Below are positions 1 to 64,000 of a DNA stretch of 64,000 bases, piece by piece. Origin of the DNA: Maridesulfovibrio ferrireducens (GTDB lineage Bacteria > Desulfobacterota > Desulfovibrionia > Desulfovibrionales > Desulfovibrionaceae); contig NZ_JAEINN010000007.1 in assembly GCF_016342405.1 (NCBI RefSeq), positions 1-64,000 of the forward strand. The letters are read 5' to 3'. Position numbers and translations under genes: made by a program. Under the pieces are notes generated by a model, which searched no databases, had not been told where the DNA came from, and was given only the letters and a program-made list of their open reading frames with translations. Each line of letters begins with the position of its first letter. Within the stretch, counting starts at the first letter, position 1.

Positions 1-16
1 TGATGAATTTGAAATC

Positions 17-62
17 AACTGTCAGGAAAATATTTTTGTGGCTTAACTAACTGTCCAGAAAA
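17..62. repeat. Imperfect direct repeat upstream of HTH gene
   Basis: Two 14-base copies, AACTGTCAGGAAAA (17-30) and AACTGTCCAGAAAA (49-62), differ at two positions and start 32 bases apart, which is about three helical turns. They lie directly before the HTH gene at 65 and could be its operator. This is inferred only from position and spacing. Confidence 0.35.
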
Positions 63-64
63 GT

Positions 65-337
65 GTGGCAGGATCAACCAGTCAAAGTAAAAGGGTAGAC
101 CTTGATATATGGTTCATCCGCAATGAAGTTCTAAAGAAGGATGTAGCCACTAAGCTTGATGTGACTCCTCAGAGGTTATCTCAAATACTGAATGGTAAAT
201 ACACAAGACACTCAGTTTATAAAAAACTGTGCAATCTGGAACTGGATGATGAAGGTTTAAAACTGCCTGTTGATTTAATTCCCCTGCCAGCCAAAGCCCA
301 AAAGACCGGGCCTAAAGCTAAGGACGGGGAAGTTTAA
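65..337 (+). CDS. Small HTH DNA-binding protein of the element
   Basis: A 90-residue protein with GTG start; an in-frame stop at 44-46 leaves no start further upstream, and no strong ribosome binding site is seen. Residues about 24-48 read as a helix-turn-helix (VATKLDVTPQRLSQILNG, typical of Cro/XRE-like folds), followed by a basic, proline-rich tail (PAKAQKTGPKAK). Its stop overlaps the start of the next gene by one base, so the two are probably co-transcribed. In this context it is most likely a regulator of the element or an excision/partition accessory factor; the exact role is not recognisable. Confidence 0.6.
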   Translation: MAGSTSQSKRVDLDIWFIRNEVLKKDVATKLDVTPQRLSQILNGKYTRHSVYKKLCNLELDDEGLKLPVDLIPLPAKAQKTGPKAKDGEV

Positions 338-687
338 TGCCTTATTCAAGTGCAATCCAAACGATGCCGCCCGATGCAAGTATTGAAATCGTACTAATCA
401 TCCTTTGCTGTCTTTTCGTTGCAGCTTTGATTGTTGGCGGTATTCTGTATTTTAAACATAAAAGAGAAGAATACGCTGTTAGCCTTCTCTCCACCAGTTT
501 TTCCCGCAAACGCAAACGTTCTCCTCTTATCGAAAACGTATCCGTAGTCATGTCTGAAAAGATGAAGGATGAACTCCTGCGTGTTTCAGGCGGCCAGCAG
601 TCCAAATACATTCGCGCTTCCGTGCGTCTGGCTCTCCCTGTGCTGAAAACTCACCCCAGCTTAATAGATATTCTGGAGAAGGAATAA
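337..687 (+). CDS. Membrane-anchored ribbon-helix-helix-like protein
   Basis: 116 residues. One strongly hydrophobic segment (about 17-39, IEIVLIILCCLFVAALIVGG) is followed by a basic stretch (KHKREEY, SRKRKRS), which predicts one membrane helix with the C-terminus in the cytoplasm. Residues about 68-105 (SVVMSEKMKDELLRVSG, then SKYIRASVRLAL) have the strand-helix-helix pattern of Arc/CopG/MetJ ribbon-helix-helix proteins. The start overlaps the stop of the HTH gene. A membrane-tethered DNA-binding protein beside parA could anchor the element at the membrane, but that is inference. The family is not one I recognise by name. Confidence 0.55.
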   Translation: MPYSSAIQTMPPDASIEIVLIILCCLFVAALIVGGILYFKHKREEYAVSLLSTSFSRKRKRSPLIENVSVVMSEKMKDELLRVSGGQQSKYIRASVRLALPVLKTHPSLIDILEKE

Positions 688-861
688 GCGCAATGCTGAG
701 TTTAACTTGTCTATTGCAATATTATCAACATGATAAACATATTTATTTGCCGAGTTTTATTTCTGGCCGGGAGTCGGGATTCATTCCGCTTTCCGGCGAG
801 GAATAAAGCAAAACATAGCGGAGGTTTCCATGCTCATGAAAAGTTTATCGGGAGGTCGGTT

Positions 862-1611
862 ATGCGCCGGATAGCTGTTTGTTTGTCAAAGGGGGGAGTC
901 GGTAAAACAACAACCGCTGTGAATCTGGCTCATGGACTGGCGCGGCGGGGTAAATCCGTGGTGCTTGTGGATCTGGACACGCAGGGGCAGGTGAGTCGCT
1001 ATTTCGGGCTTACCCCTGAATTTTGTCTGGCTGATGTGGTTCGCAATGTTCAGCTTAAAGATTGTTTGATACAGGCTCGGGAAAATTTGCAGGTTATAGC
1101 CGGGGGTGCGGATCTGGCTATTTTGAAGGAATGGATTTCAAACCGTTCCATGAAACGTGAGATGGCTCTTACAGAATTGCTTGAACCTCTTGAATCTATG
1201 AATTTTGATTATGTGATTTTTGATACATCGCCGGGTTGGGATGTGCTGAACGTAAACGTGTTCTTTTATGTAGATGAACTGCTGTGTCCTGTTTCGCTTA
1301 TGGCCATGAGTCTGGATGGAGTTGCGGAGTTTGTTCAGAATCTTGAGCAGGTCCAGAAATACCGTCCGGATTTAATGATTGATTACATCGTCCCTACTTT
1401 TTTGGATCGTAGAGAGAAGCAGTGCGAAGAAGTGCATGATCTGCTTAAAAAGCACTTCGGAGATAAAGTGACCATGCCGATTCCTAAGAACGTCAGGGTG
1501 TCTGAATGTTTTGGTCACGCTAAGACTATTTATGAGTATGCTCCAAAATGTATAGGAGCCGGTATGTACGAAGAGCTGGCCTGTACGGTGGATGAATATG
1601 TCAGACGATAG
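862..1611 (+). CDS. ParA-family partition ATPase
   Basis: 249 residues from the ATG at 862, chosen because a GGGAGG ribosome binding site precedes it and the deviant Walker A motif begins directly after (residues 10-17, KGGVGKTT), as usual for ParA/MinD/Soj. Walker A' (VLVDLDTQGQVS) and Walker B (VIFDTSP) follow. The open frame extends to 730, but those 44 residues do not look like protein. ParA ATPases move or position DNA cargo using ATP-dependent, non-specific DNA binding. The small size means there is no N-terminal HTH (type Ib/Soj-like). The next gene encodes a ribbon-helix-helix protein and overlaps it, which is the normal order for a ParA/ParG-type partition cassette. Confidence 0.88.
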   Translation: MRRIAVCLSKGGVGKTTTAVNLAHGLARRGKSVVLVDLDTQGQVSRYFGLTPEFCLADVVRNVQLKDCLIQARENLQVIAGGADLAILKEWISNRSMKREMALTELLEPLESMNFDYVIFDTSPGWDVLNVNVFFYVDELLCPVSLMAMSLDGVAEFVQNLEQVQKYRPDLMIDYIVPTFLDRREKQCEEVHDLLKKHFGDKVTMPIPKNVRVSECFGHAKTIYEYAPKCIGAGMYEELACTVDEYVRR

Positions 1612-1942
1612 AGAAAAGACTCCTGATCTTTTGGATACTGTTCTGGGCGGTCGAGGTGGCGGTACGCCGTCAGAGCGTCAAGACGACAAGGCGGTCAGTC
1701 GTCAGGACGTTAAACAGCTTGGACGTCGTGACGTCAAGACGTCAAAAGCTAAACCTTACAAATTGACTGTCTATGTAGATGAAGCAGTGAATGAAGATTT
1801 GGAGCTGATGCAGGTTAAGCTTAAGCGAACATTCGGAGTGGTGACTAAGTCCAAGTTAGTGGAAGGGGCTTTAAGGATTTGTCTGAAGGACATTGCGGCA
1901 AGTGGACTGGAAGCTCTTATAAGGGAGGATCATGACAAATAA
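1598..1942 (+). CDS. Ribbon-helix-helix protein, candidate centromere-binding partner of ParA
   Basis: 114 residues from the ATG at 1598; a GGTGG six bases upstream favours this over the ATG at 1592. It overlaps the end of parA by 14 bases. The N-terminal third is polar and disordered-looking, with a repeated peptide pattern (RQDDK, SRQDVK, GRRDVK) encoded by the CGTC/GACG repeat cluster. The C-terminal part (about 50-105: YKLTVYVDEAVNEDLELM, then TKSKLVEGALRICL) fits a ribbon-helix-helix fold. Position and size suggest a ParG-like adaptor that binds DNA and stimulates ParA. The functional assignment is inferred from context, not from a named family. Confidence 0.6.
   Translation: MSDDREKTPDLLDTVLGGRGGGTPSERQDDKAVSRQDVKQLGRRDVKTSKAKPYKLTVYVDEAVNEDLELMQVKLKRTFGVVTKSKLVEGALRICLKDIAASGLEALIREDHDK
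1668..1745. repeat. Cluster of CGTC(A)/GACG repeats inside the RHH gene
   Basis: In under 80 bases there are five CGTCA copies (1668, 1676, 1700, 1732, 1740) and five GACG copies (1682, 1706, 1722, 1730, 1738), some forming GACGTC palindromes. The reading frame turns this into a degenerate RQDVK-type peptide repeat. Iterated short repeats next to parA are typical of partition sites and operators, so this may be a parS-like or autoregulatory site placed inside the coding region. Confidence 0.5.
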
Positions 1943-2459
1943 TCTTAACAGTAGGCGTAAGCGGCAGGCCATCACAAACAGACAGCTTCATGTTGTGCTG
2001 TCCATGGTTGGAACGGGGCTGGAGTTGATGGATGAGTCCTTTTGTAAATCCGCGCGCGGCCGTTCCTCTCTTGAGAAGATACATAAATGGTGTTTCGAGG
2101 CGCGGGACAGGCTTGATACTATTTCCAGTACCAGAGCGAACAAGGCTGTCAGCATGTCGTTCAGGCAGGTCAGGGATACTGTGGAAGTGATGTTTCCGGA
2201 TGGTGAGTTCGGAGCTGAAGATTGGATGCACTACTGGCTGGCGGTTCATATGCTGGTTTGTGATGCGCTGATTACGAAGCTCCAGAAGGGCGGGAAAAAG
2301 CCGTGGCACTATTTGGAAATGTCGACTCTGTCTTTGATTAAGGATCTGGCCGGAGATAAAGAGCATGAATTGTATGAGTGTGGTGATGTTGCGGACACTG
2401 AGCCGTTGCTCGGAACCGTGGTCGGAATGGCATTAACCGATATCGTATGGAGTGAGTGA
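1932..2459 (+). CDS. Unknown protein of the element
   Basis: 175 residues, with a good AGGGAGG ribosome binding site before the ATG at 1932; it overlaps the RHH gene by 11 bases, so it belongs to the parA operon. No signal peptide or membrane segment. It looks largely helical; the first 15 residues are basic (NLNSRRKRQAI), and a tryptophan-rich patch follows (EDWMHYWLAVHML). I do not recognise a family. Its tight coupling to the ParA/RHH pair makes a role in maintenance of the element plausible, but nothing in the sequence shows it. Confidence 0.6.
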   Translation: MTNNLNSRRKRQAITNRQLHVVLSMVGTGLELMDESFCKSARGRSSLEKIHKWCFEARDRLDTISSTRANKAVSMSFRQVRDTVEVMFPDGEFGAEDWMHYWLAVHMLVCDALITKLQKGGKKPWHYLEMSTLSLIKDLAGDKEHELYECGDVADTEPLLGTVVGMALTDIVWSE

Positions 2460-2743
2460 TGAAAGGAAGTTATAATAAAAAGGCAATGGTTGATGATGTT
2501 GTGCTTGGTCCTTTGGCTGAATTTGAAAAGGAATATCCTCCCCTTATTCCCAGAGTTGAGGTTTCAGTGATCACTGCCGGACTCATCAAGCCCAAAACCA
2601 TTGAGCATGATGAAGCCAAAAGGCAGGGGCCGCGAAAATTTTTGATGATTAACGGCAAGCGTTGTTATCCTGTCCGCTATTTTCTTGAATATCTTGAAAG
2701 AAAGGGCGTTCAAGTCGGTGAGATCAAGGCGTTTGGATGCTGA
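2459..2743 (+). CDS. Small unknown protein, last gene of the parA operon
   Basis: 94 residues from the ATG at 2459, which overlaps the stop of the preceding gene (TGATG arrangement); a GTG three bases earlier is a less likely start. The C-terminal part (about 62-94) contains KRCYPVRYFLEYLERKG, a pattern like the recognition-helix region of small MerR/excisionase-type DNA-binding proteins, but the match is too short to assign. The 3' end overlaps the 3' end of the convergent integrase gene by 20 bases, which is compact packing typical of mobile elements. A role as an excision factor is only a guess from its place next to the integrase. Confidence 0.5.
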   Translation: MKGSYNKKAMVDDVVLGPLAEFEKEYPPLIPRVEVSVITAGLIKPKTIEHDEAKRQGPRKFLMINGKRCYPVRYFLEYLERKGVQVGEIKAFGC

Positions 2744-3995
2744 GTGTCTGTGTTGTCTTAAGTTGCATGGCTCTTTCTCTGAGTCCGTTGTTGCATAGAT
2801 GGAGATAGCGGCGTGTGGTATTTATGTCATTGTGTCCCATTATGGTCATAAGCGAATAAATATCCATGCCGCGCTCCAGCAGGGAGGTTGCAAATTTATG
2901 GCGAAGGCCGTGAAAAGTTATTCTGAATCTTCGATCCGAGATTCCTTTATTAATGTTTGTCTTATCGCATATGTCAGTGAACATTCTGGTAATATGCCTC
3001 AAGTCGCGTTTGGCTTTGCCTCTGCCGGGGAAAACAAGGTCAACGCCGAATTCTTGAATGCGCTCTTGCAGAATCTGTTGAGCTGTGGGGTAGAGGATGC
3101 CAGCGTAGCTTTGGCGGGTTTTACCTTTGCTATCGAGAATAGTGACAGTCCAGCTTTCCTGATTAACTGTATATCCGCAGAGGCTGGCTATTTCGTTGCG
3201 CCGATATCCTTGATCCAACGTGCAGAGGATTACATCATGAAAATCAGGATGCTTTATTTTTGCATAGTTCAGAATCATATTTACTTCGGTGTCTGTGAGA
3301 ACTCTCTGAATCTGGTTGTTCACTTTGGGCGGCTTGATTCCGCGCTGGTAGCGTTTGGACATACTGGCCGGATTGTATCCTTCGAAGATCATAATGTCGG
3401 GATTGTTATCAAAGAGCGGTGTGTTGGCCGCATAGTTGAACATGGATCTGATGAGAGTGAGGCATTGCATGACAGTGGCAGGGGCGAGAGGTTCATGATT
3501 AATAGGAGAACGTGGATTAGTCAGCAGAGTTTCTTTCAGCAGTTCGATATCTGCCTTAGTGATGTTAACAAGTTTTCTTCCCGAGTATTGCGGCAGAAGG
3601 TGCTTTCTCAGTCTATACTGATCAGCCTTCCAGGAACCGGGCTTATTTGTTTTGGCCCATTCGATATATCTATGAGCGATCTCATCAAACATAACTTCTG
3701 CCGGAGCGTTGGCTTGCGTTTCAGCTATTTTCTTTCTGGAACTGTCAGTGCGCATTTCCTCCAGAGTCTTCGGTCCTTCACCGATTTCGTTATTCTGCTT
3801 AATTTTCGCAAGGAGATCGGCAACGGAAGTTGTAGTCCATCCTTCAGAGGTCCAGCCGACGGCTTCCTCAATTTGTTTTCCTCCTTTATTTTTTCTGTAT
3901 CTGATGACATAATATCTGTCAGGACGGCGACCCCACTTGCGAGTGGAATGCTCTCTGTATCTGATGCCGAGATAGCCTGTATTTACCCATTTCAT
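2724..3995 (-). CDS. Tyrosine site-specific integrase
   Basis: 423 residues. An N-terminal basic arm-type region, a central core-binding helical domain (about 100-210, EIAHRYIEWA...) and a C-terminal catalytic domain are seen. The catalytic set is complete: Arg265 (DQGYRRNEIASL), Lys290 (DSKGKTR), His362-x-x-Arg365 (FHGLRH), His388 (MGHNDINTT) and the nucleophile Tyr397 (RRYLHL). It therefore should be an active recombinase that cuts and rejoins attP and attB. The gene reads away from the tRNA-Leu fragment at 4137-4188, its likely attachment site, and the 138-base gap between gene and fragment would hold its promoter and arm sites. Confidence 0.95.
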   Translation of the reverse strand: MKWVNTGYLGIRYREHSTRKWGRRPDRYYVIRYRKNKGGKQIEEAVGWTSEGWTTTSVADLLAKIKQNNEIGEGPKTLEEMRTDSSRKKIAETQANAPAEVMFDEIAHRYIEWAKTNKPGSWKADQYRLRKHLLPQYSGRKLVNITKADIELLKETLLTNPRSPINHEPLAPATVMQCLTLIRSMFNYAANTPLFDNNPDIMIFEGYNPASMSKRYQRGIKPPKVNNQIQRVLTDTEVNMILNYAKIKHPDFHDVILCTLDQGYRRNEIASLCGYTVNQESWTVTILDSKGKTRQSYAGILYPTAQQILQERIQEFGVDLVFPGRGKAKRDLRHITRMFTDICDKTNINKGISDRRFRITFHGLRHKFATSLLERGMDIYSLMTIMGHNDINTTRRYLHLCNNGLRERAMQLKTTQTLSIQTP

Positions 3996-4136
3996 AACTG
4001 CTCCTTGTTGTCCCTTGTCTGTCCCTCAATTTGCAATTCTATCGGGTACTACAGTAGGAGCGTTGTTTCAACAATATCTTTATATTTTAATGAGTTCGGG
4101 CGTGTATGGCATGTAGCAAGGTGGGGTTCTTTGGGA
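3996..4136. other. Integrase upstream region, no gene
   Basis: About 140 bases between the integrase start and the tRNA fragment. AT-rich in its middle (TTTATATTTTAATG near 4080). It should carry the integrase promoter and arm-type binding sites, but I see no clear repeat or -35/-10 pair. No sequence resembling the 5' half of a tRNA-Leu is present here, which shows that the tRNA sequence to the right is truncated. Confidence 0.5.
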
Positions 4137-4188
4137 TTTAGGATCCAGCGGTTAATCCGTGAGAGTTCGAGTCTCTCCTTTCGCACCA
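4137..4188 (+). other. Attachment site: displaced 3' half of tRNA-Leu(UAG)
   Basis: Starting with an anticodon loop TTTAGGA (4137-4143, anticodon TAG), the sequence continues as a normal tRNA-Leu 3' half: 3' anticodon stem TCCAG, variable arm CGG-TTAAT-CCG, T arm GAGAG-TTCGAGT-CTCTC (4161-4177), acceptor CTTTCGC, discriminator A and CCA (4186-4188). Upstream bases do not form a proper anticodon stem, D arm or acceptor 5' strand. This is what remains at the far junction when an element inserts into the anticodon loop region of a tRNA gene. The chromosomal side is the right, because the tRNA terminator follows. Confidence 0.85.
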
Positions 4189-4202
4189 ACCAGAATAAAA
4201 AC

Positions 4203-4250
4203 AGCCCCTTAGATAGATGTCTAGTACATCACTCTTCGGGGCTTTTTTTG
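4203..4250 (+). terminator. Terminator of the original tRNA-Leu gene
   Basis: AGCCCC (4203-4208) pairs with GGGGCT (4238-4243), with a small inner hairpin GATGT/ACATC, and is followed by a run of seven T. It lies 14 bases after the CCA of the tRNA fragment, so it is the native terminator of the split tRNA gene. Confidence 0.7.
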
Positions 4251-4363
4251 TGGGTTTCCGCCTTTATTTGCTGCTTTGCGTAGTAGATGGGGCTATTATT
4301 TACTGTTTAAGCTGGTCGTGATAAGCGGTATACACTTAGCTAATATTTTCAGGAGATACCACA

Positions 4364-5371
4364 ATGCGATACGTCCTAACCGCCATTCTATTTTCATTTT
4401 TCAGTCTTTGTCTTGTTTCGCCCGTCTTGGCTGTGGAAGGTAATACTAAAAAATCGCAAGCTTTGCTCGAGTGCATACCGGCTTGTCCGGATTACAGCAA
4501 AAATATCAGTTGGGCATCAAAACCCGTGAATCCACAAAAATCAGTGGACGTTTTTTATGTGTATCCCACTATTTACCCCAAGACCTCCCCGAAAAATATG
4601 GATATTTTTGATAAAACATTGCGCTCAGATGTGCAGGGGTTACTCAAAGCACAGGCTGGTGTTTTTTCTGGTTCTGCTAATTTATTCGCTCCCTACTATC
4701 GTCAGGTGACTTTTGCCTGTCTTGATCCAAAGCAGGACATGATGCTTAATTCGTATTTCCGGATTGGAGCTGACGATGTGCATCGGGCTTTTGATTACTA
4801 TCTAAATTTTCTGAATAATGGACGTCCCTTTATTCTGGCTGCACACAGTCAAGGTTCTGTGGTTATGCTCGACTTGATTCGAAGCAGGTTTAAAGATCCT
4901 AAACTGCAGAATGCGCTCGTTGCAGCTTATCTCATCGGTTATTCTGTTACGGATGAGGATTTGAAAAACTACCCGTGGATTAAGCCCGCTCAGAAGGCGG
5001 ATGACACCGGCGTGGTCATCTCCTGGAATACCCAGGCCCCCGGCGCCACAGGTTCTCCGGTGCTGCGTCCCGGAGCTATTTGCATCAATCCATTGACTTG
5101 GACCACTGACGAAACTCCGGCTGATAAGAGCCTCAACTTGGGGGCCGTGTTCTTCGATGATTTCAAAGGTACAATTATACGGGAAGTTCCACATTACACT
5201 GGAGCACGTGTTGACAAGAAAATTGGCGCTTTGATCACCACTCCGCCGGAAAAAGTTGAGATTGGACATTTTCCCAAAGGCGTGTTGCATAAGTTTGATT
5301 ATGCTTTCTGGTATCGAAATATTGAGAAAAATGTTCAGGATCGCATTAAGTCTTATTTCAAGAAGCAATAG
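4364..5371 (+). CDS. DUF3089 alpha/beta-hydrolase-like exported protein
   Basis: 335 residues with a signal peptide (about 1-23, ending SPVLAVEG). The DUF3089 pattern is clear: DVFYVYPTIYP near residue 60, then YRQVTF, and a nucleophile elbow AAHSQGSV with the likely catalytic Ser162. These proteins have a lipase/esterase-like alpha/beta-hydrolase fold; the natural substrate is not known. A ribosome binding site (AGGAGAT) sits seven bases before the ATG. It is the first gene on the chromosomal side of the element junction and stands alone, closed by the terminator at 5416-5452. Confidence 0.82.
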   Translation: MRYVLTAILFSFFSLCLVSPVLAVEGNTKKSQALLECIPACPDYSKNISWASKPVNPQKSVDVFYVYPTIYPKTSPKNMDIFDKTLRSDVQGLLKAQAGVFSGSANLFAPYYRQVTFACLDPKQDMMLNSYFRIGADDVHRAFDYYLNFLNNGRPFILAAHSQGSVVMLDLIRSRFKDPKLQNALVAAYLIGYSVTDEDLKNYPWIKPAQKADDTGVVISWNTQAPGATGSPVLRPGAICINPLTWTTDETPADKSLNLGAVFFDDFKGTIIREVPHYTGARVDKKIGALITTPPEKVEIGHFPKGVLHKFDYAFWYRNIEKNVQDRIKSYFKKQ

Positions 5372-5415
5372 TAGCTAATGTTGTCTAGGCGATGTTCTGA
5401 GATAGTAAATTAAAA

Positions 5416-5452
5416 ATGGACCAGCCTTATTAAGGTTGGTCCATAATTTTTA
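5416..5452. terminator. Hairpin between DUF3089 gene and XRE gene
   Basis: ATGGACCAGCCTT (5416-5428) pairs with AAGGTTGGTCCAT (5432-5444) with one G-U pair and a three-base loop; AATTTTTA follows on the plus strand. It can end the DUF3089 transcript, and by symmetry possibly the convergent XRE gene. Confidence 0.75.
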
Positions 5453-5469
5453 TCAAGTCATATTTTTTT

Positions 5470-5808
5470 TTATAGAAAGCGTTTGTAAGAGGTGTTGAGA
5501 ACTTCTCCTAAACGCTTAGCCATATCAACGCTGATATTTCGTACGCCTCTTTCCATTTCAGAAATGCTGTTTCTATGAATTCCGACAGCTGTTGCAAGTT
5601 CAGCTTGAGTCATGTTTTCGCGGGTTCTGGCTCCGCGTAGAAGCTGAGCAGGAGTAGGTTCAGGAAAGGTTTCATCGAAAGGCAACAATTCATCGCTATC
5701 CTCATTTACTTCCGGTATTTCATATTGTGCAAGCCGCATGAATTGCTTGAGAGCGTCAGCTATATCTTCCGTATCTTTTCCCGGTTTTTTTGTTTTCGGT
5801 TTTATCAT
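5470..5808 (-). CDS. XRE-family HTH regulator (antitoxin-like)
   Basis: 112 residues. The C-terminal half (about 50-112) is a textbook XRE/HipB-type helix-turn-helix: LLRGARTRENMTQAELATAV, then GIHRNSISEMERG and a KRLGEVLNTS end. The N-terminal half is acidic and low-complexity (EVNEDSDELLPFDETFPEP), an arrangement seen in HigA/NadS-type antitoxins and some orphan regulators. An AAGGA ribosome binding site precedes the ATG. No toxin gene is visible on either side, so it may be an orphan; which genes it controls cannot be told. Confidence 0.82.
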   Translation of the reverse strand: MIKPKTKKPGKDTEDIADALKQFMRLAQYEIPEVNEDSDELLPFDETFPEPTPAQLLRGARTRENMTQAELATAVGIHRNSISEMERGVRNISVDMAKRLGEVLNTSYKRFL

Positions 5809-6362
5809 GGCTTAGTCATCCTTTATCTATAGGTTAAGATTTGTAAGTTATCTGATGTGGCTGATGGCTCGATAGCTTTAGTCTACCTGCCGTTGCGAAG
5901 GGGGAGCGTAATATTTTAGATAGTAAAAGAAGACATAATCAAATCTATATAAGATAAAAAAGTTTACGTGTCGGAAGCTTATTTATCAGCACAAATGTTA
6001 TTAGATTGAAGTGTGATCGAATCAAAAATACTTGGATATTAATCGCTTTTGACAGGAAAAAAAGAAAGAGGATTCGCTTCAGCAAAACCAATGACTTAGC
6101 TGGACACCGGGGTGCAGATGGACAGAATTCTCCATCTCATGAAGCTTCTAGAAGTAATATAATGTCAAGCTGTATGGATTGCAACGGTTCTGTTGAATTT
6201 CTGCCTGATATGGAATAAACTAGTTACTGCTTAAGTAATGTTTCAGATGAGGCCGGCCTTTTTTACGTTTCATAAAATGATTTGTGGATTTCAACTTTTC
6301 TGTATATCCGTTACAAACAGATTTGATGATATATTTTTAAATTCACGCCAAATGAGGATATA
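5809..6362. other. Long intergenic stretch, mostly without genes
   Basis: About 550 AT-rich bases between the divergent XRE and methyltransferase genes. It must hold both promoters, but I cannot place a convincing -35/-10 pair. A short open frame (6006-6218) is treated separately as a possible remnant. The palindrome AGGCCGGCCT followed by T at 6252-6266 has no loop and is not a normal terminator. Confidence 0.5.
6006..6218 (+). pseudogene. Short open frame, possible transposase remnant
   Basis: 70 codons with a TTG start and no ribosome binding site. Residues about 8-24 (NTWILIAFDRKKRKRI) look like the strand with catalytic Asp in IS1-type DDE transposases (pattern W-I-x-x-A-x-D-R), but the rest has no continuation of that fold. 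It could be a decayed insertion-sequence fragment or a chance frame. Confidence is low either way. Confidence 0.2.
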
Positions 6363-7529
6363 ATGCTCGATTTTGAACGCAAAAGTGTAGTTATGGTCAC
6401 TTGTCCTAAAGGTTTCTCGCCTTATCTCGCGGAAGAAATTACGAAGATGGGTTTTAAGGTAAGAAACGAATTTTATGCCGGGGTTGAAACCAAGGCATCT
6501 CTTAATGAGTGTATGCGGCTCAACCTGTGGACTCGTTGCGGTCATAGAGTGTTGTACCAGCTTAAGAAATTTAAGGCTGCCACTCCTGATCAGATGTACG
6601 AAGAAGTTAAAGAAATGGAATGGGAAAGAATTCTTTCTCCGGACGATTATCTCACGATTACTTCATCAGTCATTACTGAAACTATTACAGATACACGGTT
6701 TGCCAACGTCAGAGTTAAAGACGCCATTGTTGACAAGGTGCGTGAAAAACTGGGCAGAAGACCTTCTTCCGGTCCCGAAATGACAGGAATTATCGTTTTT
6801 CTCCATTGGAGAGGCGACGACTGTACTATTTATCTTGATACTTCCGGCGTGCCTCTTTCCAAAAGAGGTTATAGGAAGCTTCCTCATAAAGCTCCTTTAC
6901 AAGAAACACTGGCTGCAACTCTGGTTAAAGCTACAGGGTGGACCGGACGCGGAAACTTTATTTCACCTATGTGTGGTAGTGGTACTCTTGCAATTGAGGC
7001 CGCTCTTATTGCTCTTTCCGGTGCTCCAGGACTTATCCGCGACACATACGCTTTCATGAGACTGCCTGGTTACAATGAGGCGTATTGGGATAATTTGTGT
7101 ATGGAGGCTGAAGATAGAGAACGTACTTCATTTGATGGAAAAATTATTGCAACTGATCTTGATCCTGAAGCTGTCGAGGCTGCTCGTAAAAATGCCCGTG
7201 CAGCAGGGGTTGAACATCACATAGAATTTGACGTTTGTGATTTCCGGGATACGGTCATACCGGAAGGTAAGGGCATTATTATTTTTAATCCGGAATACGG
7301 CGAAAGGATGGGTGCTTCTACTCTGCTTGAGAAGATTTATACAGCTATAGGCGATTTTTTGAAAAATAAATGTCAGGGCTATAAAGGCTATGTTTTTACT
7401 GGAAATTCAGATTTAGCCAAATGTATAGGCCTTAGAACTTCCCGCAGACTTCTTTTTTATAATGCTAAAATTGAATGTAGATTGCTCGAATATGAAGTTT
7501 TTGCCGGTAGCGGTAAACGAAAATATTAA
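6363..7529 (+). CDS. THUMP-domain RNA methyltransferase (RlmL N-terminal-like)
   Basis: 388 residues. The N-terminal part (about 1-160) is a ferredoxin-like plus THUMP RNA-binding module; the C-terminal part is a class I SAM methyltransferase with motif I-like FISPMCGSGTLAIEAAL, motif II IIATDLDPEAVEAARKNA and motif IV. The family makes N2-methylguanosine in rRNA (RlmL of E. coli acts on G2445 of 23S rRNA). Motif IV reads NPEYGER where the family normally has NPPYGER, a change at the base-binding loop. A GAGG lies just upstream of the ATG. Class is sure; the exact target base is not. Confidence 0.88.
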   Translation: MLDFERKSVVMVTCPKGFSPYLAEEITKMGFKVRNEFYAGVETKASLNECMRLNLWTRCGHRVLYQLKKFKAATPDQMYEEVKEMEWERILSPDDYLTITSSVITETITDTRFANVRVKDAIVDKVREKLGRRPSSGPEMTGIIVFLHWRGDDCTIYLDTSGVPLSKRGYRKLPHKAPLQETLAATLVKATGWTGRGNFISPMCGSGTLAIEAALIALSGAPGLIRDTYAFMRLPGYNEAYWDNLCMEAEDRERTSFDGKIIATDLDPEAVEAARKNARAAGVEHHIEFDVCDFRDTVIPEGKGIIIFNPEYGERMGASTLLEKIYTAIGDFLKNKCQGYKGYVFTGNSDLAKCIGLRTSRRLLFYNAKIECRLLEYEVFAGSGKRKY

Positions 7530-7546
7530 TTTGATTTTGTTTTCCA

Positions 7547-7595
7547 GTATGCTACTTAGATATTTACTTGTTGAACGGATATCTAAGTAGCATAC
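7547..7595. repeat. Perfect 17-bp inverted repeat upstream of response regulator
   Basis: GTATGCTACTTAGATAT (7547-7563) and its exact reverse complement (7579-7595) are separated by 15 bases. There is no T-run after it, so it is a poor intrinsic terminator. It ends 12 bases before the AAGGAG ribosome binding site of the next gene, so it may be an mRNA hairpin or a protein-binding operator. Confidence 0.8.
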
Positions 7596-7620
7596 AATAT
7601 AATTGTTAAGGAGTTTGGTT

Positions 7621-7989
7621 ATGCCTCGGATTCTCGTCGTTGATGATGATCCCATATCTCGTCAAATTCTTCGTGCAATGCTGGAGAAAGAAGGTCATGT
7701 TGTTTCGGAAGCAGAAGATGGCGTAAAAGCTCTTAATAATTACGATAAAAGCTCTATTGATCTTGTTATAACTGATATTTTTATGCCTGAAAAAGAAGGT
7801 GTGCAAACTGTAAGGGAACTTATCAAAGAAAACCCTGATGTTAAGATTATTGCAGTTTCAGGCGGAAGTTCTTCAGCAAATTATGATTCTTTGGATTGGA
7901 TTAAGATGTTTGGTGTGAAGTATACCTTCACCAAACCGTTTGATTCAAAAGCAATTATATCGGCGATAGATGAATTGCTCACTGAATAA
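7621..7989 (+). CDS. CheY-like single-domain response regulator
   Basis: 122 residues from the ATG at 7621, chosen for its AAGGAG site eight bases upstream; a start 18 bases earlier lacks one. It consists of one receiver domain: acidic pocket VVDDDP (8-11), phospho-acceptor Asp52 (LVITDIFMPE), conserved Ser (AVSGG) and Lys (FTKPF). No output domain. Such proteins pass phosphate from a histidine kinase to another protein by contact. No kinase or chemotaxis gene is nearby, so the partner cannot be named. A strong inverted repeat sits in its leader. Confidence 0.92.
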   Translation: MPRILVVDDDPISRQILRAMLEKEGHVVSEAEDGVKALNNYDKSSIDLVITDIFMPEKEGVQTVRELIKENPDVKIIAVSGGSSSANYDSLDWIKMFGVKYTFTKPFDSKAIISAIDELLTE

Positions 7990-8083
7990 TAATTCTGCAC
8001 TAAATCTTATTAAAGCATTCAGTTGCATATTATTTAAACCTGCCGTATTTCTTCCTGACAAATCTTAGAAGAGTAGTATCTAA

Positions 8084-9067
8084 ATGTCTGAACAAGAAAA
8101 AATACGGGTAAAATTGGAATTCGATGATGTTGGGTTATCGAGTACACTTTTTGGTGCTCAGAATTCAAATCTTGATGCAATTTCAAAACTTTCGGGCGTG
8201 CAGATTAATAGCAGGGGCAATTCGTTACATCTGATTGCGGACAGCCATGAGCTTATTGATCCAGTCGCGAAGTCTTTCAGTCAACTTTATTCAGTCCTTA
8301 AGTCCGGAAAGAAAGTTTTTCCGGAAGACGTGGAAGCTGCGTATAAAATTATATGCCGTAATCCCGCCGCGGACCTTGTAAAAATTTTCAGAGACGAACT
8401 GTTTTCAGTTTCTTCTAAAAAAACAATTTCTCCTCGCACACTTACTCAACGTGCTTATTTTTCTGCTATTCGCGAAAATGATATGGTTTTTTCCATTGGT
8501 CCGGCCGGTACTGGAAAGACATATCTTGCTGTTGCAATGGCTGTTTATGCCTATACTCGTAAAGAAGTTAAAAAGATTATTCTGACTAGGCCGGCTGTTG
8601 AAGCTGGAGAAAAGCTTGGCTTTCTGCCCGGTGATCTGGTGGATAAGGTCAATCCTTATATGCGTCCGCTTTATGATGCTCTTTATGATATGCTGGATTA
8701 TGCAAAAGTTCAGGATATGATTGAAGAAAATATCATTGAAATAGCTCCTTTAGCCTTTATGCGCGGTAGAACGCTGAGTAACGCATTCGTTATTCTTGAT
8801 GAAGCGCAGAACACCACTCCTGAACAGATGAAAATGTTTATTACCCGTCTTGGATTCGGTTCCAAGGCCGTTATTACCGGTGATATTACTCAAGTTGATT
8901 TGCCGGGAAATATTTCATCGGGTTTGGTTGTTGCCCGCAATATTCTCAAAAATGTTGAAGGGATCAGTTTTGTGAAATTTGAAGACACGGATGTTGTCAG
9001 GCATCCTCTTGTTTCAAAAATAGTAAAAGCCTATGATTCTTATGAATGCAGTGGCGGCAAAATATGA
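8084..9067 (+). CDS. phoH: PhoH-family ATPase
   Basis: 327 residues. A short N-terminal KH-like region is followed by the PhoH P-loop domain: Walker A GPAGTGKT (139-146), then LTRPAVEAGEKLGFLPGDL, Walker B FVILDEAQNT and GDITQVDLP, all diagnostic of PhoH/PhoL. PhoL is a cytoplasmic ATPase linked to RNA metabolism. Its gene commonly lies next to ybeY, as here, where the stop overlaps the ybeY start (ATGA). This coupling supports a shared role in rRNA maturation. Confidence 0.95.
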   Translation: MSEQEKIRVKLEFDDVGLSSTLFGAQNSNLDAISKLSGVQINSRGNSLHLIADSHELIDPVAKSFSQLYSVLKSGKKVFPEDVEAAYKIICRNPAADLVKIFRDELFSVSSKKTISPRTLTQRAYFSAIRENDMVFSIGPAGTGKTYLAVAMAVYAYTRKEVKKIILTRPAVEAGEKLGFLPGDLVDKVNPYMRPLYDALYDMLDYAKVQDMIEENIIEIAPLAFMRGRTLSNAFVILDEAQNTTPEQMKMFITRLGFGSKAVITGDITQVDLPGNISSGLVVARNILKNVEGISFVKFEDTDVVRHPLVSKIVKAYDSYECSGGKI

Positions 9068-9519
9068 CCTTATCATTGCTATATGAGTGTAGACCTGATT
9101 CTAATTTTCCGTTGAGCAAAAGAGAAGTGGCACATATGGCTGAACTTCTGCTTAACACCTTAAAGATAGACGGTTTCGACTTTGATTTAAAAATAACTGA
9201 TGATTCGGCTATTGCCGTGATCAATCATGATTTTTTAGGTTGCGTCGGGCCTACCAATGTTTTGAGTTTTCCTTTTTCTGAAACGCCAGATATTACTAAA
9301 AATAAATATTTGGGTGAAATTGTTCTGTCTGTTGATACATTAGCTCGTGAGACAAGGCTTTACGGCCAAGTCCCCGAAGATCACCTTGTCAGACTTCTGG
9401 CTCATGCTTTGCTGCATTTGGCTGGATATGATCACGGGCAGGAGATGTATTCGCTTACAGATGTTGCCGTTGAGACAGTTGCTCCTATTTTCCGACAGCG
9501 AATAGTGGGTTGGCACTGA
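9064..9519 (+). CDS. ybeY: Endoribonuclease YbeY
   Basis: 151 residues from the ATG at 9064, which overlaps the phoH stop by four bases; an upstream in-frame start would add only six residues inside phoH. The zinc-binding motif H-x3-H-x5-H is intact (HALLHLAGYDH), and NVLSFPF with LGEIVLS is family-typical. YbeY is a metal-dependent single-strand RNase needed for 16S rRNA 3'-end processing and ribosome quality control. In many bacteria it forms an operon with phoH, as here; the operon ends at the hairpin at 9538. Confidence 0.95.
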   Translation: MTLSLLYECRPDSNFPLSKREVAHMAELLLNTLKIDGFDFDLKITDDSAIAVINHDFLGCVGPTNVLSFPFSETPDITKNKYLGEIVLSVDTLARETRLYGQVPEDHLVRLLAHALLHLAGYDHGQEMYSLTDVAVETVAPIFRQRIVGWH

Positions 9520-9537
9520 TAGCGCGCCAGCCCGTTT

Positions 9538-9578
9538 GTATTAGTGAACTGAATTTTGATTCGGCTAATACTGTTTTT
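9538..9578 (+). terminator. Terminator after ybeY
   Basis: GTATTAG (9538-9544) pairs with CTAATAC (9565-9571), with further partial pairing inside, followed by TGTTTTT. Weak but well placed after phoH-ybeY. Confidence 0.5.
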
Positions 9579-9712
9579 CGTTTATTTTTGTCTATTTAAT
9601 GCTATCCGCTTAAATTTCACTATAAATTATGGTTTACAATAGCTGCTCTTATGAGCAATAATTTTTAGTTATTGTTTTTAGAGCTTATTCACATACTATT
9701 TGGAGTTTAAAA

Positions 9713-10690
9713 ATGATCAGACATCTGCTTAAAATAAATGATGTTCCACGTTCAGAACTCGGCCAGCTCGTACTCAGGGCAAAAGAGCTTAAAGATAATA
9801 AAATCAGAAACAAAAGCCTTGAAGGTAAAACTGTTATTCTGATTTTTGAAAAAGCTTCTACAAGAACCAGAGTCTCCTTCGATGTTGCGATTGAGCAGCT
9901 CGGCGGTCATTCAATTTTTATGACTCCCGCTGAATCTCAGCTCGGAAGAAGTGAACCTCTTGAAGACACAGCACGCGTATTGTCCCGCTATGCGGATGCT
10001 CTTGTTGTGAGAACTTTTGAGCAGCAGAAGGTTCGTACTCTTTCAGAATATTCAACTATCCCGGTTATTAATGCTCTTACTGATAGATATCATCCCTGTC
10101 AGGTTTTGAGTGATATGTTGACTATTTACGAAAGAACTCCTGATCTTGAAAATGTCCATGTCGCATGGGTTGGCGATGGTAATAATATGGCGCATTCATG
10201 GATTAATGCAGCAATATATTTCCCTATTTATCTCACATTGTCGTTTCCTGAAGGGTATGAGCCGAATTCTGACGTTCTTGCCCGCGCTCTTGCTATGGGT
10301 GCGAAAATCAATATGAGCTATGATCCTATTGAAGCTGTTGAGGGTGCTAATTATGTTAACACCGATGTTTTTGCCTCAATGGGGCAGGAAGAGGAACAGG
10401 AAGAGCGTATGAAAGCTTTCCTTCCTTATCAGGTTAACGAAGAACTCCTTGCTCACGCAGCTCCTGATTGTAAAGTTATGCATTGTCTGCCTGCACACAG
10501 GGAAGAGGAAGTTACAGCCGATGTTCTTGATGGTCCTAGATCTATTATTTTTGATCAGGCTGAAAACAGATTGCATATGCAGAAAGCTATTTTGGAATGG
10601 GCAGTAAATGGAATTGAAGTTGACCTTGAAGCAGTTGAGAAAATTCTCGGACCTGTTCAAGTTCTTCCGAATGTTCATGCAATAGAATAA
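9713..10690 (+). CDS. argF: Ornithine carbamoyltransferase
   Basis: 325 residues, within the usual range for the family. Carbamoyl-phosphate-binding STRTR (49-53), HPCQ near residue 129 and the ornithine-site HCLP motif ([13 protein letters not shown]) are all present, which separates it from aspartate carbamoyltransferase. It makes citrulline from ornithine and carbamoyl phosphate in the cytoplasm, the sixth step of arginine synthesis. argG follows after 19 bases with its own GGAAGGA site, so the two are one operon, with argH close by. No ArgR-type operator could be recognised in the 190-base leader. Confidence 0.97.
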
Positions 10691-10709
10691 GAATTGGAAG
10701 GAATTAATA

Positions 10710-11945
10710 ATGAGTAAAGTTGAAAAAGTTGTTTTGGCTTATTCCGGGGGTCTTGATACCTCAATTATATTGAAATGGATCAAGCAAGAATATGATTGTG
10801 AAGTTATAACTCTCACCGCTGATCTTGGTCAGGGAGAAGAGCTTGACGGAATCGAAGAGAAAGCGCTTTCAACTGGTGCCACCAAAGCATTTGTTGAAGA
10901 TCTGCGTGAAGAATTTGCGCGTGATTTTATTTTCCCTTGTTTTCGTGCCGGAGCAATTTATGAAGGACGTTACCTTTTAGGTACAGCCATTGCCCGACCT
11001 TTGATTGCTAAAAGAATGGTTGAAATTGCTGAAAGCGAAGGCGCTCAGGCGGTTTCACATGGTGCTACTGGTAAAGGGAATGACCAGGTTCGGTTTGAAC
11101 TTGGTGCAATGGGTATGAATCCCAGACTTAAAACAATTGCACCTTGGCGTGAATGGGATCTTAAATCCCGTACTGACCTTATTAAGTTTGCTGAGAAAAA
11201 CGGAATAAATATTCCTGTTACTCGCCGCAAACCTTGGTCAATGGACGCTAACCTTCTTCATGTAAGTTTTGAAGGTTCCGAACTTGAAGATCCTTGGAAT
11301 GCTCCATCTCCCGAATCATATAGATATTGTACCCCTATTGAACAGACTCCTGATGAACCAGAAATCATCACTATTGATTTCGAACGTGGGGATCCTGTCG
11401 CTATTAATGGTGTCAGTCATTCTCCTGCCGCTCTCGTTGAAAAACTCAATGAACTCGGTGGAAAGCATGGTATCGGAAGAGTTGATATGGTTGAAAACAG
11501 GTTTGTAGGAATGAAGTCTCGCGGTGTTTATGAAACTCCGGGTGGAACAATCATTCATATTGCTCATCGTGATCTTGAAGGTCTTTGTATGGACCGCGAA
11601 GTTATGCATCTTCGTGACAGCCTTATTCCTAAATATGCCGAAATGGTATACAACGGATACTGGTATGCGCCTGAACGTATAGCTCTTCAGGCTATGATTG
11701 ATAAGACACAGGAAAAGATTACCGGAACAGTCAGAGTAAAACTCTACAAAGGTAATGTTATTCCGGAAGGACGTAAGTCTCCTTATTCTCTCTATCGTTC
11801 TGATCTCGCAACATTTGAAGAAGATGATGTATATGATCAGAAAGATGCTGAAGGCTTCATTAAGCTTATCGGTTTAAGATTGAAGGGTAAAACTGCTGAA
11901 TCTGGAAGCAACTGGCTGAAAGACGGCGAAACCTGCGATAAATAG
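10710..11945 (+). CDS. argG: Argininosuccinate synthase
   Basis: 411 residues, as expected for the type I enzyme. The N-type ATP pyrophosphatase loop AYSGGLDTS is at 10-18; [17 protein letters not shown] and the citrulline/aspartate-site region follow in the normal order. It joins citrulline and aspartate using ATP to give argininosuccinate. Second gene of the arg cluster, directly after argF; a strong terminator follows at 11959. Confidence 0.97.
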
Positions 11946-11958
11946 TTAAATAATATTG

Positions 11959-11989
11959 CTCAGGTGGATTCTTTCTGCCTGAGTTTTTT
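11959..11989 (+). terminator. Terminator after argG
   Basis: CTCAGG (11959-11964) pairs with CCTGAG (11978-11983), extended by weaker pairs, followed by TTTTTT. It separates argFG from argH. Confidence 0.75.
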
Positions 11990-12050
11990 AATCCTGCCAG
12001 TGTCGAGTCATTTCAATTTTTTGGATTGATGTTTGATCCATGGCAGGATT
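11990..12050 (+). repeat. Second inverted repeat in the argG-argH gap
   Basis: AATCCTGCCA (11990-11999) and TGGCAGGATT (12041-12050) are exact reverse complements with a 41-base loop, followed by TTTC. It starts immediately where the first terminator's T-run ends. It may be a second terminator, or part of an alternative-folding leader controlling argH. Confidence 0.6.
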
Positions 12051-12104
12051 TTTCTTTAGAGATTTTTAGTTATTAGTAAACATTGAGATTACGAGGTATT
12101 AATT

Positions 12105-13484
12105 ATGGCTGAAGCAAAATTATGGGGCGGTAGATTTGCTCAAAAAACAGCTGCGTCAGTAGAAGACTACACACAGTCTGTCAGCTTTGATAAAACTCTT
12201 TATCGCGAAGACATCGAAGGTTCCAAAGCACATGCGTTGATGCTCGCAGAGCAGGGCGTATTGACCGCTCAGGAAGCCCAGACCTTAGTCAAAGGTTTGG
12301 ATACCGTCCTCGAAGAAATTGAATCAGGCCAGTTTGAATGGAAAAAGGAGATGGAAGATCTCCATATGAATATTGAAAGCAGGCTGACTGAAATAGTCGG
12401 AGCTGTCGGTGGAAAACTTCATACAGGCCGCAGCCGCAATGATCAGGTTGCCCTTGATTTTCGTTTGTATGTTGTACGCAGCCTTGAAAAGTGGAAAACA
12501 GCACTTGAAAAGCTGATTTTTGTATTCACTGAAAAAGCTGAAGCTAATCGTGATGTTCTCCTTCCGGGATACACTCATCTACAACCAGCTCAACCTGTAA
12601 GTCTTGCTCATCATATGCTTGCTTATGCGTGGATGTTCAAAAGAGACCACAGCCGCGTATGTGACTGTATAAAAAGAGCGAATGTTTGTCCGCTCGGAGC
12701 TGCTGCTCTTGCTGGGACAACCTATCCTTTAAAACCGGCCTCTTCAGCTGAAAAGCTTGGTATGGATGATACGTTCCGCAACAGTCTGGATGCAGTTTCT
12801 GATCGTGATTTTGTATTAGAAGCTATTTTTACCGGCAGTCTTGTTATGACTCACCTTAGCAGAATATGTGAAGAGCTTATTATCTGGGCGAATCCATGTT
12901 TCGGTTTTATAAAATTGCCGGATGCTTTTTCGACCGGTTCATCCATAATGCCGCAAAAAAAGAATCCCGATGTCTGCGAGCTTATGCGCGGTAAAACAGG
13001 AAGAGTTTTCGGTGACTTAATGTCATTGCTTACTACCGTTAAAGGGCTTCCTCTTGCGTATAATAGGGACATGCAGGAAGACAAAGAACCTTTTTTTGAT
13101 GCACATAAAACCGTTTATGCTTCTGTTTCCATAATGGGAGACATGATGGAAGCAATGGGCTTTAACGCTGAAAACATGGAAAAAGCGCTTAAAAAAGGTT
13201 TTTTAAATGCGACGGAGCTTGCAGATTATCTTGTAGGTAAGGGCATTCCTTTCCGTGAAGCTCATCACATCACTGGAGCGGCTGTCGCTTATGCTGAAAA
13301 AGCAGCTAAGGGTCTTGAAGATATGACGCTTGTTGAATTGAAGTCTTTTTCTGATAAAATAGAGGAAGATGTATTTGAAGTGCTTTCGTATGAAGCCGCA
13401 GTCAGGCGTAGGGTTTCACCCGGCGGAACAGGACCCGAATCTGTTAAATCTCAGATTTCGGAATTAAAGAGCTGGCTGAAATAA
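12105..13484 (+). CDS. argH: Argininosuccinate lyase
   Basis: 459 residues, normal for the fumarase/aspartase superfamily. The signature loop [12 protein letters not shown] is at about 278-289 and contains the catalytic serine; LHMNIESRL and [13 protein letters not shown] near the N-terminus match the family. It splits argininosuccinate into arginine and fumarate, the last step of the pathway. It lies 159 bases after argG, behind two hairpins, so it may have its own promoter or depend on read-through. Confidence 0.97.
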
Positions 13485-13508
13485 AAATTGTTTTATTTTT
13501 TTCGAATA

Positions 13509-13553
13509 GTTATAAAAAAGCTCTATTCAAATTGAATGGAGCTTTTTTATAAC
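13509..13553. terminator. Bidirectional terminator, argH / hemerythrin
   Basis: GTTATAAAAAAGCTC (13509-13523) and GAGCTTTTTTATAAC (13539-13553) are exact complements, and the inside (ATTCAAATTGAAT) pairs further. A-run and T-run on both sides make it work for the convergent genes. Its right arm includes the last codons of the hemerythrin gene. Confidence 0.85.
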
Positions 13554-13960
13554 TTATCTGCATCAATTTTCTGGGCTGACTTAAAGTCTATAATATCTGT
13601 TTGTGCGATATGGTTAATGAGCCACTGTTCTAAAAAATCTATAATCTCGTTGCTGAGTTCAGCTTTTTTAAGCATGTGATCTATTTTAAATTGTTCTATT
13701 TTTTCAGTAAATTCTCTATGTTGCTCAAGATGCTTAGGAAAGCTGTCTAAATTGTATTTTTTTAGCAGGTTTTCTTCCGTTTCAAAGTGATATAGGCTGT
13801 ATAAAAACAGCTCGTCTATGATGGTGTCTATTTCATCTTTGTCTAATAACGTTACGTGTTCACGGATTTTTTTTAGCAATTTAAAGAAGTTCTGATGTTG
13901 GCCGTCTACAATTCCAACGCCAGTGCATAAAGAGTTTTCATTTATATATTTGGAATCCAT
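13547..13960 (-). CDS. Bacteriohemerythrin
   Basis: 137 residues from the start at 13960, where AAGGAG lies six bases upstream; a frame start 33 bases earlier has none. All diiron ligands of the hemerythrin fold are present: His22, His58, Glu62 (HFETEE), His77, His81 (HLEQH), His117 and Asp122 (HIAQTD). The protein is soluble and should bind O2 reversibly at a carboxylate-bridged diiron centre. In anaerobic sulfate reducers such proteins are thought to sense or carry off oxygen. The gene stands alone. Confidence 0.93.
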   Translation of the reverse strand: MDSKYINENSLCTGVGIVDGQHQNFFKLLKKIREHVTLLDKDEIDTIIDELFLYSLYHFETEENLLKKYNLDSFPKHLEQHREFTEKIEQFKIDHMLKKAELSNEIIDFLEQWLINHIAQTDIIDFKSAQKIDADKL

Positions 13961-14094
13961 AAAAAGCTCCTTATCTGTGTGTGTTGAAAACAAATAATGA
14001 TTACTGTTTTATATAAAAAACATGTTTATAAACTGACTGCAAGTGTATTATAAAAGAGGTGGCATGGAAGTAGAGGGAATGTTTGTTACTAGAA

Positions 14095-14188
14095 TGGCGG
14101 AAGTGTATAGGAGTCGAACCTACCGACGAGGGTTAGCCCGTCCACTGGATTTGAAGTCCAGGCGCCACACCGGTGACGAAACACTTCC
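14095..14188 (-). tRNA. selC: Selenocysteine tRNA (anticodon TCA)
   Basis: On the minus strand: acceptor GGAAGTG pairs with CACTTCC, followed by G and CCA (14095-14097 encoded). The anticodon arm CTGGA-CTTCAAA-TCCAG gives anticodon TCA, read as UGA. The extra arm is very long (GGACGGGCTAACCCTCGTC region) and total length is 94 bases including CCA, both diagnostic of tRNA-Sec. Its presence means the organism reads some UGA codons as selenocysteine, as expected for Desulfovibrio formate dehydrogenases and hydrogenases. No selenoprotein gene is seen in this window. Confidence 0.96.
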
Positions 14189-14219
14189 GTTCGTGAAGAA
14201 AATCAGCTACCAATTTTAT

Positions 14220-14268
14220 AAGGTAAGGGCAAGCATTAATAATCTTTCCTATTCCCCTTGCCTTTTTT
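14220..14268 (+). terminator. Hairpin with T-run upstream of ftsH
   Basis: AAGGTAAGGG (14220-14229) pairs with CCCTTGCCTT (14255-14264) with one U-G pair, then TTTTTT through 14268. It is oriented on the plus strand, about 115 bases before ftsH, with no plus-strand gene upstream, so it may attenuate a transcript that starts further left. Confidence 0.4.
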
Positions 14269-14382
14269 AGAATTAGTCTTATTAATACTGATTGAAACTA
14301 AACTAAGAACTGATTTTAGTCCGAATGCCGACAGTCTGCGTCTTGCAGGCAATAAGCCGGACAAATATGAAGGAGATGAATT

Positions 14383-16446
14383 TTGAACAGTTTTGCCAAG
14401 AATCTCTTGGTCTGGGTAACCATCATGTTGGTGATGATTGTTTTGTTCAATCTTTTTAACCAGCCTGTAGCTCCTCAGCTCAAGGTATCCTATACTGATT
14501 TTCTTATGAAAGTTGATCAGGGAGAAGTCATACAGGTCAAGATTCAGGGACATAAAATCAGTGGAGTAATGGTCGGAGACAAGCGCTTTGTTACCTACAG
14601 CCCAGATGATCCAAGTCTTGTTCCGAGTCTGATTAAAAATAAAATTGAAGTGGTCGCGGAGCCTGAAGAAGATGCTCCTTGGTATATGACCCTGTTTATT
14701 TCTTGGTTCCCTATGTTGTTATTGGTCGGTGTATGGATTTTCTTCATGCGTCAGATGCAAGGTGGAGGCGGCGGCGGAGGTCGTGGCGGAGCCATGTCTT
14801 TCGGGCGTTCCAAAGCTCGCATGCTTAATGAAGAAAGTGCTAAAGTAACATTTCAAGATGTTGCCGGCGTAGATGAAGCTAAAGAGGAACTCTCTGAAAT
14901 AGTACAATTTTTAAGTGAACCTAAAAAGTTTACCCGTTTGGGTGGGCGTATTCCGAAAGGCGTGCTTCTCGTCGGTTCTCCGGGAACAGGTAAAACATTA
15001 CTTGCCCGTGCTGTCGCCGGTGAAGCTGGTGTTCCTTTCTTTTCCATTTCCGGTTCAGATTTTGTTGAAATGTTTGTCGGTGTCGGTGCATCCCGTGTTC
15101 GTGATCTTTTTGCTCAGGGTAAAAAGAATGCACCTTGCTTGATTTTTATTGATGAAATCGATGCAGTCGGACGTCAGCGTGGAGCTGGTCTCGGCGGTGG
15201 ACATGACGAACGCGAGCAGACTCTTAATCAGTTGCTCGTTGAGATGGATGGTTTTGAGTCTAACGAAGGCGTTATTCTTATTGCCGCTACCAACAGACCT
15301 GACGTTTTGGACCCCGCATTACTTAGACCCGGGCGTTTCGACAGACAGGTTGTTGTTCCGACTCCTGACGTAAGGGGCAGAGCTCATATTCTTAAGGTCC
15401 ACACTCGCAAGACTCCTCTTGCAGAAGAAGTTGATCTTGATGTTATTGCTCGCGGAACACCCGGCTTTTCCGGTGCTGATCTTGAAAATCTTGTGAATGA
15501 AGCTGCATTGTACGCTGCTAAAAATAATCAAGATTACGTTAATATGATTGATTTTGAAGAAGCTAAAGACAAAGTCCTTATGGGCAGAGAACGCCGTAGT
15601 CTTATCCTTAACGATAAGGAAAAAGAAACTACTGCTTATCATGAAGCCGGACATGCTCTTGTGGCTAAACTTCTTGAAAATACTGATCCTGTGCATAAAG
15701 TTACGATTATTCCTCGAGGAAGAGCGCTTGGTGTAACACAGCAGCTTCCTGTTGATGATCGTCATAACTATTCTAAAAAATACCTTGAAGATACTCTGGT
15801 TATGCTGCTTGGCGGCCGTGTAGCAGAGGAGTTGATTCTTGATCAAATGACAACCGGTGCCAGCAACGATATTGAGCGCGCAACTAAGATGGCCCGCAGT
15901 ATGGTTTGTCAATGGGGTATGAGTGAGAAGCTCGGACCTATGACCTTCGGTGAGACTAATGATCAGGTTTTCTTAGGCAAGGAATTCGGTCACGGCAAAG
16001 ACTTCAGTGAAGACACATCGCGTCTTATAGATTCAGAAGTCAGAAGAATTATTGATACCGCTCAAGAGACTGCTAGGACTTTGCTGAGCGAGAAGAAAGA
16101 GTTTCTTCATAAGCTGGCTGAAGCATTGCTTGAGCGTGAAACTATCTCCGGTGATGAGATTGATATTCTTATGGACGGCGGCGTATTACCTCCGCTTGAA
16201 AAAATTAATTCTACCGTAAAGCCTTCAACCGGTGCAAAGGCATATGCCTCCACAGCAAAAACAGGATATACTCCTGTTCAAGAAACCGTTGAAGAAAAAG
16301 TTGAAGATGACACTGTAACTGATTCAAAAAATGATTCTGAAGAAGAAAAGAAAGATTTTTCTTTTGATGGATCAATTGACAGCGAAGAATCCGAAAATAA
16401 ATCTGAAGAAGCGAAACCTTCTGAAGATAAAAAAGGCTCTGAGTAG
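14383..16446 (+). CDS. ftsH: ATP-dependent zinc metalloprotease FtsH
   Basis: 687 residues. The TTG start is chosen because AAGGAG lies eight bases upstream and the protein then begins with the normal first membrane helix (5-24); the second is at 102-121, with the small periplasmic domain between. The AAA+ domain has Walker A GSPGTGKT (198-205), Walker B IFIDEIDA and the second region of homology; the protease site is HEAGH (420-424). FtsH hexamers pull out and degrade membrane and misfolded proteins. The tail (from about 610) is long, acidic and low in complexity. First gene of the ftsH-priA cluster; 13 bases separate it from folP. Confidence 0.97.
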
Positions 16447-16459
16447 TCGGAAGAGTGAA

Positions 16460-17302
16460 ATGAATCGGACCTATACATGGACCATTAAAGGGGGCAGGGT
16501 TTTAGGCCCTGCCCCTTTTTTTATTGCCGGAATTGTGAATGTTACTCCTGATTCTTTTTATGACGGAGGCACAAACTACGATCCTCAGAAAGCTATTGCC
16601 AACGGAAGAATGTTAGCTGCGCAGGGGGCTGATATTTTAGATGTGGGTGGAGAAAGCACCAGACCCTTTGCAGAACCTGTTTCTGTGGAAGCAGAACTTC
16701 GCAGGGTTGTTCCTGTGATTGAGGAACTTGCCAAAGATCATGTTGTTTCAATTGATACGGTGAAGCATGAAGTTGCTTTGGCAGCAATCGAAGCTGGAGC
16801 TTCAATTGTAAACGATGTTTCAGCCTTTAGTTCAGATCCGGCTTTGCTTGAAATTGTAGCGGACAAGAAGCCCGGTTATGTGTTAATGCATAGTCAAGGT
16901 TCTCCTGAAAAGATGCAATTATCTCCACAATATGATGATGTGATTGAAGATGTTTTATCTTTTTTTAAAAAAAGTCTTGAAAAACTCTTAAAGGCTGGAT
17001 TACCCGAAAAAAACATAGTAATTGATCCTGGCATAGGGTTTGGTAAAACTCTTGAGCATAATATTGCTATATTAAAGAATATTGACGTGTTGATGGATTT
17101 AGGTTTTCCGGTTTACATGGGACTTTCAAATAAGTCCTTATGGGGCAAGTTATTGGGGCTTGAAACGCACGAACGTCAAAATGCAACACAGGCAGCCACG
17201 GCCATTCTCGCTGCTCGCGGAGTGCCGATTCATCGGGTTCATGATGTTGCGTTGACTTTTCAAACCTTGAAGGTTGTTAAGGCGATTACTGAGGGTAGTT
17301 AA
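16460..17302 (+). CDS. folP: Dihydropteroate synthase
   Basis: 280 residues from the ATG at 16460, the first methionine before the domain; the open frame runs back into ftsH but those codons are a shadow of it. The family signatures are present: GIVNVTPDSFYDGG for pterin/pyrophosphate binding, DVGGESTRP, and DPGIGFGKT. It condenses dihydropterin pyrophosphate with p-aminobenzoate in folate synthesis and is the sulfonamide target. Placement right after ftsH is common in bacteria. Its stop overlaps the cdaA start by one base (TAATG). Confidence 0.96.
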   Translation: MNRTYTWTIKGGRVLGPAPFFIAGIVNVTPDSFYDGGTNYDPQKAIANGRMLAAQGADILDVGGESTRPFAEPVSVEAELRRVVPVIEELAKDHVVSIDTVKHEVALAAIEAGASIVNDVSAFSSDPALLEIVADKKPGYVLMHSQGSPEKMQLSPQYDDVIEDVLSFFKKSLEKLLKAGLPEKNIVIDPGIGFGKTLEHNIAILKNIDVLMDLGFPVYMGLSNKSLWGKLLGLETHERQNATQAATAILAARGVPIHRVHDVALTFQTLKVVKAITEGS

Positions 17303-18048
17303 TGTTTGAATTTTTAGGATTTCAGATTTCATGGAAGGAATTGCTGGATATCGGCCTCGTCGCGGTGGTCTATTTCTATGTGATTCTTTTGGTGCGCGGA
17401 ACGCGTGCTGCTGCAATCATCTGGGGTTTATTTTTTATATTACTTGTTTATTACACTTCCGATGTTTTCGGTCTTTATACCCTCAACTGGCTTCTTACCA
17501 ATTTTCTTAGTTCAATTTTTCTTATTATTATTATTTTATTCCAGCGGGATATCCGTAAAGGTCTAGCTCAGATGGGGGCCGGACGTTTTTGGCGTAAAAA
17601 TGATTTTAAAATTGCAGTCATTGATGAAATCTGTTCAGCCATGGATTCTATGGCCCGACGTAAAATTGGTGCGCTTGTTGTTATTCAAAAGAATGTTCCT
17701 CTGGGGGATATTATTGAAAAAGGTGTCGAAGTAGATTCTAAAATAACTAAACAGCTTCTTATAAATATTTTTTGGCCTGACACTCCACTGCATGACGGGG
17801 CGGTTGTTATTAACTCAAACAGGATTGTTGCAGCTTCTTGCATTTTGCCTCTTGCACAGGTTCCTACTCAGCAGAGTTCAATAGGCACACGGCATAGAGC
17901 TGCTTTAGGGATCAGTGAAGAAACAGATGTTGTTGCAATCGTGGTTTCGGAGGAAAGAGGCTCTATCTCTGTTGCAATAGGCGGCAAGCTTACTACAAGT
18001 TTGGATATAGTCAGACTTAAACGTGTACTCAAAAATACTTTGAGTTAG
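17302..18048 (+). CDS. cdaA: Diadenylate cyclase CdaA (c-di-AMP synthase)
   Basis: 248 residues: three N-terminal membrane helices (about 14-82) and a cytoplasmic DisA_N/DAC domain (about 100-245). The catalytic motifs are intact: DGAVVI near 164-169 and GTRHRAALG at about 195-203. It condenses two ATP to cyclic di-AMP. It overlaps folP by one base and is followed four bases later by a YbbR-domain protein and then glmM, the conserved cdaA-cdaR-glmM order in which CdaR and GlmM control the cyclase. It must be membrane-bound. Confidence 0.95.
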   Translation: MFEFLGFQISWKELLDIGLVAVVYFYVILLVRGTRAAAIIWGLFFILLVYYTSDVFGLYTLNWLLTNFLSSIFLIIIILFQRDIRKGLAQMGAGRFWRKNDFKIAVIDEICSAMDSMARRKIGALVVIQKNVPLGDIIEKGVEVDSKITKQLLINIFWPDTPLHDGAVVINSNRIVAASCILPLAQVPTQQSSIGTRHRAALGISEETDVVAIVVSEERGSISVAIGGKLTTSLDIVRLKRVLKNTLS

Positions 18049-18052
18049 TATT

Positions 18053-18973
18053 ATGGTAAATGAGCGCTGGAAAATAGCCGTATTGGCATTGATGATGTCC
18101 ATTTTGACATGGTATCTGGTAACAGGACGTGATCTTGTCGAAACTTGGGTTGAATTTCCTTTGGAAATTGTCAATCCTCCACAGGGTATGATTATACGTA
18201 GTGGTATGATTTCTAAAGTCTCGGCGCGAGTTAGGGGACCAAAGGGCTTAATTCGTAATCTTGATACTAAAAAAATGGCATATTCCCTTGATACCGGACA
18301 GCTGGTATTAGGCGCGAATCCAATTGCTATTGTTGCTGATAAGCTGGGACTCGGCAGTGCTTTGGAAGTCATAGAAATGAATCCTTCTACTATCAATCTT
18401 GATGTTGATATGTATGTGAAAAAGAAAGTTTCGGTAATTCCCACATGGAAGGGAAAACTGGATCGTGATTACACGTTGACAGAAAAATCATCTAATCCTT
18501 CAGAAGTCACTTTACGTGGACCGGCATCTATTCTTAAAAAGGTTGCTCAGGTTCGCACTCAGACTATAATGCTTGATACTGATTCTCCTCAGAATTGGAG
18601 GGGCGATATTCCTTTGAATCTTCCTGAGGAAGTTGAATCCAACCCTGGAATAGTTTCAGTTGCTTTGGATTTTAAAGTAAGAAGTGCAAAAATGTGGGTC
18701 AAAGTTCCACTGTACATACTTGGGCCTGAAGAAGTTGAATTCACTGCCAGCCAGAACTTTGTCAGGCTGTATGTGCAAGGGCCGAAGCCGTTCTTTAGAA
18801 AGAGCGGTTTTAGAAATGAAATTACCGCTTCGATAGATATTAATGGAACAATTCCAAATGGTAAAAACATCGTGCCTTATGATGTAAGCGTCCCTTCAGG
18901 GTGCATAGTAAGTAAGAAAAATCCTGAAGAAATAACTGTAACAATATCGAGACAGACACCAACTGATCATTAG
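18053..18973 (+). CDS. cdaR: YbbR-domain protein, CdaA regulator
   Basis: 306 residues with one N-terminal membrane helix (about 7-24) and a periplasmic region made of YbbR-type beta-rich repeats (visible pattern: [15 protein letters not shown], then [13 protein letters not shown], then [15 protein letters not shown]). In Firmicutes CdaR binds CdaA through the membrane and adjusts its activity. The gene sits between cdaA and glmM, which supports the same job here. The name is based on position and domain, not on experiment. Confidence 0.85.
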
Positions 18974-19005
18974 CGTATGATTTTGTCTTTCTTGGGAGAT
19001 CTTGG

Positions 19006-20355
19006 ATGAGTAAACGTTTATTCGGAACTGACGGCCTGCGTGGTCAGGTTAATATTTTCCCGATGACACCTGATATTGCATTGAAACTAGGGCTTGCGTG
19101 CGGCCATTTTTTTAGAAATGGTAAGCAGCGTCACAAAGTTATTATCGGTAAAGATACAAGGCTTTCAGGGTATGTTTTTGAATCAGCTCTGACAGCAGGT
19201 CTTTGCGCCATGGGAATGGATGTTTTTCAGGTAGGGCCGATGCCTACTCCAGCCATATCTTTTCTGACACGTAACATGCGTGCGGATCTCGGAATTGTCA
19301 TATCTGCTTCCCATAATCCATTTATGGATAATGGAATCAAGCTGTTTGATAAAAACGGTTTTAAATTACCTGACGAGCTTGAAGATCAAATTTCAGAAAT
19401 GGTGCTTTCTGACAATCCTAACTGGGATTATCCTCAGTCTGAAAAGGTAGGCAGAGCTTTTAAGATTGAAGACGCCAGAGGCCGCTACATTGTTTACTTG
19501 AAATATAGTTTTCCGCAGGAAATGACTCTTAAAGGTATTAAACTTGTTCTTGATTGTGCCAATGGAGCTACTTATAGTCTTGGCAATATGTTTGAAGAAC
19601 TTGGAGCTGAAGTCGTTACCATTGGTGATAAACCTAATGGTCTTAATATCAATGATAAATGTGGCTCATTATATCCCGAAGTAGTAGGACAAAGGGTTGT
19701 TGAAGAGAATGCAGATATCGGACTGGCCATTGATGGAGACGGTGATCGTCTGATCGTTGTCGATGAAAAAGGGCAGGTTCTTGACGGTGATCAGTTGATG
19801 GCAATGTGCGCTGCGGATCTTATGGAACGCGGAAAACTTGCTAAAAACATGCTTGTTGCAACCGTTATGAGTAATATGGCTCTTGAAAATTTCATGAAGG
19901 ATCATGGCGGAACCCTTCTTAGAACTCCTGTCGGTGATCGTTACGTTATGGAAGCGATGCGGCGTGAAGGAGCAATTCTCGGAGGCGAACAGTCAGGTCA
20001 TCTTATTTTTAGAGAATACAGTACCACCGGTGATGGATTGCTTGCGGCCCTTCAGTTATTACGTATACTCTGCGAAAAGAACAGGCCGCTATCTGAACTT
20101 TCCGGGTTGTTGAAATTGTACCCTCAAGCTTTGAAAAATGTGCATGTTAATCGTAAGGTCCCTTTTGAAGAGGTTCCTGCTGTGCAAGAAGCTCTGAAAA
20201 AAGTTGAAAAAGAACTCGGTGATAGAGGGCGTGTCCTCTTGCGTTATTCTGGAACAGAATCTGTAGCCAGAGTTATGGTTGAAGCAGAAGACAGTTCTAA
20301 GGTTGAACTTTATACTTCTGAACTTGCAGAAGTTTTAGAAAAGCATTTACGTTAA
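19006..20355 (+). CDS. glmM: Phosphoglucosamine mutase
   Basis: 449 residues, the usual length. The phosphoserine loop SASHNPF has its catalytic serine at position 102, the same number as in E. coli GlmM; the metal-binding loop DGDGDR is at 243-248, the sugar-binding GGEQSGH near 327, and the phosphate-binding RYSGTE near the C-terminus. It turns glucosamine-6-phosphate into glucosamine-1-phosphate for peptidoglycan and LPS. Next to cdaA-cdaR it may also act as an inhibitor of the cyclase, as known in Firmicutes. Confidence 0.97.
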
Positions 20356-20409
20356 ATTATTTGTTTGGTGTAAAAATATTACACTGAATATATTCAAGGA
20401 GTCCGATCA

Positions 20410-21279
20410 ATGGTCATCAAAAAAGTTATTATTCCGGTTGCTGGTTGGGGCACAAGATCATTGCCTGCCACTAAAAATATTCCTAAGGAAATGCTCCCGA
20501 TTTTCAGGAAGCCAGTTATACAGCATGTTGTTGAAGAAGCTATGACCAGCGGACTCACTGATGTTGTATTTATTACCAACCAGAATAAAAAAATCATCGA
20601 AGATCATTTTGATTATAACTTGAGCCTTGAAAACGTGCTTAAGCGGGCGGGTAAAACTGAGATTTTAGCTGAGTGCCGAAAAGTTGCTGAAATGGTTAAT
20701 ATTATTTCTGTTCGTCAGAAACAACAGCTTGGACTTGGACATGCCGTTCTTTGCGCTAAAGAAGTCTGCAAGAATGATCCGTTTGCCGTAATGGTTGGTG
20801 ATGACCTTATGTTCGGTATGGAACCGGGTATTAAGCAGCTTATTGATGCCGCAAGAACTGAAAATATGGCTGTTGTCGGGGTTATCGAAGTCCCTGAAAA
20901 TAAAGTCGATCGCTATGGTATTATTCAGGGTGAAGAATTTGCTCCTGGAATGTACAGAGTCCGCAGTCTTGTTGAAAAGCCTCCTGTCGGTCAAGCTCCG
21001 TCCCGATTGGCAATAGTTGGACGTTATGTCTTGCTGCCTGAGATTTTTGATCATCTTGAAAATCTTGAACCGGGTGTAGGCGGAGAAATTCAGCTTACCG
21101 ATGCTTTGCAGTGCCTTGCTCAGGATAATAAGCTTTTGGCCGTGAAATTACGCGGGCAAAGATTTGACGCCGGCGACTGGGTTGATTATCTTACTGCGAA
21201 TATTTATTTTGCTCTTCAGGACGAAGAGTTGCGTGATGATTTAGTAAAGAGATTGCGGGAGCTTTTGTCTTGTTCGTAA
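20410..21279 (+). CDS. galU: UTP-glucose-1-phosphate uridylyltransferase
   Basis: 289 residues. The nucleotidyltransferase start (PVAGWGTRSLPATKNIPKEM) carries the glycine-rich loop and lysine of the GalU family, with a Trp in place of the more usual residue before the second Gly; VMVGDDLMFG is the metal-binding site and GEIQLTDAL is GalU-specific. It makes UDP-glucose from UTP and glucose-1-phosphate for envelope sugars; galE at 47272 uses that product. A GGAG site precedes the ATG. It overlaps the next gene by ten bases. Confidence 0.95.
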   Translation: MVIKKVIIPVAGWGTRSLPATKNIPKEMLPIFRKPVIQHVVEEAMTSGLTDVVFITNQNKKIIEDHFDYNLSLENVLKRAGKTEILAECRKVAEMVNIISVRQKQQLGLGHAVLCAKEVCKNDPFAVMVGDDLMFGMEPGIKQLIDAARTENMAVVGVIEVPENKVDRYGIIQGEEFAPGMYRVRSLVEKPPVGQAPSRLAIVGRYVLLPEIFDHLENLEPGVGGEIQLTDALQCLAQDNKLLAVKLRGQRFDAGDWVDYLTANIYFALQDEELRDDLVKRLRELLSCS

Positions 21280-22025
21280 AAAAAACATCAGTTTTAATAT
21301 TTGTCCTTGCCGTAAGCCTGCTTTGGTGCAGCGCGGCAAGGGCTTTTTTTCCGTCCGACACGGCTATAGATGAGGCATTGTATAAAAAATACGGTGCGTT
21401 AACCTCTTATGAGGCTGTTATTACTTTTCCCTCTGAGCCGGAAACAACGCTTACGATCCTTCGTGGGGATAATCATTGGAAGCAGACTTTTGAATGTAAT
21501 ACTGGCGGGAATGGAACTATTACCGCAAAGTCTGTCGGTCAATATTTTAAGACAGAAGCTCAGTGTCCTGTTGAAGGTAATCTTCCGTTTTCACTTTTAC
21601 AGTTATGGATTCCAGATGATCCGACAAGTGAGTGGATAAGTCTCGGCGTGACCAATTCTTCAAGAAGTTACGGGTTTACCGATGATTCTCCAGCTTTTGT
21701 TTTCGGAGCAGAGCCGGGAGATGATTCTTCTCCGCAAGTCTTTTTTGATAATGAAAATTTCGCTCCTTTGAAGATTGTACTTGGTTCTTCAAAAGCAATT
21801 ACCTTCGGCACATATACAAAATTTGCCGGTTTTATACTTCCTCATTCAGGTTCACTGATAGTTGAAGAAGAAACCGTTGATTTTAAAATTGAATGGCGTG
21901 GAGTTCGAAGAAAAATTTCTCCGGCTGTTTTTTCCGCCGCTGCGATTAAAAAAGATGCAGGTTGCGGTAAAGCAAGTGGTCATGTTTTTGATGTTTTGAA
22001 AAAATGTCTCAGCCTTAAACCGTAG
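21270..22025 (+). CDS. Exported protein of unknown function
   Basis: 251 residues from a TTG start at 21270, overlapping galU by ten bases; no better start is present before the signal peptide (about 1-25, VSLLWCSAARAFF). The mature part is beta-rich, with a pattern reminiscent of outer-membrane lipoprotein carriers (short hydrophobic strands, YGALTSYEAVITF), but I cannot assign it to LolA. There are several cysteines (TFECNTGG, AQCPVEG, KKCLSL). Translationally coupled between galU and priA; the location suggests an envelope role. Confidence 0.65.
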   Translation: MFVKKTSVLIFVLAVSLLWCSAARAFFPSDTAIDEALYKKYGALTSYEAVITFPSEPETTLTILRGDNHWKQTFECNTGGNGTITAKSVGQYFKTEAQCPVEGNLPFSLLQLWIPDDPTSEWISLGVTNSSRSYGFTDDSPAFVFGAEPGDDSSPQVFFDNENFAPLKIVLGSSKAITFGTYTKFAGFILPHSGSLIVEEETVDFKIEWRGVRRKISPAVFSAAAIKKDAGCGKASGHVFDVLKKCLSLKP

Positions 22026-22036
22026 TCGGAACAGAA

Positions 22037-24379
22037 ATGTCTATACTCTGGCAGGCCTGCCTCGCCAGTCCGCCTTATTCAATTTATACTTATTCAGCGC
22101 CCGCAGATCTTCCTGAACTTCATGAAGGTCAGCGCGTGCTTGTTCCGCTTGGAAAATCAATCAGAGTTGCTTTTCTAATCGAAATACAGCCTATTCCTCC
22201 TGAAAATATTGAACTTAAATCAATAATTTGGCCTCTTGAAAAGAAGCCTCTTTTAAATTTAACTCATTTTCTTTTATATAGAAATATTGCTTCCAGACAA
22301 TTGCAGCCACTTGGTAAAGTTTTAGAAAACGTTGTTCCTAAACGATTTAGAAGTGCTAAGTTGTCGTTCAAAATAGCTGACCGAGATTTCCCCACACGTT
22401 TGAAAAGCGTAGATCTCGCGCGCATGCCATTCGAATCCAGAATGAAACTTGTTCACATCTATAATGATGGAAGGATGAAAGTTTGTCTGCCGTCGTCTCT
22501 TGAAAAGGAAGAATATGTAAGTCTGACTATCGATCCTCCGTGGCCTGTCCGTCCTAATGCTGCACGTCAGTTGCAGGTTTTAGAGTATATTTATGAAAAT
22601 GGACCTCGTGAAAAAGGTTTTTTAAAAATAGTTATGGGCGATTGGACGACAGGAGTTATCAATAAACTTCAGTCAGATTTGCTTTTGAAAGTGGGACCGC
22701 CTCCCGAAGAGGAACGTAATCCTGCTGAAAAATGTACGGTTACTTCTGCAGATTGGGCGTTTATTCCTACCGAACAGCAGAAGTCAGCTATTGAAGAGGT
22801 TGAATCAGCACTGGATAGTGACAAGCTTGAAGTTAAGCTTCTGCATGGAATAACCGGAAGCGGTAAAACGCTTGTGTATATGACTGCCGCTCGTAAATGT
22901 CTGGAACAGGGGCGTTCTGCTGTAGTTCTGGTACCCGAAATTGCACTTGCCTATTCTCTTTGGAATAGTATTTGTCCTTTATTTCCAGATGTAGAAAAAT
23001 ATTTGTATCACGGATATCAGACCCCTGTGCGCAAAGAGGCTATTTTCCGTGCTGTTTCTGGATCGCAGAATCCTGTTTTAATAATAGGCACAAGATCGTC
23101 GTTGTTCTTACCCGTTCAGAATCCCGGCTTGTTTATTGTGGATGAAGAGCATGACGAATCCTATAAACAGGAAGAGCGTCTTCCGTATCAAGCTAAAGAA
23201 GTTGCATATTTCCTTGCCCAAAAAACAAAAAGTTTATTGATATTAGGTTCGGCAACTCCAGATTTAAAGACTTTTTATGCAGCCCGGCAGGGCGCATTTA
23301 AGATGATCTCTATGGAGAGCCGGATTGGGAAAAGTGTGCTGCCGGAAGTGCGGGTTGTTGATACAAGTGCGATTAAGAATCCGGAACAACCATTCGCTTT
23401 GGAAACGGAAACGCGTTTAAAGGAAGTTGTGGAACGAGGCGAACAGGCTGTAATTATGCTTAATCGTCGCGGTTTTTCGCCTCTGATTTATTGCACGGAT
23501 TGTGAAGAACCAATCAAATGTCCTCATTGTAATGTCAGCATGACATATCATAAAGGCCGAGAAAAACTTATCTGTCATTATTGCGGAAATGTTCATCGTT
23601 TTCCGCTTCCTTGTCCTATGTGTGGAGGCAGTCATCTACTCCCATTAGGTGGTGGAACAGAAAGACTTGAAGAGCAGGTCACAAAAGCTTTGCCGCCGGA
23701 AACTAAAATTTTACGAATGGATAGGGACAGTACTCGCAGACAGGAGCGACTCGAGGAGATTCTCAAGAGCTTTGCTAGGGGTGATGCTCAGGTTCTTGTT
23801 GGGACACAGATGCTGTCGAAAGGACATAACTTTCCCGGAGTCACTCTTGTTGTTGTTTCTGAGGGAGATCTCGGGCTTAATTTACCGGACTATAGATCTG
23901 CTGAGCGGACCTTTCAGCTGTTGGTTCAGGTCTCGGGCAGGGCGGGTAGAGGTGACAAACCCGGTGAAGTAATTATTCAAACTAGAAATCCTGAAAATCC
24001 GATTTGGAGCTCTGTTACTTCAGCTGATTACAATACTTTTTTTGAGCGGGAAATTGAGAAGAGACGAAAATTCAGATACCCACCGTTCACGAAATTAGCG
24101 TTGATCAGAATCAGTCATCCGCTTAATTGGGATGGGGAGGATTTGTGTCCTCCATTTTTTAATCAGACCAGAGAGGCGGCTACTAAAATCGGCCTGATGG
24201 CTATGGGGCCGGTTCCTGCACCGTTGTCTCAGCTTAAAGGGCGCAGGCGCTTTAATTGTCTGATTAAGTCGGAAGACTGGGTTAAAACCCGTGATCTGTA
24301 TGCTGAAATGATGAGAAAGAATCCAGATAAGAAGAATATACGAATTACTCTCGATCTTGATCCCGTTAACATGCTTTAA
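22037..24379 (+). CDS. priA: Primosomal protein N' (replication restart helicase)
   Basis: 780 residues. Order: N-terminal DNA-binding domain, winged helix, superfamily 2 helicase with Walker A GITGSGKT (271-278) and DEEH box (369-372), two CxxC-type zinc sites (about 486-533: CTDC, CPHC, CHYC, CPMC) and a second helicase lobe with VSGRAGR. All catalytic motifs are intact. PriA reloads the replisome at stalled forks; DnaB, its eventual cargo, is at 55788. It ends six bases from a convergent gene, with no clear terminator between. Confidence 0.96.
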   Translation: MSILWQACLASPPYSIYTYSAPADLPELHEGQRVLVPLGKSIRVAFLIEIQPIPPENIELKSIIWPLEKKPLLNLTHFLLYRNIASRQLQPLGKVLENVVPKRFRSAKLSFKIADRDFPTRLKSVDLARMPFESRMKLVHIYNDGRMKVCLPSSLEKEEYVSLTIDPPWPVRPNAARQLQVLEYIYENGPREKGFLKIVMGDWTTGVINKLQSDLLLKVGPPPEEERNPAEKCTVTSADWAFIPTEQQKSAIEEVESALDSDKLEVKLLHGITGSGKTLVYMTAARKCLEQGRSAVVLVPEIALAYSLWNSICPLFPDVEKYLYHGYQTPVRKEAIFRAVSGSQNPVLIIGTRSSLFLPVQNPGLFIVDEEHDESYKQEERLPYQAKEVAYFLAQKTKSLLILGSATPDLKTFYAARQGAFKMISMESRIGKSVLPEVRVVDTSAIKNPEQPFALETETRLKEVVERGEQAVIMLNRRGFSPLIYCTDCEEPIKCPHCNVSMTYHKGREKLICHYCGNVHRFPLPCPMCGGSHLLPLGGGTERLEEQVTKALPPETKILRMDRDSTRRQERLEEILKSFARGDAQVLVGTQMLSKGHNFPGVTLVVVSEGDLGLNLPDYRSAERTFQLLVQVSGRAGRGDKPGEVIIQTRNPENPIWSSVTSADYNTFFEREIEKRRKFRYPPFTKLALIRISHPLNWDGEDLCPPFFNQTREAATKIGLMAMGPVPAPLSQLKGRRRFNCLIKSEDWVKTRDLYAEMMRKNPDKKNIRITLDLDPVNML

Positions 24380-24385
24380 TTGTGG

Positions 24386-25420
24386 TCAGGGCTCAATATT
24401 AGTCTCATCAGTTATGCCGGGAAAATCTTCAAAAAAGGATGCTATTCCTGATTGATGAAAAAGCATCAGGGCTTCCGGTGAGATAGCCTTAATGAATAAA
24501 TTTTGATCTGCGCATGTAAATATCCTGTTCAGATAAACTATTGATTCCAGCCCGTTGATTGATAGTGCCGTCGTTTTAGATAAATCCAGTCCAAGGTCTT
24601 TGTTTTTGTGAAGCATTTTTTTTCCCATTCTTCTAAGCTCGGGAACTATTCTGGAATTTAAGACCCCTGAAATTTTGATTATAGCCTGCTCCTTTTTGTC
24701 ATCATAACTTATGGAGCTGGGTGCTGAACTTGAACATGATTCATCAATGCGCTTTAGTAAAAGAGCTTCTTGTTGGATCAGAATGAAAGATGAAATAATA
24801 TTTCTAATCTTATCTTTAAATTTTGAGTTTTTTTCATCTTTTGGAGTGCAAATCAATAAACAATTGGGTATTTTTTTATAAATTTCAGGGATAAATTCTC
24901 TTAAATCATCAGGCGAAGCAGAGATTAAAATGATATCCGGCTTTAAACTGATGGCGCTGGAAATGATTGATTCTTTATGTTTTTCATCAAGACTGTCGGA
25001 AATTTTAAAGTTAGTAAATAAGTCCCATGAAAGAGGGACATAGCCATCGCGAACAAGAATATCAGTTTTTAATGCAGTGGTTGAAATATGAAGAAGACTA
25101 AGTCCATAATGCGCACAAATGAGCGCCACTTGTTCTGGAAATTCAAAATATTCCATGGGCATTTTAATGGTTCGCCCAATTTTTTCGGCCATTTTTGTTA
25201 AGGTAGAATCCGCCGCTAGAAACATGTCTGTTTCATCAAGTCTGTTAAGAGGGTTTCTACCATATTCTAAAAGCCACGGGGTGGATGCTGCAAAAATAAA
25301 ATGCTTATTACCGGACGCAGCAAGTTCCCCTACAGCAACTAAAAGTTCATGGAAGTCCAGACTGTCAAAAGGGATTCCAAAAGCAACCCTGATTTGACGG
25401 GATTCAATGAAATTATTCAT
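24386..25420 (-). CDS. GT26 (WecG/TagA)-like domain fused to a STAS domain
   Basis: 344 residues. The N-terminal ~190 resemble WecG/TagA/CpsF glycosyltransferases (IPFDSLDFHELLVAV, then STPWLLEYGRNPLNRLDE, TDMFLAADS, ISAMSLKPDIILI-like region near 160), but the usual ADG motif is changed to AADS and there is no typical C-terminal GT26 tail. The last ~95 residues (about 245-340: AIIKISGVLNSRIVPELRR, DLGLDLSKTTALSINGL) form a STAS fold as in anti-sigma antagonists. The serine that is phosphorylated in SpoIIAA-type proteins is not obvious. It overlaps the Smr gene by eight bases. Probably a regulatory or non-catalytic protein. Confidence 0.6.
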   Translation of the reverse strand: MNNFIESRQIRVAFGIPFDSLDFHELLVAVGELAASGNKHFIFAASTPWLLEYGRNPLNRLDETDMFLAADSTLTKMAEKIGRTIKMPMEYFEFPEQVALICAHYGLSLLHISTTALKTDILVRDGYVPLSWDLFTNFKISDSLDEKHKESIISSAISLKPDIILISASPDDLREFIPEIYKKIPNCLLICTPKDEKNSKFKDKIRNIISSFILIQQEALLLKRIDESCSSSAPSSISYDDKKEQAIIKISGVLNSRIVPELRRMGKKMLHKNKDLGLDLSKTTALSINGLESIVYLNRIFTCADQNLFIKAISPEALMLFHQSGIASFFEDFPGITDETNIEP

Positions 25421-26162
25421 CCCAATTGATTCCTTTATCCCACTTTACCTTCCCTTTAACTTTTTTTTGTCTTCGCAGTAGAATATAGATAGCTCCAGTC
25501 CCGCCATCTTTGGGCTGTGCTGAGCAAAAAGCCAAAACAACACGGCGGAAAGGGTCGCGGGTAAGCCAGTCATGAATTTCTCTTTTGAGAACAGACAGAC
25601 CTCCGGGAGAATTTTTGCCTTTGCCGGTAACAGCAAGTAAGCATCTGTGGCCTTGAAGAAATGATTCTCTAATGAAAAACATAAGGTTATCGAAAGCTTG
25701 CTCGGAAGTCATGCCGTGAAGGTCAATATGAGCTTCATGGTTGAAAGATCCCGCTTTCAGTTTTTGAAATATCTTTGAATCAATACCGCAAACATGTCCG
25801 AACATGAATTCTTCGGAATATTCGACGTCAAATTCTATATTTCCTGAAACCAGACTGCTTAAATATTCATTTCCATCATCTTGGGGAGATGGAACGGGAA
25901 TTACCGGTTTAATTCGCTCAACTTTTACAGTTGAGTTATCCATCTTTTTCACTCCGGACATGGCATTTAAGAAAGCCATTTCCTCTTCAACCGGAGCTTC
26001 TTCCGGTTCTGTAATTGCTTCTGGTTCAGGTTTTTTCTTTAGTGATTCAAGAACCTTCCGAACAGACTTCGGTATCTTGAGATCTTCTTCTTTATCTTTA
26101 TTATTGTCTTTGAATTTCATAGATTTTAAATCTGTAAACGATTTCATTCTGTTGTCAGCCAT
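25413..26162 (-). CDS. Smr-domain protein
   Basis: 249 residues from the ATG at 26162, which has a CAGGAGA site; an in-frame start 13 codons earlier lacks one. The N-terminal half is charged and low-complexity (many K/E and Pro). The C-terminal ~95 residues are an Smr domain: the IDLHGMTSEQAF and TGKGKNSPGG motifs match the conserved LDLHG and TGKG. Smr domains, found alone or at the end of MutS2, cut or bind structured nucleic acid, and stand-alone copies act in ribosome rescue. Which role applies is not shown. Downstream partner is the GT26-STAS gene. Confidence 0.88.
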   Translation of the reverse strand: MADNRMKSFTDLKSMKFKDNNKDKEEDLKIPKSVRKVLESLKKKPEPEAITEPEEAPVEEEMAFLNAMSGVKKMDNSTVKVERIKPVIPVPSPQDDGNEYLSSLVSGNIEFDVEYSEEFMFGHVCGIDSKIFQKLKAGSFNHEAHIDLHGMTSEQAFDNLMFFIRESFLQGHRCLLAVTGKGKNSPGGLSVLKREIHDWLTRDPFRRVVLAFCSAQPKDGGTGAIYILLRRQKKVKGKVKWDKGINWDE

Positions 26163-26515
26163 ATTGTTTCTCCTGAAAAATTGAATGTTTAAATTAGTCA
26201 TAATTTCAGGTTAAGTAAATCAATCTATGCCTAAAATATAAGTTTTTATTACTTCTAAACTTGACTTTTTTATTCTCGTGTCCATTTTTTGTTCATTGTG
26301 AAAAATATTTGAAGATTTTATTCTAATTAGATTTCATGTCTAAGTAATGTGATAAATATATCTTTTTAATATAAGTTCTCCAGTTGATTGTTATTGCGGG
26401 AAAAGCCTTTTTAATTCTGGACTTGAAAAGTTTATTTTATTAGCTCTTGAAAGCGTTTTTAATTTACTCAAATGATAATGCTTTTGACATTTCGCTTGTA
26501 AAGTGAGGGAACTCA
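26163..26515. other. AT-rich promoter region between Smr gene and sufC
   Basis: About 350 bases between divergent genes, strongly AT-rich. It must carry both promoters. TTGAAA at 26448 with GATAAT at 26474 and TTGACA at 26484 are visible but not correctly spaced to make a convincing sigma-70 promoter. No IscR-like palindrome or riboswitch is recognised. Confidence 0.4.
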
Positions 26516-27277
26516 ATGCTTAAGATAGAAGACTTGCACGTCAAGATTGGCGACAAGGAGGTCATCACAGGCCTCAACTTACATATAAAAGAAGGGGAAA
26601 CCTTTATCCTTTTCGGACCTAACGGATCTGGAAAGACTTCATTATTAATGACTCTTATGGGGTTCAGTAATTACGAAGTGACTAAAGGTAAAATTGTTTT
26701 CAAGGGCGAAGATATTACATACGCCCCCATTTATGAACGTGCCCGCCTCGGAGTAGGCATGTCATTTCAGCGTCCTCCCACCATCCATGGACTTAAAACC
26801 AGACATTTAGTTGAAATGTGTGGAAACGGTTCGAAAGTTGATGTTGAAAGGCTGGCTGAAAAAGTAAATATGAAAACTTTTCTTGACCGTGATATTAACT
26901 CCGGTTTTTCCGGCGGTGAAATAAAGCGGTCTGAGTTGCTCCAGTTGATGGCTCAAAACCCTGATATGCTTCTTTTTGATGAACCTGAATCCGGTGTTGA
27001 TCTTGAAAACATGCACCTTATCGGTAAGATGGTCCGTACTCTCCTTGACGGCGAAATTCGCCCGGGAGTGGATCTTAGCATGAAAGAGCAGAAAGAAAGA
27101 GGCTCCAGAACTTGCGGACTTATTATCACGCATACCGGTCATATTCTCGACTATATTAACGCTGACCGTGGACAGGTCCTTTACAACGGACACCTCTGCT
27201 GTGAAGCCAGACCTCGCGACATTCTGGAACATATCCGTAAATATGGTTATCAAGAATGCGTTAAGTGCTTGAAGTAG
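26516..27277 (+). CDS. sufC: SufC-type Fe-S assembly ATPase
   Basis: 253 residues. ABC ATPase with Walker A GPNGSGKT (34-41), a SufC-like Q-loop region (VGMSFQRPPTIHGLK), ABC signature FSGGEIKR and Walker B MLLFDEPESGVD. The SGGE signature and EPESGVD sequence are typical of SufC rather than transporters. It drives the SufB scaffold in building iron-sulfur clusters. Only sufB follows (26 bases later), with no sufD, sufS, sufE or sufU, which is the minimal SufCB/SMS arrangement of anaerobes and archaea. Confidence 0.93.
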   Translation: MLKIEDLHVKIGDKEVITGLNLHIKEGETFILFGPNGSGKTSLLMTLMGFSNYEVTKGKIVFKGEDITYAPIYERARLGVGMSFQRPPTIHGLKTRHLVEMCGNGSKVDVERLAEKVNMKTFLDRDINSGFSGGEIKRSELLQLMAQNPDMLLFDEPESGVDLENMHLIGKMVRTLLDGEIRPGVDLSMKEQKERGSRTCGLIITHTGHILDYINADRGQVLYNGHLCCEARPRDILEHIRKYGYQECVKCLK

Positions 27278-27303
27278 AAGCATAAACTCCACGGAGGAAC
27301 ATT

Positions 27304-28464
27304 ATGAAAAAAGTCGATCTCAATTTATATAAATTTGATGGCCTTGAACACGATGCCGTAGCTGATCTATCTACTTTAAATAATGAAGATAAAGAACAGT
27401 TACTCATGGCTGGTGTTGATGTAGATTCTGAAGAAACTAGTGGAACTTTTTTGCAAGTTGACCACTCAAATGTCCATTGTGATTCAACCAATAAAGACGT
27501 TGAAGTTATGGATATCAAAAAAGCTCTGGAAAAGTATGATGGTCTTCCAGATTATTATTTTAAGCTGATTGATCAAGATAAAGATGAATTTACAAAATCA
27601 GCCGCTGATAATCTTCACGGCGGATATTTCATACGCACTAAAAAAGGTGCAAAAATTAAAGCACCTGTACAATCATGTTTGTTCTTGAAGGCTGAGCAAT
27701 CCGGTCAGAATATTCATAACATCATTGTTGTAGAAGAAGACTCAGAGATTCAGATTCTTACCGGTTGCGCTGCGGCACATAGCAAATTCACCGGAGCTCA
27801 TTTCGGTATCTCTGAAATTTACGTGAAGAAAGGCGGCAAGCTAACCTTCACAATGGTTCATAACTGGGGCGAAAACGTCACAGTTCGTCCTAGAACAGCA
27901 GGGGTTGTTGAAGAGGGCGGAGTTTTTATTAATAATTACGTACTGCTCAAAAAAGTTAAAGATATGCAATCCTACCCGACCATTTATCTTAATGGTGAAG
28001 GAGCAGTTGCTCGTTTTAACTCTGTTTTGGTTGCACCTGAAGGTTCTCATCTTGATTCAGGTACCCGCATTATTCAGAATGCGCCAAATACAAGAGGCGA
28101 AATTATTTCCCGTACTATCACAACAGGTGGAACAATTATTTCCCGCGGCCATATTCAGGGGAATAATGCTCCGGCACGCGGTCATCTTGAGTGTCAGGGA
28201 CTGCTTCTCGGTGGCGGGATAATTCACGCTGTTCCAGAGCTGGAAGCGACTGTGGAAGGCGTTGAGCTCTCTCATGAGGCTGCTGTAGGTAAAATTGCTC
28301 AGGAAGAGATTGAATACCTGATGGCACGCGGGATGGATGAGGACGAAGCGACTTCAACCATTGTGCGTGGGTTCCTGAATGTTGATGATATGAAGTTGCC
28401 TAAAAAACTTCAGATTGAAATTGACAAGCAGATTGCAGAACTTGATTCAAGTAACGCTATGTAA
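27304..28464 (+). CDS. sufB: SufB/SufD-family Fe-S scaffold protein
   Basis: 386 residues, shorter than E. coli SufB (about 495). The family beta-helix core is clear: HNWGENVTVRPRT, NAPNTRGEIISRT, then ECQGLLLGGG and the C-terminal ELSHEAAVGKI and YLMARGMDEDEA motifs that dock SufC. It should bind nascent Fe-S clusters and form a SufB2C2 complex with the upstream ATPase. Annotation as sufB follows from the absence of a second copy; the sequence is of the short SmsB type. GGAGG lies seven bases before the ATG; a terminator follows. Confidence 0.9.
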   Translation: MKKVDLNLYKFDGLEHDAVADLSTLNNEDKEQLLMAGVDVDSEETSGTFLQVDHSNVHCDSTNKDVEVMDIKKALEKYDGLPDYYFKLIDQDKDEFTKSAADNLHGGYFIRTKKGAKIKAPVQSCLFLKAEQSGQNIHNIIVVEEDSEIQILTGCAAAHSKFTGAHFGISEIYVKKGGKLTFTMVHNWGENVTVRPRTAGVVEEGGVFINNYVLLKKVKDMQSYPTIYLNGEGAVARFNSVLVAPEGSHLDSGTRIIQNAPNTRGEIISRTITTGGTIISRGHIQGNNAPARGHLECQGLLLGGGIIHAVPELEATVEGVELSHEAAVGKIAQEEIEYLMARGMDEDEATSTIVRGFLNVDDMKLPKKLQIEIDKQIAELDSSNAM

Positions 28465-28489
28465 TTTATCATTCAATATTGTTTTTATT

Positions 28490-28523
28490 AAAGTGTCTTT
28501 CCTTAGGGAGAGGCACTTTTTTT
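28490..28523 (+). terminator. Terminator after sufB
   Basis: AAAGTGTCTTTCC (28490-28502) pairs with GGAGAGGCACTTT (28507-28519) with G-U pairs, loop TTAG, followed by a T-run. Confidence 0.8.
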
Positions 28524-28656
28524 ATGATTTAATAATCAAATTGGAAAATTCAACAAGAGCATGAATAGACAAGATCAAAAGTTTTCCATATAAAAATTAA
28601 ACGTTATTCTAACTGCTTAAATTTATTGAAAAGTAAACATACTATTAGGAATTAAA

Positions 28657-29106
28657 ATGCCCGGATATAGAGTACATATCAGCGGAGCGATTGTCGCTGG
28701 ACTTTTGGTTCTTTTACTGTTGGTTAACATCGGAATGTATATTATTGATCCGCAGCAGGTTGCTATTTTGATAGTGCTGTGTGTTCTCGGCGCGCTTTTC
28801 CCTGATATTGATACAGATTCAAAGGGGAAACGGATTTTTTATTCGGGGATGCTGATTCTGTCGCTTGCGTTGATTTATTTTGAAGAATTTAGGTGGGCGG
28901 CATATCTTGGGGTTTTAGCCATACTGCCGGGGGTAAGCGCTCATCGCGGATGGACGCATACTTGGTGGGCTATGCTGTTAGTTCCCATGCCCATGCTGGT
29001 GTTACCTTATTATGTTTATGGTCAGCAGTTTCCAACTTTATTTCCATATTATGTTGCGTTTGTGACAGGATATTTCTCTCATCTGCTGCTGGATAAAGAG
29101 TTTTAA
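28657..29106 (+). CDS. YdjM-like membrane metal-dependent hydrolase
   Basis: 149 residues with four hydrophobic segments (about 8-28, 35-50, 63-90, 100-120). Metal-ligand-like residues lie where the YdjM/DUF457 family has them: an N-terminal His (YRVHISGAI), FPDIDTDSKG near 50, and HRGWTHTWW near 96-104, then HLLLDKEF at the end. This family is described as membrane-bound zinc-type hydrolases of unknown substrate. It stands alone, convergent with the glycosyltransferase gene. Confidence 0.75.
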   Translation: MPGYRVHISGAIVAGLLVLLLLVNIGMYIIDPQQVAILIVLCVLGALFPDIDTDSKGKRIFYSGMLILSLALIYFEEFRWAAYLGVLAILPGVSAHRGWTHTWWAMLLVPMPMLVLPYYVYGQQFPTLFPYYVAFVTGYFSHLLLDKEF

Positions 29107-29124
29107 GCAAACTTATTGGAAGCT

Positions 29125-30216
29125 TTATTCTTCAATCAGGTCAATTAATTTTCCAAGAACGAGTGGAGTGTTGAATTTATTTAACACTCTTTCTCTACCC
29201 GCTTTACCCATTTTATTGCGTAATCCAGCATCTAAAATTAGTTTTTCAAGGGCAGATGCCAGCTGTGATGAATCTTTAGATGGAACAAGAATTCCGGTTT
29301 TACCGTTCTTTACTACTTCCGGATTGGAACTGATTTCAAAACCGACAACTGGTTTTTCAAGAGTCATGGCTTCAACAAGTGCGTAACCGAATCCTTCCCA
29401 TAACGACGGCAGGCAGAATATATCTTGAGAAGCGTAGAACGACTTCATGTCTTCAATAAAACCTATAAAATCAACAACATCAGACACACCGCGTTTTGCG
29501 GAGTAGTCTTTAAGCTCCTTTTCCATTTCACCTTTTCCGGCGATTAGGATTCGGAAATTAAGCCCTTTCTTTTTAAGAATTACAGCTGCTTCAATCAGAA
29601 ATTTTTGTCCTTTTTGGGCTGTCAGTCTCGCTGCATTACCAATGATTACTTCATCACCTAATCGAGTATAAATCCGTTCACTTGGCTGACTGTCAAACTC
29701 AGCCACATCGAAGCCGTTATGGATTAATCTGATTTTTGATTCGTCTATAAGATTCTTATTGTTGATAAGAACTGTGCGTTTGGTTTCAAGCGAATTAACG
29801 ATTAAACGATCAACAACTTTTGAGAATATCTGTCTGTTGAGGAAACTGTTTTTGACAGAAACTGCAATTCCACGGCGATAAATAACCTTGGAAACACCTG
29901 CACATTTGGCTGCAAAACCACCGCTTTTAACGTCAGAGGGTAGGGCGGTGATAACCGTTTTTATGTCATTTTGCTGAAAAAAAGATTTAAGGCGTAGCAT
30001 TATGGCTGGATTTAAAAACGAAAGATTGCCTATGGATTCACTGTGAAGAGTGATTCCCGGTTCGTTTTCTAATCTTTTTTTGAGTTCTGAGTTGTGATTT
30101 GTAACAACAAAAACTCGATATCCTTTGTCCCGCAGGAGCAGGGAAAAATGGTGATTCCATTTTTCCCCGCCGCCCCACGCTTTATTACTATTAAAAAAAC
30201 AAACGTTTTGATTCAC
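29125..30216 (-). CDS. Glycosyltransferase family 4 (GT-B)
   Basis: 363 residues. Two Rossmann lobes: the N-terminal one starts NSNKAWGGGEKWNHHF (acceptor lobe) and the C-terminal one has the donor-site motif SLWEGFGYALVEAM with E-x7-E spacing, plus IGNAARLTAQKGQKFLIEA. This is a retaining GT4 enzyme that transfers a sugar from a nucleotide donor, probably to lipopolysaccharide or another glycan; donor and acceptor cannot be read from sequence. Its start coincides with the stop of the succinyl-CoA synthetase gene (one-base overlap), so they are co-transcribed although functionally unrelated. Confidence 0.88.
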   Translation of the reverse strand: MNQNVCFFNSNKAWGGGEKWNHHFSLLLRDKGYRVFVVTNHNSELKKRLENEPGITLHSESIGNLSFLNPAIMLRLKSFFQQNDIKTVITALPSDVKSGGFAAKCAGVSKVIYRRGIAVSVKNSFLNRQIFSKVVDRLIVNSLETKRTVLINNKNLIDESKIRLIHNGFDVAEFDSQPSERIYTRLGDEVIIGNAARLTAQKGQKFLIEAAVILKKKGLNFRILIAGKGEMEKELKDYSAKRGVSDVVDFIGFIEDMKSFYASQDIFCLPSLWEGFGYALVEAMTLEKPVVGFEISSNPEVVKNGKTGILVPSKDSSQLASALEKLILDAGLRNKMGKAGRERVLNKFNTPLVLGKLIDLIEE

Positions 30217-32306
30217 TATAATTTTATTCCGAGAGCGTCCGCTGTGAGCTGTGGAATTGATTCAAGGCTTGGGCAGACCGTGAAACCTGCTGAACGCATT
30301 TTTTCCAGTTTGCCTTGAACTCCGGTACCTTCCTGCAAAATTGCACCTGCATGACCGAGACGTTTCCCGGGAGGTGCGGTCTGCCCAGCAATAAAGGAAA
30401 GTACGGGTTTGTCAAACCCTGTTTTGATTACATAGTCAGCCAAATCCTGCTCAGCGGTTCCCCCGATTTCACCGAGAACCATGACAGCCTTGGTTTCATC
30501 GTGGTTACGCAGCATTTCGAACATATCGGCAAAAGTGGTTCCGATGTAAGAATCCCCACCGATTCCGACACTAAGTGATTGCCCGATTCCAACTTGGTTT
30601 AAGCGGTCGGCAACTTCATAGGTAAGGGTTCCGCTTCGAGAAAGGACAGCGACAGGTCCGGGTGAGAATGGTGTTGTCGGTAATATTCCTATTTTAGTCT
30701 GACCGGGAACGATCAGTCCGGGAGTATTGGGACCGACTACACGGGTTTTGCCGCCTTTTATCTGTTCAAGGACATTCAGCATTGAACTCTGAACAATGCC
30801 TTCAGTGATGCACACAACCCAGGGAATTTCACATGACGCAGCTTCCAGGATTGCATCGGTCGCAAGCTTGGGCGGCACGAAAATGATGCTCGCACCTATT
30901 TCGTGATGGAGTTGCGCTTCTTTTATGCTGTTATAAACCGGTACACCTAAAACTTCCTGACCGCCTTTAAACGGTGTTACTCCGGCAACAATGTTGCTTC
31001 CGTATTCGAGCATGAGCCGTGTGTGCAGACGTCCTTCCTGTCCGGTGATGCCCTGCACAAGTATGGGAGTGTCTTTGTCAATTTCAAAAATGCTTGAAGA
31101 TTTGTATCCAACATCTACAGGTGTTGATTCCGGCATTGCTGAAATCGGTTCTGCAAATTCTATTACCGGAGCATTCGCTGGTTTAAGTGTCCGCAGAATT
31201 TCGACAGCTTCATTCATATTATGGGCACGATGCAGTTTGTCGCTGTTGAGATCTTTAAGGATTTTAAGCCCTATATCCGCGCTGTTGCCGGACATGCGGA
31301 CCACTATAGGTTTTTCGGGTGCTTTTCCTCCAAGGGCGGCAACCAGTGCCTTGGCAACTAATTCGCAGGAAAGTATTCCTCCGAACAGGTTAATGAAAAT
31401 TGCTTCAACCTGTTCATCCTTAAACAACAGCTCTAAAGCGGTTTCAATACGTTTTTGATCCGCTGCTCCGCCAAGGTCTAAAAAGTTGGCTGCCGGTAGC
31501 TTAGAGAAGTTGAGAGCATCCATTGATGCCATAGCGAGTCCTGCACCGTTGGCAATTAATCCTACCCATCCTTTTAGCGAAACAAAGCTCATTCCCGCAT
31601 CACGGGCGATGTTTTCTTCACGGGTTGAATGCTCAGGCTGGTAAAAACGTTCGAAGGCCGGATTGATATCAACGATATTATCGTCCATTTCAATTTTACC
31701 ATCGAGAGCGAGCAGTTTGCCGTATCCGGTTAAAGCCAGAGGATTGATTTCGGCAAGTAGTAAGCCGTAATCAATCATTGTTTTATATAAGTTGGTAACT
31801 ATGGTATTGAAATCACCAAAAAGCTCTTTGGCCAGTCCGATGTGAAAAAATGCGGCTCTGATTTGATTCGGCTGCAATCCACCGGGTAGGCTTATTTCTT
31901 GGACCAGAAGGTTTTCAGGCCCCATATTTTCAATTTCAACACCGCCTTCACGTCCTACAGTCATTATAACTTTGCGGCGCTGTCTTGAAAGGGTGAGAGA
32001 AAGATAAAATTCTTGACGGATATCAACTGCCGGTTCTGCTCTGATAAAGGGAACTTTATTTCCTTTGATCTCCATTGATAAAATTTGACGAGCAGTTTTT
32101 TCATACTCTTCCCGTGAATCTACTTTTTGAATTCCACCAGCTTTACCACGTCCCCCGACCGGGACCTGTGCTTTTAGAATCCAAGGTAAAGGAAAGTAGG
32201 GTTCTAATGCGGGAAGATCTTTCAGGGTTATTTTGACACCTGTCGGAACAGGAATTCTGGCGGCCTCTTTAAGTAGTGTCTTGCTGAGATGTTCATTGAG
32301 CAGCAT
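30216..32306 (-). CDS. Succinyl-CoA synthetase, beta and alpha subunits fused
   Basis: 696 residues. Residues 1-380 are the beta (SucC) ATP-grasp and CoA-ligase part (AQVPVGGRGKAGGIQ, LAEINPLALT, NLFGGIL); residues about 405-696 are the alpha (SucD) part (ILVQGITGQEGRLHTRLMLE, VGPNTPGLI, SRSGTLTYEV), with the phosphorylated His652 in GHAGAI. All catalytic parts are intact. It makes or uses succinyl-CoA with ATP/ADP. Separate subunits are the norm; the one-chain beta-alpha order occurs in some Desulfovibrio relatives. ADP-forming acyl-CoA synthetase of similar layout is the alternative, but there the alpha part comes first. Confidence 0.88.
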   Translation of the reverse strand: MLLNEHLSKTLLKEAARIPVPTGVKITLKDLPALEPYFPLPWILKAQVPVGGRGKAGGIQKVDSREEYEKTARQILSMEIKGNKVPFIRAEPAVDIRQEFYLSLTLSRQRRKVIMTVGREGGVEIENMGPENLLVQEISLPGGLQPNQIRAAFFHIGLAKELFGDFNTIVTNLYKTMIDYGLLLAEINPLALTGYGKLLALDGKIEMDDNIVDINPAFERFYQPEHSTREENIARDAGMSFVSLKGWVGLIANGAGLAMASMDALNFSKLPAANFLDLGGAADQKRIETALELLFKDEQVEAIFINLFGGILSCELVAKALVAALGGKAPEKPIVVRMSGNSADIGLKILKDLNSDKLHRAHNMNEAVEILRTLKPANAPVIEFAEPISAMPESTPVDVGYKSSSIFEIDKDTPILVQGITGQEGRLHTRLMLEYGSNIVAGVTPFKGGQEVLGVPVYNSIKEAQLHHEIGASIIFVPPKLATDAILEAASCEIPWVVCITEGIVQSSMLNVLEQIKGGKTRVVGPNTPGLIVPGQTKIGILPTTPFSPGPVAVLSRSGTLTYEVADRLNQVGIGQSLSVGIGGDSYIGTTFADMFEMLRNHDETKAVMVLGEIGGTAEQDLADYVIKTGFDKPVLSFIAGQTAPPGKRLGHAGAILQEGTGVQGKLEKMRSAGFTVCPSLESIPQLTADALGIKL

Positions 32307-32631
32307 AATCCCTCCAGCACGGCTACGGTTATAACTTCAAGAGTTAATTTAAATTAATAATCTCAGGCAAAAGACATTAAAGCAGAATGAAGATGGTTAA
32401 CAAAGTAAATCTGCTAGAATATCAATGAGTTTGCTCTGAAACATTTTTCAGATGAGACTAATGCCAATAGCGTATAATGCAAATATATGGCACTCTCAAG
32501 TTTAATTGATAAATACTATTCTGTTTTTTTTTACTAAACAGGTAACGATGTATATATTATGCAGGTTCAGGCCCTAATTAATTAATTTGTGATGATTAAA
32601 TTTTATTGCGAAAAGAGTTCAAGGATAAAAA
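32307..32631. other. Intergenic region without visible gene
   Basis: About 325 AT-rich bases between the divergent succinyl-CoA synthetase gene and the unknown gene at 32632. Promoters for both are expected; I cannot place them. There is no repeat, tRNA or clear hairpin. Confidence 0.5.
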
Positions 32632-33408
32632 ATGGCAGCTTTTAAAGATTTATCAAATGCACTGGCAGATGAAGTCTTAAACGACATGGCAGATAACTTT
32701 TTCGGGGCAAGAAAAGATATCGATGATGCCATTGAGTATTTTGAATCTTTGTCAAAACAGCTTTTTGAAAATGTGGATGAGATTTTTGAATCATGTGCTT
32801 TGCTTCAAAAAGTCTGTCTTGGTGAAGCTGGATATAAAGAGTTTTGGAATTTAGCCGGAATTAATCCTGAGTTTTATAATTTTCCTGAGCAGACAGAATG
32901 TTCTTCTTTTGATGACACACCTTCATTTTCACTGACAAATAAAAGTAAATATAATAAGTGGGTAAGCATTGCATATCATCAGCTTGCCCGTCGTATAGAA
33001 GCTTATATGAACGGATTAATTACTGATAATGAAGCGAATCACGGTCGTAAAATGAGATCCTTAAACCGCATGGATTTTTATCTTTTTGCTGAGGATATTA
33101 ATCGTAAAATCGATAAGGTTAATAAAAATATATCACCTTCTGATGTACTTAAGTTTACAAAATCACTTGATCCGGAAACAGTAGTAAAAGAAAATATCAC
33201 CGGATGTGTGGGGCCGGATTGTTCCGCCATAGACAGTCAAATGGCTTTTAAGCCTATTGTGATTGAAGAGCTGGGTTTACCGGAGTTTCCTGATTTACCT
33301 GACGGTAAACACACACCTCCTTTTATTCAGGATTTTTGTTCACAAATGTATTCAAAGAATAAGTCGCAAGTGAAAGAATTGTTAGAGCAATTACAAAAAA
33401 GCATTTAA
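32632..33408 (+). CDS. Unknown cytoplasmic helical protein
   Basis: 258 residues with a weak ribosome binding site (AAGGAT). No signal peptide, no membrane helix. Predicted to be mostly helical with several cysteines (SCALLQKVCLGEAG, TGCVGPDCSAID), which do not form a recognised metal motif. I do not recognise the family. It is followed after 15 bases by an exported protein gene, so the two probably form an operon. Function unknown. Confidence 0.6.
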   Translation: MAAFKDLSNALADEVLNDMADNFFGARKDIDDAIEYFESLSKQLFENVDEIFESCALLQKVCLGEAGYKEFWNLAGINPEFYNFPEQTECSSFDDTPSFSLTNKSKYNKWVSIAYHQLARRIEAYMNGLITDNEANHGRKMRSLNRMDFYLFAEDINRKIDKVNKNISPSDVLKFTKSLDPETVVKENITGCVGPDCSAIDSQMAFKPIVIEELGLPEFPDLPDGKHTPPFIQDFCSQMYSKNKSQVKELLEQLQKSI

Positions 33409-33423
33409 TTCAGGAGATTTCAG

Positions 33424-33918
33424 ATGAAAAAAGTATTTATTCTATTTGTTTTCGCTCTGGCGATATCTTGCTTGTCCCTATCCGCTTTTGCAGAGTCTGA
33501 AATGGCTGTTCCTGATGTTAAATCAAAGCCGATAACTGTAAGTGATAAGGCTGAAAATCTTAATAAAAAAGAAGGTGTTGCTGTAATAGTAGAGCATTCT
33601 GGAGATGATGAAGTTGGTGGTACTCTGGCTTTAAAGTTAAAGGAAAACTTTAGGAAATCAATGTTGTTCCGATTAGCTGATAAAAAGCAAAAATCAGTAA
33701 GAATTAAAGTTGTTTCAAGTAGTGAATTTAGTGAACGTCCTGAAATAGGTTCGATTTATGCTGTGATCTGGACATTTGCAGCGAGTGAAGATGTCGTTCC
33801 ATTTTATCTTGATAAACGCATAGGCACTGTGAATGCTTTAAACGTTGAAACTACTGCGGCTAAATTAATGAACACAACTGATAAAATTGCGACTCAATAT
33901 AAATTTCTATTTGAATAG
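33424..33918 (+). CDS. Small exported protein of unknown function
   Basis: 164 residues with a signal peptide (about 1-23, ISCLSLSAFAES). AGGAG precedes the ATG. The mature part has a pattern like a periplasmic domain that resembles GNA1162/LPP20-type proteins (VAVIVEHSGDDEVGGTLALKLKE, then FRLADKKQKSVRIKVVS), but I cannot assign it. It is the second gene of a two-gene operon with the helical protein at 32632, and ends 13 bases before a convergent gene. Confidence 0.6.
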   Translation: MKKVFILFVFALAISCLSLSAFAESEMAVPDVKSKPITVSDKAENLNKKEGVAVIVEHSGDDEVGGTLALKLKENFRKSMLFRLADKKQKSVRIKVVSSSEFSERPEIGSIYAVIWTFAASEDVVPFYLDKRIGTVNALNVETTAAKLMNTTDKIATQYKFLFE

Positions 33919-33931
33919 TCTTTCAATATTA

Positions 33932-35083
33932 TCAGGTAGTAATCCCGGATGAAATCTTTTGAGCACGCAAACTTCTAAGCTTTTCTCCTGACTCTTTGCC
34001 TAAGTTTCGATCTTGTTCCGGTAGGCTGACTTTTAATATCTCAGCCAGATTGGTCATTGCGTTTGCCATTGTATCTTCATTTTTGTCTGCGCGGCAAAGA
34101 TCTCTCATGTTTTTCACTAAATCATTCTTGTGGAGTTTTATAAGCAGATCTACTTTTGTGGCCGGCCGTAGCTCTTTATAGTTTCCTGCTTTCATATGCA
34201 GTTCTGCCGCTAACTCTCCGGCTTTTATATATTTGTTCGGAAGAAGCAGCCTCTTGCTGAGTTTAGATGTTAGGGTGATTCCTTTTATATCGTGTCCGTG
34301 GTGAGCCGGCAAAAGTTCTGTTGGAGTTAAAATTTTGCCGAGATCGTGACACATGGCCATCCAGCAGGTGATCGGATTTCCGGCTACTTTATCCATAATT
34401 TCGGAGATATGCCCCAGTACAGATTTGTCATGAAATTTCGGAGGTCCAGCGATGATTTCATCTGAACCGGAGAATTCAGTAAACCATGGTTCAAAGCAAT
34501 TCGCGGCCTGAAGAGTTCTCACAAAATTGCCCGGTTTGTCACTTTTGAGGGCTTTAATTAATTCTACTCCTATTCTGTCAGGAGCTATGTTTGTCAGCCA
34601 CCCTTTTTCAAAAGCTTCCCGCATGCCGGTGATCAGGTCCGGGTGAGCTGTAAAGTCTGGAAATCTGGCCAGAAATGTTGCGGCGCGAAAAACTCTTAAC
34701 GGGTCTGATTTAAATGTTTCTGCGAATGCAGGCCGCAGTGTTTTAGAATATAAATCTTCGAGTCCGTTAGGGTGGGCATACAGTTCTCCATCCTCGTCCA
34801 GAGCGAAGCCGTTTATGGTGAAATCTCTTGCAGACAGGTCGAGATCTATTGTTTCTTCGACCGTTTGTCCTGTTATTCTGGGAAAGGAGAATTCAAATCC
34901 TTTCTGGAAAAATATTTCATAGGATTTGCCGACTGGCTTGGCATATGGGAATTCTTTTTTAAAGTCCTCAACAGAACCGGACGCAACTAAGAAATCAAAA
35001 TCATTCGGTGTTTTTCCTAGGAGTAAGTCCCGGACTGAACCTCCGACCATTAAAATGGATAATGTTTTTTTCTTATTTTTCAT
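33932..35083 (-). CDS. CCA-adding/poly(A) polymerase-type tRNA nucleotidyltransferase with HD domain
   Basis: 383 residues. The class II nucleotidyltransferase head has GGSVRD (14-19) and the metal-binding DFD (28-30), followed by RDFTINGFALDEDGELY, RVFRAATFLARF and a C-terminal HD domain (MCHDLGKILT). This layout matches bacterial Cca proteins with HD phosphohydrolase domain. Poly(A) polymerase I is close in sequence and cannot be fully excluded. No ribosome binding site is clear before the ATG at 35083, so translation may start elsewhere nearby. Its 5' end lies 80 bases from the divergent membrane protein gene. Confidence 0.85.
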   Translation of the reverse strand: MKNKKKTLSILMVGGSVRDLLLGKTPNDFDFLVASGSVEDFKKEFPYAKPVGKSYEIFFQKGFEFSFPRITGQTVEETIDLDLSARDFTINGFALDEDGELYAHPNGLEDLYSKTLRPAFAETFKSDPLRVFRAATFLARFPDFTAHPDLITGMREAFEKGWLTNIAPDRIGVELIKALKSDKPGNFVRTLQAANCFEPWFTEFSGSDEIIAGPPKFHDKSVLGHISEIMDKVAGNPITCWMAMCHDLGKILTPTELLPAHHGHDIKGITLTSKLSKRLLLPNKYIKAGELAAELHMKAGNYKELRPATKVDLLIKLHKNDLVKNMRDLCRADKNEDTMANAMTNLAEILKVSLPEQDRNLGKESGEKLRSLRAQKISSGITT

Positions 35084-35163
35084 ATTGTTGTTTATTCTAT
35101 TCTATATGTAATAAAAGATTAAGAAAACTTGCCAAAATCAATAGAGATGATATCTTATGGGGA

Positions 35164-35853
35164 ATGAAAAACAAAATATTAATATTCATATTGTTGTTGG
35201 CAGGAGTTTTTCTCTTTTTTGCCTTTGATTTTGATAGGTTCTTAACCTTGGATTATTTGAAAAGTTCAAGGCAGGAATTTCAATCTTTTTATGAGCTGTA
35301 TCCATTCGGTTCAATCTTTAGTTTTTTTGTTATTTACGTTGTCATTGTAGGGCTTAATTTGCCGGGGGCCGCCGTACTTGGTCTTGCCGGAGGAGCCCTT
35401 TTCGGTTTTACCGTTGGCGTGGTTACCATCTCTTTTGCCAGCTCTATAGGGGCGACAATTGCCTGTTTTTTTTCGCGCTATTTATTTCGGGACTATGTTC
35501 AGCGTAGGTTTGGAGATAAGCTGGAAAAAGTCAACAACGGAATAAAAAACGAAGGAGCATTCTATCTATTCACAATGCGCCTTATTCCGGCTATTCCTTT
35601 TGTTGTAATTAATCTCGTGATGGGACTTACTCCCATGAGACTCCGGACTTTTTATTGGGTCTCTCAGATCGGAATGCTGCCCGGAACAATGGTTTTTGTG
35701 AACGCCGGAAAGGAGCTTGGTAAAATTTCGTCTGTATCCGGTATTCTTCAACCTAGTTTAATAATTTCTTTTATTATATTAGGTCTGTTTCCACTTTTTG
35801 TCAGAAAAGCAGTTAGTTTCGCAAAAGAACGAAGTATTAATAAAATAACTTAA
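35164..35853 (+). CDS. TVP38/TMEM64 (VTT domain) membrane protein
   Basis: 229 residues from the ATG at 35164; codons before it are shadow of the opposite gene. Five to six hydrophobic segments. The VTT/SNARE-associated motif is visible: GLNLPGAAVLGLAGGALFG, then ASSIGATIACFFSRY and FTMRLIPAIPFVVINLVMG. Bacterial members (YdjX/YdjZ-like, DedA relatives) are integral inner-membrane proteins thought to move lipids. The gene is 25 bases upstream of the two CNBD proteins, in the same direction. Confidence 0.85.
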   Translation: MKNKILIFILLLAGVFLFFAFDFDRFLTLDYLKSSRQEFQSFYELYPFGSIFSFFVIYVVIVGLNLPGAAVLGLAGGALFGFTVGVVTISFASSIGATIACFFSRYLFRDYVQRRFGDKLEKVNNGIKNEGAFYLFTMRLIPAIPFVVINLVMGLTPMRLRTFYWVSQIGMLPGTMVFVNAGKELGKISSVSGILQPSLIISFIILGLFPLFVRKAVSFAKERSINKIT

Positions 35854-35878
35854 TTTTAATAAGGATATTTATTAAAAT

Positions 35879-37075
35879 ATGGCTAGATCTCCCTTAACGT
35901 CTATAACGACAAAGACGTCTCCTACTATCCGGAATTATCATAAAGGTAAGGTTATTTTCCATGAAGGACAGGAAAGTAAAGTTGCTTATATGATTAAATC
36001 CGGTTCAGTTAATGTTTTTAAAAATATTGATAATAAAAAAACAGTATTAATGACTCTTCATCGTGGTGATATTTTTGGAGAAATGTCATTGCTTGCGAAC
36101 GAAAAACGTTCTGTAAGTGTTGAGGCTGCAAGCTATTGTGAATTAGTTCCTTTGACTGAGGATATCATGAATAGGCTGCTTGATGCCTCTCCTGTAACTA
36201 TTAAAAAAATAGTTGAATTGCTTGCTGAGCGGGTTTTACGTGTAGATAATGAAGCTGTTACTGTTGCCGAAGGTGGGCCGTTTCTTTCATTGGCTACAAT
36301 ATTAGACCTTGCTTACAAGGATTATGCGTATATTCCGCGAGATAAGAAGCGCGAAATAGAAAATTATGAGATGGGTCTTTCAGTAAAGTCTTTTACGGAA
36401 ACAGTGAAAAGTCTCGCTGTGTTTTCTACAATAGAAATTGATTCTTTTCTCCATACAATTTTTAAATTTAGACTGATTGATATTAAATCGAAGCAAAGGA
36501 GCGGTAAAAGTGCTTTTGTTGAAAGATATATCAAGATACCAGATTTTAATGAATTTATGTCATCTTTAAGAAAATTGTATTCAGAGGTCAAAGAGCTTGG
36601 GGCTGATGTTGAATACAAGATGAATTTTATGACTTTTTCCGATCTTGCAGTCCGAACAGGAAGTCGACCTGAATTTATTTATAACAAAGTTATGAAAGAA
36701 GAGTTCCCTGAAAATTTATTGTTTTTTAATAGAGCAAAAGCAATAAACTGGAGTAAGGATAAAGAACCTGATTTTTTTAAAAAATTTAAACGGCCTAAAA
36801 AATCCTTGAATGAAATTGATAATGTTGATGATTTTGTTTTTATTGATAATCCTACGTTACAAATAGCGTTGAAAGATTTTAATTATTATAAAATATCTGT
36901 TCTTTATTCTGCTGCCGATGAACAAAATAAAAAGAAAATTGTGCTGAATATAAATAGAAAACAAGCTGGAATTCTTCAGTCTGAACCGCCTGCCGCTCGT
37001 GATGTAAGCGATTTAGAGGTTCTGGAGTGTTCAGATGAAGTGATAGATATTATTAAAAAATTAAAAGGGTTATAG
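35879..37075 (+). CDS. Cyclic-nucleotide-binding-domain protein with FliG-C-like C-terminus
   Basis: 398 residues. Residues about 20-140 are a CNBD/CRP-type beta-roll: GKVIFHEGQESKVAYMIKSG, MTLHRGDIFGEMSLL and RSVSVEA, with the phosphate-binding cassette (GEMSLLANEKRSVSVEA). No CRP-type helix-turn-helix follows. Residues about 316-398 (VDDFVFIDNPTLQIALKDF, KISVLYSAADEQNKKKI, then VIDIIKKL) align by eye with the charged-helix end of the flagellar rotor protein FliG (VDDRSIQRLL..., ALKGA...). The downstream gene is a paralogue. Ligand (c-di-GMP, cAMP or other) cannot be told. It may couple a nucleotide signal to a FliG-like interaction surface. Confidence 0.75.
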   Translation: MARSPLTSITTKTSPTIRNYHKGKVIFHEGQESKVAYMIKSGSVNVFKNIDNKKTVLMTLHRGDIFGEMSLLANEKRSVSVEAASYCELVPLTEDIMNRLLDASPVTIKKIVELLAERVLRVDNEAVTVAEGGPFLSLATILDLAYKDYAYIPRDKKREIENYEMGLSVKSFTETVKSLAVFSTIEIDSFLHTIFKFRLIDIKSKQRSGKSAFVERYIKIPDFNEFMSSLRKLYSEVKELGADVEYKMNFMTFSDLAVRTGSRPEFIYNKVMKEEFPENLLFFNRAKAINWSKDKEPDFFKKFKRPKKSLNEIDNVDDFVFIDNPTLQIALKDFNYYKISVLYSAADEQNKKKIVLNINRKQAGILQSEPPAARDVSDLEVLECSDEVIDIIKKLKGL

Positions 37076-37076
37076 A

Positions 37077-38213
37077 GTGAGTTCTTTAAAACCTAAAACG
37101 ATAACTTTTTCAAAGGGTGATGTTATTTTCCGTGAAGGCGACATGGGAAATGTTGCCTATATTATTACCAAGGGTACTGTTAATATTGTTAAACAAATCC
37201 ATGGTGTTAATAATGTTTTAGCAACACTTGGTTCGGGTGAAATTTTTGGAGAAATGGCTATAATATCAAAGAGTCCTCGAGTTGCCGGGGCGGAAGCTGA
37301 AACAAGTTGTACTTTGATGGTTTTAACTGCCAACCTGATTATGACCTTGCTTAAAAAGAGCCATCCAACTGTATTTCATCTCACTCGGGTACTGGCCTCA
37401 AGACTTGCTACCGCTAATAAAAATATAATTGAAAACAGAAGTGGCAATATCTGGATGACCATGTGCCGTCTTCTTGATCTTAAATTTAGAATATTTACGA
37501 ATTCTCCGGAACAAGATAAAGAGGTTGGAGTTAATTATAAAGATTTTTGCTATGAACTTAGCAGCATAATAAATATTTCAGAATCAGAAATAGAAAGGAT
37601 GATTACTGCTGCTTGTTCTTTTAATCTTATAACAAAAAGTAAAATGGTAAGCAGAGTTTATCTTGCTATCAATGATCCTGAACACTTTTTGGAAGTGACA
37701 GAAAGTTTGTCTAATGATGTTAATAAGTTCAGAGGGAAGATCTGTTACACCGAATACGTTGATATTCATGACTTTTCTAAGCTGTTCGATTCTCTTCCAG
37801 ATCTGATTTATAAAAAAATAGGTGTTGGTGATTTTCCTGAAGATATTTGTGTCTTACACAAAGGCGCAACATACAAATGGGCTAAAAAGAAAGGAGATGA
37901 ATATTTTCTGGAAACCAAACGTAAACGTAAGTCCATTGAAGAGTTAGAAAATGTTAATGATATCGTTTTTGTTGATATTGGAACTTTAAAGCAAATTTTC
38001 AGCAGGCTTGGTTATTATAAGCTGGGTATATTATTGGCAATTGCCGCAGAAGAAGGCAGAGACCGGATATTAGCAGCGATTTCTTCAAAGATTGCAAACG
38101 CTATTACTAAAGAATCAAAAGGTTTAGACGCTATTGATCAGAACGAAGCTGATGAAGTGGAAGAAGAATTACTTGATATGATCAGAGAAGTTAAATTAGG
38201 TAAAAAGGAATAG
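37077..38213 (+). CDS. Second cyclic-nucleotide-binding-domain protein with FliG-C-like C-terminus
   Basis: 378 residues from a GTG start one base after the stop of its paralogue. CNBD at about 10-125 (GDVIFREGDMGNVAYIITKG, GSGEIFGEMAIISKSPRVAG). Residues about 293-378 (VNDIVFVDIGTLKQIFSRL, KLGILLAIAAEEGRDRIL, then EVEEELLDMIREV) show the same FliG-C-like order as the upstream protein. The two proteins are clearly homologous across their length, with the same domain order, so they arose by tandem duplication. They may work as a heteromer. No flagellar gene is nearby. A weak middle region (about 215-290) is shared but unassigned. Confidence 0.75.
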   Translation: MSSLKPKTITFSKGDVIFREGDMGNVAYIITKGTVNIVKQIHGVNNVLATLGSGEIFGEMAIISKSPRVAGAEAETSCTLMVLTANLIMTLLKKSHPTVFHLTRVLASRLATANKNIIENRSGNIWMTMCRLLDLKFRIFTNSPEQDKEVGVNYKDFCYELSSIINISESEIERMITAACSFNLITKSKMVSRVYLAINDPEHFLEVTESLSNDVNKFRGKICYTEYVDIHDFSKLFDSLPDLIYKKIGVGDFPEDICVLHKGATYKWAKKKGDEYFLETKRKRKSIEELENVNDIVFVDIGTLKQIFSRLGYYKLGILLAIAAEEGRDRILAAISSKIANAITKESKGLDAIDQNEADEVEEELLDMIREVKLGKKE

Positions 38214-38302
38214 TTTTGAAATGGCGAAACATTTCTTATAGTAAGTTAAAAACAACAGTGTCAACTCTTGCCAAAAAACCTTAGTACATGAGATAATAAG
38301 CT

Positions 38303-39226
38303 ATGATTAAAAGAATTACCATTATCAGCGGAAAAAAAGACAGTCCTATTCCTAAAGTAACTCCTGAGCAACTTTTTCAGGCTCACCCTCTTTGGGCAAG
38401 AGATATCGAGCACTTCAGTCCATGGAATAGTGAAGATGCTGAATATAGAACTTATTCCACTTGGTTATCCGGGGCTAGAGCCGGTAGACCTATAGCTATT
38501 TGTGGTTCCTGTATTTCAAGTATAGATGTCGCTTGGCGTCTTAATGCTCTTGAAGATCTGCCCGAATGGGGAAGTGTTCTGGCTGTTGAGCAGAATACAG
38601 GACGGGGCCAAGTCCGAAGAGAATGGATATCCCCTCCCGGTAATATTTATGGTACCATTAAATGGCCGTCTCTTCCTACTGGCGCTCCTGGAGAAGCCCG
38701 GCCTGTATGGACCAGAATTTTACCTCTTATCGTTGGTTATCTTGTCTGTGGTGCTCTTAAAGATATCGGAATTGAAACGCAGCTTAAATGGCCCAATGAT
38801 ATTCTGAAAGACGGCAAGAAAATCGGCGGAATTCTTATCGAAGAGCGTGGTTCAGTTATTATGGTCGGCATAGGTTTAAATACTGCGTCTGCTCCGCAAA
38901 GAGACAAGCTTCGTCCTGATCATGCTGTTACTGCTACAAAAATTAATACTGACGATATGCAGCTCGGACCTTTGGAAACTTGGATTCAGCTGATAGATTA
39001 TTTTAAAAACCAGTTTGATGCGATTGTTTCAACACAGGATCCTGAAGATTTTCTCAAAACACTGGCTGATCAACTGGTTTGGTTCGGTGAAGAAGTAAGA
39101 ATTGTGGATGGCCCGAAAGAAGTTTCAGTAGGACGCATATGTGGACTTTGTCCTGATGGCGGTCTTATTATTGAGAAGGATGGAGTTAAACATGAGGTTT
39201 ATTCCGGAAGTGTAATGCCTATCTAG
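38303..39226 (+). CDS. birA: Biotin-[acetyl-CoA carboxylase] ligase
   Basis: 307 residues. The biotinyl-AMP motif GRGQVRREW is at about 99-107 (GRGRxxR in the family), with LKWPNDI and KKIGGILIE after it, then a C-terminal SH3-like domain. The N-terminal ~70 residues do not form a winged helix, so it is a class I enzyme without repressor function. It attaches biotin to a lysine in carboxylase carrier proteins using ATP. 89 bases separate it from the CNBD gene and 161 from the PEP-synthase-like gene. Confidence 0.9.
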   Translation: MIKRITIISGKKDSPIPKVTPEQLFQAHPLWARDIEHFSPWNSEDAEYRTYSTWLSGARAGRPIAICGSCISSIDVAWRLNALEDLPEWGSVLAVEQNTGRGQVRREWISPPGNIYGTIKWPSLPTGAPGEARPVWTRILPLIVGYLVCGALKDIGIETQLKWPNDILKDGKKIGGILIEERGSVIMVGIGLNTASAPQRDKLRPDHAVTATKINTDDMQLGPLETWIQLIDYFKNQFDAIVSTQDPEDFLKTLADQLVWFGEEVRIVDGPKEVSVGRICGLCPDGGLIIEKDGVKHEVYSGSVMPI

Positions 39227-39387
39227 TTTTTATTATTATACCTCTGTTTTTTGGTTAAAATAGAGTGTATATATGAAAAAGTTACAATTTAAAAATATAA
39301 TTCTTAAAATTAAACACCTTATATTAAGCGGAATTTTTAAATAATTATTTCGCAGGCACAATCTTTATCTAGTTGTGTAAGGAGTAA

Positions 39388-42300
39388 ATGATGGCAGGTA
39401 AAACGGAAGAAACTGGTACTGCTAAAAAAGTAGAAACCGAAACTCCTAAGAAAAGTCAGGCTGTAAAACAACTTGAACAAAAGATGGTTTTAGCAGGTTC
39501 TGATATTGTAAAAATAGGAGAAGATGCGGAACTTTTAGTTGGCGGCAAAAACTATAATACTGCTCTGATCAGTCAGGTTGACGGTATTAGATCTCCGCAG
39601 TTCCGGGCAATTTCTTCTTTGGCTTTTCATCAATTACTGGATGAAACCAAGGTTCACGCAAGTGTTGTAAGGGCTGTTGTAGACAGTCAATATAATGCTG
39701 TTGATTGGAATAGTGAAAGCGTTAACAGTGATTCCGAATTTATACAGAATTTTGTTCGTTCGATTGCCTTTGTAATTAAAGAGGAAGCTCAAAAACATTC
39801 CGAAACTTTAATTCAACTAAGAACTTTCATTAATAACGTTGTTGAAGGATTTGCGACTTCTCCTGAAGGCATTGATCAATTGCGTAAAAGGTCTGTTCTG
39901 GTTCAAAGTGCGATCCTTTCAGTTGAGCTGCCTAAAGAAGTAGATGAAGCCGTCAAGTTCGCCTATTTATCTATTTGTAAAGATGCCGGGCTTGAGAATG
40001 AGCCTGTGGCTGTAAGATCCTCAGCAGCAGGGGAAGATAGCCGTAAAAAGGCTTTTGCCGGACTTCAGGATACTTACTTGAATATAGTCGGAGAAGATAA
40101 TTGCTCTGAAGCTTATCATTGGGATTGTGCTTCCGCATACAACCTCCGCAGTATGACTTATCGTCGTGAAGCAATTCTTGATGCTGTAACGCTTGCTGAA
40201 AATACCGGAGATGCGTCTATCGCAGAAATAGCCAAGAAAGAATGGGCTATTGAGAACACATCTCTGTCGGTTTGCATTATGCGTATGATCAATCCTGTCA
40301 TATCCGGAACAGCGTTCAGTGCTGATACTGCGACAGGGTGCCGTGGAACAGATCGAAAAGATCTTGTTTCCATTGATGCAAGTTACGGTCTCGGAGAAGC
40401 TGTTGTCGGCGGAATGGTTACTCCTGATAAATTTTATGTTTTCCAGCGTGATGACGGTTCTGAAGTCGTTGTTCGTAATATGGGAAACAAAGACAAAAAG
40501 ATTGTTTACAGTGAGAAGGGCGGTACTAAAGTTGAAAAGGTTCAGCCTAATGAAATTTTCCGCTGGGCTTTATCACTTGCACAGGCTGAAGAAGTCGCCA
40601 AAGGTGTCCGCTCAATAAGTCATGCTTATGGTGGTATGATTATGGATACTGAATTCTGTCTCGACGCATCGGATCGTTTATGGTTTGTGCAGGCTCGCCC
40701 TGAAACTCGCTGGAATGAAGATTTTGAACAGCATCCGGATACAATCTTCATGCGCAGACTGGAAGTTGATCCCAAGGCTTTGGTTTCAGCAGAAGTTCTT
40801 CTCGAAGGTAACGGAGCTTCTCGCGGAGCCGGTCAGGGTACTGTTAAATATCTGCGTTCAGCCCTTGAGCTTAATAAGATTAACAAAGGTGATATTCTGG
40901 CCGCAGCTCGTACCGACCCGGACATGGTGCCGGGAATGCGTATTGCCGCGGGTATTATGGCTGATGTCGGTGGTGACACCAGTCATGCCGCGATTACTTC
41001 CCGTGAACTCGGAATTCCCGCAATCATCGGTATTCAGCGTCTTGAAATTCTTCGTTCACTTGATGGACAGGAAGTCACTGTCGACGGTTCCAGAGGTAAA
41101 GTTTATCGCGGACTGCTCCCGTTGCGTGAAGTTGGCGGTACAATTGATACCTCTAAGCTTCCTGCTACCAAGACCAAAGTCGGGCTTATCCTTGCTGACG
41201 TGGGTCAATCACTATTCCTTTCACGCCTCAGAGAAGTTCCTGATTTTGAAGTGGGCTTGCTGAGAGCTGAATTTATGCTTGGTAATGTAGGTGTCCATCC
41301 ATTGGCCCTTGAAGCTTATGATAACGGAGCTCTTGATAAGTTAATTCAGGATAAACTTGATGAACTTGATGCAAGACTCACTGCTGTTATGAGATCTCAG
41401 CTTGATTCAGGTCTTATTTCTTTGAATATTAAGCTCAGGGAATATGTAGGGGCTCTTACCGGGCTTGCTGATGAAATGGATGCGCTTGCCAGCGGTGAAA
41501 ATGCCAGAGGAACTGAAGAAGTTCTGGCAATGCATCGCAGGCTCAGAGAGCTTGATAAAAAATTAGATAATTATTTGATGCACGGCGCAGAAAGTCTTTA
41601 TATTCTGAAGACTTCTGTTAAAATTGAAGAGCATGTTAAAGCTGTTTTAGGACTCCAGCACGGTGTTGAAGAAAACGCAGATTCACGCTTTATCTATAGA
41701 CGTTCCGAGTCTTCTGATGAAATCTCAGAGATGTTGGAACAAGCTGTCAAGAATCCGATTGTTATTGAACTTAACGAAAAAATTAAAGCTTTACGTGAAG
41801 AAGTTGCTCGTAAGATGGGACTTAAGTCTGAAATGGACGAGGTTCGCACCTTAAGAAAGCGTATTTTTGAACTTCTCCAGTCTCGCGGACTGCGTTCAGG
41901 TAAAGAAAACTATATTCAGACCTTGTCGCAAGGACTTGCTTTGTTCTCGATGGCTTTTTACGGCAAAGACATCATTTACAGAACCACAGATTTTAAAACA
42001 AACGAATATCATAACCTGCTTGGCGGACTTCTTTTTGAAAACCATGAAGACAATCCGATGCTTGGATATCGTGGTGTTTCCAGAGATGTCCATGATTGGG
42101 AGCTTGAAGCTTTCAAACTGGCAAGAGGTGTTTTCGGTGGAAAGAATCTTCATCTGATGCTTCCTTTTGTTAGAACAATTGAAGAAGCCCGGAGTATGAA
42201 ACGTTACCTTGCTCAGGTTCATCATCTTGAATCAGGAAAGGATGATTTGAAGCTTATCCTGATGGCGGAAATCCCAAGTAATGCAATTCTCAGTAAAGAG

Positions 42301-42975
42301 TTTATTAAAGAAGTTGATGGTTTCTCCATCGGCTCGAATGATATGACTCAGCTTGTTCTCGGAACAGACAGAGATAATTCCAGGTTGCAGCATATTTATG
42401 ACGAAGAAGATCCTGCGGTAGTATGGGCGATTCTTTCGACTATCTTCACGGGGCAGAAATTCAGTAAGAAAATCGGTTTCTGCGGTCAGGGAGTCTCGAA
42501 TAGTGTCATCCTGCGCGGGGTTGTTTGCATTGCCGGTATTGTTTCCGCATCTGTTGTGCCTGATACTTATCTTCAGACAAAGCTGGATATGGCTGCTGTA
42601 GAAGCTGAAAACATTAAGGTTAGCGAACTTGGTAAGTGGATAAATGCAAGACATTTTGAACGGCTCGCTAAGTTGATGGAAGGAAATGGATACGGTCATA
42701 TTATTAAGAAATATAAAACTCCTGAAGATCTCGAAGATTGGTATGAAGGTGAAATAAGAAGACTTAATGAACAGCTTCGTGACAACATAGATACTCCTAA
42801 GGAAGATTTTTACAGACAGGAAATGAACGCTTTCCGCGGAACATTTCATAAACCTGTAATTTATTCCGCATGGAATTGGTCACAAACAGTCGAAGATGCA
42901 ATGCATCATGCCGGGTTTGCTACTTTTGAAGAGCAGGAAGCGGCTCTGAAAAAACAGTATTCCAAGAAGTGGTAA
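39388..42975 (+). CDS. Large PEP synthase-like enzyme
   Basis: 1195 residues, against about 790 for PpsA. N-terminal ATP-grasp (about 45-460; AVRSSAAGEDSRKKAFAG), swivelling phospho-His domain with His533 (GGDTSHAAITSREL) and C-terminal TIM barrel from about 594 with the PEP-site motifs TTDFKTNEYHNLLGG, DNPMLGYRG, FSIGSNDMTQL and the cysteine near 1032 (GFCGQG). The extra length is mainly a helical insertion within the barrel (about 650-850) and a ~130-residue tail. Every catalytic group is present, so it should convert pyruvate and ATP to PEP or run a related phosphotransfer. AAGGAG precedes the two candidate ATGs (39388, 39391). Substrate is inferred. Confidence 0.85.
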   Translation: MMAGKTEETGTAKKVETETPKKSQAVKQLEQKMVLAGSDIVKIGEDAELLVGGKNYNTALISQVDGIRSPQFRAISSLAFHQLLDETKVHASVVRAVVDSQYNAVDWNSESVNSDSEFIQNFVRSIAFVIKEEAQKHSETLIQLRTFINNVVEGFATSPEGIDQLRKRSVLVQSAILSVELPKEVDEAVKFAYLSICKDAGLENEPVAVRSSAAGEDSRKKAFAGLQDTYLNIVGEDNCSEAYHWDCASAYNLRSMTYRREAILDAVTLAENTGDASIAEIAKKEWAIENTSLSVCIMRMINPVISGTAFSADTATGCRGTDRKDLVSIDASYGLGEAVVGGMVTPDKFYVFQRDDGSEVVVRNMGNKDKKIVYSEKGGTKVEKVQPNEIFRWALSLAQAEEVAKGVRSISHAYGGMIMDTEFCLDASDRLWFVQARPETRWNEDFEQHPDTIFMRRLEVDPKALVSAEVLLEGNGASRGAGQGTVKYLRSALELNKINKGDILAAARTDPDMVPGMRIAAGIMADVGGDTSHAAITSRELGIPAIIGIQRLEILRSLDGQEVTVDGSRGKVYRGLLPLREVGGTIDTSKLPATKTKVGLILADVGQSLFLSRLREVPDFEVGLLRAEFMLGNVGVHPLALEAYDNGALDKLIQDKLDELDARLTAVMRSQLDSGLISLNIKLREYVGALTGLADEMDALASGENARGTEEVLAMHRRLRELDKKLDNYLMHGAESLYILKTSVKIEEHVKAVLGLQHGVEENADSRFIYRRSESSDEISEMLEQAVKNPIVIELNEKIKALREEVARKMGLKSEMDEVRTLRKRIFELLQSRGLRSGKENYIQTLSQGLALFSMAFYGKDIIYRTTDFKTNEYHNLLGGLLFENHEDNPMLGYRGVSRDVHDWELEAFKLARGVFGGKNLHLMLPFVRTIEEARSMKRYLAQVHHLESGKDDLKLILMAEIPSNAILSKEFIKEVDGFSIGSNDMTQLVLGTDRDNSRLQHIYDEEDPAVVWAILSTIFTGQKFSKKIGFCGQGVSNSVILRGVVCIAGIVSASVVPDTYLQTKLDMAAVEAENIKVSELGKWINARHFERLAKLMEGNGYGHIIKKYKTPEDLEDWYEGEIRRLNEQLRDNIDTPKEDFYRQEMNAFRGTFHKPVIYSAWNWSQTVEDAMHHAGFATFEEQEAALKKQYSKKW

Positions 42976-42990
42976 AGTTATATTAATCAA

Positions 42991-43028
42991 TTAGCAGGAC
43001 TGATTCAGTTAAGTATCGGTCCTGCTAA
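42991..43028. terminator. Inverted repeat after PEP synthase-like gene
   Basis: TTAGCAGGAC (42991-43000) and GTCCTGCTAA (43019-43028) are exact complements, 18-base loop, but there is no T-run. It may be a factor-dependent terminator or 3'-end hairpin. Confidence 0.5.
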
Positions 43029-43068
43029 CTGATATTTGTATGTTCTTTGGGGTGTTAAGGAGCAAGCC

Positions 43069-43097
43069 TTGACAGAAAAGGTGGGCAAAGGCATATT
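43069..43097 (+). promoter_or_regulatory. Sigma-70-like promoter for the lipoprotein gene
   Basis: TTGACA (43069-43074) with a 17-base spacer and CATATT (43092-43097), ending 21 bases before the ATG of the TIGR04073 gene. The -35 is a full match; the -10 is moderate. Confidence 0.5.
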
Positions 43098-43118
43098 TGC
43101 GACATAACAGGAGCCAAA

Positions 43119-43559
43119 ATGTACCAGTCTAAATGGTTTATAAAAACAATTCTCATAGCAATCAGTCTGTCGATGCTTATCCTTTGCGGCTGCTCCATGA
43201 AGTCAGATAACTATGTTGGAAGTCAGGATTCTTATGGCTCAAGAGTTTCACGTAAACTCGGGCGGGGAATGACTAATATAATAACTGCTCCGATTGAAAT
43301 TCCAAATCAGGCTGTTAATATGTCTGCAGAAAGTGATGTCCCTGCTGAGCAATTGGCTGGATATTTTGGCGGTTTCATAACAGGGTTTGCGTATGGTACC
43401 GGAAGGGTTGTTTCCGGGATGTATGATATTGTTACTTCTCCTTTTGGTGGGCCTGCCGGTCCTACAATGGATGAGGAATTTATTTCGTCCGAATTTGCTG
43501 ATAAAGTTGATGAGCGTAACGATAGTTATATGGATATTTCCAACATAGCTATGGATTGA
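43119..43559 (+). CDS. TIGR04073-type small lipoprotein
   Basis: 146 residues with a lipobox (LCGC at 22-25, lipidated Cys25). The family motifs are visible: RKLGRGMTNIITAPIEIPNQ and GFAYGTGRVVSGMYDIVTSPF, the pattern of TIGR04073 proteins, which occur in many Gram-negative sulfate and iron reducers. Function is unknown; despite the family's name linking it to exosortase, no exosortase is seen here. A CAGGAG site lies before the ATG. Terminator at 43619. Confidence 0.82.
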   Translation: MYQSKWFIKTILIAISLSMLILCGCSMKSDNYVGSQDSYGSRVSRKLGRGMTNIITAPIEIPNQAVNMSAESDVPAEQLAGYFGGFITGFAYGTGRVVSGMYDIVTSPFGGPAGPTMDEEFISSEFADKVDERNDSYMDISNIAMD

Positions 43560-43618
43560 TTTGTGTAGTTTTTAATTACTCAATTATTCTCTTGCTAGAC
43601 AAAGTTATTTAAAAATTT

Positions 43619-43655
43619 AACCCTCCACAGGATTTTCCGTTGGAGGGTTTTTATT
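43619..43655 (+). terminator. Terminator between lipoprotein genes
   Basis: AACCCTCCA (43619-43627) pairs with TGGAGGGTT (43641-43649), followed by TTTTATTT. Confidence 0.85.
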
Positions 43656-43686
43656 TGTATTTATTCCAAAGAGATGAAGGATTAAT

Positions 43687-44502
43687 ATGTTAAAGAATAC
43701 GGCGCTTTTTATCGTATTGGTAATGTTTGCATCGGGCTGCGTTAGCAAACAGGGATTAAAAGAACAGATTGCTCAAGTCATAAAGGATAATCCGCAGATT
43801 GTTTTAGATGCTATGCGCGAAAATAATATTGAGCTTCTTACAATCGTAGAAAGCGGTATTGATTCGAGGAGCGAGTTGAATCGTAGAGAGAAATTTCAAG
43901 CTGAAATTGATAATCCTCTTAACCCTGTTATTTCTCCTGATAGAGCAAGCATTGGTAATCCTGAAGCCCTTGTTACCATTGTTGAATATTCCGATTTTCT
44001 TTGCCCTTATTGTAGTAAAGGTGCAAAAGTTGCGCGGGATCTTGTCGCCAGTAATCCCAATAAATACAGATTGATATATAAACATCTTCCTCTGCATGAG
44101 GAATCTAAAAAACTTGCGGCTGTTTATGAGGCCATTGCTCTTTTAGATAAAGAAAAAGCATTCAAATTTCATGATGTCGCGTTTGAAATGCAAAAAAGCC
44201 TGTATAACGATAGTAATGGAAAAATCTTAGGCAAGATTTTGCTCGATCTTGATATTGATCTTAATGAGTTAGAGAAGGTTTTGAAATCTAAAAAAATTGT
44301 TGAAAATCTTGCCGGAGACAAAGCAGAAGCCAAATCGTTTGGATTTGATGCAACTCCTACTTTTCTCGTCAATGGTGTATCAATTCGCGGCTATGTTCCT
44401 GCTGATAAATTCGAATCGATAATTGGGTTTATTTTGGAAAAAAGTCCCAAAAAAGAAGCTGATGATGGCGAAGTTTGTGAAGATTGTCTGAATAAAATGT
44501 AA
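43687..44502 (+). CDS. DsbA-family thiol-disulfide lipoprotein
   Basis: 271 residues with a lipobox (FASGC, Cys18), so probably anchored to a membrane on the periplasmic side. The thioredoxin-like domain starts near 80 (IGNPEALVTIVEYSDFLCPY) with active-site CPYC (Cys106, Cys109), a helical insert, and the cis-proline loop (ATPTFLVNGVSIRGY). The layout matches the DsbA/BdbD/ScsC group. The N-terminal segment (KDNPQIVLDAMREN) is typical of Desulfovibrio and Geobacter members. It likely oxidises or shuffles periplasmic disulfides. A short gap separates it from the methyltransferase gene. Confidence 0.85.
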   Translation: MLKNTALFIVLVMFASGCVSKQGLKEQIAQVIKDNPQIVLDAMRENNIELLTIVESGIDSRSELNRREKFQAEIDNPLNPVISPDRASIGNPEALVTIVEYSDFLCPYCSKGAKVARDLVASNPNKYRLIYKHLPLHEESKKLAAVYEAIALLDKEKAFKFHDVAFEMQKSLYNDSNGKILGKILLDLDIDLNELEKVLKSKKIVENLAGDKAEAKSFGFDATPTFLVNGVSIRGYVPADKFESIIGFILEKSPKKEADDGEVCEDCLNKM

Positions 44503-44520
44503 TTTTTGTAGAGAAATAAA

Positions 44521-45255
44521 ATGAGAGATGTAACCAACATTGTTGACCCTCCAGAAGATTTGCATATTTGTTTCGGAGGGGGAGATTTTCGTAAAATCGG
44601 TCAAAAAATGATTACCCTTTGTAAGGATCAGTTAGAGCTTGCTCCGAATGAGAAAGTTTTGGATATTGGTTGCGGAGTTGGAAGACTTGCTTTCCCCTTG
44701 CTGGAATATTTGAATGAAAGTGGCAGGTACGAAGGTTTTGATACTTTTCCGGCCGGTGTTAAATGGTGTTCTGAAAACATTACTCCTGAATTTCCAAATT
44801 TTAATTTTCAACAAGTTGATATTTTTAATACAACCTATAATCCATACGCTCAGACGAAAGCCTCTGAATTCATTTTTCCCTATGGTGATAACACTTTTGA
44901 CCTCGTGTTGTTGAATTCTGTTTTCACTCATATGATGCCTGATGATATCATTAATTATCTGTCTGAAATCGATAGAGTTTTAAATGATAAGGGTAGAGTG
45001 TTCGTGACATTTTTTCTGATCAATAAAGAGTCTCTTGAATTGATGAATCTAGGAAAAAGTGTTCATGATTTCCATAAGTTCGGAGTTTTTTATACCGCAG
45101 ATCCCAAAGAGCCGATGGACGCTGTAGGGTATGATGAGCAGTTCGTATTTAATCTATTTGAGAAGCATAATTTTAAAATTAAAGAAGTCATGTACGGAAA
45201 TTGGAGTGGCATAAAATCTGGCAATCATCAGGATATTGTGCTGCTTACACGATGA
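44521..45255 (+). CDS. Class I SAM-dependent methyltransferase
   Basis: 244 residues. Motif I is VLDIGCGVGRLAFPLLEYL near residue 44, motif II the acidic end of GRYEGFDTF, and motif IV FDLVLLNSVFTHMM, as in Methyltransf_11/25. Substrate cannot be read. The gene starts 18 bases after the Dsb lipoprotein gene, so likely co-transcribed. Its stop directly abuts the stop of larB on the other strand with no base between. Confidence 0.8.
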   Translation: MRDVTNIVDPPEDLHICFGGGDFRKIGQKMITLCKDQLELAPNEKVLDIGCGVGRLAFPLLEYLNESGRYEGFDTFPAGVKWCSENITPEFPNFNFQQVDIFNTTYNPYAQTKASEFIFPYGDNTFDLVLLNSVFTHMMPDDIINYLSEIDRVLNDKGRVFVTFFLINKESLELMNLGKSVHDFHKFGVFYTADPKEPMDAVGYDEQFVFNLFEKHNFKIKEVMYGNWSGIKSGNHQDIVLLTR

Positions 45256-46014
45256 TTATTTTTTGCCATGAACTTTTCTGTTTATAAGGTGAGCTGACAC
45301 TCCGCCTCCGAATCCGTTATCTATATTTACAACGCTTACGCCAGGCACACAGCTATTCAGCATGGAGAGCAGTGTTGTCATTCCTCCAAGGTTTGCGCCA
45401 TATCCTACGCTTGTCGGCACAGCGATAACCGGAGCTGAAACCAGCCCGCCCACTACCGTTACAAGCGCTCCTTCCATTCCTGCGACAACAACAATAGCGT
45501 TGGCGTTGCGTAATGTATCAAGGTACGGGAAAAGTCTGTGAATTCCCGCAGCTCCGACATCGTATATCCGTTCAACACGATTGCCCATAAGTTCTGCAGT
45601 GACTGCGGCTTCTTCTGCAACTCTGATGTCCGAGGTTCCGCCGGTTACAATTGCTATACCTTCAAGTTTATCCTGTTCAACTATATTGACTGCGATGATA
45701 GACGCATCCTTATAGTAATTTGCTTCAGGAAGTTCTTTCAATATAAGTTGAGCTTGATCATTTGAAACTCTGGTAAAAATGCACAGACCTGTCATTTTTG
45801 CAGCGGCTTTGCATATGGATTGTAAATGTTCGGGGATTTTGCCCGGGCAAAAGATTACTTCTTCAACTCCGCATCTAAGCCCGCGATGAGTATCAAGCTT
45901 TGCACAACCTAAATCTTTATAAGGAAGCTGTGAAATTGTTTCCAGAATTTCAGAATCATCTATCTGACCATTTTTATAAAGTTGAAGCAGCTTAATCAGC
46001 TCAATCTCGCTCAT
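45256..46014 (-). CDS. larB: Nickel-pincer cofactor biosynthesis protein LarB
   Basis: 252 residues. The PurE-like catalytic half is clear (VTGGTSDIRVAEEAAVTAE, RIYDVGAAGIHRL, VVVAGMEGAL, PTSVGYG), as in LarB, which carboxylates and hydrolyses nicotinic acid adenine dinucleotide to start the nickel-pincer nucleotide. Overlaps larC by 14 bases. The partner larE and the lactate racemase larA are not in the window. Confidence 0.9.
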   Translation of the reverse strand: MSEIELIKLLQLYKNGQIDDSEILETISQLPYKDLGCAKLDTHRGLRCGVEEVIFCPGKIPEHLQSICKAAAKMTGLCIFTRVSNDQAQLILKELPEANYYKDASIIAVNIVEQDKLEGIAIVTGGTSDIRVAEEAAVTAELMGNRVERIYDVGAAGIHRLFPYLDTLRNANAIVVVAGMEGALVTVVGGLVSAPVIAVPTSVGYGANLGGMTTLLSMLNSCVPGVSVVNIDNGFGGGVSAHLINRKVHGKK

Positions 46015-47227
46015 TAGAATCCTTTATGGGTAAGAAGCACTGTCGCTTAACTTCTTCTGAAATTATGCGTGGAGACAATCCGGTTTGTTTTGAAATTTCT
46101 ATTAAATCATCAAACTCAGGTTTTCTACTGATCAAATGTTGATCAAATGTAGATATTTTAATTCTTATTGGATATTTTGTGTCGTTTATTTCAACTTTGT
46201 ATTTATCAACTTTTCGTTCCGCCATAAATCTATCAACTGCACGGGTGCGAACTCCGATAGAACCGGTTTGCTGCATTAGCTTGCAGCTCATTTCTCTTTC
46301 TTCTCCCGGGACGCATAGAACTGAAACGAGGTGTGCCGGGCGGTTCTTCTTGCCTGTTGCGGGTGTGATGTAGGCATCGAGAGCGCCAGCGTCAAGCATC
46401 TCGTTTAGTGCGTGTCCTAAAATTTCTCCGCTTGCATCATCAATCAAAGTTTCAAGTAAAATTGCTTGTTCAATGTTTTCGCAGGATGAAATGTTTTCAA
46501 TAATTCTTATGATATTAGGAGATGATTCTAATTCCGCATTTCCGGCTCCCTGTCCTGTTTTGAGAGGGGTGGACGTTGGATAAATTTTTATAAAGTCATC
46601 TACGATACAGGCGAGCAGAGCAACTCCAGTCGGGGTGGCAAGTTCAAATTTTTCAGTTGAAGAAGCTATTGGAATTGCTCTTTTGCATAAAATTTCCAAA
46701 GTAGCAGGCGCCGGAGAAGGAATTTTTCCGTGATCCATCGAAATAATACCATTGCCGACAGCAACAGGCAGGCATGAAATTTGTCCGTCCATAAATTCGT
46801 ACTTATCCAAAAGCCACAGAACTCCGGCAATATCTATAACTGTATCAACAGAACCTACTTCGTGCAGATGATAATGCCCTTCGTGAACCGCCGATTCGGC
46901 CTCTGCAAGTACGGATATGACCTCGAGTCCTTTATCTATAACTGTCGGACTCATTTCCATGAAATTGGAGATGTTTTTGAAAGCTCTTGCAAGATCTTCT
47001 GCTGACGCGAAGCGCTCACCTTTGAGTCCTATGTCCATTTTAATAGCCCCGATTCCCATGGAAGTGGTGTGGAGGGCTTTAATGGACGCTGTGCAATGAG
47101 TTAGTTCGCAAACAGCTTTACTCAGTAGAGGAAGGCATTCCTGATCTCCTGTAAGGTCAAGTAGAGCGGATAAGAGCATGTCTCCGGCAACTCCGGCCAT
47201 TCTTGGATCAATTAATAAAGATTTCAT
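46001..47227 (-). CDS. larC: Nickel insertion protein LarC
   Basis: 408 residues in one unbroken frame. The family start is MKSLLIDPRMAGVAGDMLLS, then HLHEVGSVDTVIDIAG and LATPTGVALLA, then the LarC2-type C-terminal part (SIGVRTRAVDRFMAERK). LarC puts nickel into the pincer nucleotide using CTP. In Lactobacillus plantarum it is made from two frames by ribosomal frameshift; here no shift is needed. It precedes larB in the same operon. Confidence 0.9.
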   Translation of the reverse strand: MKSLLIDPRMAGVAGDMLLSALLDLTGDQECLPLLSKAVCELTHCTASIKALHTTSMGIGAIKMDIGLKGERFASAEDLARAFKNISNFMEMSPTVIDKGLEVISVLAEAESAVHEGHYHLHEVGSVDTVIDIAGVLWLLDKYEFMDGQISCLPVAVGNGIISMDHGKIPSPAPATLEILCKRAIPIASSTEKFELATPTGVALLACIVDDFIKIYPTSTPLKTGQGAGNAELESSPNIIRIIENISSCENIEQAILLETLIDDASGEILGHALNEMLDAGALDAYITPATGKKNRPAHLVSVLCVPGEEREMSCKLMQQTGSIGVRTRAVDRFMAERKVDKYKVEINDTKYPIRIKISTFDQHLISRKPEFDDLIEISKQTGLSPRIISEEVKRQCFLPIKDSNERD

Positions 47228-47271
47228 TTTTAGCCCTCAGCAACTGACTGGTAAATCAGTAGAGTTAAAAA

Positions 47272-48267
47272 TTAAAAAGCAGGGTTTTTATGCCAGCGAT
47301 ATGCTGTTTCAATGATTTCACGAAGATCACCATATCGCGGTTTCCAGTTTAGCAGTTTGTGTGCTTTAGAGCTGTCGGCAACTAATCTTGGAGAGTCTCC
47401 GTCTCGTTTTGGTTCAAATTCGTATGGAATTTTTCTGCCAATGACATCTCCCGCTGTGTTTATTACATCCAGAACACTAAAGCCGTTTCCGTTACCCAGA
47501 TTGAAAGAGTGTGCTCCCTGCGATGTTTCGAGAAATTTTAAAGCAGCAAGGTGAGCTTCGCATAAATCCTGAATATGAATATAATCTCTCACGCAGGTTC
47601 CATCTGGAGTCGGGTAATCGTTGCCATATATTTTGAGTTTGCGGCCCTGATCAATGCTGCTTAGCAATATGTTGGGAATGAGATGTGTTTCCGGGCGATG
47701 AGCTTCACCTATGAGTGCATCGGGGTGAGCCCCGGCAGCATTGAAGTATCTGAAACTTACGGAGTTTAAATCATACGCTTTGGCATAATCTTCAAGTATT
47801 TCTTCCGTGTATAGTTTTGTTCTGCCATATGGGTTAAGCGGAGCAAGTGGGTGGTTTTCGGTAATTAGGTCCATAACAGGCTCACCGTAAACTGCGGCTG
47901 ATGATGAAAAGACAAATTTATCTACACCATTATTACGCATGGCCTGCAATAAATTTAAAGTTCCAGTGACGTTGTTATCATAATATTGAAAGGGGTGTTT
48001 AACGGAGTCGCTAACTACAATCAGGCCGGAAAAATGGAATACAGCATTAAATTTTTTTGAGCTTAAAGCTTTTTCAAGATCAGCCTGGTTTCGCAAATCA
48101 CCCTGTATAAAATCGCCCCATTTTAGAGCTTTGGAGTATCCTGTAGAAAGGTTGTCAAATACTGTGACTTCGTGACCGTGATCACTCAGCATTCTAGACA
48201 TATGTGACCCGATATATCCGGCTCCGCCGCATACCAACAGGGATAGTTTGTTTTTATTGTTATCCAT
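47272..48267 (-). CDS. galE: UDP-glucose 4-epimerase
   Basis: 331 residues. NAD-binding GGAGYIGSH (14-22), SDSVKHPFQYYDNN, catalytic-type YGRTK (Y-x3-K) and RYFNAAGA, all GalE-specific. It interconverts UDP-glucose and UDP-galactose for LPS or other glycans; its substrate is made by galU at 20410. It lies 44 bases upstream of larC, in the same direction, but is not obviously related. Confidence 0.95.
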   Translation of the reverse strand: MDNNKNKLSLLVCGGAGYIGSHMSRMLSDHGHEVTVFDNLSTGYSKALKWGDFIQGDLRNQADLEKALSSKKFNAVFHFSGLIVVSDSVKHPFQYYDNNVTGTLNLLQAMRNNGVDKFVFSSSAAVYGEPVMDLITENHPLAPLNPYGRTKLYTEEILEDYAKAYDLNSVSFRYFNAAGAHPDALIGEAHRPETHLIPNILLSSIDQGRKLKIYGNDYPTPDGTCVRDYIHIQDLCEAHLAALKFLETSQGAHSFNLGNGNGFSVLDVINTAGDVIGRKIPYEFEPKRDGDSPRLVADSSKAHKLLNWKPRYGDLREIIETAYRWHKNPAF

Positions 48268-48498
48268 TACGTTTCCGTGAGTTTGTAATTATTAATGCAT
48301 GTTATCTTTTTGATTATTTAATAAATATTAGAATTTGTCGAGTACGTCTGGATTAAATATATTTAAAATAATAGGGGTGAAGTTTCAAAATAATAAAAAG
48401 CTTAACTTAGATTAGGTCAAATAGTAATCTTTGTTTAATTGCTATGGATTATTTGATATGATGATGGTTCTTGGTCACCTATAAAAGAGGATGATAAA

Positions 48499-50049
48499 TT
48501 GTTAAAAAAAATAATGCTGTTTATTTTTATGATTTTGATAACATCAAGCGGACATGCTGTTGCTTCGAACGATAGAGTCGTTTTCTATCCTTCCGGTGCG
48601 GATATTTCAAGATTGATTCATGCTGATATAACAGCAGGGAATAATGTTGATAGCTTTGGGCGGACTGTAACATTTATTCTGCCGGGGCAGGCTCTGCCGG
48701 ATACATTTTCAATTACACCTGTAACGAAAGAGGTCGTAATTAATGATGTTTCTTGGACTCGGGATGATTTGACCCTGTCTCCTGCGGCTGTCGATCTTGG
48801 AAAAAAAATTGATTTGCTTAAATCAAAATTGATGGCAGTAAAAGCTCAAATTAAAGCTGTTGAAGGTGGTATTCTTTTTTGGAATGAAAGAGGTAAAATT
48901 CAACAAACTAAAGTCGGTGAAGTTGATAAGATTGCTGATCTAGTCGTTTCAAATCTTACAAGGTTATATAATCAATCTGTAAAATTAGAATCACAAAGTA
49001 AGGATATTTCATCTCTGATAAATGAGTTGAATAGAAAGATTAAGGAAATTTCCGGGCCGGGCAAAAGTCGCTGGATTGTTAAAGTATCAGTGGCTGCAAG
49101 CGGTAATAAAAGTGCAGATTTCAAAATTAATTACATGCTTCGAAATTGCGGATGGAGACCTAAATATAAGCTTGACGGGTATCCTGACCAGAAGAAAGTT
49201 GAGTTCTCATTTGATGCTGAAATATGGCAGTCCAGCGGAATGGATTTCAAGAATTTTAATGTAGCACTTGCAACAGTTAAAGAACGTTCCAGAATTTATC
49301 CCCCTGAATTACGTCGTTGGAAGATAGCTCCGAAGCGTCCAGATATGCCGGAACCGGCTAAGTATGCACGTTCAATGAAGGTTATGGAATCATCTGTTCA
49401 AATGAATGATGCTGTAGCTGCAAATGCACCTTTACAAATTAAAAAATCAACTTATTCAATATGGGAACTTGGCACTAAGACTATCGTTGCCGGACCTGCG
49501 CGAAAGTATGCAATTTCAAATGAAAGCTGGGATGCTGAGTATTCTTTCCTGTCGCGACCTTCGGCGACTCCTGATGTTTTTGTTTCTGCTAAAATGAAAC
49601 TCATTGACGCAAAAGATTTCCCCACAGGGCAGGCATTGGTATTAATGGAAGGAGCTATGATAGGGAAAATGAAATTTTCCTTTTTTGGTAAGGATAAAAC
49701 ATTATTCTTCGGGGCTGATCCTTTGCTTAAGGCAGAACGCAAAACTCTTGAGAAGTATTCAGGAGAAAAAGGAGTGTTTGGATCAAAGCAGACATATAAT
49801 TGGAAGTATCTAATAACCTTGTCTAATTCCAGAAAAAATCCGGTTATGATAAAAGTTCAGGAACCGGCTCCATTTACCGGTGATAAGCGGATCAAGCTAA
49901 GTGATTCGGCTGAGCCTAAAGCTGTCGTCAAAGATAATAATTTTGAGTGGGATATAACTGTTCCAGCGAGCCAAAAGGCAGAAGTTCAATACGGTGTAGA
50001 CTTGAATGCGCCAGAGGATATGATAATTGATTTTGGACTTGGCAGATAA
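48499..50049 (+). CDS. DUF4139 exported protein
   Basis: 516 residues from a TTG start with AGAGG nine bases upstream; the signal peptide (about 1-22, ITSSGHAVASND) begins directly. An N-terminal DUF4140-like part (VFYPSGADISRLIHADITAG), a coiled coil (about 100-180) and the beta-rich DUF4139 part (YMLRNCGWRPKYKLDG, then the EPAPFTGDKRIKL, QKAEVQYGVDL end) are recognisable. The family includes the mucoidy-inhibitor-like MuiA group, but its biochemical function is unknown. Probably periplasmic. Confidence 0.8.
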   Translation: MLKKIMLFIFMILITSSGHAVASNDRVVFYPSGADISRLIHADITAGNNVDSFGRTVTFILPGQALPDTFSITPVTKEVVINDVSWTRDDLTLSPAAVDLGKKIDLLKSKLMAVKAQIKAVEGGILFWNERGKIQQTKVGEVDKIADLVVSNLTRLYNQSVKLESQSKDISSLINELNRKIKEISGPGKSRWIVKVSVAASGNKSADFKINYMLRNCGWRPKYKLDGYPDQKKVEFSFDAEIWQSSGMDFKNFNVALATVKERSRIYPPELRRWKIAPKRPDMPEPAKYARSMKVMESSVQMNDAVAANAPLQIKKSTYSIWELGTKTIVAGPARKYAISNESWDAEYSFLSRPSATPDVFVSAKMKLIDAKDFPTGQALVLMEGAMIGKMKFSFFGKDKTLFFGADPLLKAERKTLEKYSGEKGVFGSKQTYNWKYLITLSNSRKNPVMIKVQEPAPFTGDKRIKLSDSAEPKAVVKDNNFEWDITVPASQKAEVQYGVDLNAPEDMIIDFGLGR

Positions 50050-50052
50050 AAT

Positions 50053-50084
50053 AAAAAACCCGTTTCGCTAGAAACGGGTTTTTT
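50053..50084. terminator. Bidirectional terminator, DUF4139 / FadL
   Basis: AACCCGTTTC (50057-50066) pairs with GAAACGGGTT (50071-50080), loop GCTA, with A-runs and T-runs outside on both sides. Serves both convergent genes. Confidence 0.92.
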
Positions 50085-50101
50085 ATTAAACAAATTGAAA
50101 A

Positions 50102-51379
50102 TTAGAAATTGTAACCGAGACTTAGACCTACAATGTGTGTAAGTCCGTTTGCGGTTTTAGTGTCAAGAACTCCGGTTCCCGGTCTGGCTGCGATTGTGCG
50201 GTCTTTCATCCAGAGGTACATGTAAGAGACATCAACAACAAAGTTGTCAAATTTATACCCTAAACCGGTAGATACTATCTGGCGATCATTTGAAGGCAGC
50301 ATGTAATCTTCATATCCTTCGCGGATAGGGCTCTGATCATAAACATAACCGACTCTAAGAGCTAGATCTTCGATTGGGAGATATTCAACACCAAACTGGA
50401 ATCTCCAGACATCTTCCCATTTTTTTTCAGCAATATAATTCTTTATGCCAATAGAATTAGTCTTTGCAAAGTCGTAGCTAATATCACTGTAAGCACTCCA
50501 TTCAGAGTAAATAGCATCAGCTTCAAAGCTAAGGTTTGTAAGTGGTTTGTATTCTAAACCGAATGAAAATGTATTTGGTGTATTCATTGACATTGTAATG
50601 TCATTGTCATTGAACCTTGTTGCAGTGCTAATTCCTGTAGGAACATTGTAGCTTGCAGATCCTGTCGCGTGATGAATCATTTTGCTGCGGTATGAAAAGC
50701 CGATAGCCCACTGATCATTTGGTGTAACTCGTATGCCGGCGTTGAAGCCGGGTGTTATATTGTCGACTATGATGCGCTGATCAACGTCGGTTGCGGTATT
50801 TTTTGTGCCTGTGGGGTCAAATTTTTTACGAAGGTCAGCCCTTACGTACATAAGTTCAAAACCAGCAGCTATAGAAATATATTTGTTAATTTTATAAGCC
50901 ATATTCGGATTAACAGAAAAACTGTTTATCTCGGTGTCATATGAAGAGTATCTTCCGCTCCAGTCTTCGTCGAAAGAAGTGCCGAGACCGTAACGTGAAA
51001 ATGAGCCGACACCAAACCAAAGGCTGTCGTTAACCTGATGAGTAAAGTAAGCATGTGGTGGAACGAATACTTTTTTGTTGATGCTTTCTTTTTTGCTATT
51101 ACCATTATAGCTGGTAGTCACATCATTTGAAGGTGCAATTGTTGAAATTCCGGCTAGTACCTGAGTTCCTAGAAGCTGCGTAATACCTGCAGGGTTCCAT
51201 GCTAGGGCAGAAGGATCATCTGCTTTGGCAACCATTGCTCCCCCAAGAGCATTGCCTCGTGCACTCCATTCGTACAATGCAAATCCTGCTGCTTCAGCTT
51301 TAGTACATATGCTGGAAGACAGCATTAGTCCTATCATAATCAGTAGTACACTTACGCATACTGTAAATTTGTTCTTCAT
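50102..51379 (-). CDS. FadL/OmpP1-type outer membrane transporter
   Basis: 425 residues with a signal peptide (about 1-31, ICTKAEAAGF). The mature N-terminus AGFALYEWSARGNALGGA and ALAWNPAGIT is the FadL hatch-domain pattern (NPAG), followed by many amphipathic strands and a C-terminal aromatic residue (LSLGYNF) typical of outer-membrane beta barrels. Such proteins let hydrophobic molecules such as fatty acids or aromatics cross the outer membrane. Substrate is not shown. Good AAGGAG before the ATG. Confidence 0.9.
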   Translation of the reverse strand: MKNKFTVCVSVLLIMIGLMLSSSICTKAEAAGFALYEWSARGNALGGAMVAKADDPSALAWNPAGITQLLGTQVLAGISTIAPSNDVTTSYNGNSKKESINKKVFVPPHAYFTHQVNDSLWFGVGSFSRYGLGTSFDEDWSGRYSSYDTEINSFSVNPNMAYKINKYISIAAGFELMYVRADLRKKFDPTGTKNTATDVDQRIIVDNITPGFNAGIRVTPNDQWAIGFSYRSKMIHHATGSASYNVPTGISTATRFNDNDITMSMNTPNTFSFGLEYKPLTNLSFEADAIYSEWSAYSDISYDFAKTNSIGIKNYIAEKKWEDVWRFQFGVEYLPIEDLALRVGYVYDQSPIREGYEDYMLPSNDRQIVSTGLGYKFDNFVVDVSYMYLWMKDRTIAARPGTGVLDTKTANGLTHIVGLSLGYNF

Positions 51380-51642
51380 ACAAACTCCTTAAAGCGAAAT
51401 ACATACAACTTATCAAGTAAGTTATATAATGATATCATCATTCTCCATAGTTTAAGCGGTTATTTAACTATCTTGGTTGATAATATATGTAAAGAAAATT
51501 AAATGTATCTACTGTTTATATTAAGTGTTCACTAGTATAATGTATTTATTATACATGTGTGTATGTTTATTAGTTGCAGTGTGCTGCTTAATAGTTTGCG
51601 TTAAACTAATTTTATAATAATATTTTGCTGTGTTTTGTTATA
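51380..51642. other. AT-rich upstream region of the FadL gene
   Basis: About 260 bases with very high AT content and repeated TATA-like stretches. The FadL promoter lies here but I cannot single out its elements. No gene. Confidence 0.45.
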
Positions 51643-51672
51643 AAAAAAGGCAGCCGGATGGGCTGCCTTTTA
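51642..51672 (-). terminator. Terminator after tlyA
   Basis: On the minus strand AAAAGGCAGCC pairs with GGCTGCCTTTT around loop CATCC (51656-51660), then seven T. Confidence 0.9.
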
Positions 51673-51692
51673 AGAAGTTATTCTTAGGAATG

Positions 51693-52436
51693 TTATTTTA
51701 TAAAGTAAGCAAGATATTCTTGATTCCCTTTTGGTCCTTTAATGCTTGAAGGAACAAGTCCTTTAAGTATTAAATGAAGCTCAGAAGCTGCAAAATTAAC
51801 GATCATATCTACAGCCTGCTGTCTGAGGGATTCATCACGCACTATTCCTTTGTCTGTTTGTCCCGGACCAACTTCGAATTGAGGTTTAATCAGGCAAACA
51901 ATTTCTCCGGTATTTTTTAAAAAACGCACCAGAGCAGGAAGTACTTTTGTTAAAGAAATGAAAGAAACATCACAAACAACAAGATCGACTTCTTCGGGAA
52001 TAAGATCTTTTTCAGCATGTCGTAAATTGACTCTTTCCAAGTTAATTACGCGTTCATCCTTCTGAAGTTTCCAGTGCAGTTGTCCGTAACCAACATCAGC
52101 TGCATAGACTTTAAGCGCCCCGAATTGAAGCATGCAGTCTGTGAATCCGCCTGTTGAGGCTCCTGCGTCAAGAGCGACTTTACCTTTTGGATCAAGTCCT
52201 AGTTCTTCTATGGCCGTCAGCAGTTTATATCCGCCTCGGCTGACAAATCTATCTTTGTCCTTCACAACAATTTCTAAATCGGGGTCGAGCTGCATCCCTG
52301 GTTTTGTTATGGGCAGCTTTTGGCCGTTTTGAAGAAAGTGAGCTTGTCCCGCCATGATCATCCGTTTAGCCTGCTCGCGACTTTCAGAAAGTCCCTGAGA
52401 GAAAAGCATTTGATCTGCACGTTCCTTTTTAGCCAC
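51693..52436 (-). CDS. tlyA: TlyA-type 2'-O-cytidine rRNA methyltransferase
   Basis: 247 residues. An N-terminal S4 RNA-binding domain (ERADQMLFSQGLSESREQAK) is followed by an FtsJ/RrmJ-like SAM domain (VALDAGASTGGFTDCMLQFG, VDLVVCDVSFISL). TlyA methylates C1409 of 16S rRNA and in some bacteria C1920 of 23S rRNA; the naming as hemolysin is historical. Its start abuts the stop of thrC, so they share a transcript. Ends at the 51642 terminator. Confidence 0.92.
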   Translation of the reverse strand: MAKKERADQMLFSQGLSESREQAKRMIMAGQAHFLQNGQKLPITKPGMQLDPDLEIVVKDKDRFVSRGGYKLLTAIEELGLDPKGKVALDAGASTGGFTDCMLQFGALKVYAADVGYGQLHWKLQKDERVINLERVNLRHAEKDLIPEEVDLVVCDVSFISLTKVLPALVRFLKNTGEIVCLIKPQFEVGPGQTDKGIVRDESLRQQAVDMIVNFAASELHLILKGLVPSSIKGPKGNQEYLAYFIK

Positions 52437-53888
52437 TTATTTTTTCTCCAGACCAAGCATAGCTACGACATTGCCGGCAGCTTTTGAGATGTAATCAGCT
52501 TCTGACATAGAATCTTTCAACTTAGCTTCAATAACAAGTTCAGGAGAATTTGATTTGGATGAATCAGGTGTAACTTCGTATTCGGCTGGGAAAGTGTTTT
52601 GATAGTACATGTCTTGAAATCCGACAAACTTGAGCTGATGAGCAGTAGAATCAAGTATAGCTGATTCATTTTCATTGATAAGTCCAAGCTCTTTAGCTCT
52701 GATGAGACCGGCAAGACATTCTCCGCCCTGAGTACAAGCAATGTGACCATTTGCATTGGCTAGAAGCATACTGTCCATAATGAGCTGTTCGGAGACCTGA
52801 ACAACCTGAAAGGATGTTTTGCCACCGATAGCTTCATATTTATCTGCAAAGTATTTTACTCTCGGAAATGAAACGGGGTTACCTATCATTGCGGCCTGTG
52901 CAACTGAAGGCTGTACAGTGACAGGTTTGTATTCACGTTCTTTTGGATCATCAACAGAGTAGTAGCGGTAGACAGGGTCTGCATGTGCAGACTGAACACC
53001 AAAAATTCGAGGTAACTCTTTAATAATATCGAGGTCATAAAGTTTCAGGAAACCGGCCATAATGGCTGTGACATTTCCGGCATTACCGATTGGGACAAAA
53101 ATACATTTGTCTTTCAGATCCCAGTCATACCATTGAGCAACCTCAAAGGCGTACGATTCCTGACCAAGAATTCTCCATGAATTCTTGGAGTTGAGCAGGG
53201 CGACTCTGTAATTGTCTGCCAGATGTTCAACGACTTTCATACAGTCATCAAAAACTCCGGGAACTTCGAGAACTTTCGCGCCGCTTCCAAGGGGCTGAGC
53301 AAGCTGCTGGGGAGTAACTTTACCTTCTGGAAGAATAACTACGGATTTAACAGGGCCGCCAATATATGAGGCATAAAGAGCTGCTGCGGCGGAAGTGTCA
53401 CCTGTTGAAGCACAGACTGTGAGAATTTCGTCCCAATTGTTTTTCGCGAGAAGGGCATTGATATAGCTGAAAGCACAAGCCATCCCTCTATCTTTGAAAG
53501 ATGCGCTCGGATTTTGACCGTCATTTTTATAAGCGGTTTTAATCCCGACAATTTTATTTAAATTTGTATTTGAAGCGACAATAGGAGTGTTCCCTTCACC
53601 GAGAAATAAAATATCTTTTTCTTCGATAACTGGAGCGAACAGCTCATAGAATCTAAAAATACCCCGGAGGCTGTCTTTTTTTGTAGCTGTACGGGCATCA
53701 AATAAGTCACGCCATTCCTGACCGCTGGTTTTCTTTAATTCGTCAAATGTGAGATCTTGAAGAATGAAAACAGAGCCGCATTTGGGGCAGGTGTAATATA
53801 ATTCGTCGATTCCGTAATGCTGTCCACAACCGAGACAGTGATATTCCATCTTTCCCCTGTATTCAGGGAATGTGTTAGCTTGAGACAT
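52437..53888 (-). CDS. thrC: Threonine synthase
   Basis: 483 residues. N-terminal zinc-ribbon-like cysteines (Cys18, Cys21, Cys34, Cys37) precede the PLP domain, with the PLP lysine at Lys132 (NPSASFKDRG) and phosphate-binding IPIGNAGN-type loop. It makes threonine from O-phosphohomoserine. Length is longer than the Bacillus-type (350), near the class with extra N-terminus. AGGAATT before the ATG. Confidence 0.93.
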   Translation of the reverse strand: MSQANTFPEYRGKMEYHCLGCGQHYGIDELYYTCPKCGSVFILQDLTFDELKKTSGQEWRDLFDARTATKKDSLRGIFRFYELFAPVIEEKDILFLGEGNTPIVASNTNLNKIVGIKTAYKNDGQNPSASFKDRGMACAFSYINALLAKNNWDEILTVCASTGDTSAAAALYASYIGGPVKSVVILPEGKVTPQQLAQPLGSGAKVLEVPGVFDDCMKVVEHLADNYRVALLNSKNSWRILGQESYAFEVAQWYDWDLKDKCIFVPIGNAGNVTAIMAGFLKLYDLDIIKELPRIFGVQSAHADPVYRYYSVDDPKEREYKPVTVQPSVAQAAMIGNPVSFPRVKYFADKYEAIGGKTSFQVVQVSEQLIMDSMLLANANGHIACTQGGECLAGLIRAKELGLINENESAILDSTAHQLKFVGFQDMYYQNTFPAEYEVTPDSSKSNSPELVIEAKLKDSMSEADYISKAAGNVVAMLGLEKK

Positions 53889-53925
53889 AAATTCCTCCGC
53901 GAAGTTTCATAAAAAGCGGTAAATA

Positions 53926-54429
53926 TTAAGAAGGCCAGATTTTAGGGATGCTCATGGTGAACATCCACACACCGAGACTGACCTTGATTGCCAACCCGAA
54001 TGCTTTGCCCCAGAAGGCACCCCATGCGGAGTGCTGGGCTTCAGCAAAAGATCTGCCGTGTGAAAGCTCAAGAACAAGGCAACCTCCGAATGACCCCAGG
54101 AGGGCCCCGGGAAGTGCTCCGAGTCCAAAGAAAAAAGGTGCTCCTAATATTGCACCGGCTATTGCGCCGATGAATGCACCCAAGCTGCCTCTACCGGTAG
54201 CTCCGTATTTCTTTCCACCGAAGTACTGTGCTGCAAATTCTAAAATTTCACCGATAAGCGCGATTACAGCTAAAATCGAAATGAAGTTCCAGCTCATTGT
54301 CTCAGGCAGAAATATTTTCCAACCTATGACAAAAGCGAGTAGAATCCAGTTCGCAGGCAGTCCAAATATATGCAGAGCTAAAGAGCAAAGCATTAGCAGA
54401 ATCACCAGCACTGCCAAGGCTGTAATCAT
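53926..54429 (-). CDS. DUF456 membrane protein
   Basis: 167 residues, strongly hydrophobic with about four to five membrane helices. The glycine-rich centre (GGKKYGATGRGSLGAF, then LGALPGALLGSFGGCLVLEL) is characteristic of DUF456. No function is known. It starts three bases from the paaK stop and ends 37 bases from thrC, so it is part of the same run of genes. Confidence 0.82.
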   Translation of the reverse strand: MITALAVLVILLMLCSLALHIFGLPANWILLAFVIGWKIFLPETMSWNFISILAVIALIGEILEFAAQYFGGKKYGATGRGSLGAFIGAIAGAILGAPFFFGLGALPGALLGSFGGCLVLELSHGRSFAEAQHSAWGAFWGKAFGLAIKVSLGVWMFTMSIPKIWPS

Positions 54430-54432
54430 TTT

Positions 54433-55731
54433 CTAATTCTCAACTTCTCTGAGGTCTATAACTCTTTGAGCTTTACCTTCAGATTTAGGGATAGAATTGC
54501 GCTGAACTAGTTCTACTCTTGGTGTAACAAGAATTTCATCTCTCAGCTTGGCGGCAATACGTTTCTGTAATCCTTGCAATACTCTCATATCTTCAACAAA
54601 AAATTGATCTTTAATTTCAACTTTAACTTTAATCTGGTCAATAAACCCTTCTCTGAAGAGTTCAATGACATAGTTTTGTCCGACTTCAGGCATCGCCATA
54701 ACTATTTTTTCGATTTGCATGGGGTAAATATTAACACCCTTGATGATGAGCATGTCATCGGCGCGACCGACAATTCTGTCAATGCGTCGAGAGGTTCTAC
54801 CGCATTTGCACTGACCGGGAACGAAACGGGTCAAGTCTCTGGTTCTGTAGCGAATGATAGGCATGCCTTCGCGAGTAAGCGTTGTCATTACCAGTTCGCC
54901 GATTTCGCCTTCAGCAACATGTTCCCCGGTTTCAGGGTTAATAATTTCAGCGATATATGAGTCTTCCCACACGTGCATCCCTTTTTGTTCGGTACACTCG
55001 AAAGCAACACCCGGGCCGTTCATTTCAGAGAGGCCGTAAGAATTGTAAGCTTTAATGTGCAGGAGTTCTTCAATCTTTTGTCTGGTGTGTTCTGTGTGAG
55101 GCTCGGCTCCGATAAGAGCAATTTTCCACGGCATTTCTGCGGGATCGTATCCTTCTTCTCTAACTTTGCCGGCAAAATAGAGAGCAAAGGAGGGGATAAT
55201 ATGCAGGGCGGTAACATTAAAATCGCGGATAAGTTTAATCTGTCGTTTGGTGTTGCCTGCTCCTGCCGGAACGGTCAAACAACCAAGACGTTCAGAACCG
55301 TAATGAATTCCGAGACCACCGGTGAAAAGTCCATAACCTGACATATTTTGCAGAACGTCAGACCGTCTCACTCCAACTGCGTACATCGAGCGGGCCATAA
55401 GGTCAGCCCAGGTATCAAGGTCTTTTTGAGTATAAAAAACAGCAGTGGGCGTTCCGGTTGTTCCGGAGGAAGCATGAAGACGAACAAATTCATCAAGAGG
55501 TTTTGTAAGCAGTCCGTATGGATATTGAGAACGAAGGTCGTCTTTTGTGGTAAAAGGTAACCTTTTTATATCATCAACAGTTTTAATGATGGAGGAATCG
55601 ATGTTATTTTTTTTGAAAGATTCACGGTAATACGGAGATTTAGCGGCTTGCTCGATGGTTTTCCTTAGTCTTTCGGCTTGGAGTTTTTCCAATTCACTTC
55701 TATCGAGCACTTCCGCTTTATCGAAATACAT
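54433..55731 (-). CDS. paaK: Phenylacetate-CoA ligase-type AMP-forming enzyme
   Basis: 432 residues, normal for the short PaaK type. ATP-binding loop HASSGTTGTP (86-95), YGLSEMNGPG and YRTRDLTRF, and C-terminal lid (IIKGVNIYPMQIE). It activates an aryl acid with ATP and CoA. In anaerobes this group also acts on indoleacetate and other aryl acids, from amino-acid breakdown; no other phenylacetate gene is near. AGAAATAAA before ATG is a weak site. Confidence 0.88.
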   Translation of the reverse strand: MYFDKAEVLDRSELEKLQAERLRKTIEQAAKSPYYRESFKKNNIDSSIIKTVDDIKRLPFTTKDDLRSQYPYGLLTKPLDEFVRLHASSGTTGTPTAVFYTQKDLDTWADLMARSMYAVGVRRSDVLQNMSGYGLFTGGLGIHYGSERLGCLTVPAGAGNTKRQIKLIRDFNVTALHIIPSFALYFAGKVREEGYDPAEMPWKIALIGAEPHTEHTRQKIEELLHIKAYNSYGLSEMNGPGVAFECTEQKGMHVWEDSYIAEIINPETGEHVAEGEIGELVMTTLTREGMPIIRYRTRDLTRFVPGQCKCGRTSRRIDRIVGRADDMLIIKGVNIYPMQIEKIVMAMPEVGQNYVIELFREGFIDQIKVKVEIKDQFFVEDMRVLQGLQKRIAAKLRDEILVTPRVELVQRNSIPKSEGKAQRVIDLREVEN

Positions 55732-55787
55732 TTTATTTCTCCCGCTAATTGTTTTTCAGTGATTCTCGTCTTTTGTAATAGCTTCGA

Positions 55788-57092
55788 TTAATCATCGCCA
55801 TACTCAGACGGATAAGGCTCTGCAGCAAGGTTTTCGAAGGCTGTATAGTTGCCGAAAAAGGCTAACTCTACAATACCGGTAGGACCGTTACGTTGCTTAC
55901 CGATAATAACTTCGGCCTTGTTGTTAATAGGCTTGTCTTCTTTTTTGTTATAAAAATCTTCACGATAGAGGAATAGGATAATATCAGCATCCTGTTCAAT
56001 CGCACCTGATTCACGTAAGTCAGACATCATAGGTCTTTTGTCTGTACGTTCTTCAACTTTGCGGTTCAGCTGAGACAGTGCAAGAACTGGTATTTTCAAT
56101 TCTTTGGCTAACGCTTTTAATGATCGTGAAATATCAGAAATTTCTTGCTCACGTGAGTCAGTACGCGCACTGGAACGCATGAGCTGGAGGTAATCCACCA
56201 TTACCAGACCCAGATTGTGCTGTGATTTTAGCCTTCTGCATCTGGCTCTTAATTCCATAGTGGAAAGAGATGGAGTATCATCAATAAATATAGGTGCTTC
56301 TGTCAAGTCCTGAGCAGCTTCATAAAGCTTTGCCCAGTCCTCATCATCAAGTTGTCCTGTTCTGAGTCTGGAAAGATCTACTTTTCCATGGCAGGCAAGC
56401 ATCCTTGTCATAAGCTGCCCCATAGCCATTTCAAGGGAGAATACAGCTGTAGGGACTCCGCTGTGAAGAGCTGCGCGCATAGCGACGTTCAACGCAAAAG
56501 CGGTTTTACCCATACTTGGGCGTCCGGCAATAATGACAAGTTCAGAGTTTTGAAGTCCTGCCGTCATTTCATCAAATTTGGTGTATGTAGTCGGGATGCC
56601 GGTTACTAGAGATTTTTGTTCAACTCTAATTTCAAGTTCTTTGAAAACTTCTTTTATAAGCTCTTTACTGCTTTTAATGGTGGTAGTTTTTTTGGCGTCT
56701 GTAATTTCAAAGATTGCTTGTTCTGAATGATCAAGCAGTTCTTTAACGTTCTGTGCTTCAAAGCTATCGGTGATGATTGAAGCTGCAGCATCAATCAGGC
56801 TTCGCTGGATCTTTTTTTCAGCTACAATTTCGGCATGATGGAGTGCATTTGCCGCACTTATAACAGAATTAGCAAGGTCGGCCAGGTAAACAGGGCCACC
56901 GACAGTATCAATTTTACCGGTACTGGTAAGGTACTCGTTGACGGTGACAATATCTATAGGAGCGTTTTTGGCATACAGAGCTTCGAAAGCTTTGAAAATT
57001 TCATGATGGGAAGGAGAGTAAAAATCGTCAGAATGAACGATGTCAACGAGATCGTTGAATATAGAGTTGCTTAAAAAAACTCCGCCCAACAC
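55788..57092 (-). CDS. dnaB: Replicative DNA helicase DnaB (true start upstream, unusual)
   Basis: 434 residues from the first standard codon (GTG at 57092). N-terminal DnaB domain, linker, RecA-like C-terminal helicase with Walker A GRPSMGKT, DnaB motif EMAMGQLMTRML, VMVDYLQLM and KQRNGPTG. Reading further upstream in frame, 57093-57125 encode VPPHNLEAEQA, the conserved DnaB N-terminus, and the frame stays open to the stop at 57234-57236 inside rplI, but it contains no ATG, GTG or TTG. The real protein must therefore start at a non-standard codon, by frameshift, or at GTG and lack this conserved helix. Fourth gene after rpsF-rpsR-rplI. Confidence 0.9.
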   Translation of the reverse strand: MLGGVFLSNSIFNDLVDIVHSDDFYSPSHHEIFKAFEALYAKNAPIDIVTVNEYLTSTGKIDTVGGPVYLADLANSVISAANALHHAEIVAEKKIQRSLIDAAASIITDSFEAQNVKELLDHSEQAIFEITDAKKTTTIKSSKELIKEVFKELEIRVEQKSLVTGIPTTYTKFDEMTAGLQNSELVIIAGRPSMGKTAFALNVAMRAALHSGVPTAVFSLEMAMGQLMTRMLACHGKVDLSRLRTGQLDDEDWAKLYEAAQDLTEAPIFIDDTPSLSTMELRARCRRLKSQHNLGLVMVDYLQLMRSSARTDSREQEISDISRSLKALAKELKIPVLALSQLNRKVEERTDKRPMMSDLRESGAIEQDADIILFLYREDFYNKKEDKPINNKAEVIIGKQRNGPTGIVELAFFGNYTAFENLAAEPYPSEYGDD

Positions 57093-57138
57093 AGCCTGTT
57101 CTGCTTCCAGATTGTGAGGTGGTACTTTCCGTAAAAGA

Positions 57139-57170
57139 TCAGACGGAGCATCTGATGATGCTCCGTCTGA
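57139..57170 (-). terminator. Perfect hairpin between rplI and dnaB
   Basis: TCAGACGGAGCATC (57139-57152) and GATGCTCCGTCTGA (57157-57170), 14-bp stem with a four-base loop. On the minus strand TCTTTTA follows, so it can act as an intrinsic terminator or attenuator. It lies inside the possible in-frame extension of dnaB. Confidence 0.75.
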
Positions 57171-57189
57171 ATTGTAATTAGAGCCGGGC

Positions 57190-57684
57190 TTACGCCTCTT
57201 CTGCTTCTGATTCTGCAGTTTCTTCTTCTTCCATCATCTGACCGGGTTTAGCAACGGTCAGTTTAATTTCACCGCGAACTTCGGGGTGAAGTTTAACTTC
57301 GATAGTGAAAGTTCCCAGTGAACGAATAGGATCAGACAACAGAATTTTTCTGCGGTCGAGATCAAATCCCTGTTCAGCAAGAGCTTCAGCAACGTTTGCT
57401 GCGGTAACGGAACCGTAAAGTTTGTCACCTTCACCAACACGAACTTCGACTTTGACTTCGACTTCTGCAAGTCTGTCTCTAAGTCCTTCAGCCTGTGTAC
57501 GAAGATTATCAGCCTGTTCCTGAAGCTTTCTTTTTTCAAGCTCGAACTGCTTGAGATTAGCTGCAGAAGCTGGCATAGCAAAGCCCTGAGGAATCAAATA
57601 GTTGCGACCGTAACCGGCTTTAACTGAAACGATATCTCCAAGACGTCCAAGAGAGTCTATATCGGCACGTAAAATAAGTTTCAT
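57190..57684 (-). CDS. rplI: 50S ribosomal protein L9
   Basis: 164 residues. N-terminal RNA-binding domain (VKAGYGRNYLIPQGFA), long central helix (about 40-75) and C-terminal domain (KLYGSVTAANVAEAL). L9 binds 23S rRNA and helps keep reading frame. It is longer than E. coli L9 (149) by an acidic tail (EEEETAESEAEEA). The tail overlaps, in another frame, the open frame leading into dnaB. Third in rpsF-rpsR-rplI. Confidence 0.97.
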   Translation of the reverse strand: MKLILRADIDSLGRLGDIVSVKAGYGRNYLIPQGFAMPASAANLKQFELEKRKLQEQADNLRTQAEGLRDRLAEVEVKVEVRVGEGDKLYGSVTAANVAEALAEQGFDLDRRKILLSDPIRSLGTFTIEVKLHPEVRGEIKLTVAKPGQMMEEEETAESEAEEA

Positions 57685-57696
57685 ATCATCGTCCCC

Positions 57697-57957
57697 CTAG
57701 AAGCTCTTTTTCTTAACATCAGTGCTATGCACAGTTGTATAAAGCATGAGAGCCATCTGCCTGGAACGTTTGATTTCAGTAGTAAGGCGGCGCTGATGTT
57801 TTGCACAAGTACCAGTAATTCTGCGGGCAATAATTTTGCCGCGCTCGGTAACAAAGTCCTTAAGAATGTCAGGACGTTTATAATCGAGAGGAAGAGCTTT
57901 ATCTGCGCAGAAACGACAGAACTTCCTTTTTGGTGTGAATTTTTTCTTGAATGCCAT
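57697..57957 (-). CDS. rpsR: 30S ribosomal protein S18
   Basis: 86 residues. [14 protein letters not shown] and the C-terminal [20 protein letters not shown] are standard S18, including the zinc-type CxxC. It forms a pair with S6 on the 30S platform. It starts two bases after rpsF and twelve before rplI. Confidence 0.97.
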
Positions 57958-57959
57958 GA

Positions 57960-58274
57960 TTATGCTTCCTCCTGTACCAATGCTTTATCTTCAAGTTTAA
58001 CTGTAACAAACTTGAAAATTCCGTCAGTGATACGAATATTGCGTTCGAGTTCTGCAACCAATGGTGCTGGCGCATTGAAAACTACACGAACGTAGTACCC
58101 ACGGGACTGATTCTGGACAGGGTAAGCCAACTGGCGAGATCCCCAATCGTCTACTTCTTCTAGCTTGCCGCCTTCACGTTCGATGATGGCAACAACTCCT
58201 TCAACGATGTCCTTGCGGCTGTCGCTCGCAAGCTCGGGGCTTAAAAGCAAGAGTGCTTCGTACTTTCTGAGCAT
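57960..58274 (-). CDS. rpsF: 30S ribosomal protein S6
   Basis: 104 residues. Starts [13 protein letters not shown] and has [20 protein letters not shown], the S6 ferredoxin-like fold. No long acidic tail such as E. coli has. Strong AAGGAGG before the ATG. First gene of rpsF-rpsR-rplI-dnaB; a sigma-70-like promoter is at 58338-58366. Confidence 0.97.
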
Positions 58275-58337
58275 TAAAAAAACCTCCTTATGGTCTATGG
58301 CCCTTTCCTTAATATTAGGGCAAGGCGAAAGAAAGGA

Positions 58338-58366
58338 TGACTAGTCCCTTTCTGAGCTTCTGTCAA
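58338..58366 (-). promoter_or_regulatory. Probable promoter of the rpsF operon
   Basis: Minus strand TTGACA (58366-58361), 17-base spacer, TAGTCA (58343-58338), about 65 bases before the rpsF start. The -35 is exact; the -10 is weak. The leader has room for autoregulation by S6/S18, but I see no recognised leader motif. Confidence 0.45.
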
Positions 58367-58395
58367 GTTTTGAGCATTTATAATAAAATATAAAA

Positions 58396-58420
58396 CTGGA
58401 AACGATACTACCGATTCCAG
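58396..58420 (-). terminator. Terminator after fabI
   Basis: CTGGAA (58396-58401) pairs with TTCCAG (58415-58420), extended by CG pairs inside; on the minus strand TTTTATATTTT follows. Confidence 0.55.
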
Positions 58421-58449
58421 CTTTATATTTACATTTTGTTTTAAAAAAA

Positions 58450-59214
58450 TTAAATTCCCATGATGTTATAGCCGCAGTCAACGAAGAGAACTTCGCCTGT
58501 AACTCCGCTGGATAAATCAGAGGCTAAATATGTTGCTGTTTTTCCAACTTCTTCGGTAGTTACATTCTTATGAAGAGGAGCACGTTCCTCGATATGAGAA
58601 AAAATACTCTTGAAGCCGGAAATACCGGAGGAAGCCAATGTTTTAATTGGTCCGGCGCTTAAAGCATTTACTCTGACCCCTTTGTGTCCCATATCGCATG
58701 CAAGGTAGCGAACGCTGGCTTCAAGAGCTGCTTTTGCTACACCCATTACGTTATAGTTGGTAATGACTTTAGAAGAACCGAGGTAAGTCATAGCCATAAC
58801 AGATGAACCGGGATTCATGATGGGTTCAAAGGCGTTACATAGCGTGACAAGTGAGTATGCTGAAACGTCAAGCGCAAGGTGAAAACCGTCACGTGATGTT
58901 TCGATGTAACGTTTTTTCAAGTCATCGCGATTTGCAAAAGCAACAGAGTGGACTAGGATATCAACGTCTCCCCACTGTTCTTTTACAAATTCAGCTGATT
59001 TAGCTACGTCATCATCATTGCTAACATCACAAGGGAATATAAATTCTCCGCCAAGTTCTTCACTGATAGGCTCAACGCGTTTTTTTATCGCATCATTAAC
59101 ATAACTGAAAGCAAGTTTTGCACCTTGCTTTTTGAATTGTTCAGCAATTCCATAGGCAATACTTTTTTCATTTGCCACGCCGAAAATAAGAGCTTTTTTT
59201 CCTTCCAGCAGCAT
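58450..59214 (-). CDS. fabI: Enoyl-[acyl-carrier-protein] reductase (NADH), FabI
   Basis: 254 residues. Rossmann start KALIFGVANEKSIAYGIA; catalytic Tyr154 and Lys161 in YNVMGVAKAALEAS (Y-x6-K spacing of FabI, not the x3 of common SDR). It reduces enoyl-ACP in the last step of each fatty-acid elongation round and is the triclosan target. GGAG precedes the ATG. Stands 143 bases after purC, from which it is separated by a hairpin. Confidence 0.96.
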   Translation of the reverse strand: MLLEGKKALIFGVANEKSIAYGIAEQFKKQGAKLAFSYVNDAIKKRVEPISEELGGEFIFPCDVSNDDDVAKSAEFVKEQWGDVDILVHSVAFANRDDLKKRYIETSRDGFHLALDVSAYSLVTLCNAFEPIMNPGSSVMAMTYLGSSKVITNYNVMGVAKAALEASVRYLACDMGHKGVRVNALSAGPIKTLASSGISGFKSIFSHIEERAPLHKNVTTEEVGKTATYLASDLSSGVTGEVLFVDCGYNIMGI

Positions 59215-59269
59215 TAATTACTCCTTGTAGATAAAAGATATAAATCTGCAGACAGGGCAGTAAAACCAA

Positions 59270-59306
59270 TGACGTAATCGGGAATAAAGTGTTTATTCCT
59301 ACGTCA
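59270..59306 (-). terminator. Hairpin between purC and fabI
   Basis: TGACGTA (59270-59276) plus GGAATAAA (59281-59288) pair with TTTATTCC (59292-59299) plus TACGTCA (59300-59306), with a four-base bulge. On the minus strand TTGGTTTTA follows; a probable weak terminator of purC. Confidence 0.45.
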
Positions 59307-59357
59307 GTTTTGATAGTTGTTAAGCTTCTGTCGAATTAAATTATTAATTATAAGTTT

Positions 59358-60260
59358 TTAAGCATCAAGTTCAGAACTGGTCAAGAGCTTAAACGCTTCA
59401 AGATACTTTTCGCGTGTTTTTGACGCAATATTTTCCGGAATTTCAGGAGCAGGAGGCTGCTTATTGAAATTGATATCTGTCAGCCAGTCACGCAGGAACT
59501 GTTTATCGAAGCTCGGCTGAGACTGTCCAGCTTTATAACCTTCAACGGGCCAAAATCTTGAAGAATCAGGAGTAAGAACTTCATCAATTATAATGAGTTC
59601 GTCACCTATAAGACCGAATTCAAATTTTGTATCAGCTATGATTATGCCGCGTTTCCGAGCATAATCTCTAGCACGGTGATAGATTGACAGAGTTACATCT
59701 TGAACTTTTTCAAGCAAATCGCTGCCGAGCATTTCCATTGCTTTATCAACTGTGATGTTTTCATCATGTTCACCTAAGTCTGCTTTTGTAGACGGAGTGA
59801 ACAGTGGATGTTCAAGCATATCTGATTCTTTGAGTCCTTCAGGAAGAGCATGGCCGGACACTTTTCCAGTGGCGAGATAATCTTTCCATCCGGAACCTGT
59901 GATGTAGCCGCGAACAATACATTCAATCGGAAGTGGTTTAGCTCTTTTTACTAAAACACTTCGTCCTTGAAGTTGATCTTTGTATTTATGCAGAACTTCA
60001 GGATAGTTATCAACATTTGAAGCAATAAGGTGATTAGGAATAATATCCTTGCACATTTCCATCCAGAATAAAGTAATCTGGTTTAGGATTTTACCCTTAT
60101 CTTCAATGGGGTTAGGCATAATTACGTCATATGCGGATATTCTGTCGGTCGTAATGATCAGCAGAGTTTCAGCATCAACTTCATAAATATCACGTACTTT
60201 CCCTCTGGAGAGAAGTTTCAGTTCTTTGATATCTGTTTCAATGAGATGGTTTTTAGACAT
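59358..60260 (-). CDS. purC: SAICAR synthase
   Basis: 300 residues, the longer (yeast-like) form. [11 protein letters not shown] at the N-terminus, [28 protein letters not shown] and [12 protein letters not shown] are the PurC motifs. It adds aspartate to CAIR in purine synthesis. Starts 12 bases after hisD, so the two are one transcript, which is a purine/histidine link in an operon. Confidence 0.96.
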
Positions 60261-60272
60261 TTGAGTTACCTC

Positions 60273-61577
60273 TTATTTGTAGCGAGATTCAATGGAACGG
60301 GCATGAGCTTCAAGCCCTTCAAGTCTAGCCAATCTGGCAATTTTTGCGCCGTGTCTGGAAATATAATTCTGATCGGTATAAATCAGACTGGATTTTTTAC
60401 AAAAAGTTTCAACGGAAAGAGCAGATGAAAATCTGGCTGTACCAACTGTGGGTAATACATGATTTGGTCCGGCAAAGTAATCACCAATAGGTTCAGGGGT
60501 GTGATGTCCCATGAAAATTGCACCGGCATGTTTAATGAGTCCTATTGCACCCCAAGGATCTTCAAATGCCAGTTCAAGATGTTCAGGAGCCATGTTATTT
60601 ACGAAATTTATTCCGGTATTTCTGTCCGGAACTTCAACGATAGCTCCCCATGAATTAAGTGATTGAAGAGCTATTTCGCCTCTAGGCAGTTTTTTTGCCT
60701 GTGTTCTTAGTTCTTCTTTAACTTTACTACCTAGGTTTTTATCCCATGTTATCAAAATAGATGCGGCTAGAGGATCATGTTCTGCCTGAGAAAGCATATC
60801 CGCGGCAATCCAAACAGGATCAGCTGTGTCATCGGCAAGTATTGCGATTTCACTTGGTCCGGCGATCATGTCGATTCCAACTTCTCCGACGAGCTGTCCT
60901 TTGGCTGTTGCAACAAAAATATTGCCCGGTCCGGCAATCACGTCGCAAGGCTTAATGGTTTGTGTTCCATATGCAAGAGCGCCGATGGCCCATGCTGACC
61001 CACTTGCGTAAATTTCGTTTATTCCGAGTTCTTGAGCTGTAGCCAGAATGTATGGATTCAGTGTTCCGTCTTTTCTCGGAGGAGAAATAACCGCTATCTG
61101 TTTAACTCCGGCAACCTGTGCAGGAACTGCATTCATAATCATGCTGGAGATAAGGGGTGTTTCACCGCCTTGACCACCGGGAACGTATAAACCTACCCGG
61201 TCTACAGGCCTTACCAACTGACCGAGAATTGTTCCGTCTTTGTCAGTTGTCCACCATGACTGTTGGACTTGTCTGCGATGGAAATTTTTTACATTGCGGA
61301 TTGATTCTTCAATTATCTCGAGATCTTCACTTTTTACTTCTGTATATGCAACGCTTCGATTGTCTTCAGAAACTTTGAGCATATCCTGATTGAATCCGGG
61401 ACAGTCGAATTTTTGAGTATATTTAATTAAAGCCTGATCGCCTTCTGATTTAACAGCTTCAAGTATTTCTCTGACGATTCCGTCTACTTTTTGATCAGGG
61501 TTTTTGCGTAAGTCCAGCCATTTTTTAACTTCAGGCCACGAGTCTTGGCCTGAGTATTCTATGTCCTTGCAAGGCAT
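60273..61577 (-). CDS. hisD: Histidinol dehydrogenase
   Basis: 434 residues. NAD-binding VDRVGLYVPGGQGGETP, GPSEIAILADD and zinc-site MLSQAEHDPLA, C-terminal HxxE-type ligands near residues 325-420. It oxidises histidinol to histidine in two steps. It sits at the head of hisD-purC and has no other his gene nearby. Confidence 0.96.
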   Translation of the reverse strand: MPCKDIEYSGQDSWPEVKKWLDLRKNPDQKVDGIVREILEAVKSEGDQALIKYTQKFDCPGFNQDMLKVSEDNRSVAYTEVKSEDLEIIEESIRNVKNFHRRQVQQSWWTTDKDGTILGQLVRPVDRVGLYVPGGQGGETPLISSMIMNAVPAQVAGVKQIAVISPPRKDGTLNPYILATAQELGINEIYASGSAWAIGALAYGTQTIKPCDVIAGPGNIFVATAKGQLVGEVGIDMIAGPSEIAILADDTADPVWIAADMLSQAEHDPLAASILITWDKNLGSKVKEELRTQAKKLPRGEIALQSLNSWGAIVEVPDRNTGINFVNNMAPEHLELAFEDPWGAIGLIKHAGAIFMGHHTPEPIGDYFAGPNHVLPTVGTARFSSALSVETFCKKSSLIYTDQNYISRHGAKIARLARLEGLEAHARSIESRYK

Positions 61578-61708
61578 TGAAATATCCTTAACTTGAAGAG
61601 TGTGAATAGGTGTTTGTTTTTACCGAAAAGTACTAATTCTGATGTAATTATTCATTATCTTAATGCGATTCAAAAGTCGAGCATAATAGAATGGCGAGTA
61701 TATAACAA

Positions 61709-61740
61709 TAAAAAAGGGCCGGAAGATAACTTCCGGCCCC
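61709..61740 (-). terminator. Terminator after the porin gene
   Basis: GGGCCGGAAG (61716-61725) pairs with CTTCCGGCCC (61730-61739), loop ATAA. On the minus strand it is followed by five or more T (61715-61711). Strong, as expected for a highly expressed gene. Confidence 0.92.
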
Positions 61741-61778
61741 GGTGTCAGGACTAATTGTTGGAAAGGGTCTAAGAATTC

Positions 61779-63188
61779 TTAGAATTCGTAAACAAGGCCA
61801 ACTGCGAACTTAAGTGCTGGATCATCTTTACCTGCACGAGCTACGCCGTCTGTGCCTTTGTAATTTTCCCATGTTCCTTTATCAAGGTTCATGTCGATGT
61901 AACCGAATTCAACGATAGCAGCCAGTTCGTCGTAGATCTGGTAGTTAGTGTTGAAGTCAATTTCGAAAGCACTATCTTTTGTTGTCAAGAAGCGACCGTC
62001 AGCTGCAATGCTAGTCAGTCCAGCTGCGCCAGCATTTTTGATGAGGTCCTTGTCGTTAGTACCTTTGATGTACAAGAAGTGAACGTCATGAGTCAGTTTG
62101 TCGAGGAAAGAGATTCCTTCGAAAGAAAGACCTGCTGTCCAGAAACCCTGCTGCTGAGCATTGTCAAGGTCAGAGGAAAACAAAGCAGATCCACCGAAGT
62201 AGTAAGTACCGAAAGCGAAGTCATTTTCAATTGTTGGAAGACGTTCGGAACCGTTATCAGTTTTGTCATCTTCACCAGTGGTGTAAGCGAAAACAAACTT
62301 AGGTTTTACGAAGTCAAATCCTGTGTAAGCAAGAGACATGTCTGCACCAAAACCGGAACGGTCATTGGCTTTGATGTCGCCATCAACGCTACCATAAACA
62401 AGGTCAGCCTTGAATACGATAGGATCAAACATGGTAAGAGCGAAAGAAGTACCAGCCCACCATGCAGTTATGTTTTTAGTAAAAGCAGTTACCACAGGAG
62501 CGGTAAGACCAGCTCCAGCATCATTACCAATAGCAGCATTTCTACCTAGAAGGCCATATGCGAAATATGGAGTAGCTTCAAGGCCATCAATGGTGATTGG
62601 AAGAGCTGCGTAGAATACATCAAACTCGTCCTGCCAGTTGCTTGCTGTTGTAGGGGTCACAGCTGCGTCAATATCATTGTTGTCTCTGTAGCGAAGGAAT
62701 GCTGCTGCTATACCAATCTGGTCTGTGATAGGAGACTGGATGATGATCTGATCGCCGTCAGTACCAGCAAGAACCATATTACCTGCTGCTGCGCCAGGTA
62801 GGTCAAGATTTGTTCTACCAGCTGTTACGAGTACTTCTGTTTCTGGAAAACGGTACTGAAGAAAAGCACGTTTTACAGAAAGTTCATTACCACCTAAAGT
62901 GGAACCACTGTTAGCACCATTTGTACCAAAGCGAGTTTTGTACTGTAAGTACAATTCACCCATCAAGTTTTCGTTTGCAATGAAACGGAACTGTGTACGA
63001 GCACGGAAGTAGAAGTTTAAGTCATCTTCCTGATCACCATTATGTTTAGCAGAGAGGAAATCACTGTTATCCATAATATTAGCCTGAACCTGGATTTTAC
63101 CTTTAGCTTCCAGGTCTACCGCAGAAGCGGTACCAGCCATTCCGAGCACCAAAGTGGCGAGGATGGCGAGAGTTACCAAACGTTTCAT
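61779..63188 (-). CDS. Outer membrane homotrimeric porin
   Basis: 469 residues with a signal peptide (1-23, MAGTASAVDLE). The mature protein starts EAKGKIQVQANIMDNSDF, typical of Desulfovibrio major porins, with many alternating strands and a C-terminal aromatic (VGLVYEF). It should form a general diffusion pore. AAGGAAT precedes the ATG, and the gene is alone with a strong terminator, which suggests high expression. Confidence 0.9.
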   Translation of the reverse strand: MKRLVTLAILATLVLGMAGTASAVDLEAKGKIQVQANIMDNSDFLSAKHNGDQEDDLNFYFRARTQFRFIANENLMGELYLQYKTRFGTNGANSGSTLGGNELSVKRAFLQYRFPETEVLVTAGRTNLDLPGAAAGNMVLAGTDGDQIIIQSPITDQIGIAAAFLRYRDNNDIDAAVTPTTASNWQDEFDVFYAALPITIDGLEATPYFAYGLLGRNAAIGNDAGAGLTAPVVTAFTKNITAWWAGTSFALTMFDPIVFKADLVYGSVDGDIKANDRSGFGADMSLAYTGFDFVKPKFVFAYTTGEDDKTDNGSERLPTIENDFAFGTYYFGGSALFSSDLDNAQQQGFWTAGLSFEGISFLDKLTHDVHFLYIKGTNDKDLIKNAGAAGLTSIAADGRFLTTKDSAFEIDFNTNYQIYDELAAIVEFGYIDMNLDKGTWENYKGTDGVARAGKDDPALKFAVGLVYEF

Positions 63189-63491
63189 AATTGTATTCCT
63201 TCTTTTGCTGAATGAATGAAGTTAATGCACAATTGCCTGACACCTACCTTCAGGAACAGTTCTATCGCTTCACAAAACTAATGGCAAGACTAAAATTACA
63301 TTTTTTTGACTAAAGTTAAAATTTTTTTACCGTACAAAATTTTATACTATTTAAAGCTCTGCAAAAAATAGAAAATTTCTAGACATTTAATATAGAGCTG
63401 TTAGTCCTTTATTGACAAGGGTCTTGGCTGTGGATAGTTCTGAATAAGGGTTTTAAGAGGAAGTATAAAAAATTATACAGGGCTGGTGAAT
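63189..63491. other. Divergent promoter region, porin / uvrC
   Basis: About 300 AT-rich bases. For the porin (minus strand) a weak TTGCCA/TAGAAC pair lies near 63250-63285. For uvrC, see the promoter at 63412. A small hairpin GTATAA/TTATAC is near 63463-63478. No gene seen. Confidence 0.45.
63412..63440 (+). promoter_or_regulatory. Candidate uvrC promoter
   Basis: TTGACA (63412-63417), 17-base spacer, TAGTTC (63435-63440), 51 bases before the uvrC ATG. The -35 is exact; the -10 is weak. Confidence 0.4.
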
Positions 63492-64000
63492 ATGGAGTTT
63501 GAGTTTATAAGTGTCGATTATCCGACATCTCCCGGTGTGTATCTGATGAAAGATTCCACTAGTCTTATTATATATGTAGGGAAAGCTCGAAATTTACGTA
63601 AACGTCTTGCTTCCTACTTTCGTTCAGTTCAAAAACATACTCCCAAAACTAAAATTTTGGTTTCAAAGATAGCGTCCATTGATATTCTTGTTACTGCTAC
63701 AGAAAAGGAGGCTCTCCTTTTGGAGGCAAGCCTGATCAAGAAGCATAGGCCACGTTACAATGTGGTTTTGCGGGATGATAAGCAATACGTTCTTTTTCAG
63801 CTTGATAAACGTTCCGAGTATCCCCGTTTACGTTTAACCAGAAAAGTCGTGCGTGACGGATCTGTTTATTTCGGTCCATATACTTCCAGTTTTTTCGCGC
63901 GGGAAACATGGAAAATTCTTGGCAAAGTGTTTCAACTTCGCAAATGTTCTGATTCTGCTTTTAAAAATAGAGTCAGGCCTTGTTTGTATTATGACATCGG
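63492..64000 (+). CDS. uvrC: Excinuclease ABC subunit C, N-terminal part (cut by window end)
   Basis: 169 complete codons, open to the window edge. The GIY-YIG endonuclease domain is clear: SPGVYLMKD, IIYVGKARNLRKRL, LLLEASLIKKHRPRYNV and LRDDKQY, then VYFGPYTS and the start of the cysteine-containing part (RKC, RPCLYYDIG). UvrC makes both cuts in nucleotide excision repair with UvrA and UvrB. The remaining C-terminus (UvrB-binding, RNase H-like and HhH domains) should lie beyond 64000. Confidence 0.95.
   Translation, partial: MEFEFISVDYPTSPGVYLMKDSTSLIIYVGKARNLRKRLASYFRSVQKHTPKTKILVSKIASIDILVTATEKEALLLEASLIKKHRPRYNVVLRDDKQYVLFQLDKRSEYPRLRLTRKVVRDGSVYFGPYTSSFFARETWKILGKVFQLRKCSDSAFKNRVRPCLYYDI

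Follow-up and report, generated by a model that had tools for sequence, protein, structure and literature searches.

A family of cyclic nucleotide-binding proteins with a FliG_C-like domain, linked to motAB genes and possibly acting as rotor mimics

Introduction

What is the role of a FliG-like domain at the end of a cyclic nucleotide-binding protein? This question is raised by two adjacent genes of Maridesulfovibrio ferrireducens (contig NZ_JAEINN010000007.1), located in a stretch of 64,000 nucleotides that was analysed as a whole and is referred to as the window. An earlier note on this DNA described both products as proteins with a cyclic nucleotide-binding domain (CNBD) and an end resembling the C-terminal domain of FliG (FliG_C), and proposed either that a nucleotide sensor imitates or contacts the rotor switch, or that a FliG-like domain serves a purpose outside flagella. 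In Salmonella, FliG residues D289 and R281 interact with MotA R90 and E98, R90 being described as more important for stator positioning (PMC7564593), and in a cryo-EM complex the conserved charges at the ends of the torque helix contact adjacent MotAs (PMC11302681).

Results

Organization and conservation of the gene pair

Both reading frames of the pair are open from end to end and a single base separates them (37075/37077), in agreement with the earlier description of two genes coupled by a one-base gap. The coordinates of their domains are presented in Table 1. The VTT/DedA-like gene located 25 bases upstream of gene 1 is found as the same neighbour in loci L196 and L197, and it is possibly co-transcribed with gene 1. 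Two adjacent ORFs without Pfam match (258 and 164 aa, window positions 32632-33918) are also located upstream of the pair and kept in both loci.

Table 1. Coordinates of the gene pair, its domains and its upstream neighbour in the window, and of standalone FliG-end proteins in other sequences
Feature	Position	Strand	Remarks and evidence
VTT/DedA-like membrane protein	35164..35853	+	Upstream of gene 1
Gene 1	35879..37075	+	398 aa; CNBD, degenerate CRP-type winged helix, helical linker, FliG_C-like domain
Gene 1 CNBD	35930..36184	+	Residues 18-102; cassette FGEM...RS; Pfam PF00027 (E 6.7e-20) and alignment
Gene 1 FliG_C-like domain	36824..37066	+	Residues 316-396; Pfam PF01706, own-genome search, FliG alignment
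Gene 1 torque-helix counterparts	K361 (Ec R281), E369 (Ec D289)		Alignment with FliG
Gene 2	37077..38213	+	378 aa, GTG start; architecture as gene 1
Gene 2 CNBD	37104..37358	+	Residues 10-94; cassette G58 E59 ... R68; Pfam PF00027 (E 7.9e-20)
Gene 2 long helix	37365..37433	+	Residues 97-119; at the place of the CRP dimerisation helix; AlphaFold2 model
Gene 2 degenerate CRP-type winged helix	37449..37670	+	Residues 125-198; model and Foldseek match to CRP
Gene 2 helical linker	37686..37931	+	Residues 204-285; low-confidence model; well conserved family-wide in the alignment
Gene 2 FliG_C-like domain	37938..38192	+	Residues 288-372; Pfam PF01706 (E 1.2e-7), PDB profile matches, fold Z 12.3-10.9
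Gene 2 torque-helix counterparts	K338 (Ec R281), E346 (Ec D289)		Alignment with FliG
Standalone FliG-end protein	L190:4135-4644	-	
Standalone FliG-end protein	L189:4393-4923	-	
Standalone FliG-end protein	L192:3572-4897	+	
Standalone FliG-end protein	G090:C2:18483-18866		

The two proteins are paralogues with 28% identity. In the phylogenetic tree they form two long, well-supported branches (stems of 1.13-1.24 changes per column); holding the pair together gave an AU p of 0.41, and origin from each other or separately from a motAB-linked copy are both allowed, so that a direct tandem origin is neither shown nor rejected. Both genes were found in the five sampled genomes of the genus, with unchanged neighbours where these were read (L196 and L197). 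The window copies are under purifying selection, with dN/dS of about 0.06-0.12 where dS is unsaturated (dN 0.08-0.10 and dS 1.1-1.3 in the comparison with L018), and they retain the sensor and the charges at positions 281 and 289 of FliG.

The cyclic nucleotide sensor and the CRP-like module

The CNBD at the start of both proteins was confirmed with the Pfam family cNMP_binding (PF00027), at 71 bits for a cut-off of 27.5. Its phosphate-binding cassette is intact in the 32 aligned relatives (G58 in 32/32, E59 in 32/32 and R68 in 30/32, protein 2 numbering), and the closest solved CNBD to the protein 2 model is that of Bd1971, with cAMP- or cGMP-bound structures (Z about 17, 36-37% identity). 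No PilZ match was obtained in either window protein with Pfam at E-values up to 10. Three class III cyclase genes are present in the own genome and, in contig L052, a dCache-HAMP class III cyclase gene is located immediately upstream of the CNBD-FliG_C gene. The ligand is presumably cAMP or cGMP.

According to the earlier note, the CRP helix-turn-helix was lacking. This has to be corrected, because a CRP-type winged helix, though degenerate, is present in the full-length AlphaFold2 model of protein 2 (pLDDT 73.9; residues 125-198), in which CNBD, long helix and winged helix follow each other as in a CRP-like module, and CRP structures align to this model across about 205-212 columns with Foldseek. 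The models are monomers obtained from shallow alignments, with low confidence in the linker (residues 204-285), and dimerisation may take place through the CRP-type helix. No HTH family was found among the 25 Pfam matches listed for the 32 members. The recognition-like helix is acidic in the family alignment (mean net charge -0.9), E171 being found in 31/32 members and D/E173 in all 32, and DNA binding has therefore probably been lost.

Homology and fold of the FliG_C-like domain

The FliG_C likeness of the last ~85 residues, as proposed earlier, was borne out by Pfam matches in both proteins and by the fold of the protein 2 model. FliG_C (cut-off 23.3 bits) matched protein 2 with 32.4 bits (E 1.2e-7), whole protein 1 with 21.6 bits, just under the cut-off (E 2.7e-4), and the C-terminal piece of protein 1 alone with 25.0 bits (E 2.4e-5); all 32 aligned relatives matched both cNMP_binding and FliG_C. 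A profile search was required because phmmer with a single sequence gave weak matches to FliG in the PDB (E 0.3-0.4). When a family profile made from the last 160 residues, without any FliG sequence, was used to search the PDB, FliG was the sole family at E < 0.01 (best E-value 8.3e-11). In a phylum sample of 395 genomes, the same profile matched 197 of them with E-values of 1e-5 or lower, nearly all matches covering the FliG_C part of frames as long as FliG (about 330-350 aa), which are read as the fliG gene itself. Since a profile free of FliG retrieves FliG from both the PDB and the phylum genomes, the homology is beyond chance, and a fortuitous helical similarity was ruled out by this PDB match together with the fold ranking.

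The C-terminal half of protein 2 (residues 222-378) was modelled alone because CNBD and CRP structures fill the fold list of the full-length model. The model (mean pLDDT 64.6, about 70-85 over the FliG_C-like domain) recovers the FliG fold: rows 1-19 of the VIA-align matches were all FliG (Z 12.3-7.4), the next family appearing at Z 3.9, and among them is the MotAB-bound FliG of 8ucs, superposed with Z 11.3 and 2.1 A across 84 residues. The FliG counterpart is limited to residues about 237-321, which comprise the torque domain but neither the N-terminal domain nor the middle one. Accordingly, only these positions matched the full-length FliG model TIGR00207, with 12-17 bits for a threshold of 226.7, and neither FliG_N nor FliG_M was matched by Pfam upstream of the FliG_C stretch in either protein. 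The segments previously taken as the torque helix (316-333 in protein 1 and 293-310 in protein 2) correspond to the first FliG_C helices, the true counterparts being K361-E369 and K338-E346, respectively.

Other FliG_C-like sequences were observed in the course of the analysis. The own genome encodes a 276-aa protein without CNBD (L004:1450-2280; G000 C13:82836-83069), with a FliG_C-like end above the cut-off (24.8 bits) that carries the helix SERAKDMIREDAK, in a locus (L194) with M50-peptidase/HlyD and HlyD-type secretion proteins. It also encodes a 373-aa protein (L006:703-1824; G000 C6:95890-96162) with a weak match near the N-terminus, below the cut-off (18.1 bits), whose gene adjoins a glutamine-synthetase-like gene. 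Standalone FliG-end proteins of about 170-200 aa, or in longer frames, covering FliG residues about 198-336, are present in four genomes away from motAB (Table 1). The standalone FliG C-terminal ORFs of G023, G024 and G037 were rejected as relatives, with no CNBD in frame and no motAB neighbour.

Linkage to motAB and co-occurrence with FliG

The absence of nearby flagellar genes stated by the earlier note holds for the 34 window genes scanned, but a third paralogue of 388 aa, located elsewhere in the same genome (contig C6), heads an operon with motA and motB. The last four bases of this paralogue are shared with the beginning of motA, motB is the next gene, and the MotB protein carries a plug of the ordinary type together with an OmpA domain for binding peptidoglycan. 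Lack of any flagellar link for the family as a whole is ruled out by this type of operon.

Full-length members were found in 32 of the 99 sampled genomes of the bacterial family, so the fusion sought in other genomes does exist. All 32 carriers have FliG, and linkage to motAB was observed in 31 of them, with the gene immediately 5' of a distinctive motA, giving a positive answer to the question of co-occurrence with flagellar genes. Outside the genus, motA is located directly downstream and on the same strand in the 25 full-length loci retrieved, with motB after it in nearly all of them, within the short locus retrieved. The gene motA is also directly 3' of the CNBD-FliG_C gene in G031 and in seven named contigs that include Desulfovibrio, Pseudodesulfovibrio and a Poribacteria MAG. 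When the linked-type MotA was searched in the 99 genomes with a threshold of E 1e-60, it was present in 31/32 carriers vs 0/67 non-carriers (Fisher p 7e-25), and no family member was found in the 13 FliG-less genomes of the 99 (0/13; Fisher p 0.008), both p values being descriptive only because related genomes are not independent. The carrier without linked-type MotA (G014) has a divergent family copy, away from motAB.

Some loci depart from the common arrangement. Two CNBD-FliG_C genes flank motA-motB in G023, one on each side (L187:3139-5169 and 7112-8347). The Candidatus Poribacteria MAG shows the same three-gene operon (L053:6010-8812; FliG_C E 1.4e-12), with Lys at the E98 position of its MotA, and this operon could be either a horizontal transfer or a mis-binned contig. 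A Nitrospirales MAG (L054:5965-6849) encodes a protein that has the family's CNBD and middle region but lacks the FliG_C domain.

Charges at the putative docking surface

In the alignment with FliG, the counterpart of residue 281 is Lys in 30/32 family members and that of 289 is Glu/Asp in 31/32. Of two other FliG residues linked to torque, K264 has become A/S and R297 has become D in the family, and the D288 counterpart is lost in both window proteins. The partner MotA is altered as well: R90 is present in 0/36 linked MotAs, with a basic residue (Lys/Arg) at 92 in 32/36 and E98 in 35/36, while R90 is found in all 33 unlinked MotAs of this bacterial family, position 92 being acidic in 30/33 of them and E98 kept in 32/33. 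This charge pattern fits a stator whose surface towards FliG has been altered and which is accompanied by a FliG_C protein of its own. As R90, the partner of FliG D289, has been lost from the linked MotA, the canonical docking geometry may not apply.

Discussion

Concerning the two proposals of the earlier note, a non-flagellar use of the FliG-like domain is disfavoured by the presence of FliG in each of the 32 carriers and by the stator genes next to the family members; for the window pair itself this is a possible use, if a disfavoured one. The proposed nucleotide sensor imitating or contacting the rotor switch finds strong support in its parts, from the intact cassette, the homology and fold of FliG_C, the motAB linkage in 31/32 genomes and the MotA-contact charges, whereas its function, ligand and binding are putative.

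The reading to which slightly better than even chances are given is that the family consists of cAMP/cGMP-responsive, CRP-derived rotor mimics that dock as clutch, brake or gate on a stator dedicated to them, with the window pair as relocated, conserved paralogues. The protein would be cytosolic, with a cyclic mononucleotide sensor that carries a FliG torque domain, and its commonest form is encoded at the head of an operon that also specifies a MotA and a MotB of its own. Most likely, the FliG_C-like domain would dock in the pincer between neighbouring MotA cytoplasmic loops of the dedicated stator, at the site where the rotor FliG would otherwise bind. Binding of cAMP or cGMP would alter the presentation of this domain, and the protein would therefore act as a clutch, brake or gate setting when the dedicated stator engages the rotor. 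The window genes would be two relocated paralogues that retain sensor, fold and docking charges and probably act on the same or another stator. The homology and fold, the operon, the co-occurrence with the distinctive MotA and with FliG, and the charges of both partners are observed; we infer the nature of the ligand, dimerisation, binding to MotA, the sign of the effect on the motor and what the window pair does. The replaced K264 and R297 counterparts count against the rotor-mimic account and, as far as the pair is concerned, so do its location away from motAB and the lost D288.

Indeed, the pair could consist, unlike the motAB-linked form, of repurposed copies without motor function, as its distance from motAB, its long tree stems (1.13-1.24 changes per column) and the absence of flagellar neighbours among the 34 window genes scanned would suggest; this is rather unlikely, since the pair is kept in 5/5 sampled genomes of the genus, with dN far below dS and the K281 and E289 counterparts retained. 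For the family, an adaptor or activator instead of a brake is also unlikely. In such a case the cNMP-bound protein would bridge or position the dedicated stator at the rotor or aid its assembly, which agrees with a gene placed first in the stator operon and with a MotA whose lost R90 may require an adaptor, but no C-ring-binding domain was recognised in the protein.

It is quite unlikely that the family acts as CRP-type transcription factors that detect free stators through FliG_C. Such a factor would be held at the membrane when MotAB is unengaged and would otherwise regulate genes, with the stator as mechanosensor; the intact CNBD and the presence, in the model, of a CRP module whose second domain resembles a winged helix are compatible with it, but the 25 Pfam matches listed for the 32 members include no HTH family, and the acidity of the recognition-like helix, where E171 and D/E173 hardly vary, is unfavourable for DNA. 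Improbable too is a separate ion-driven 5:2 machine that works without turning the flagellum, in which MotAB would be joined by the CNBD-FliG_C protein as a soluble rotor or cargo. In its favour, none of the 36 dedicated MotAs has R90, most of them carrying a shifted basic residue, the protein travels with the linked-type MotA in 31/31 genomes, and FliG_N and FliG_M, required for C-ring entry, were unrecognised before the FliG_C stretch; against it, FliG is present in 32/32 carriers, MotB combines an OmpA peptidoglycan-binding domain with a plug of the ordinary type, and MotA E98 is conserved. Equally doubtful is its more specific form, in which a MotA5MotB2 stator with re-engineered docking charges and the cNMP-gated FliG_C protein would make up a rotary unit of their own, where the signalling protein, and not the C-ring, is gripped and possibly turned.

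The rotor-mimic reading suggests an undescribed way of controlling the bacterial motor with cAMP or cGMP. If true, it would be a new route for these nucleotides to control the motor directly, without new transcription, and also a natural charge-swap experiment on the grip of MotA on FliG, with Arg90 in 0/36 linked-type vs 33/33 other MotAs. No paper on a CNBD-FliG_C family was found in the literature search, which missed most subscription papers, so that this absence is not a proof.

The motor brakes known so far respond to c-di-GMP and attach to the rotor-stator interface from outside, whereas this regulator appears to carry a copy of the stator-binding domain of the rotor itself, wired to a cyclic mononucleotide, and to have an exclusive stator whose FliG-facing charges have changed along with it. 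YcgR is not known to carry a FliG domain; it senses c-di-GMP by PilZ, in contrast to a family that has a CNBD for mononucleotides, itself carries a rotor domain and is encoded with a dedicated stator. The likeness to YcgR and the PilZ flagellar brakes, and to MotL, is that of a proposed soluble regulator controlled by a second messenger at the MotA/FliG interface (PMC10140304, PMC12713396, PMC8203827). The CRP/FNR regulators share the CNBD, the long helix and the winged helix in the order of the model, over about 205-212 Foldseek columns, but the recognition-like helix of the family is acidic and an additional C-terminal half with FliG_C is present. Bd1971 from Bdellovibrio, the best structural match of the CNBD, is also an example of a CNBD controlling an output that does not bind DNA, an EAL phosphodiesterase instead of FliG_C. 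Finally, the FliG torque domain (PF01706; PDB 1qc7, 3ajc and 8ucs) is homologous in sequence and fold, with basic 281 and acidic 289, but the family lacks FliG_N, FliG_M and the MFxF/ARM-C part, has K264 and R297 replaced, is about 15% identical over the domain and is fused to a cyclic nucleotide sensor.
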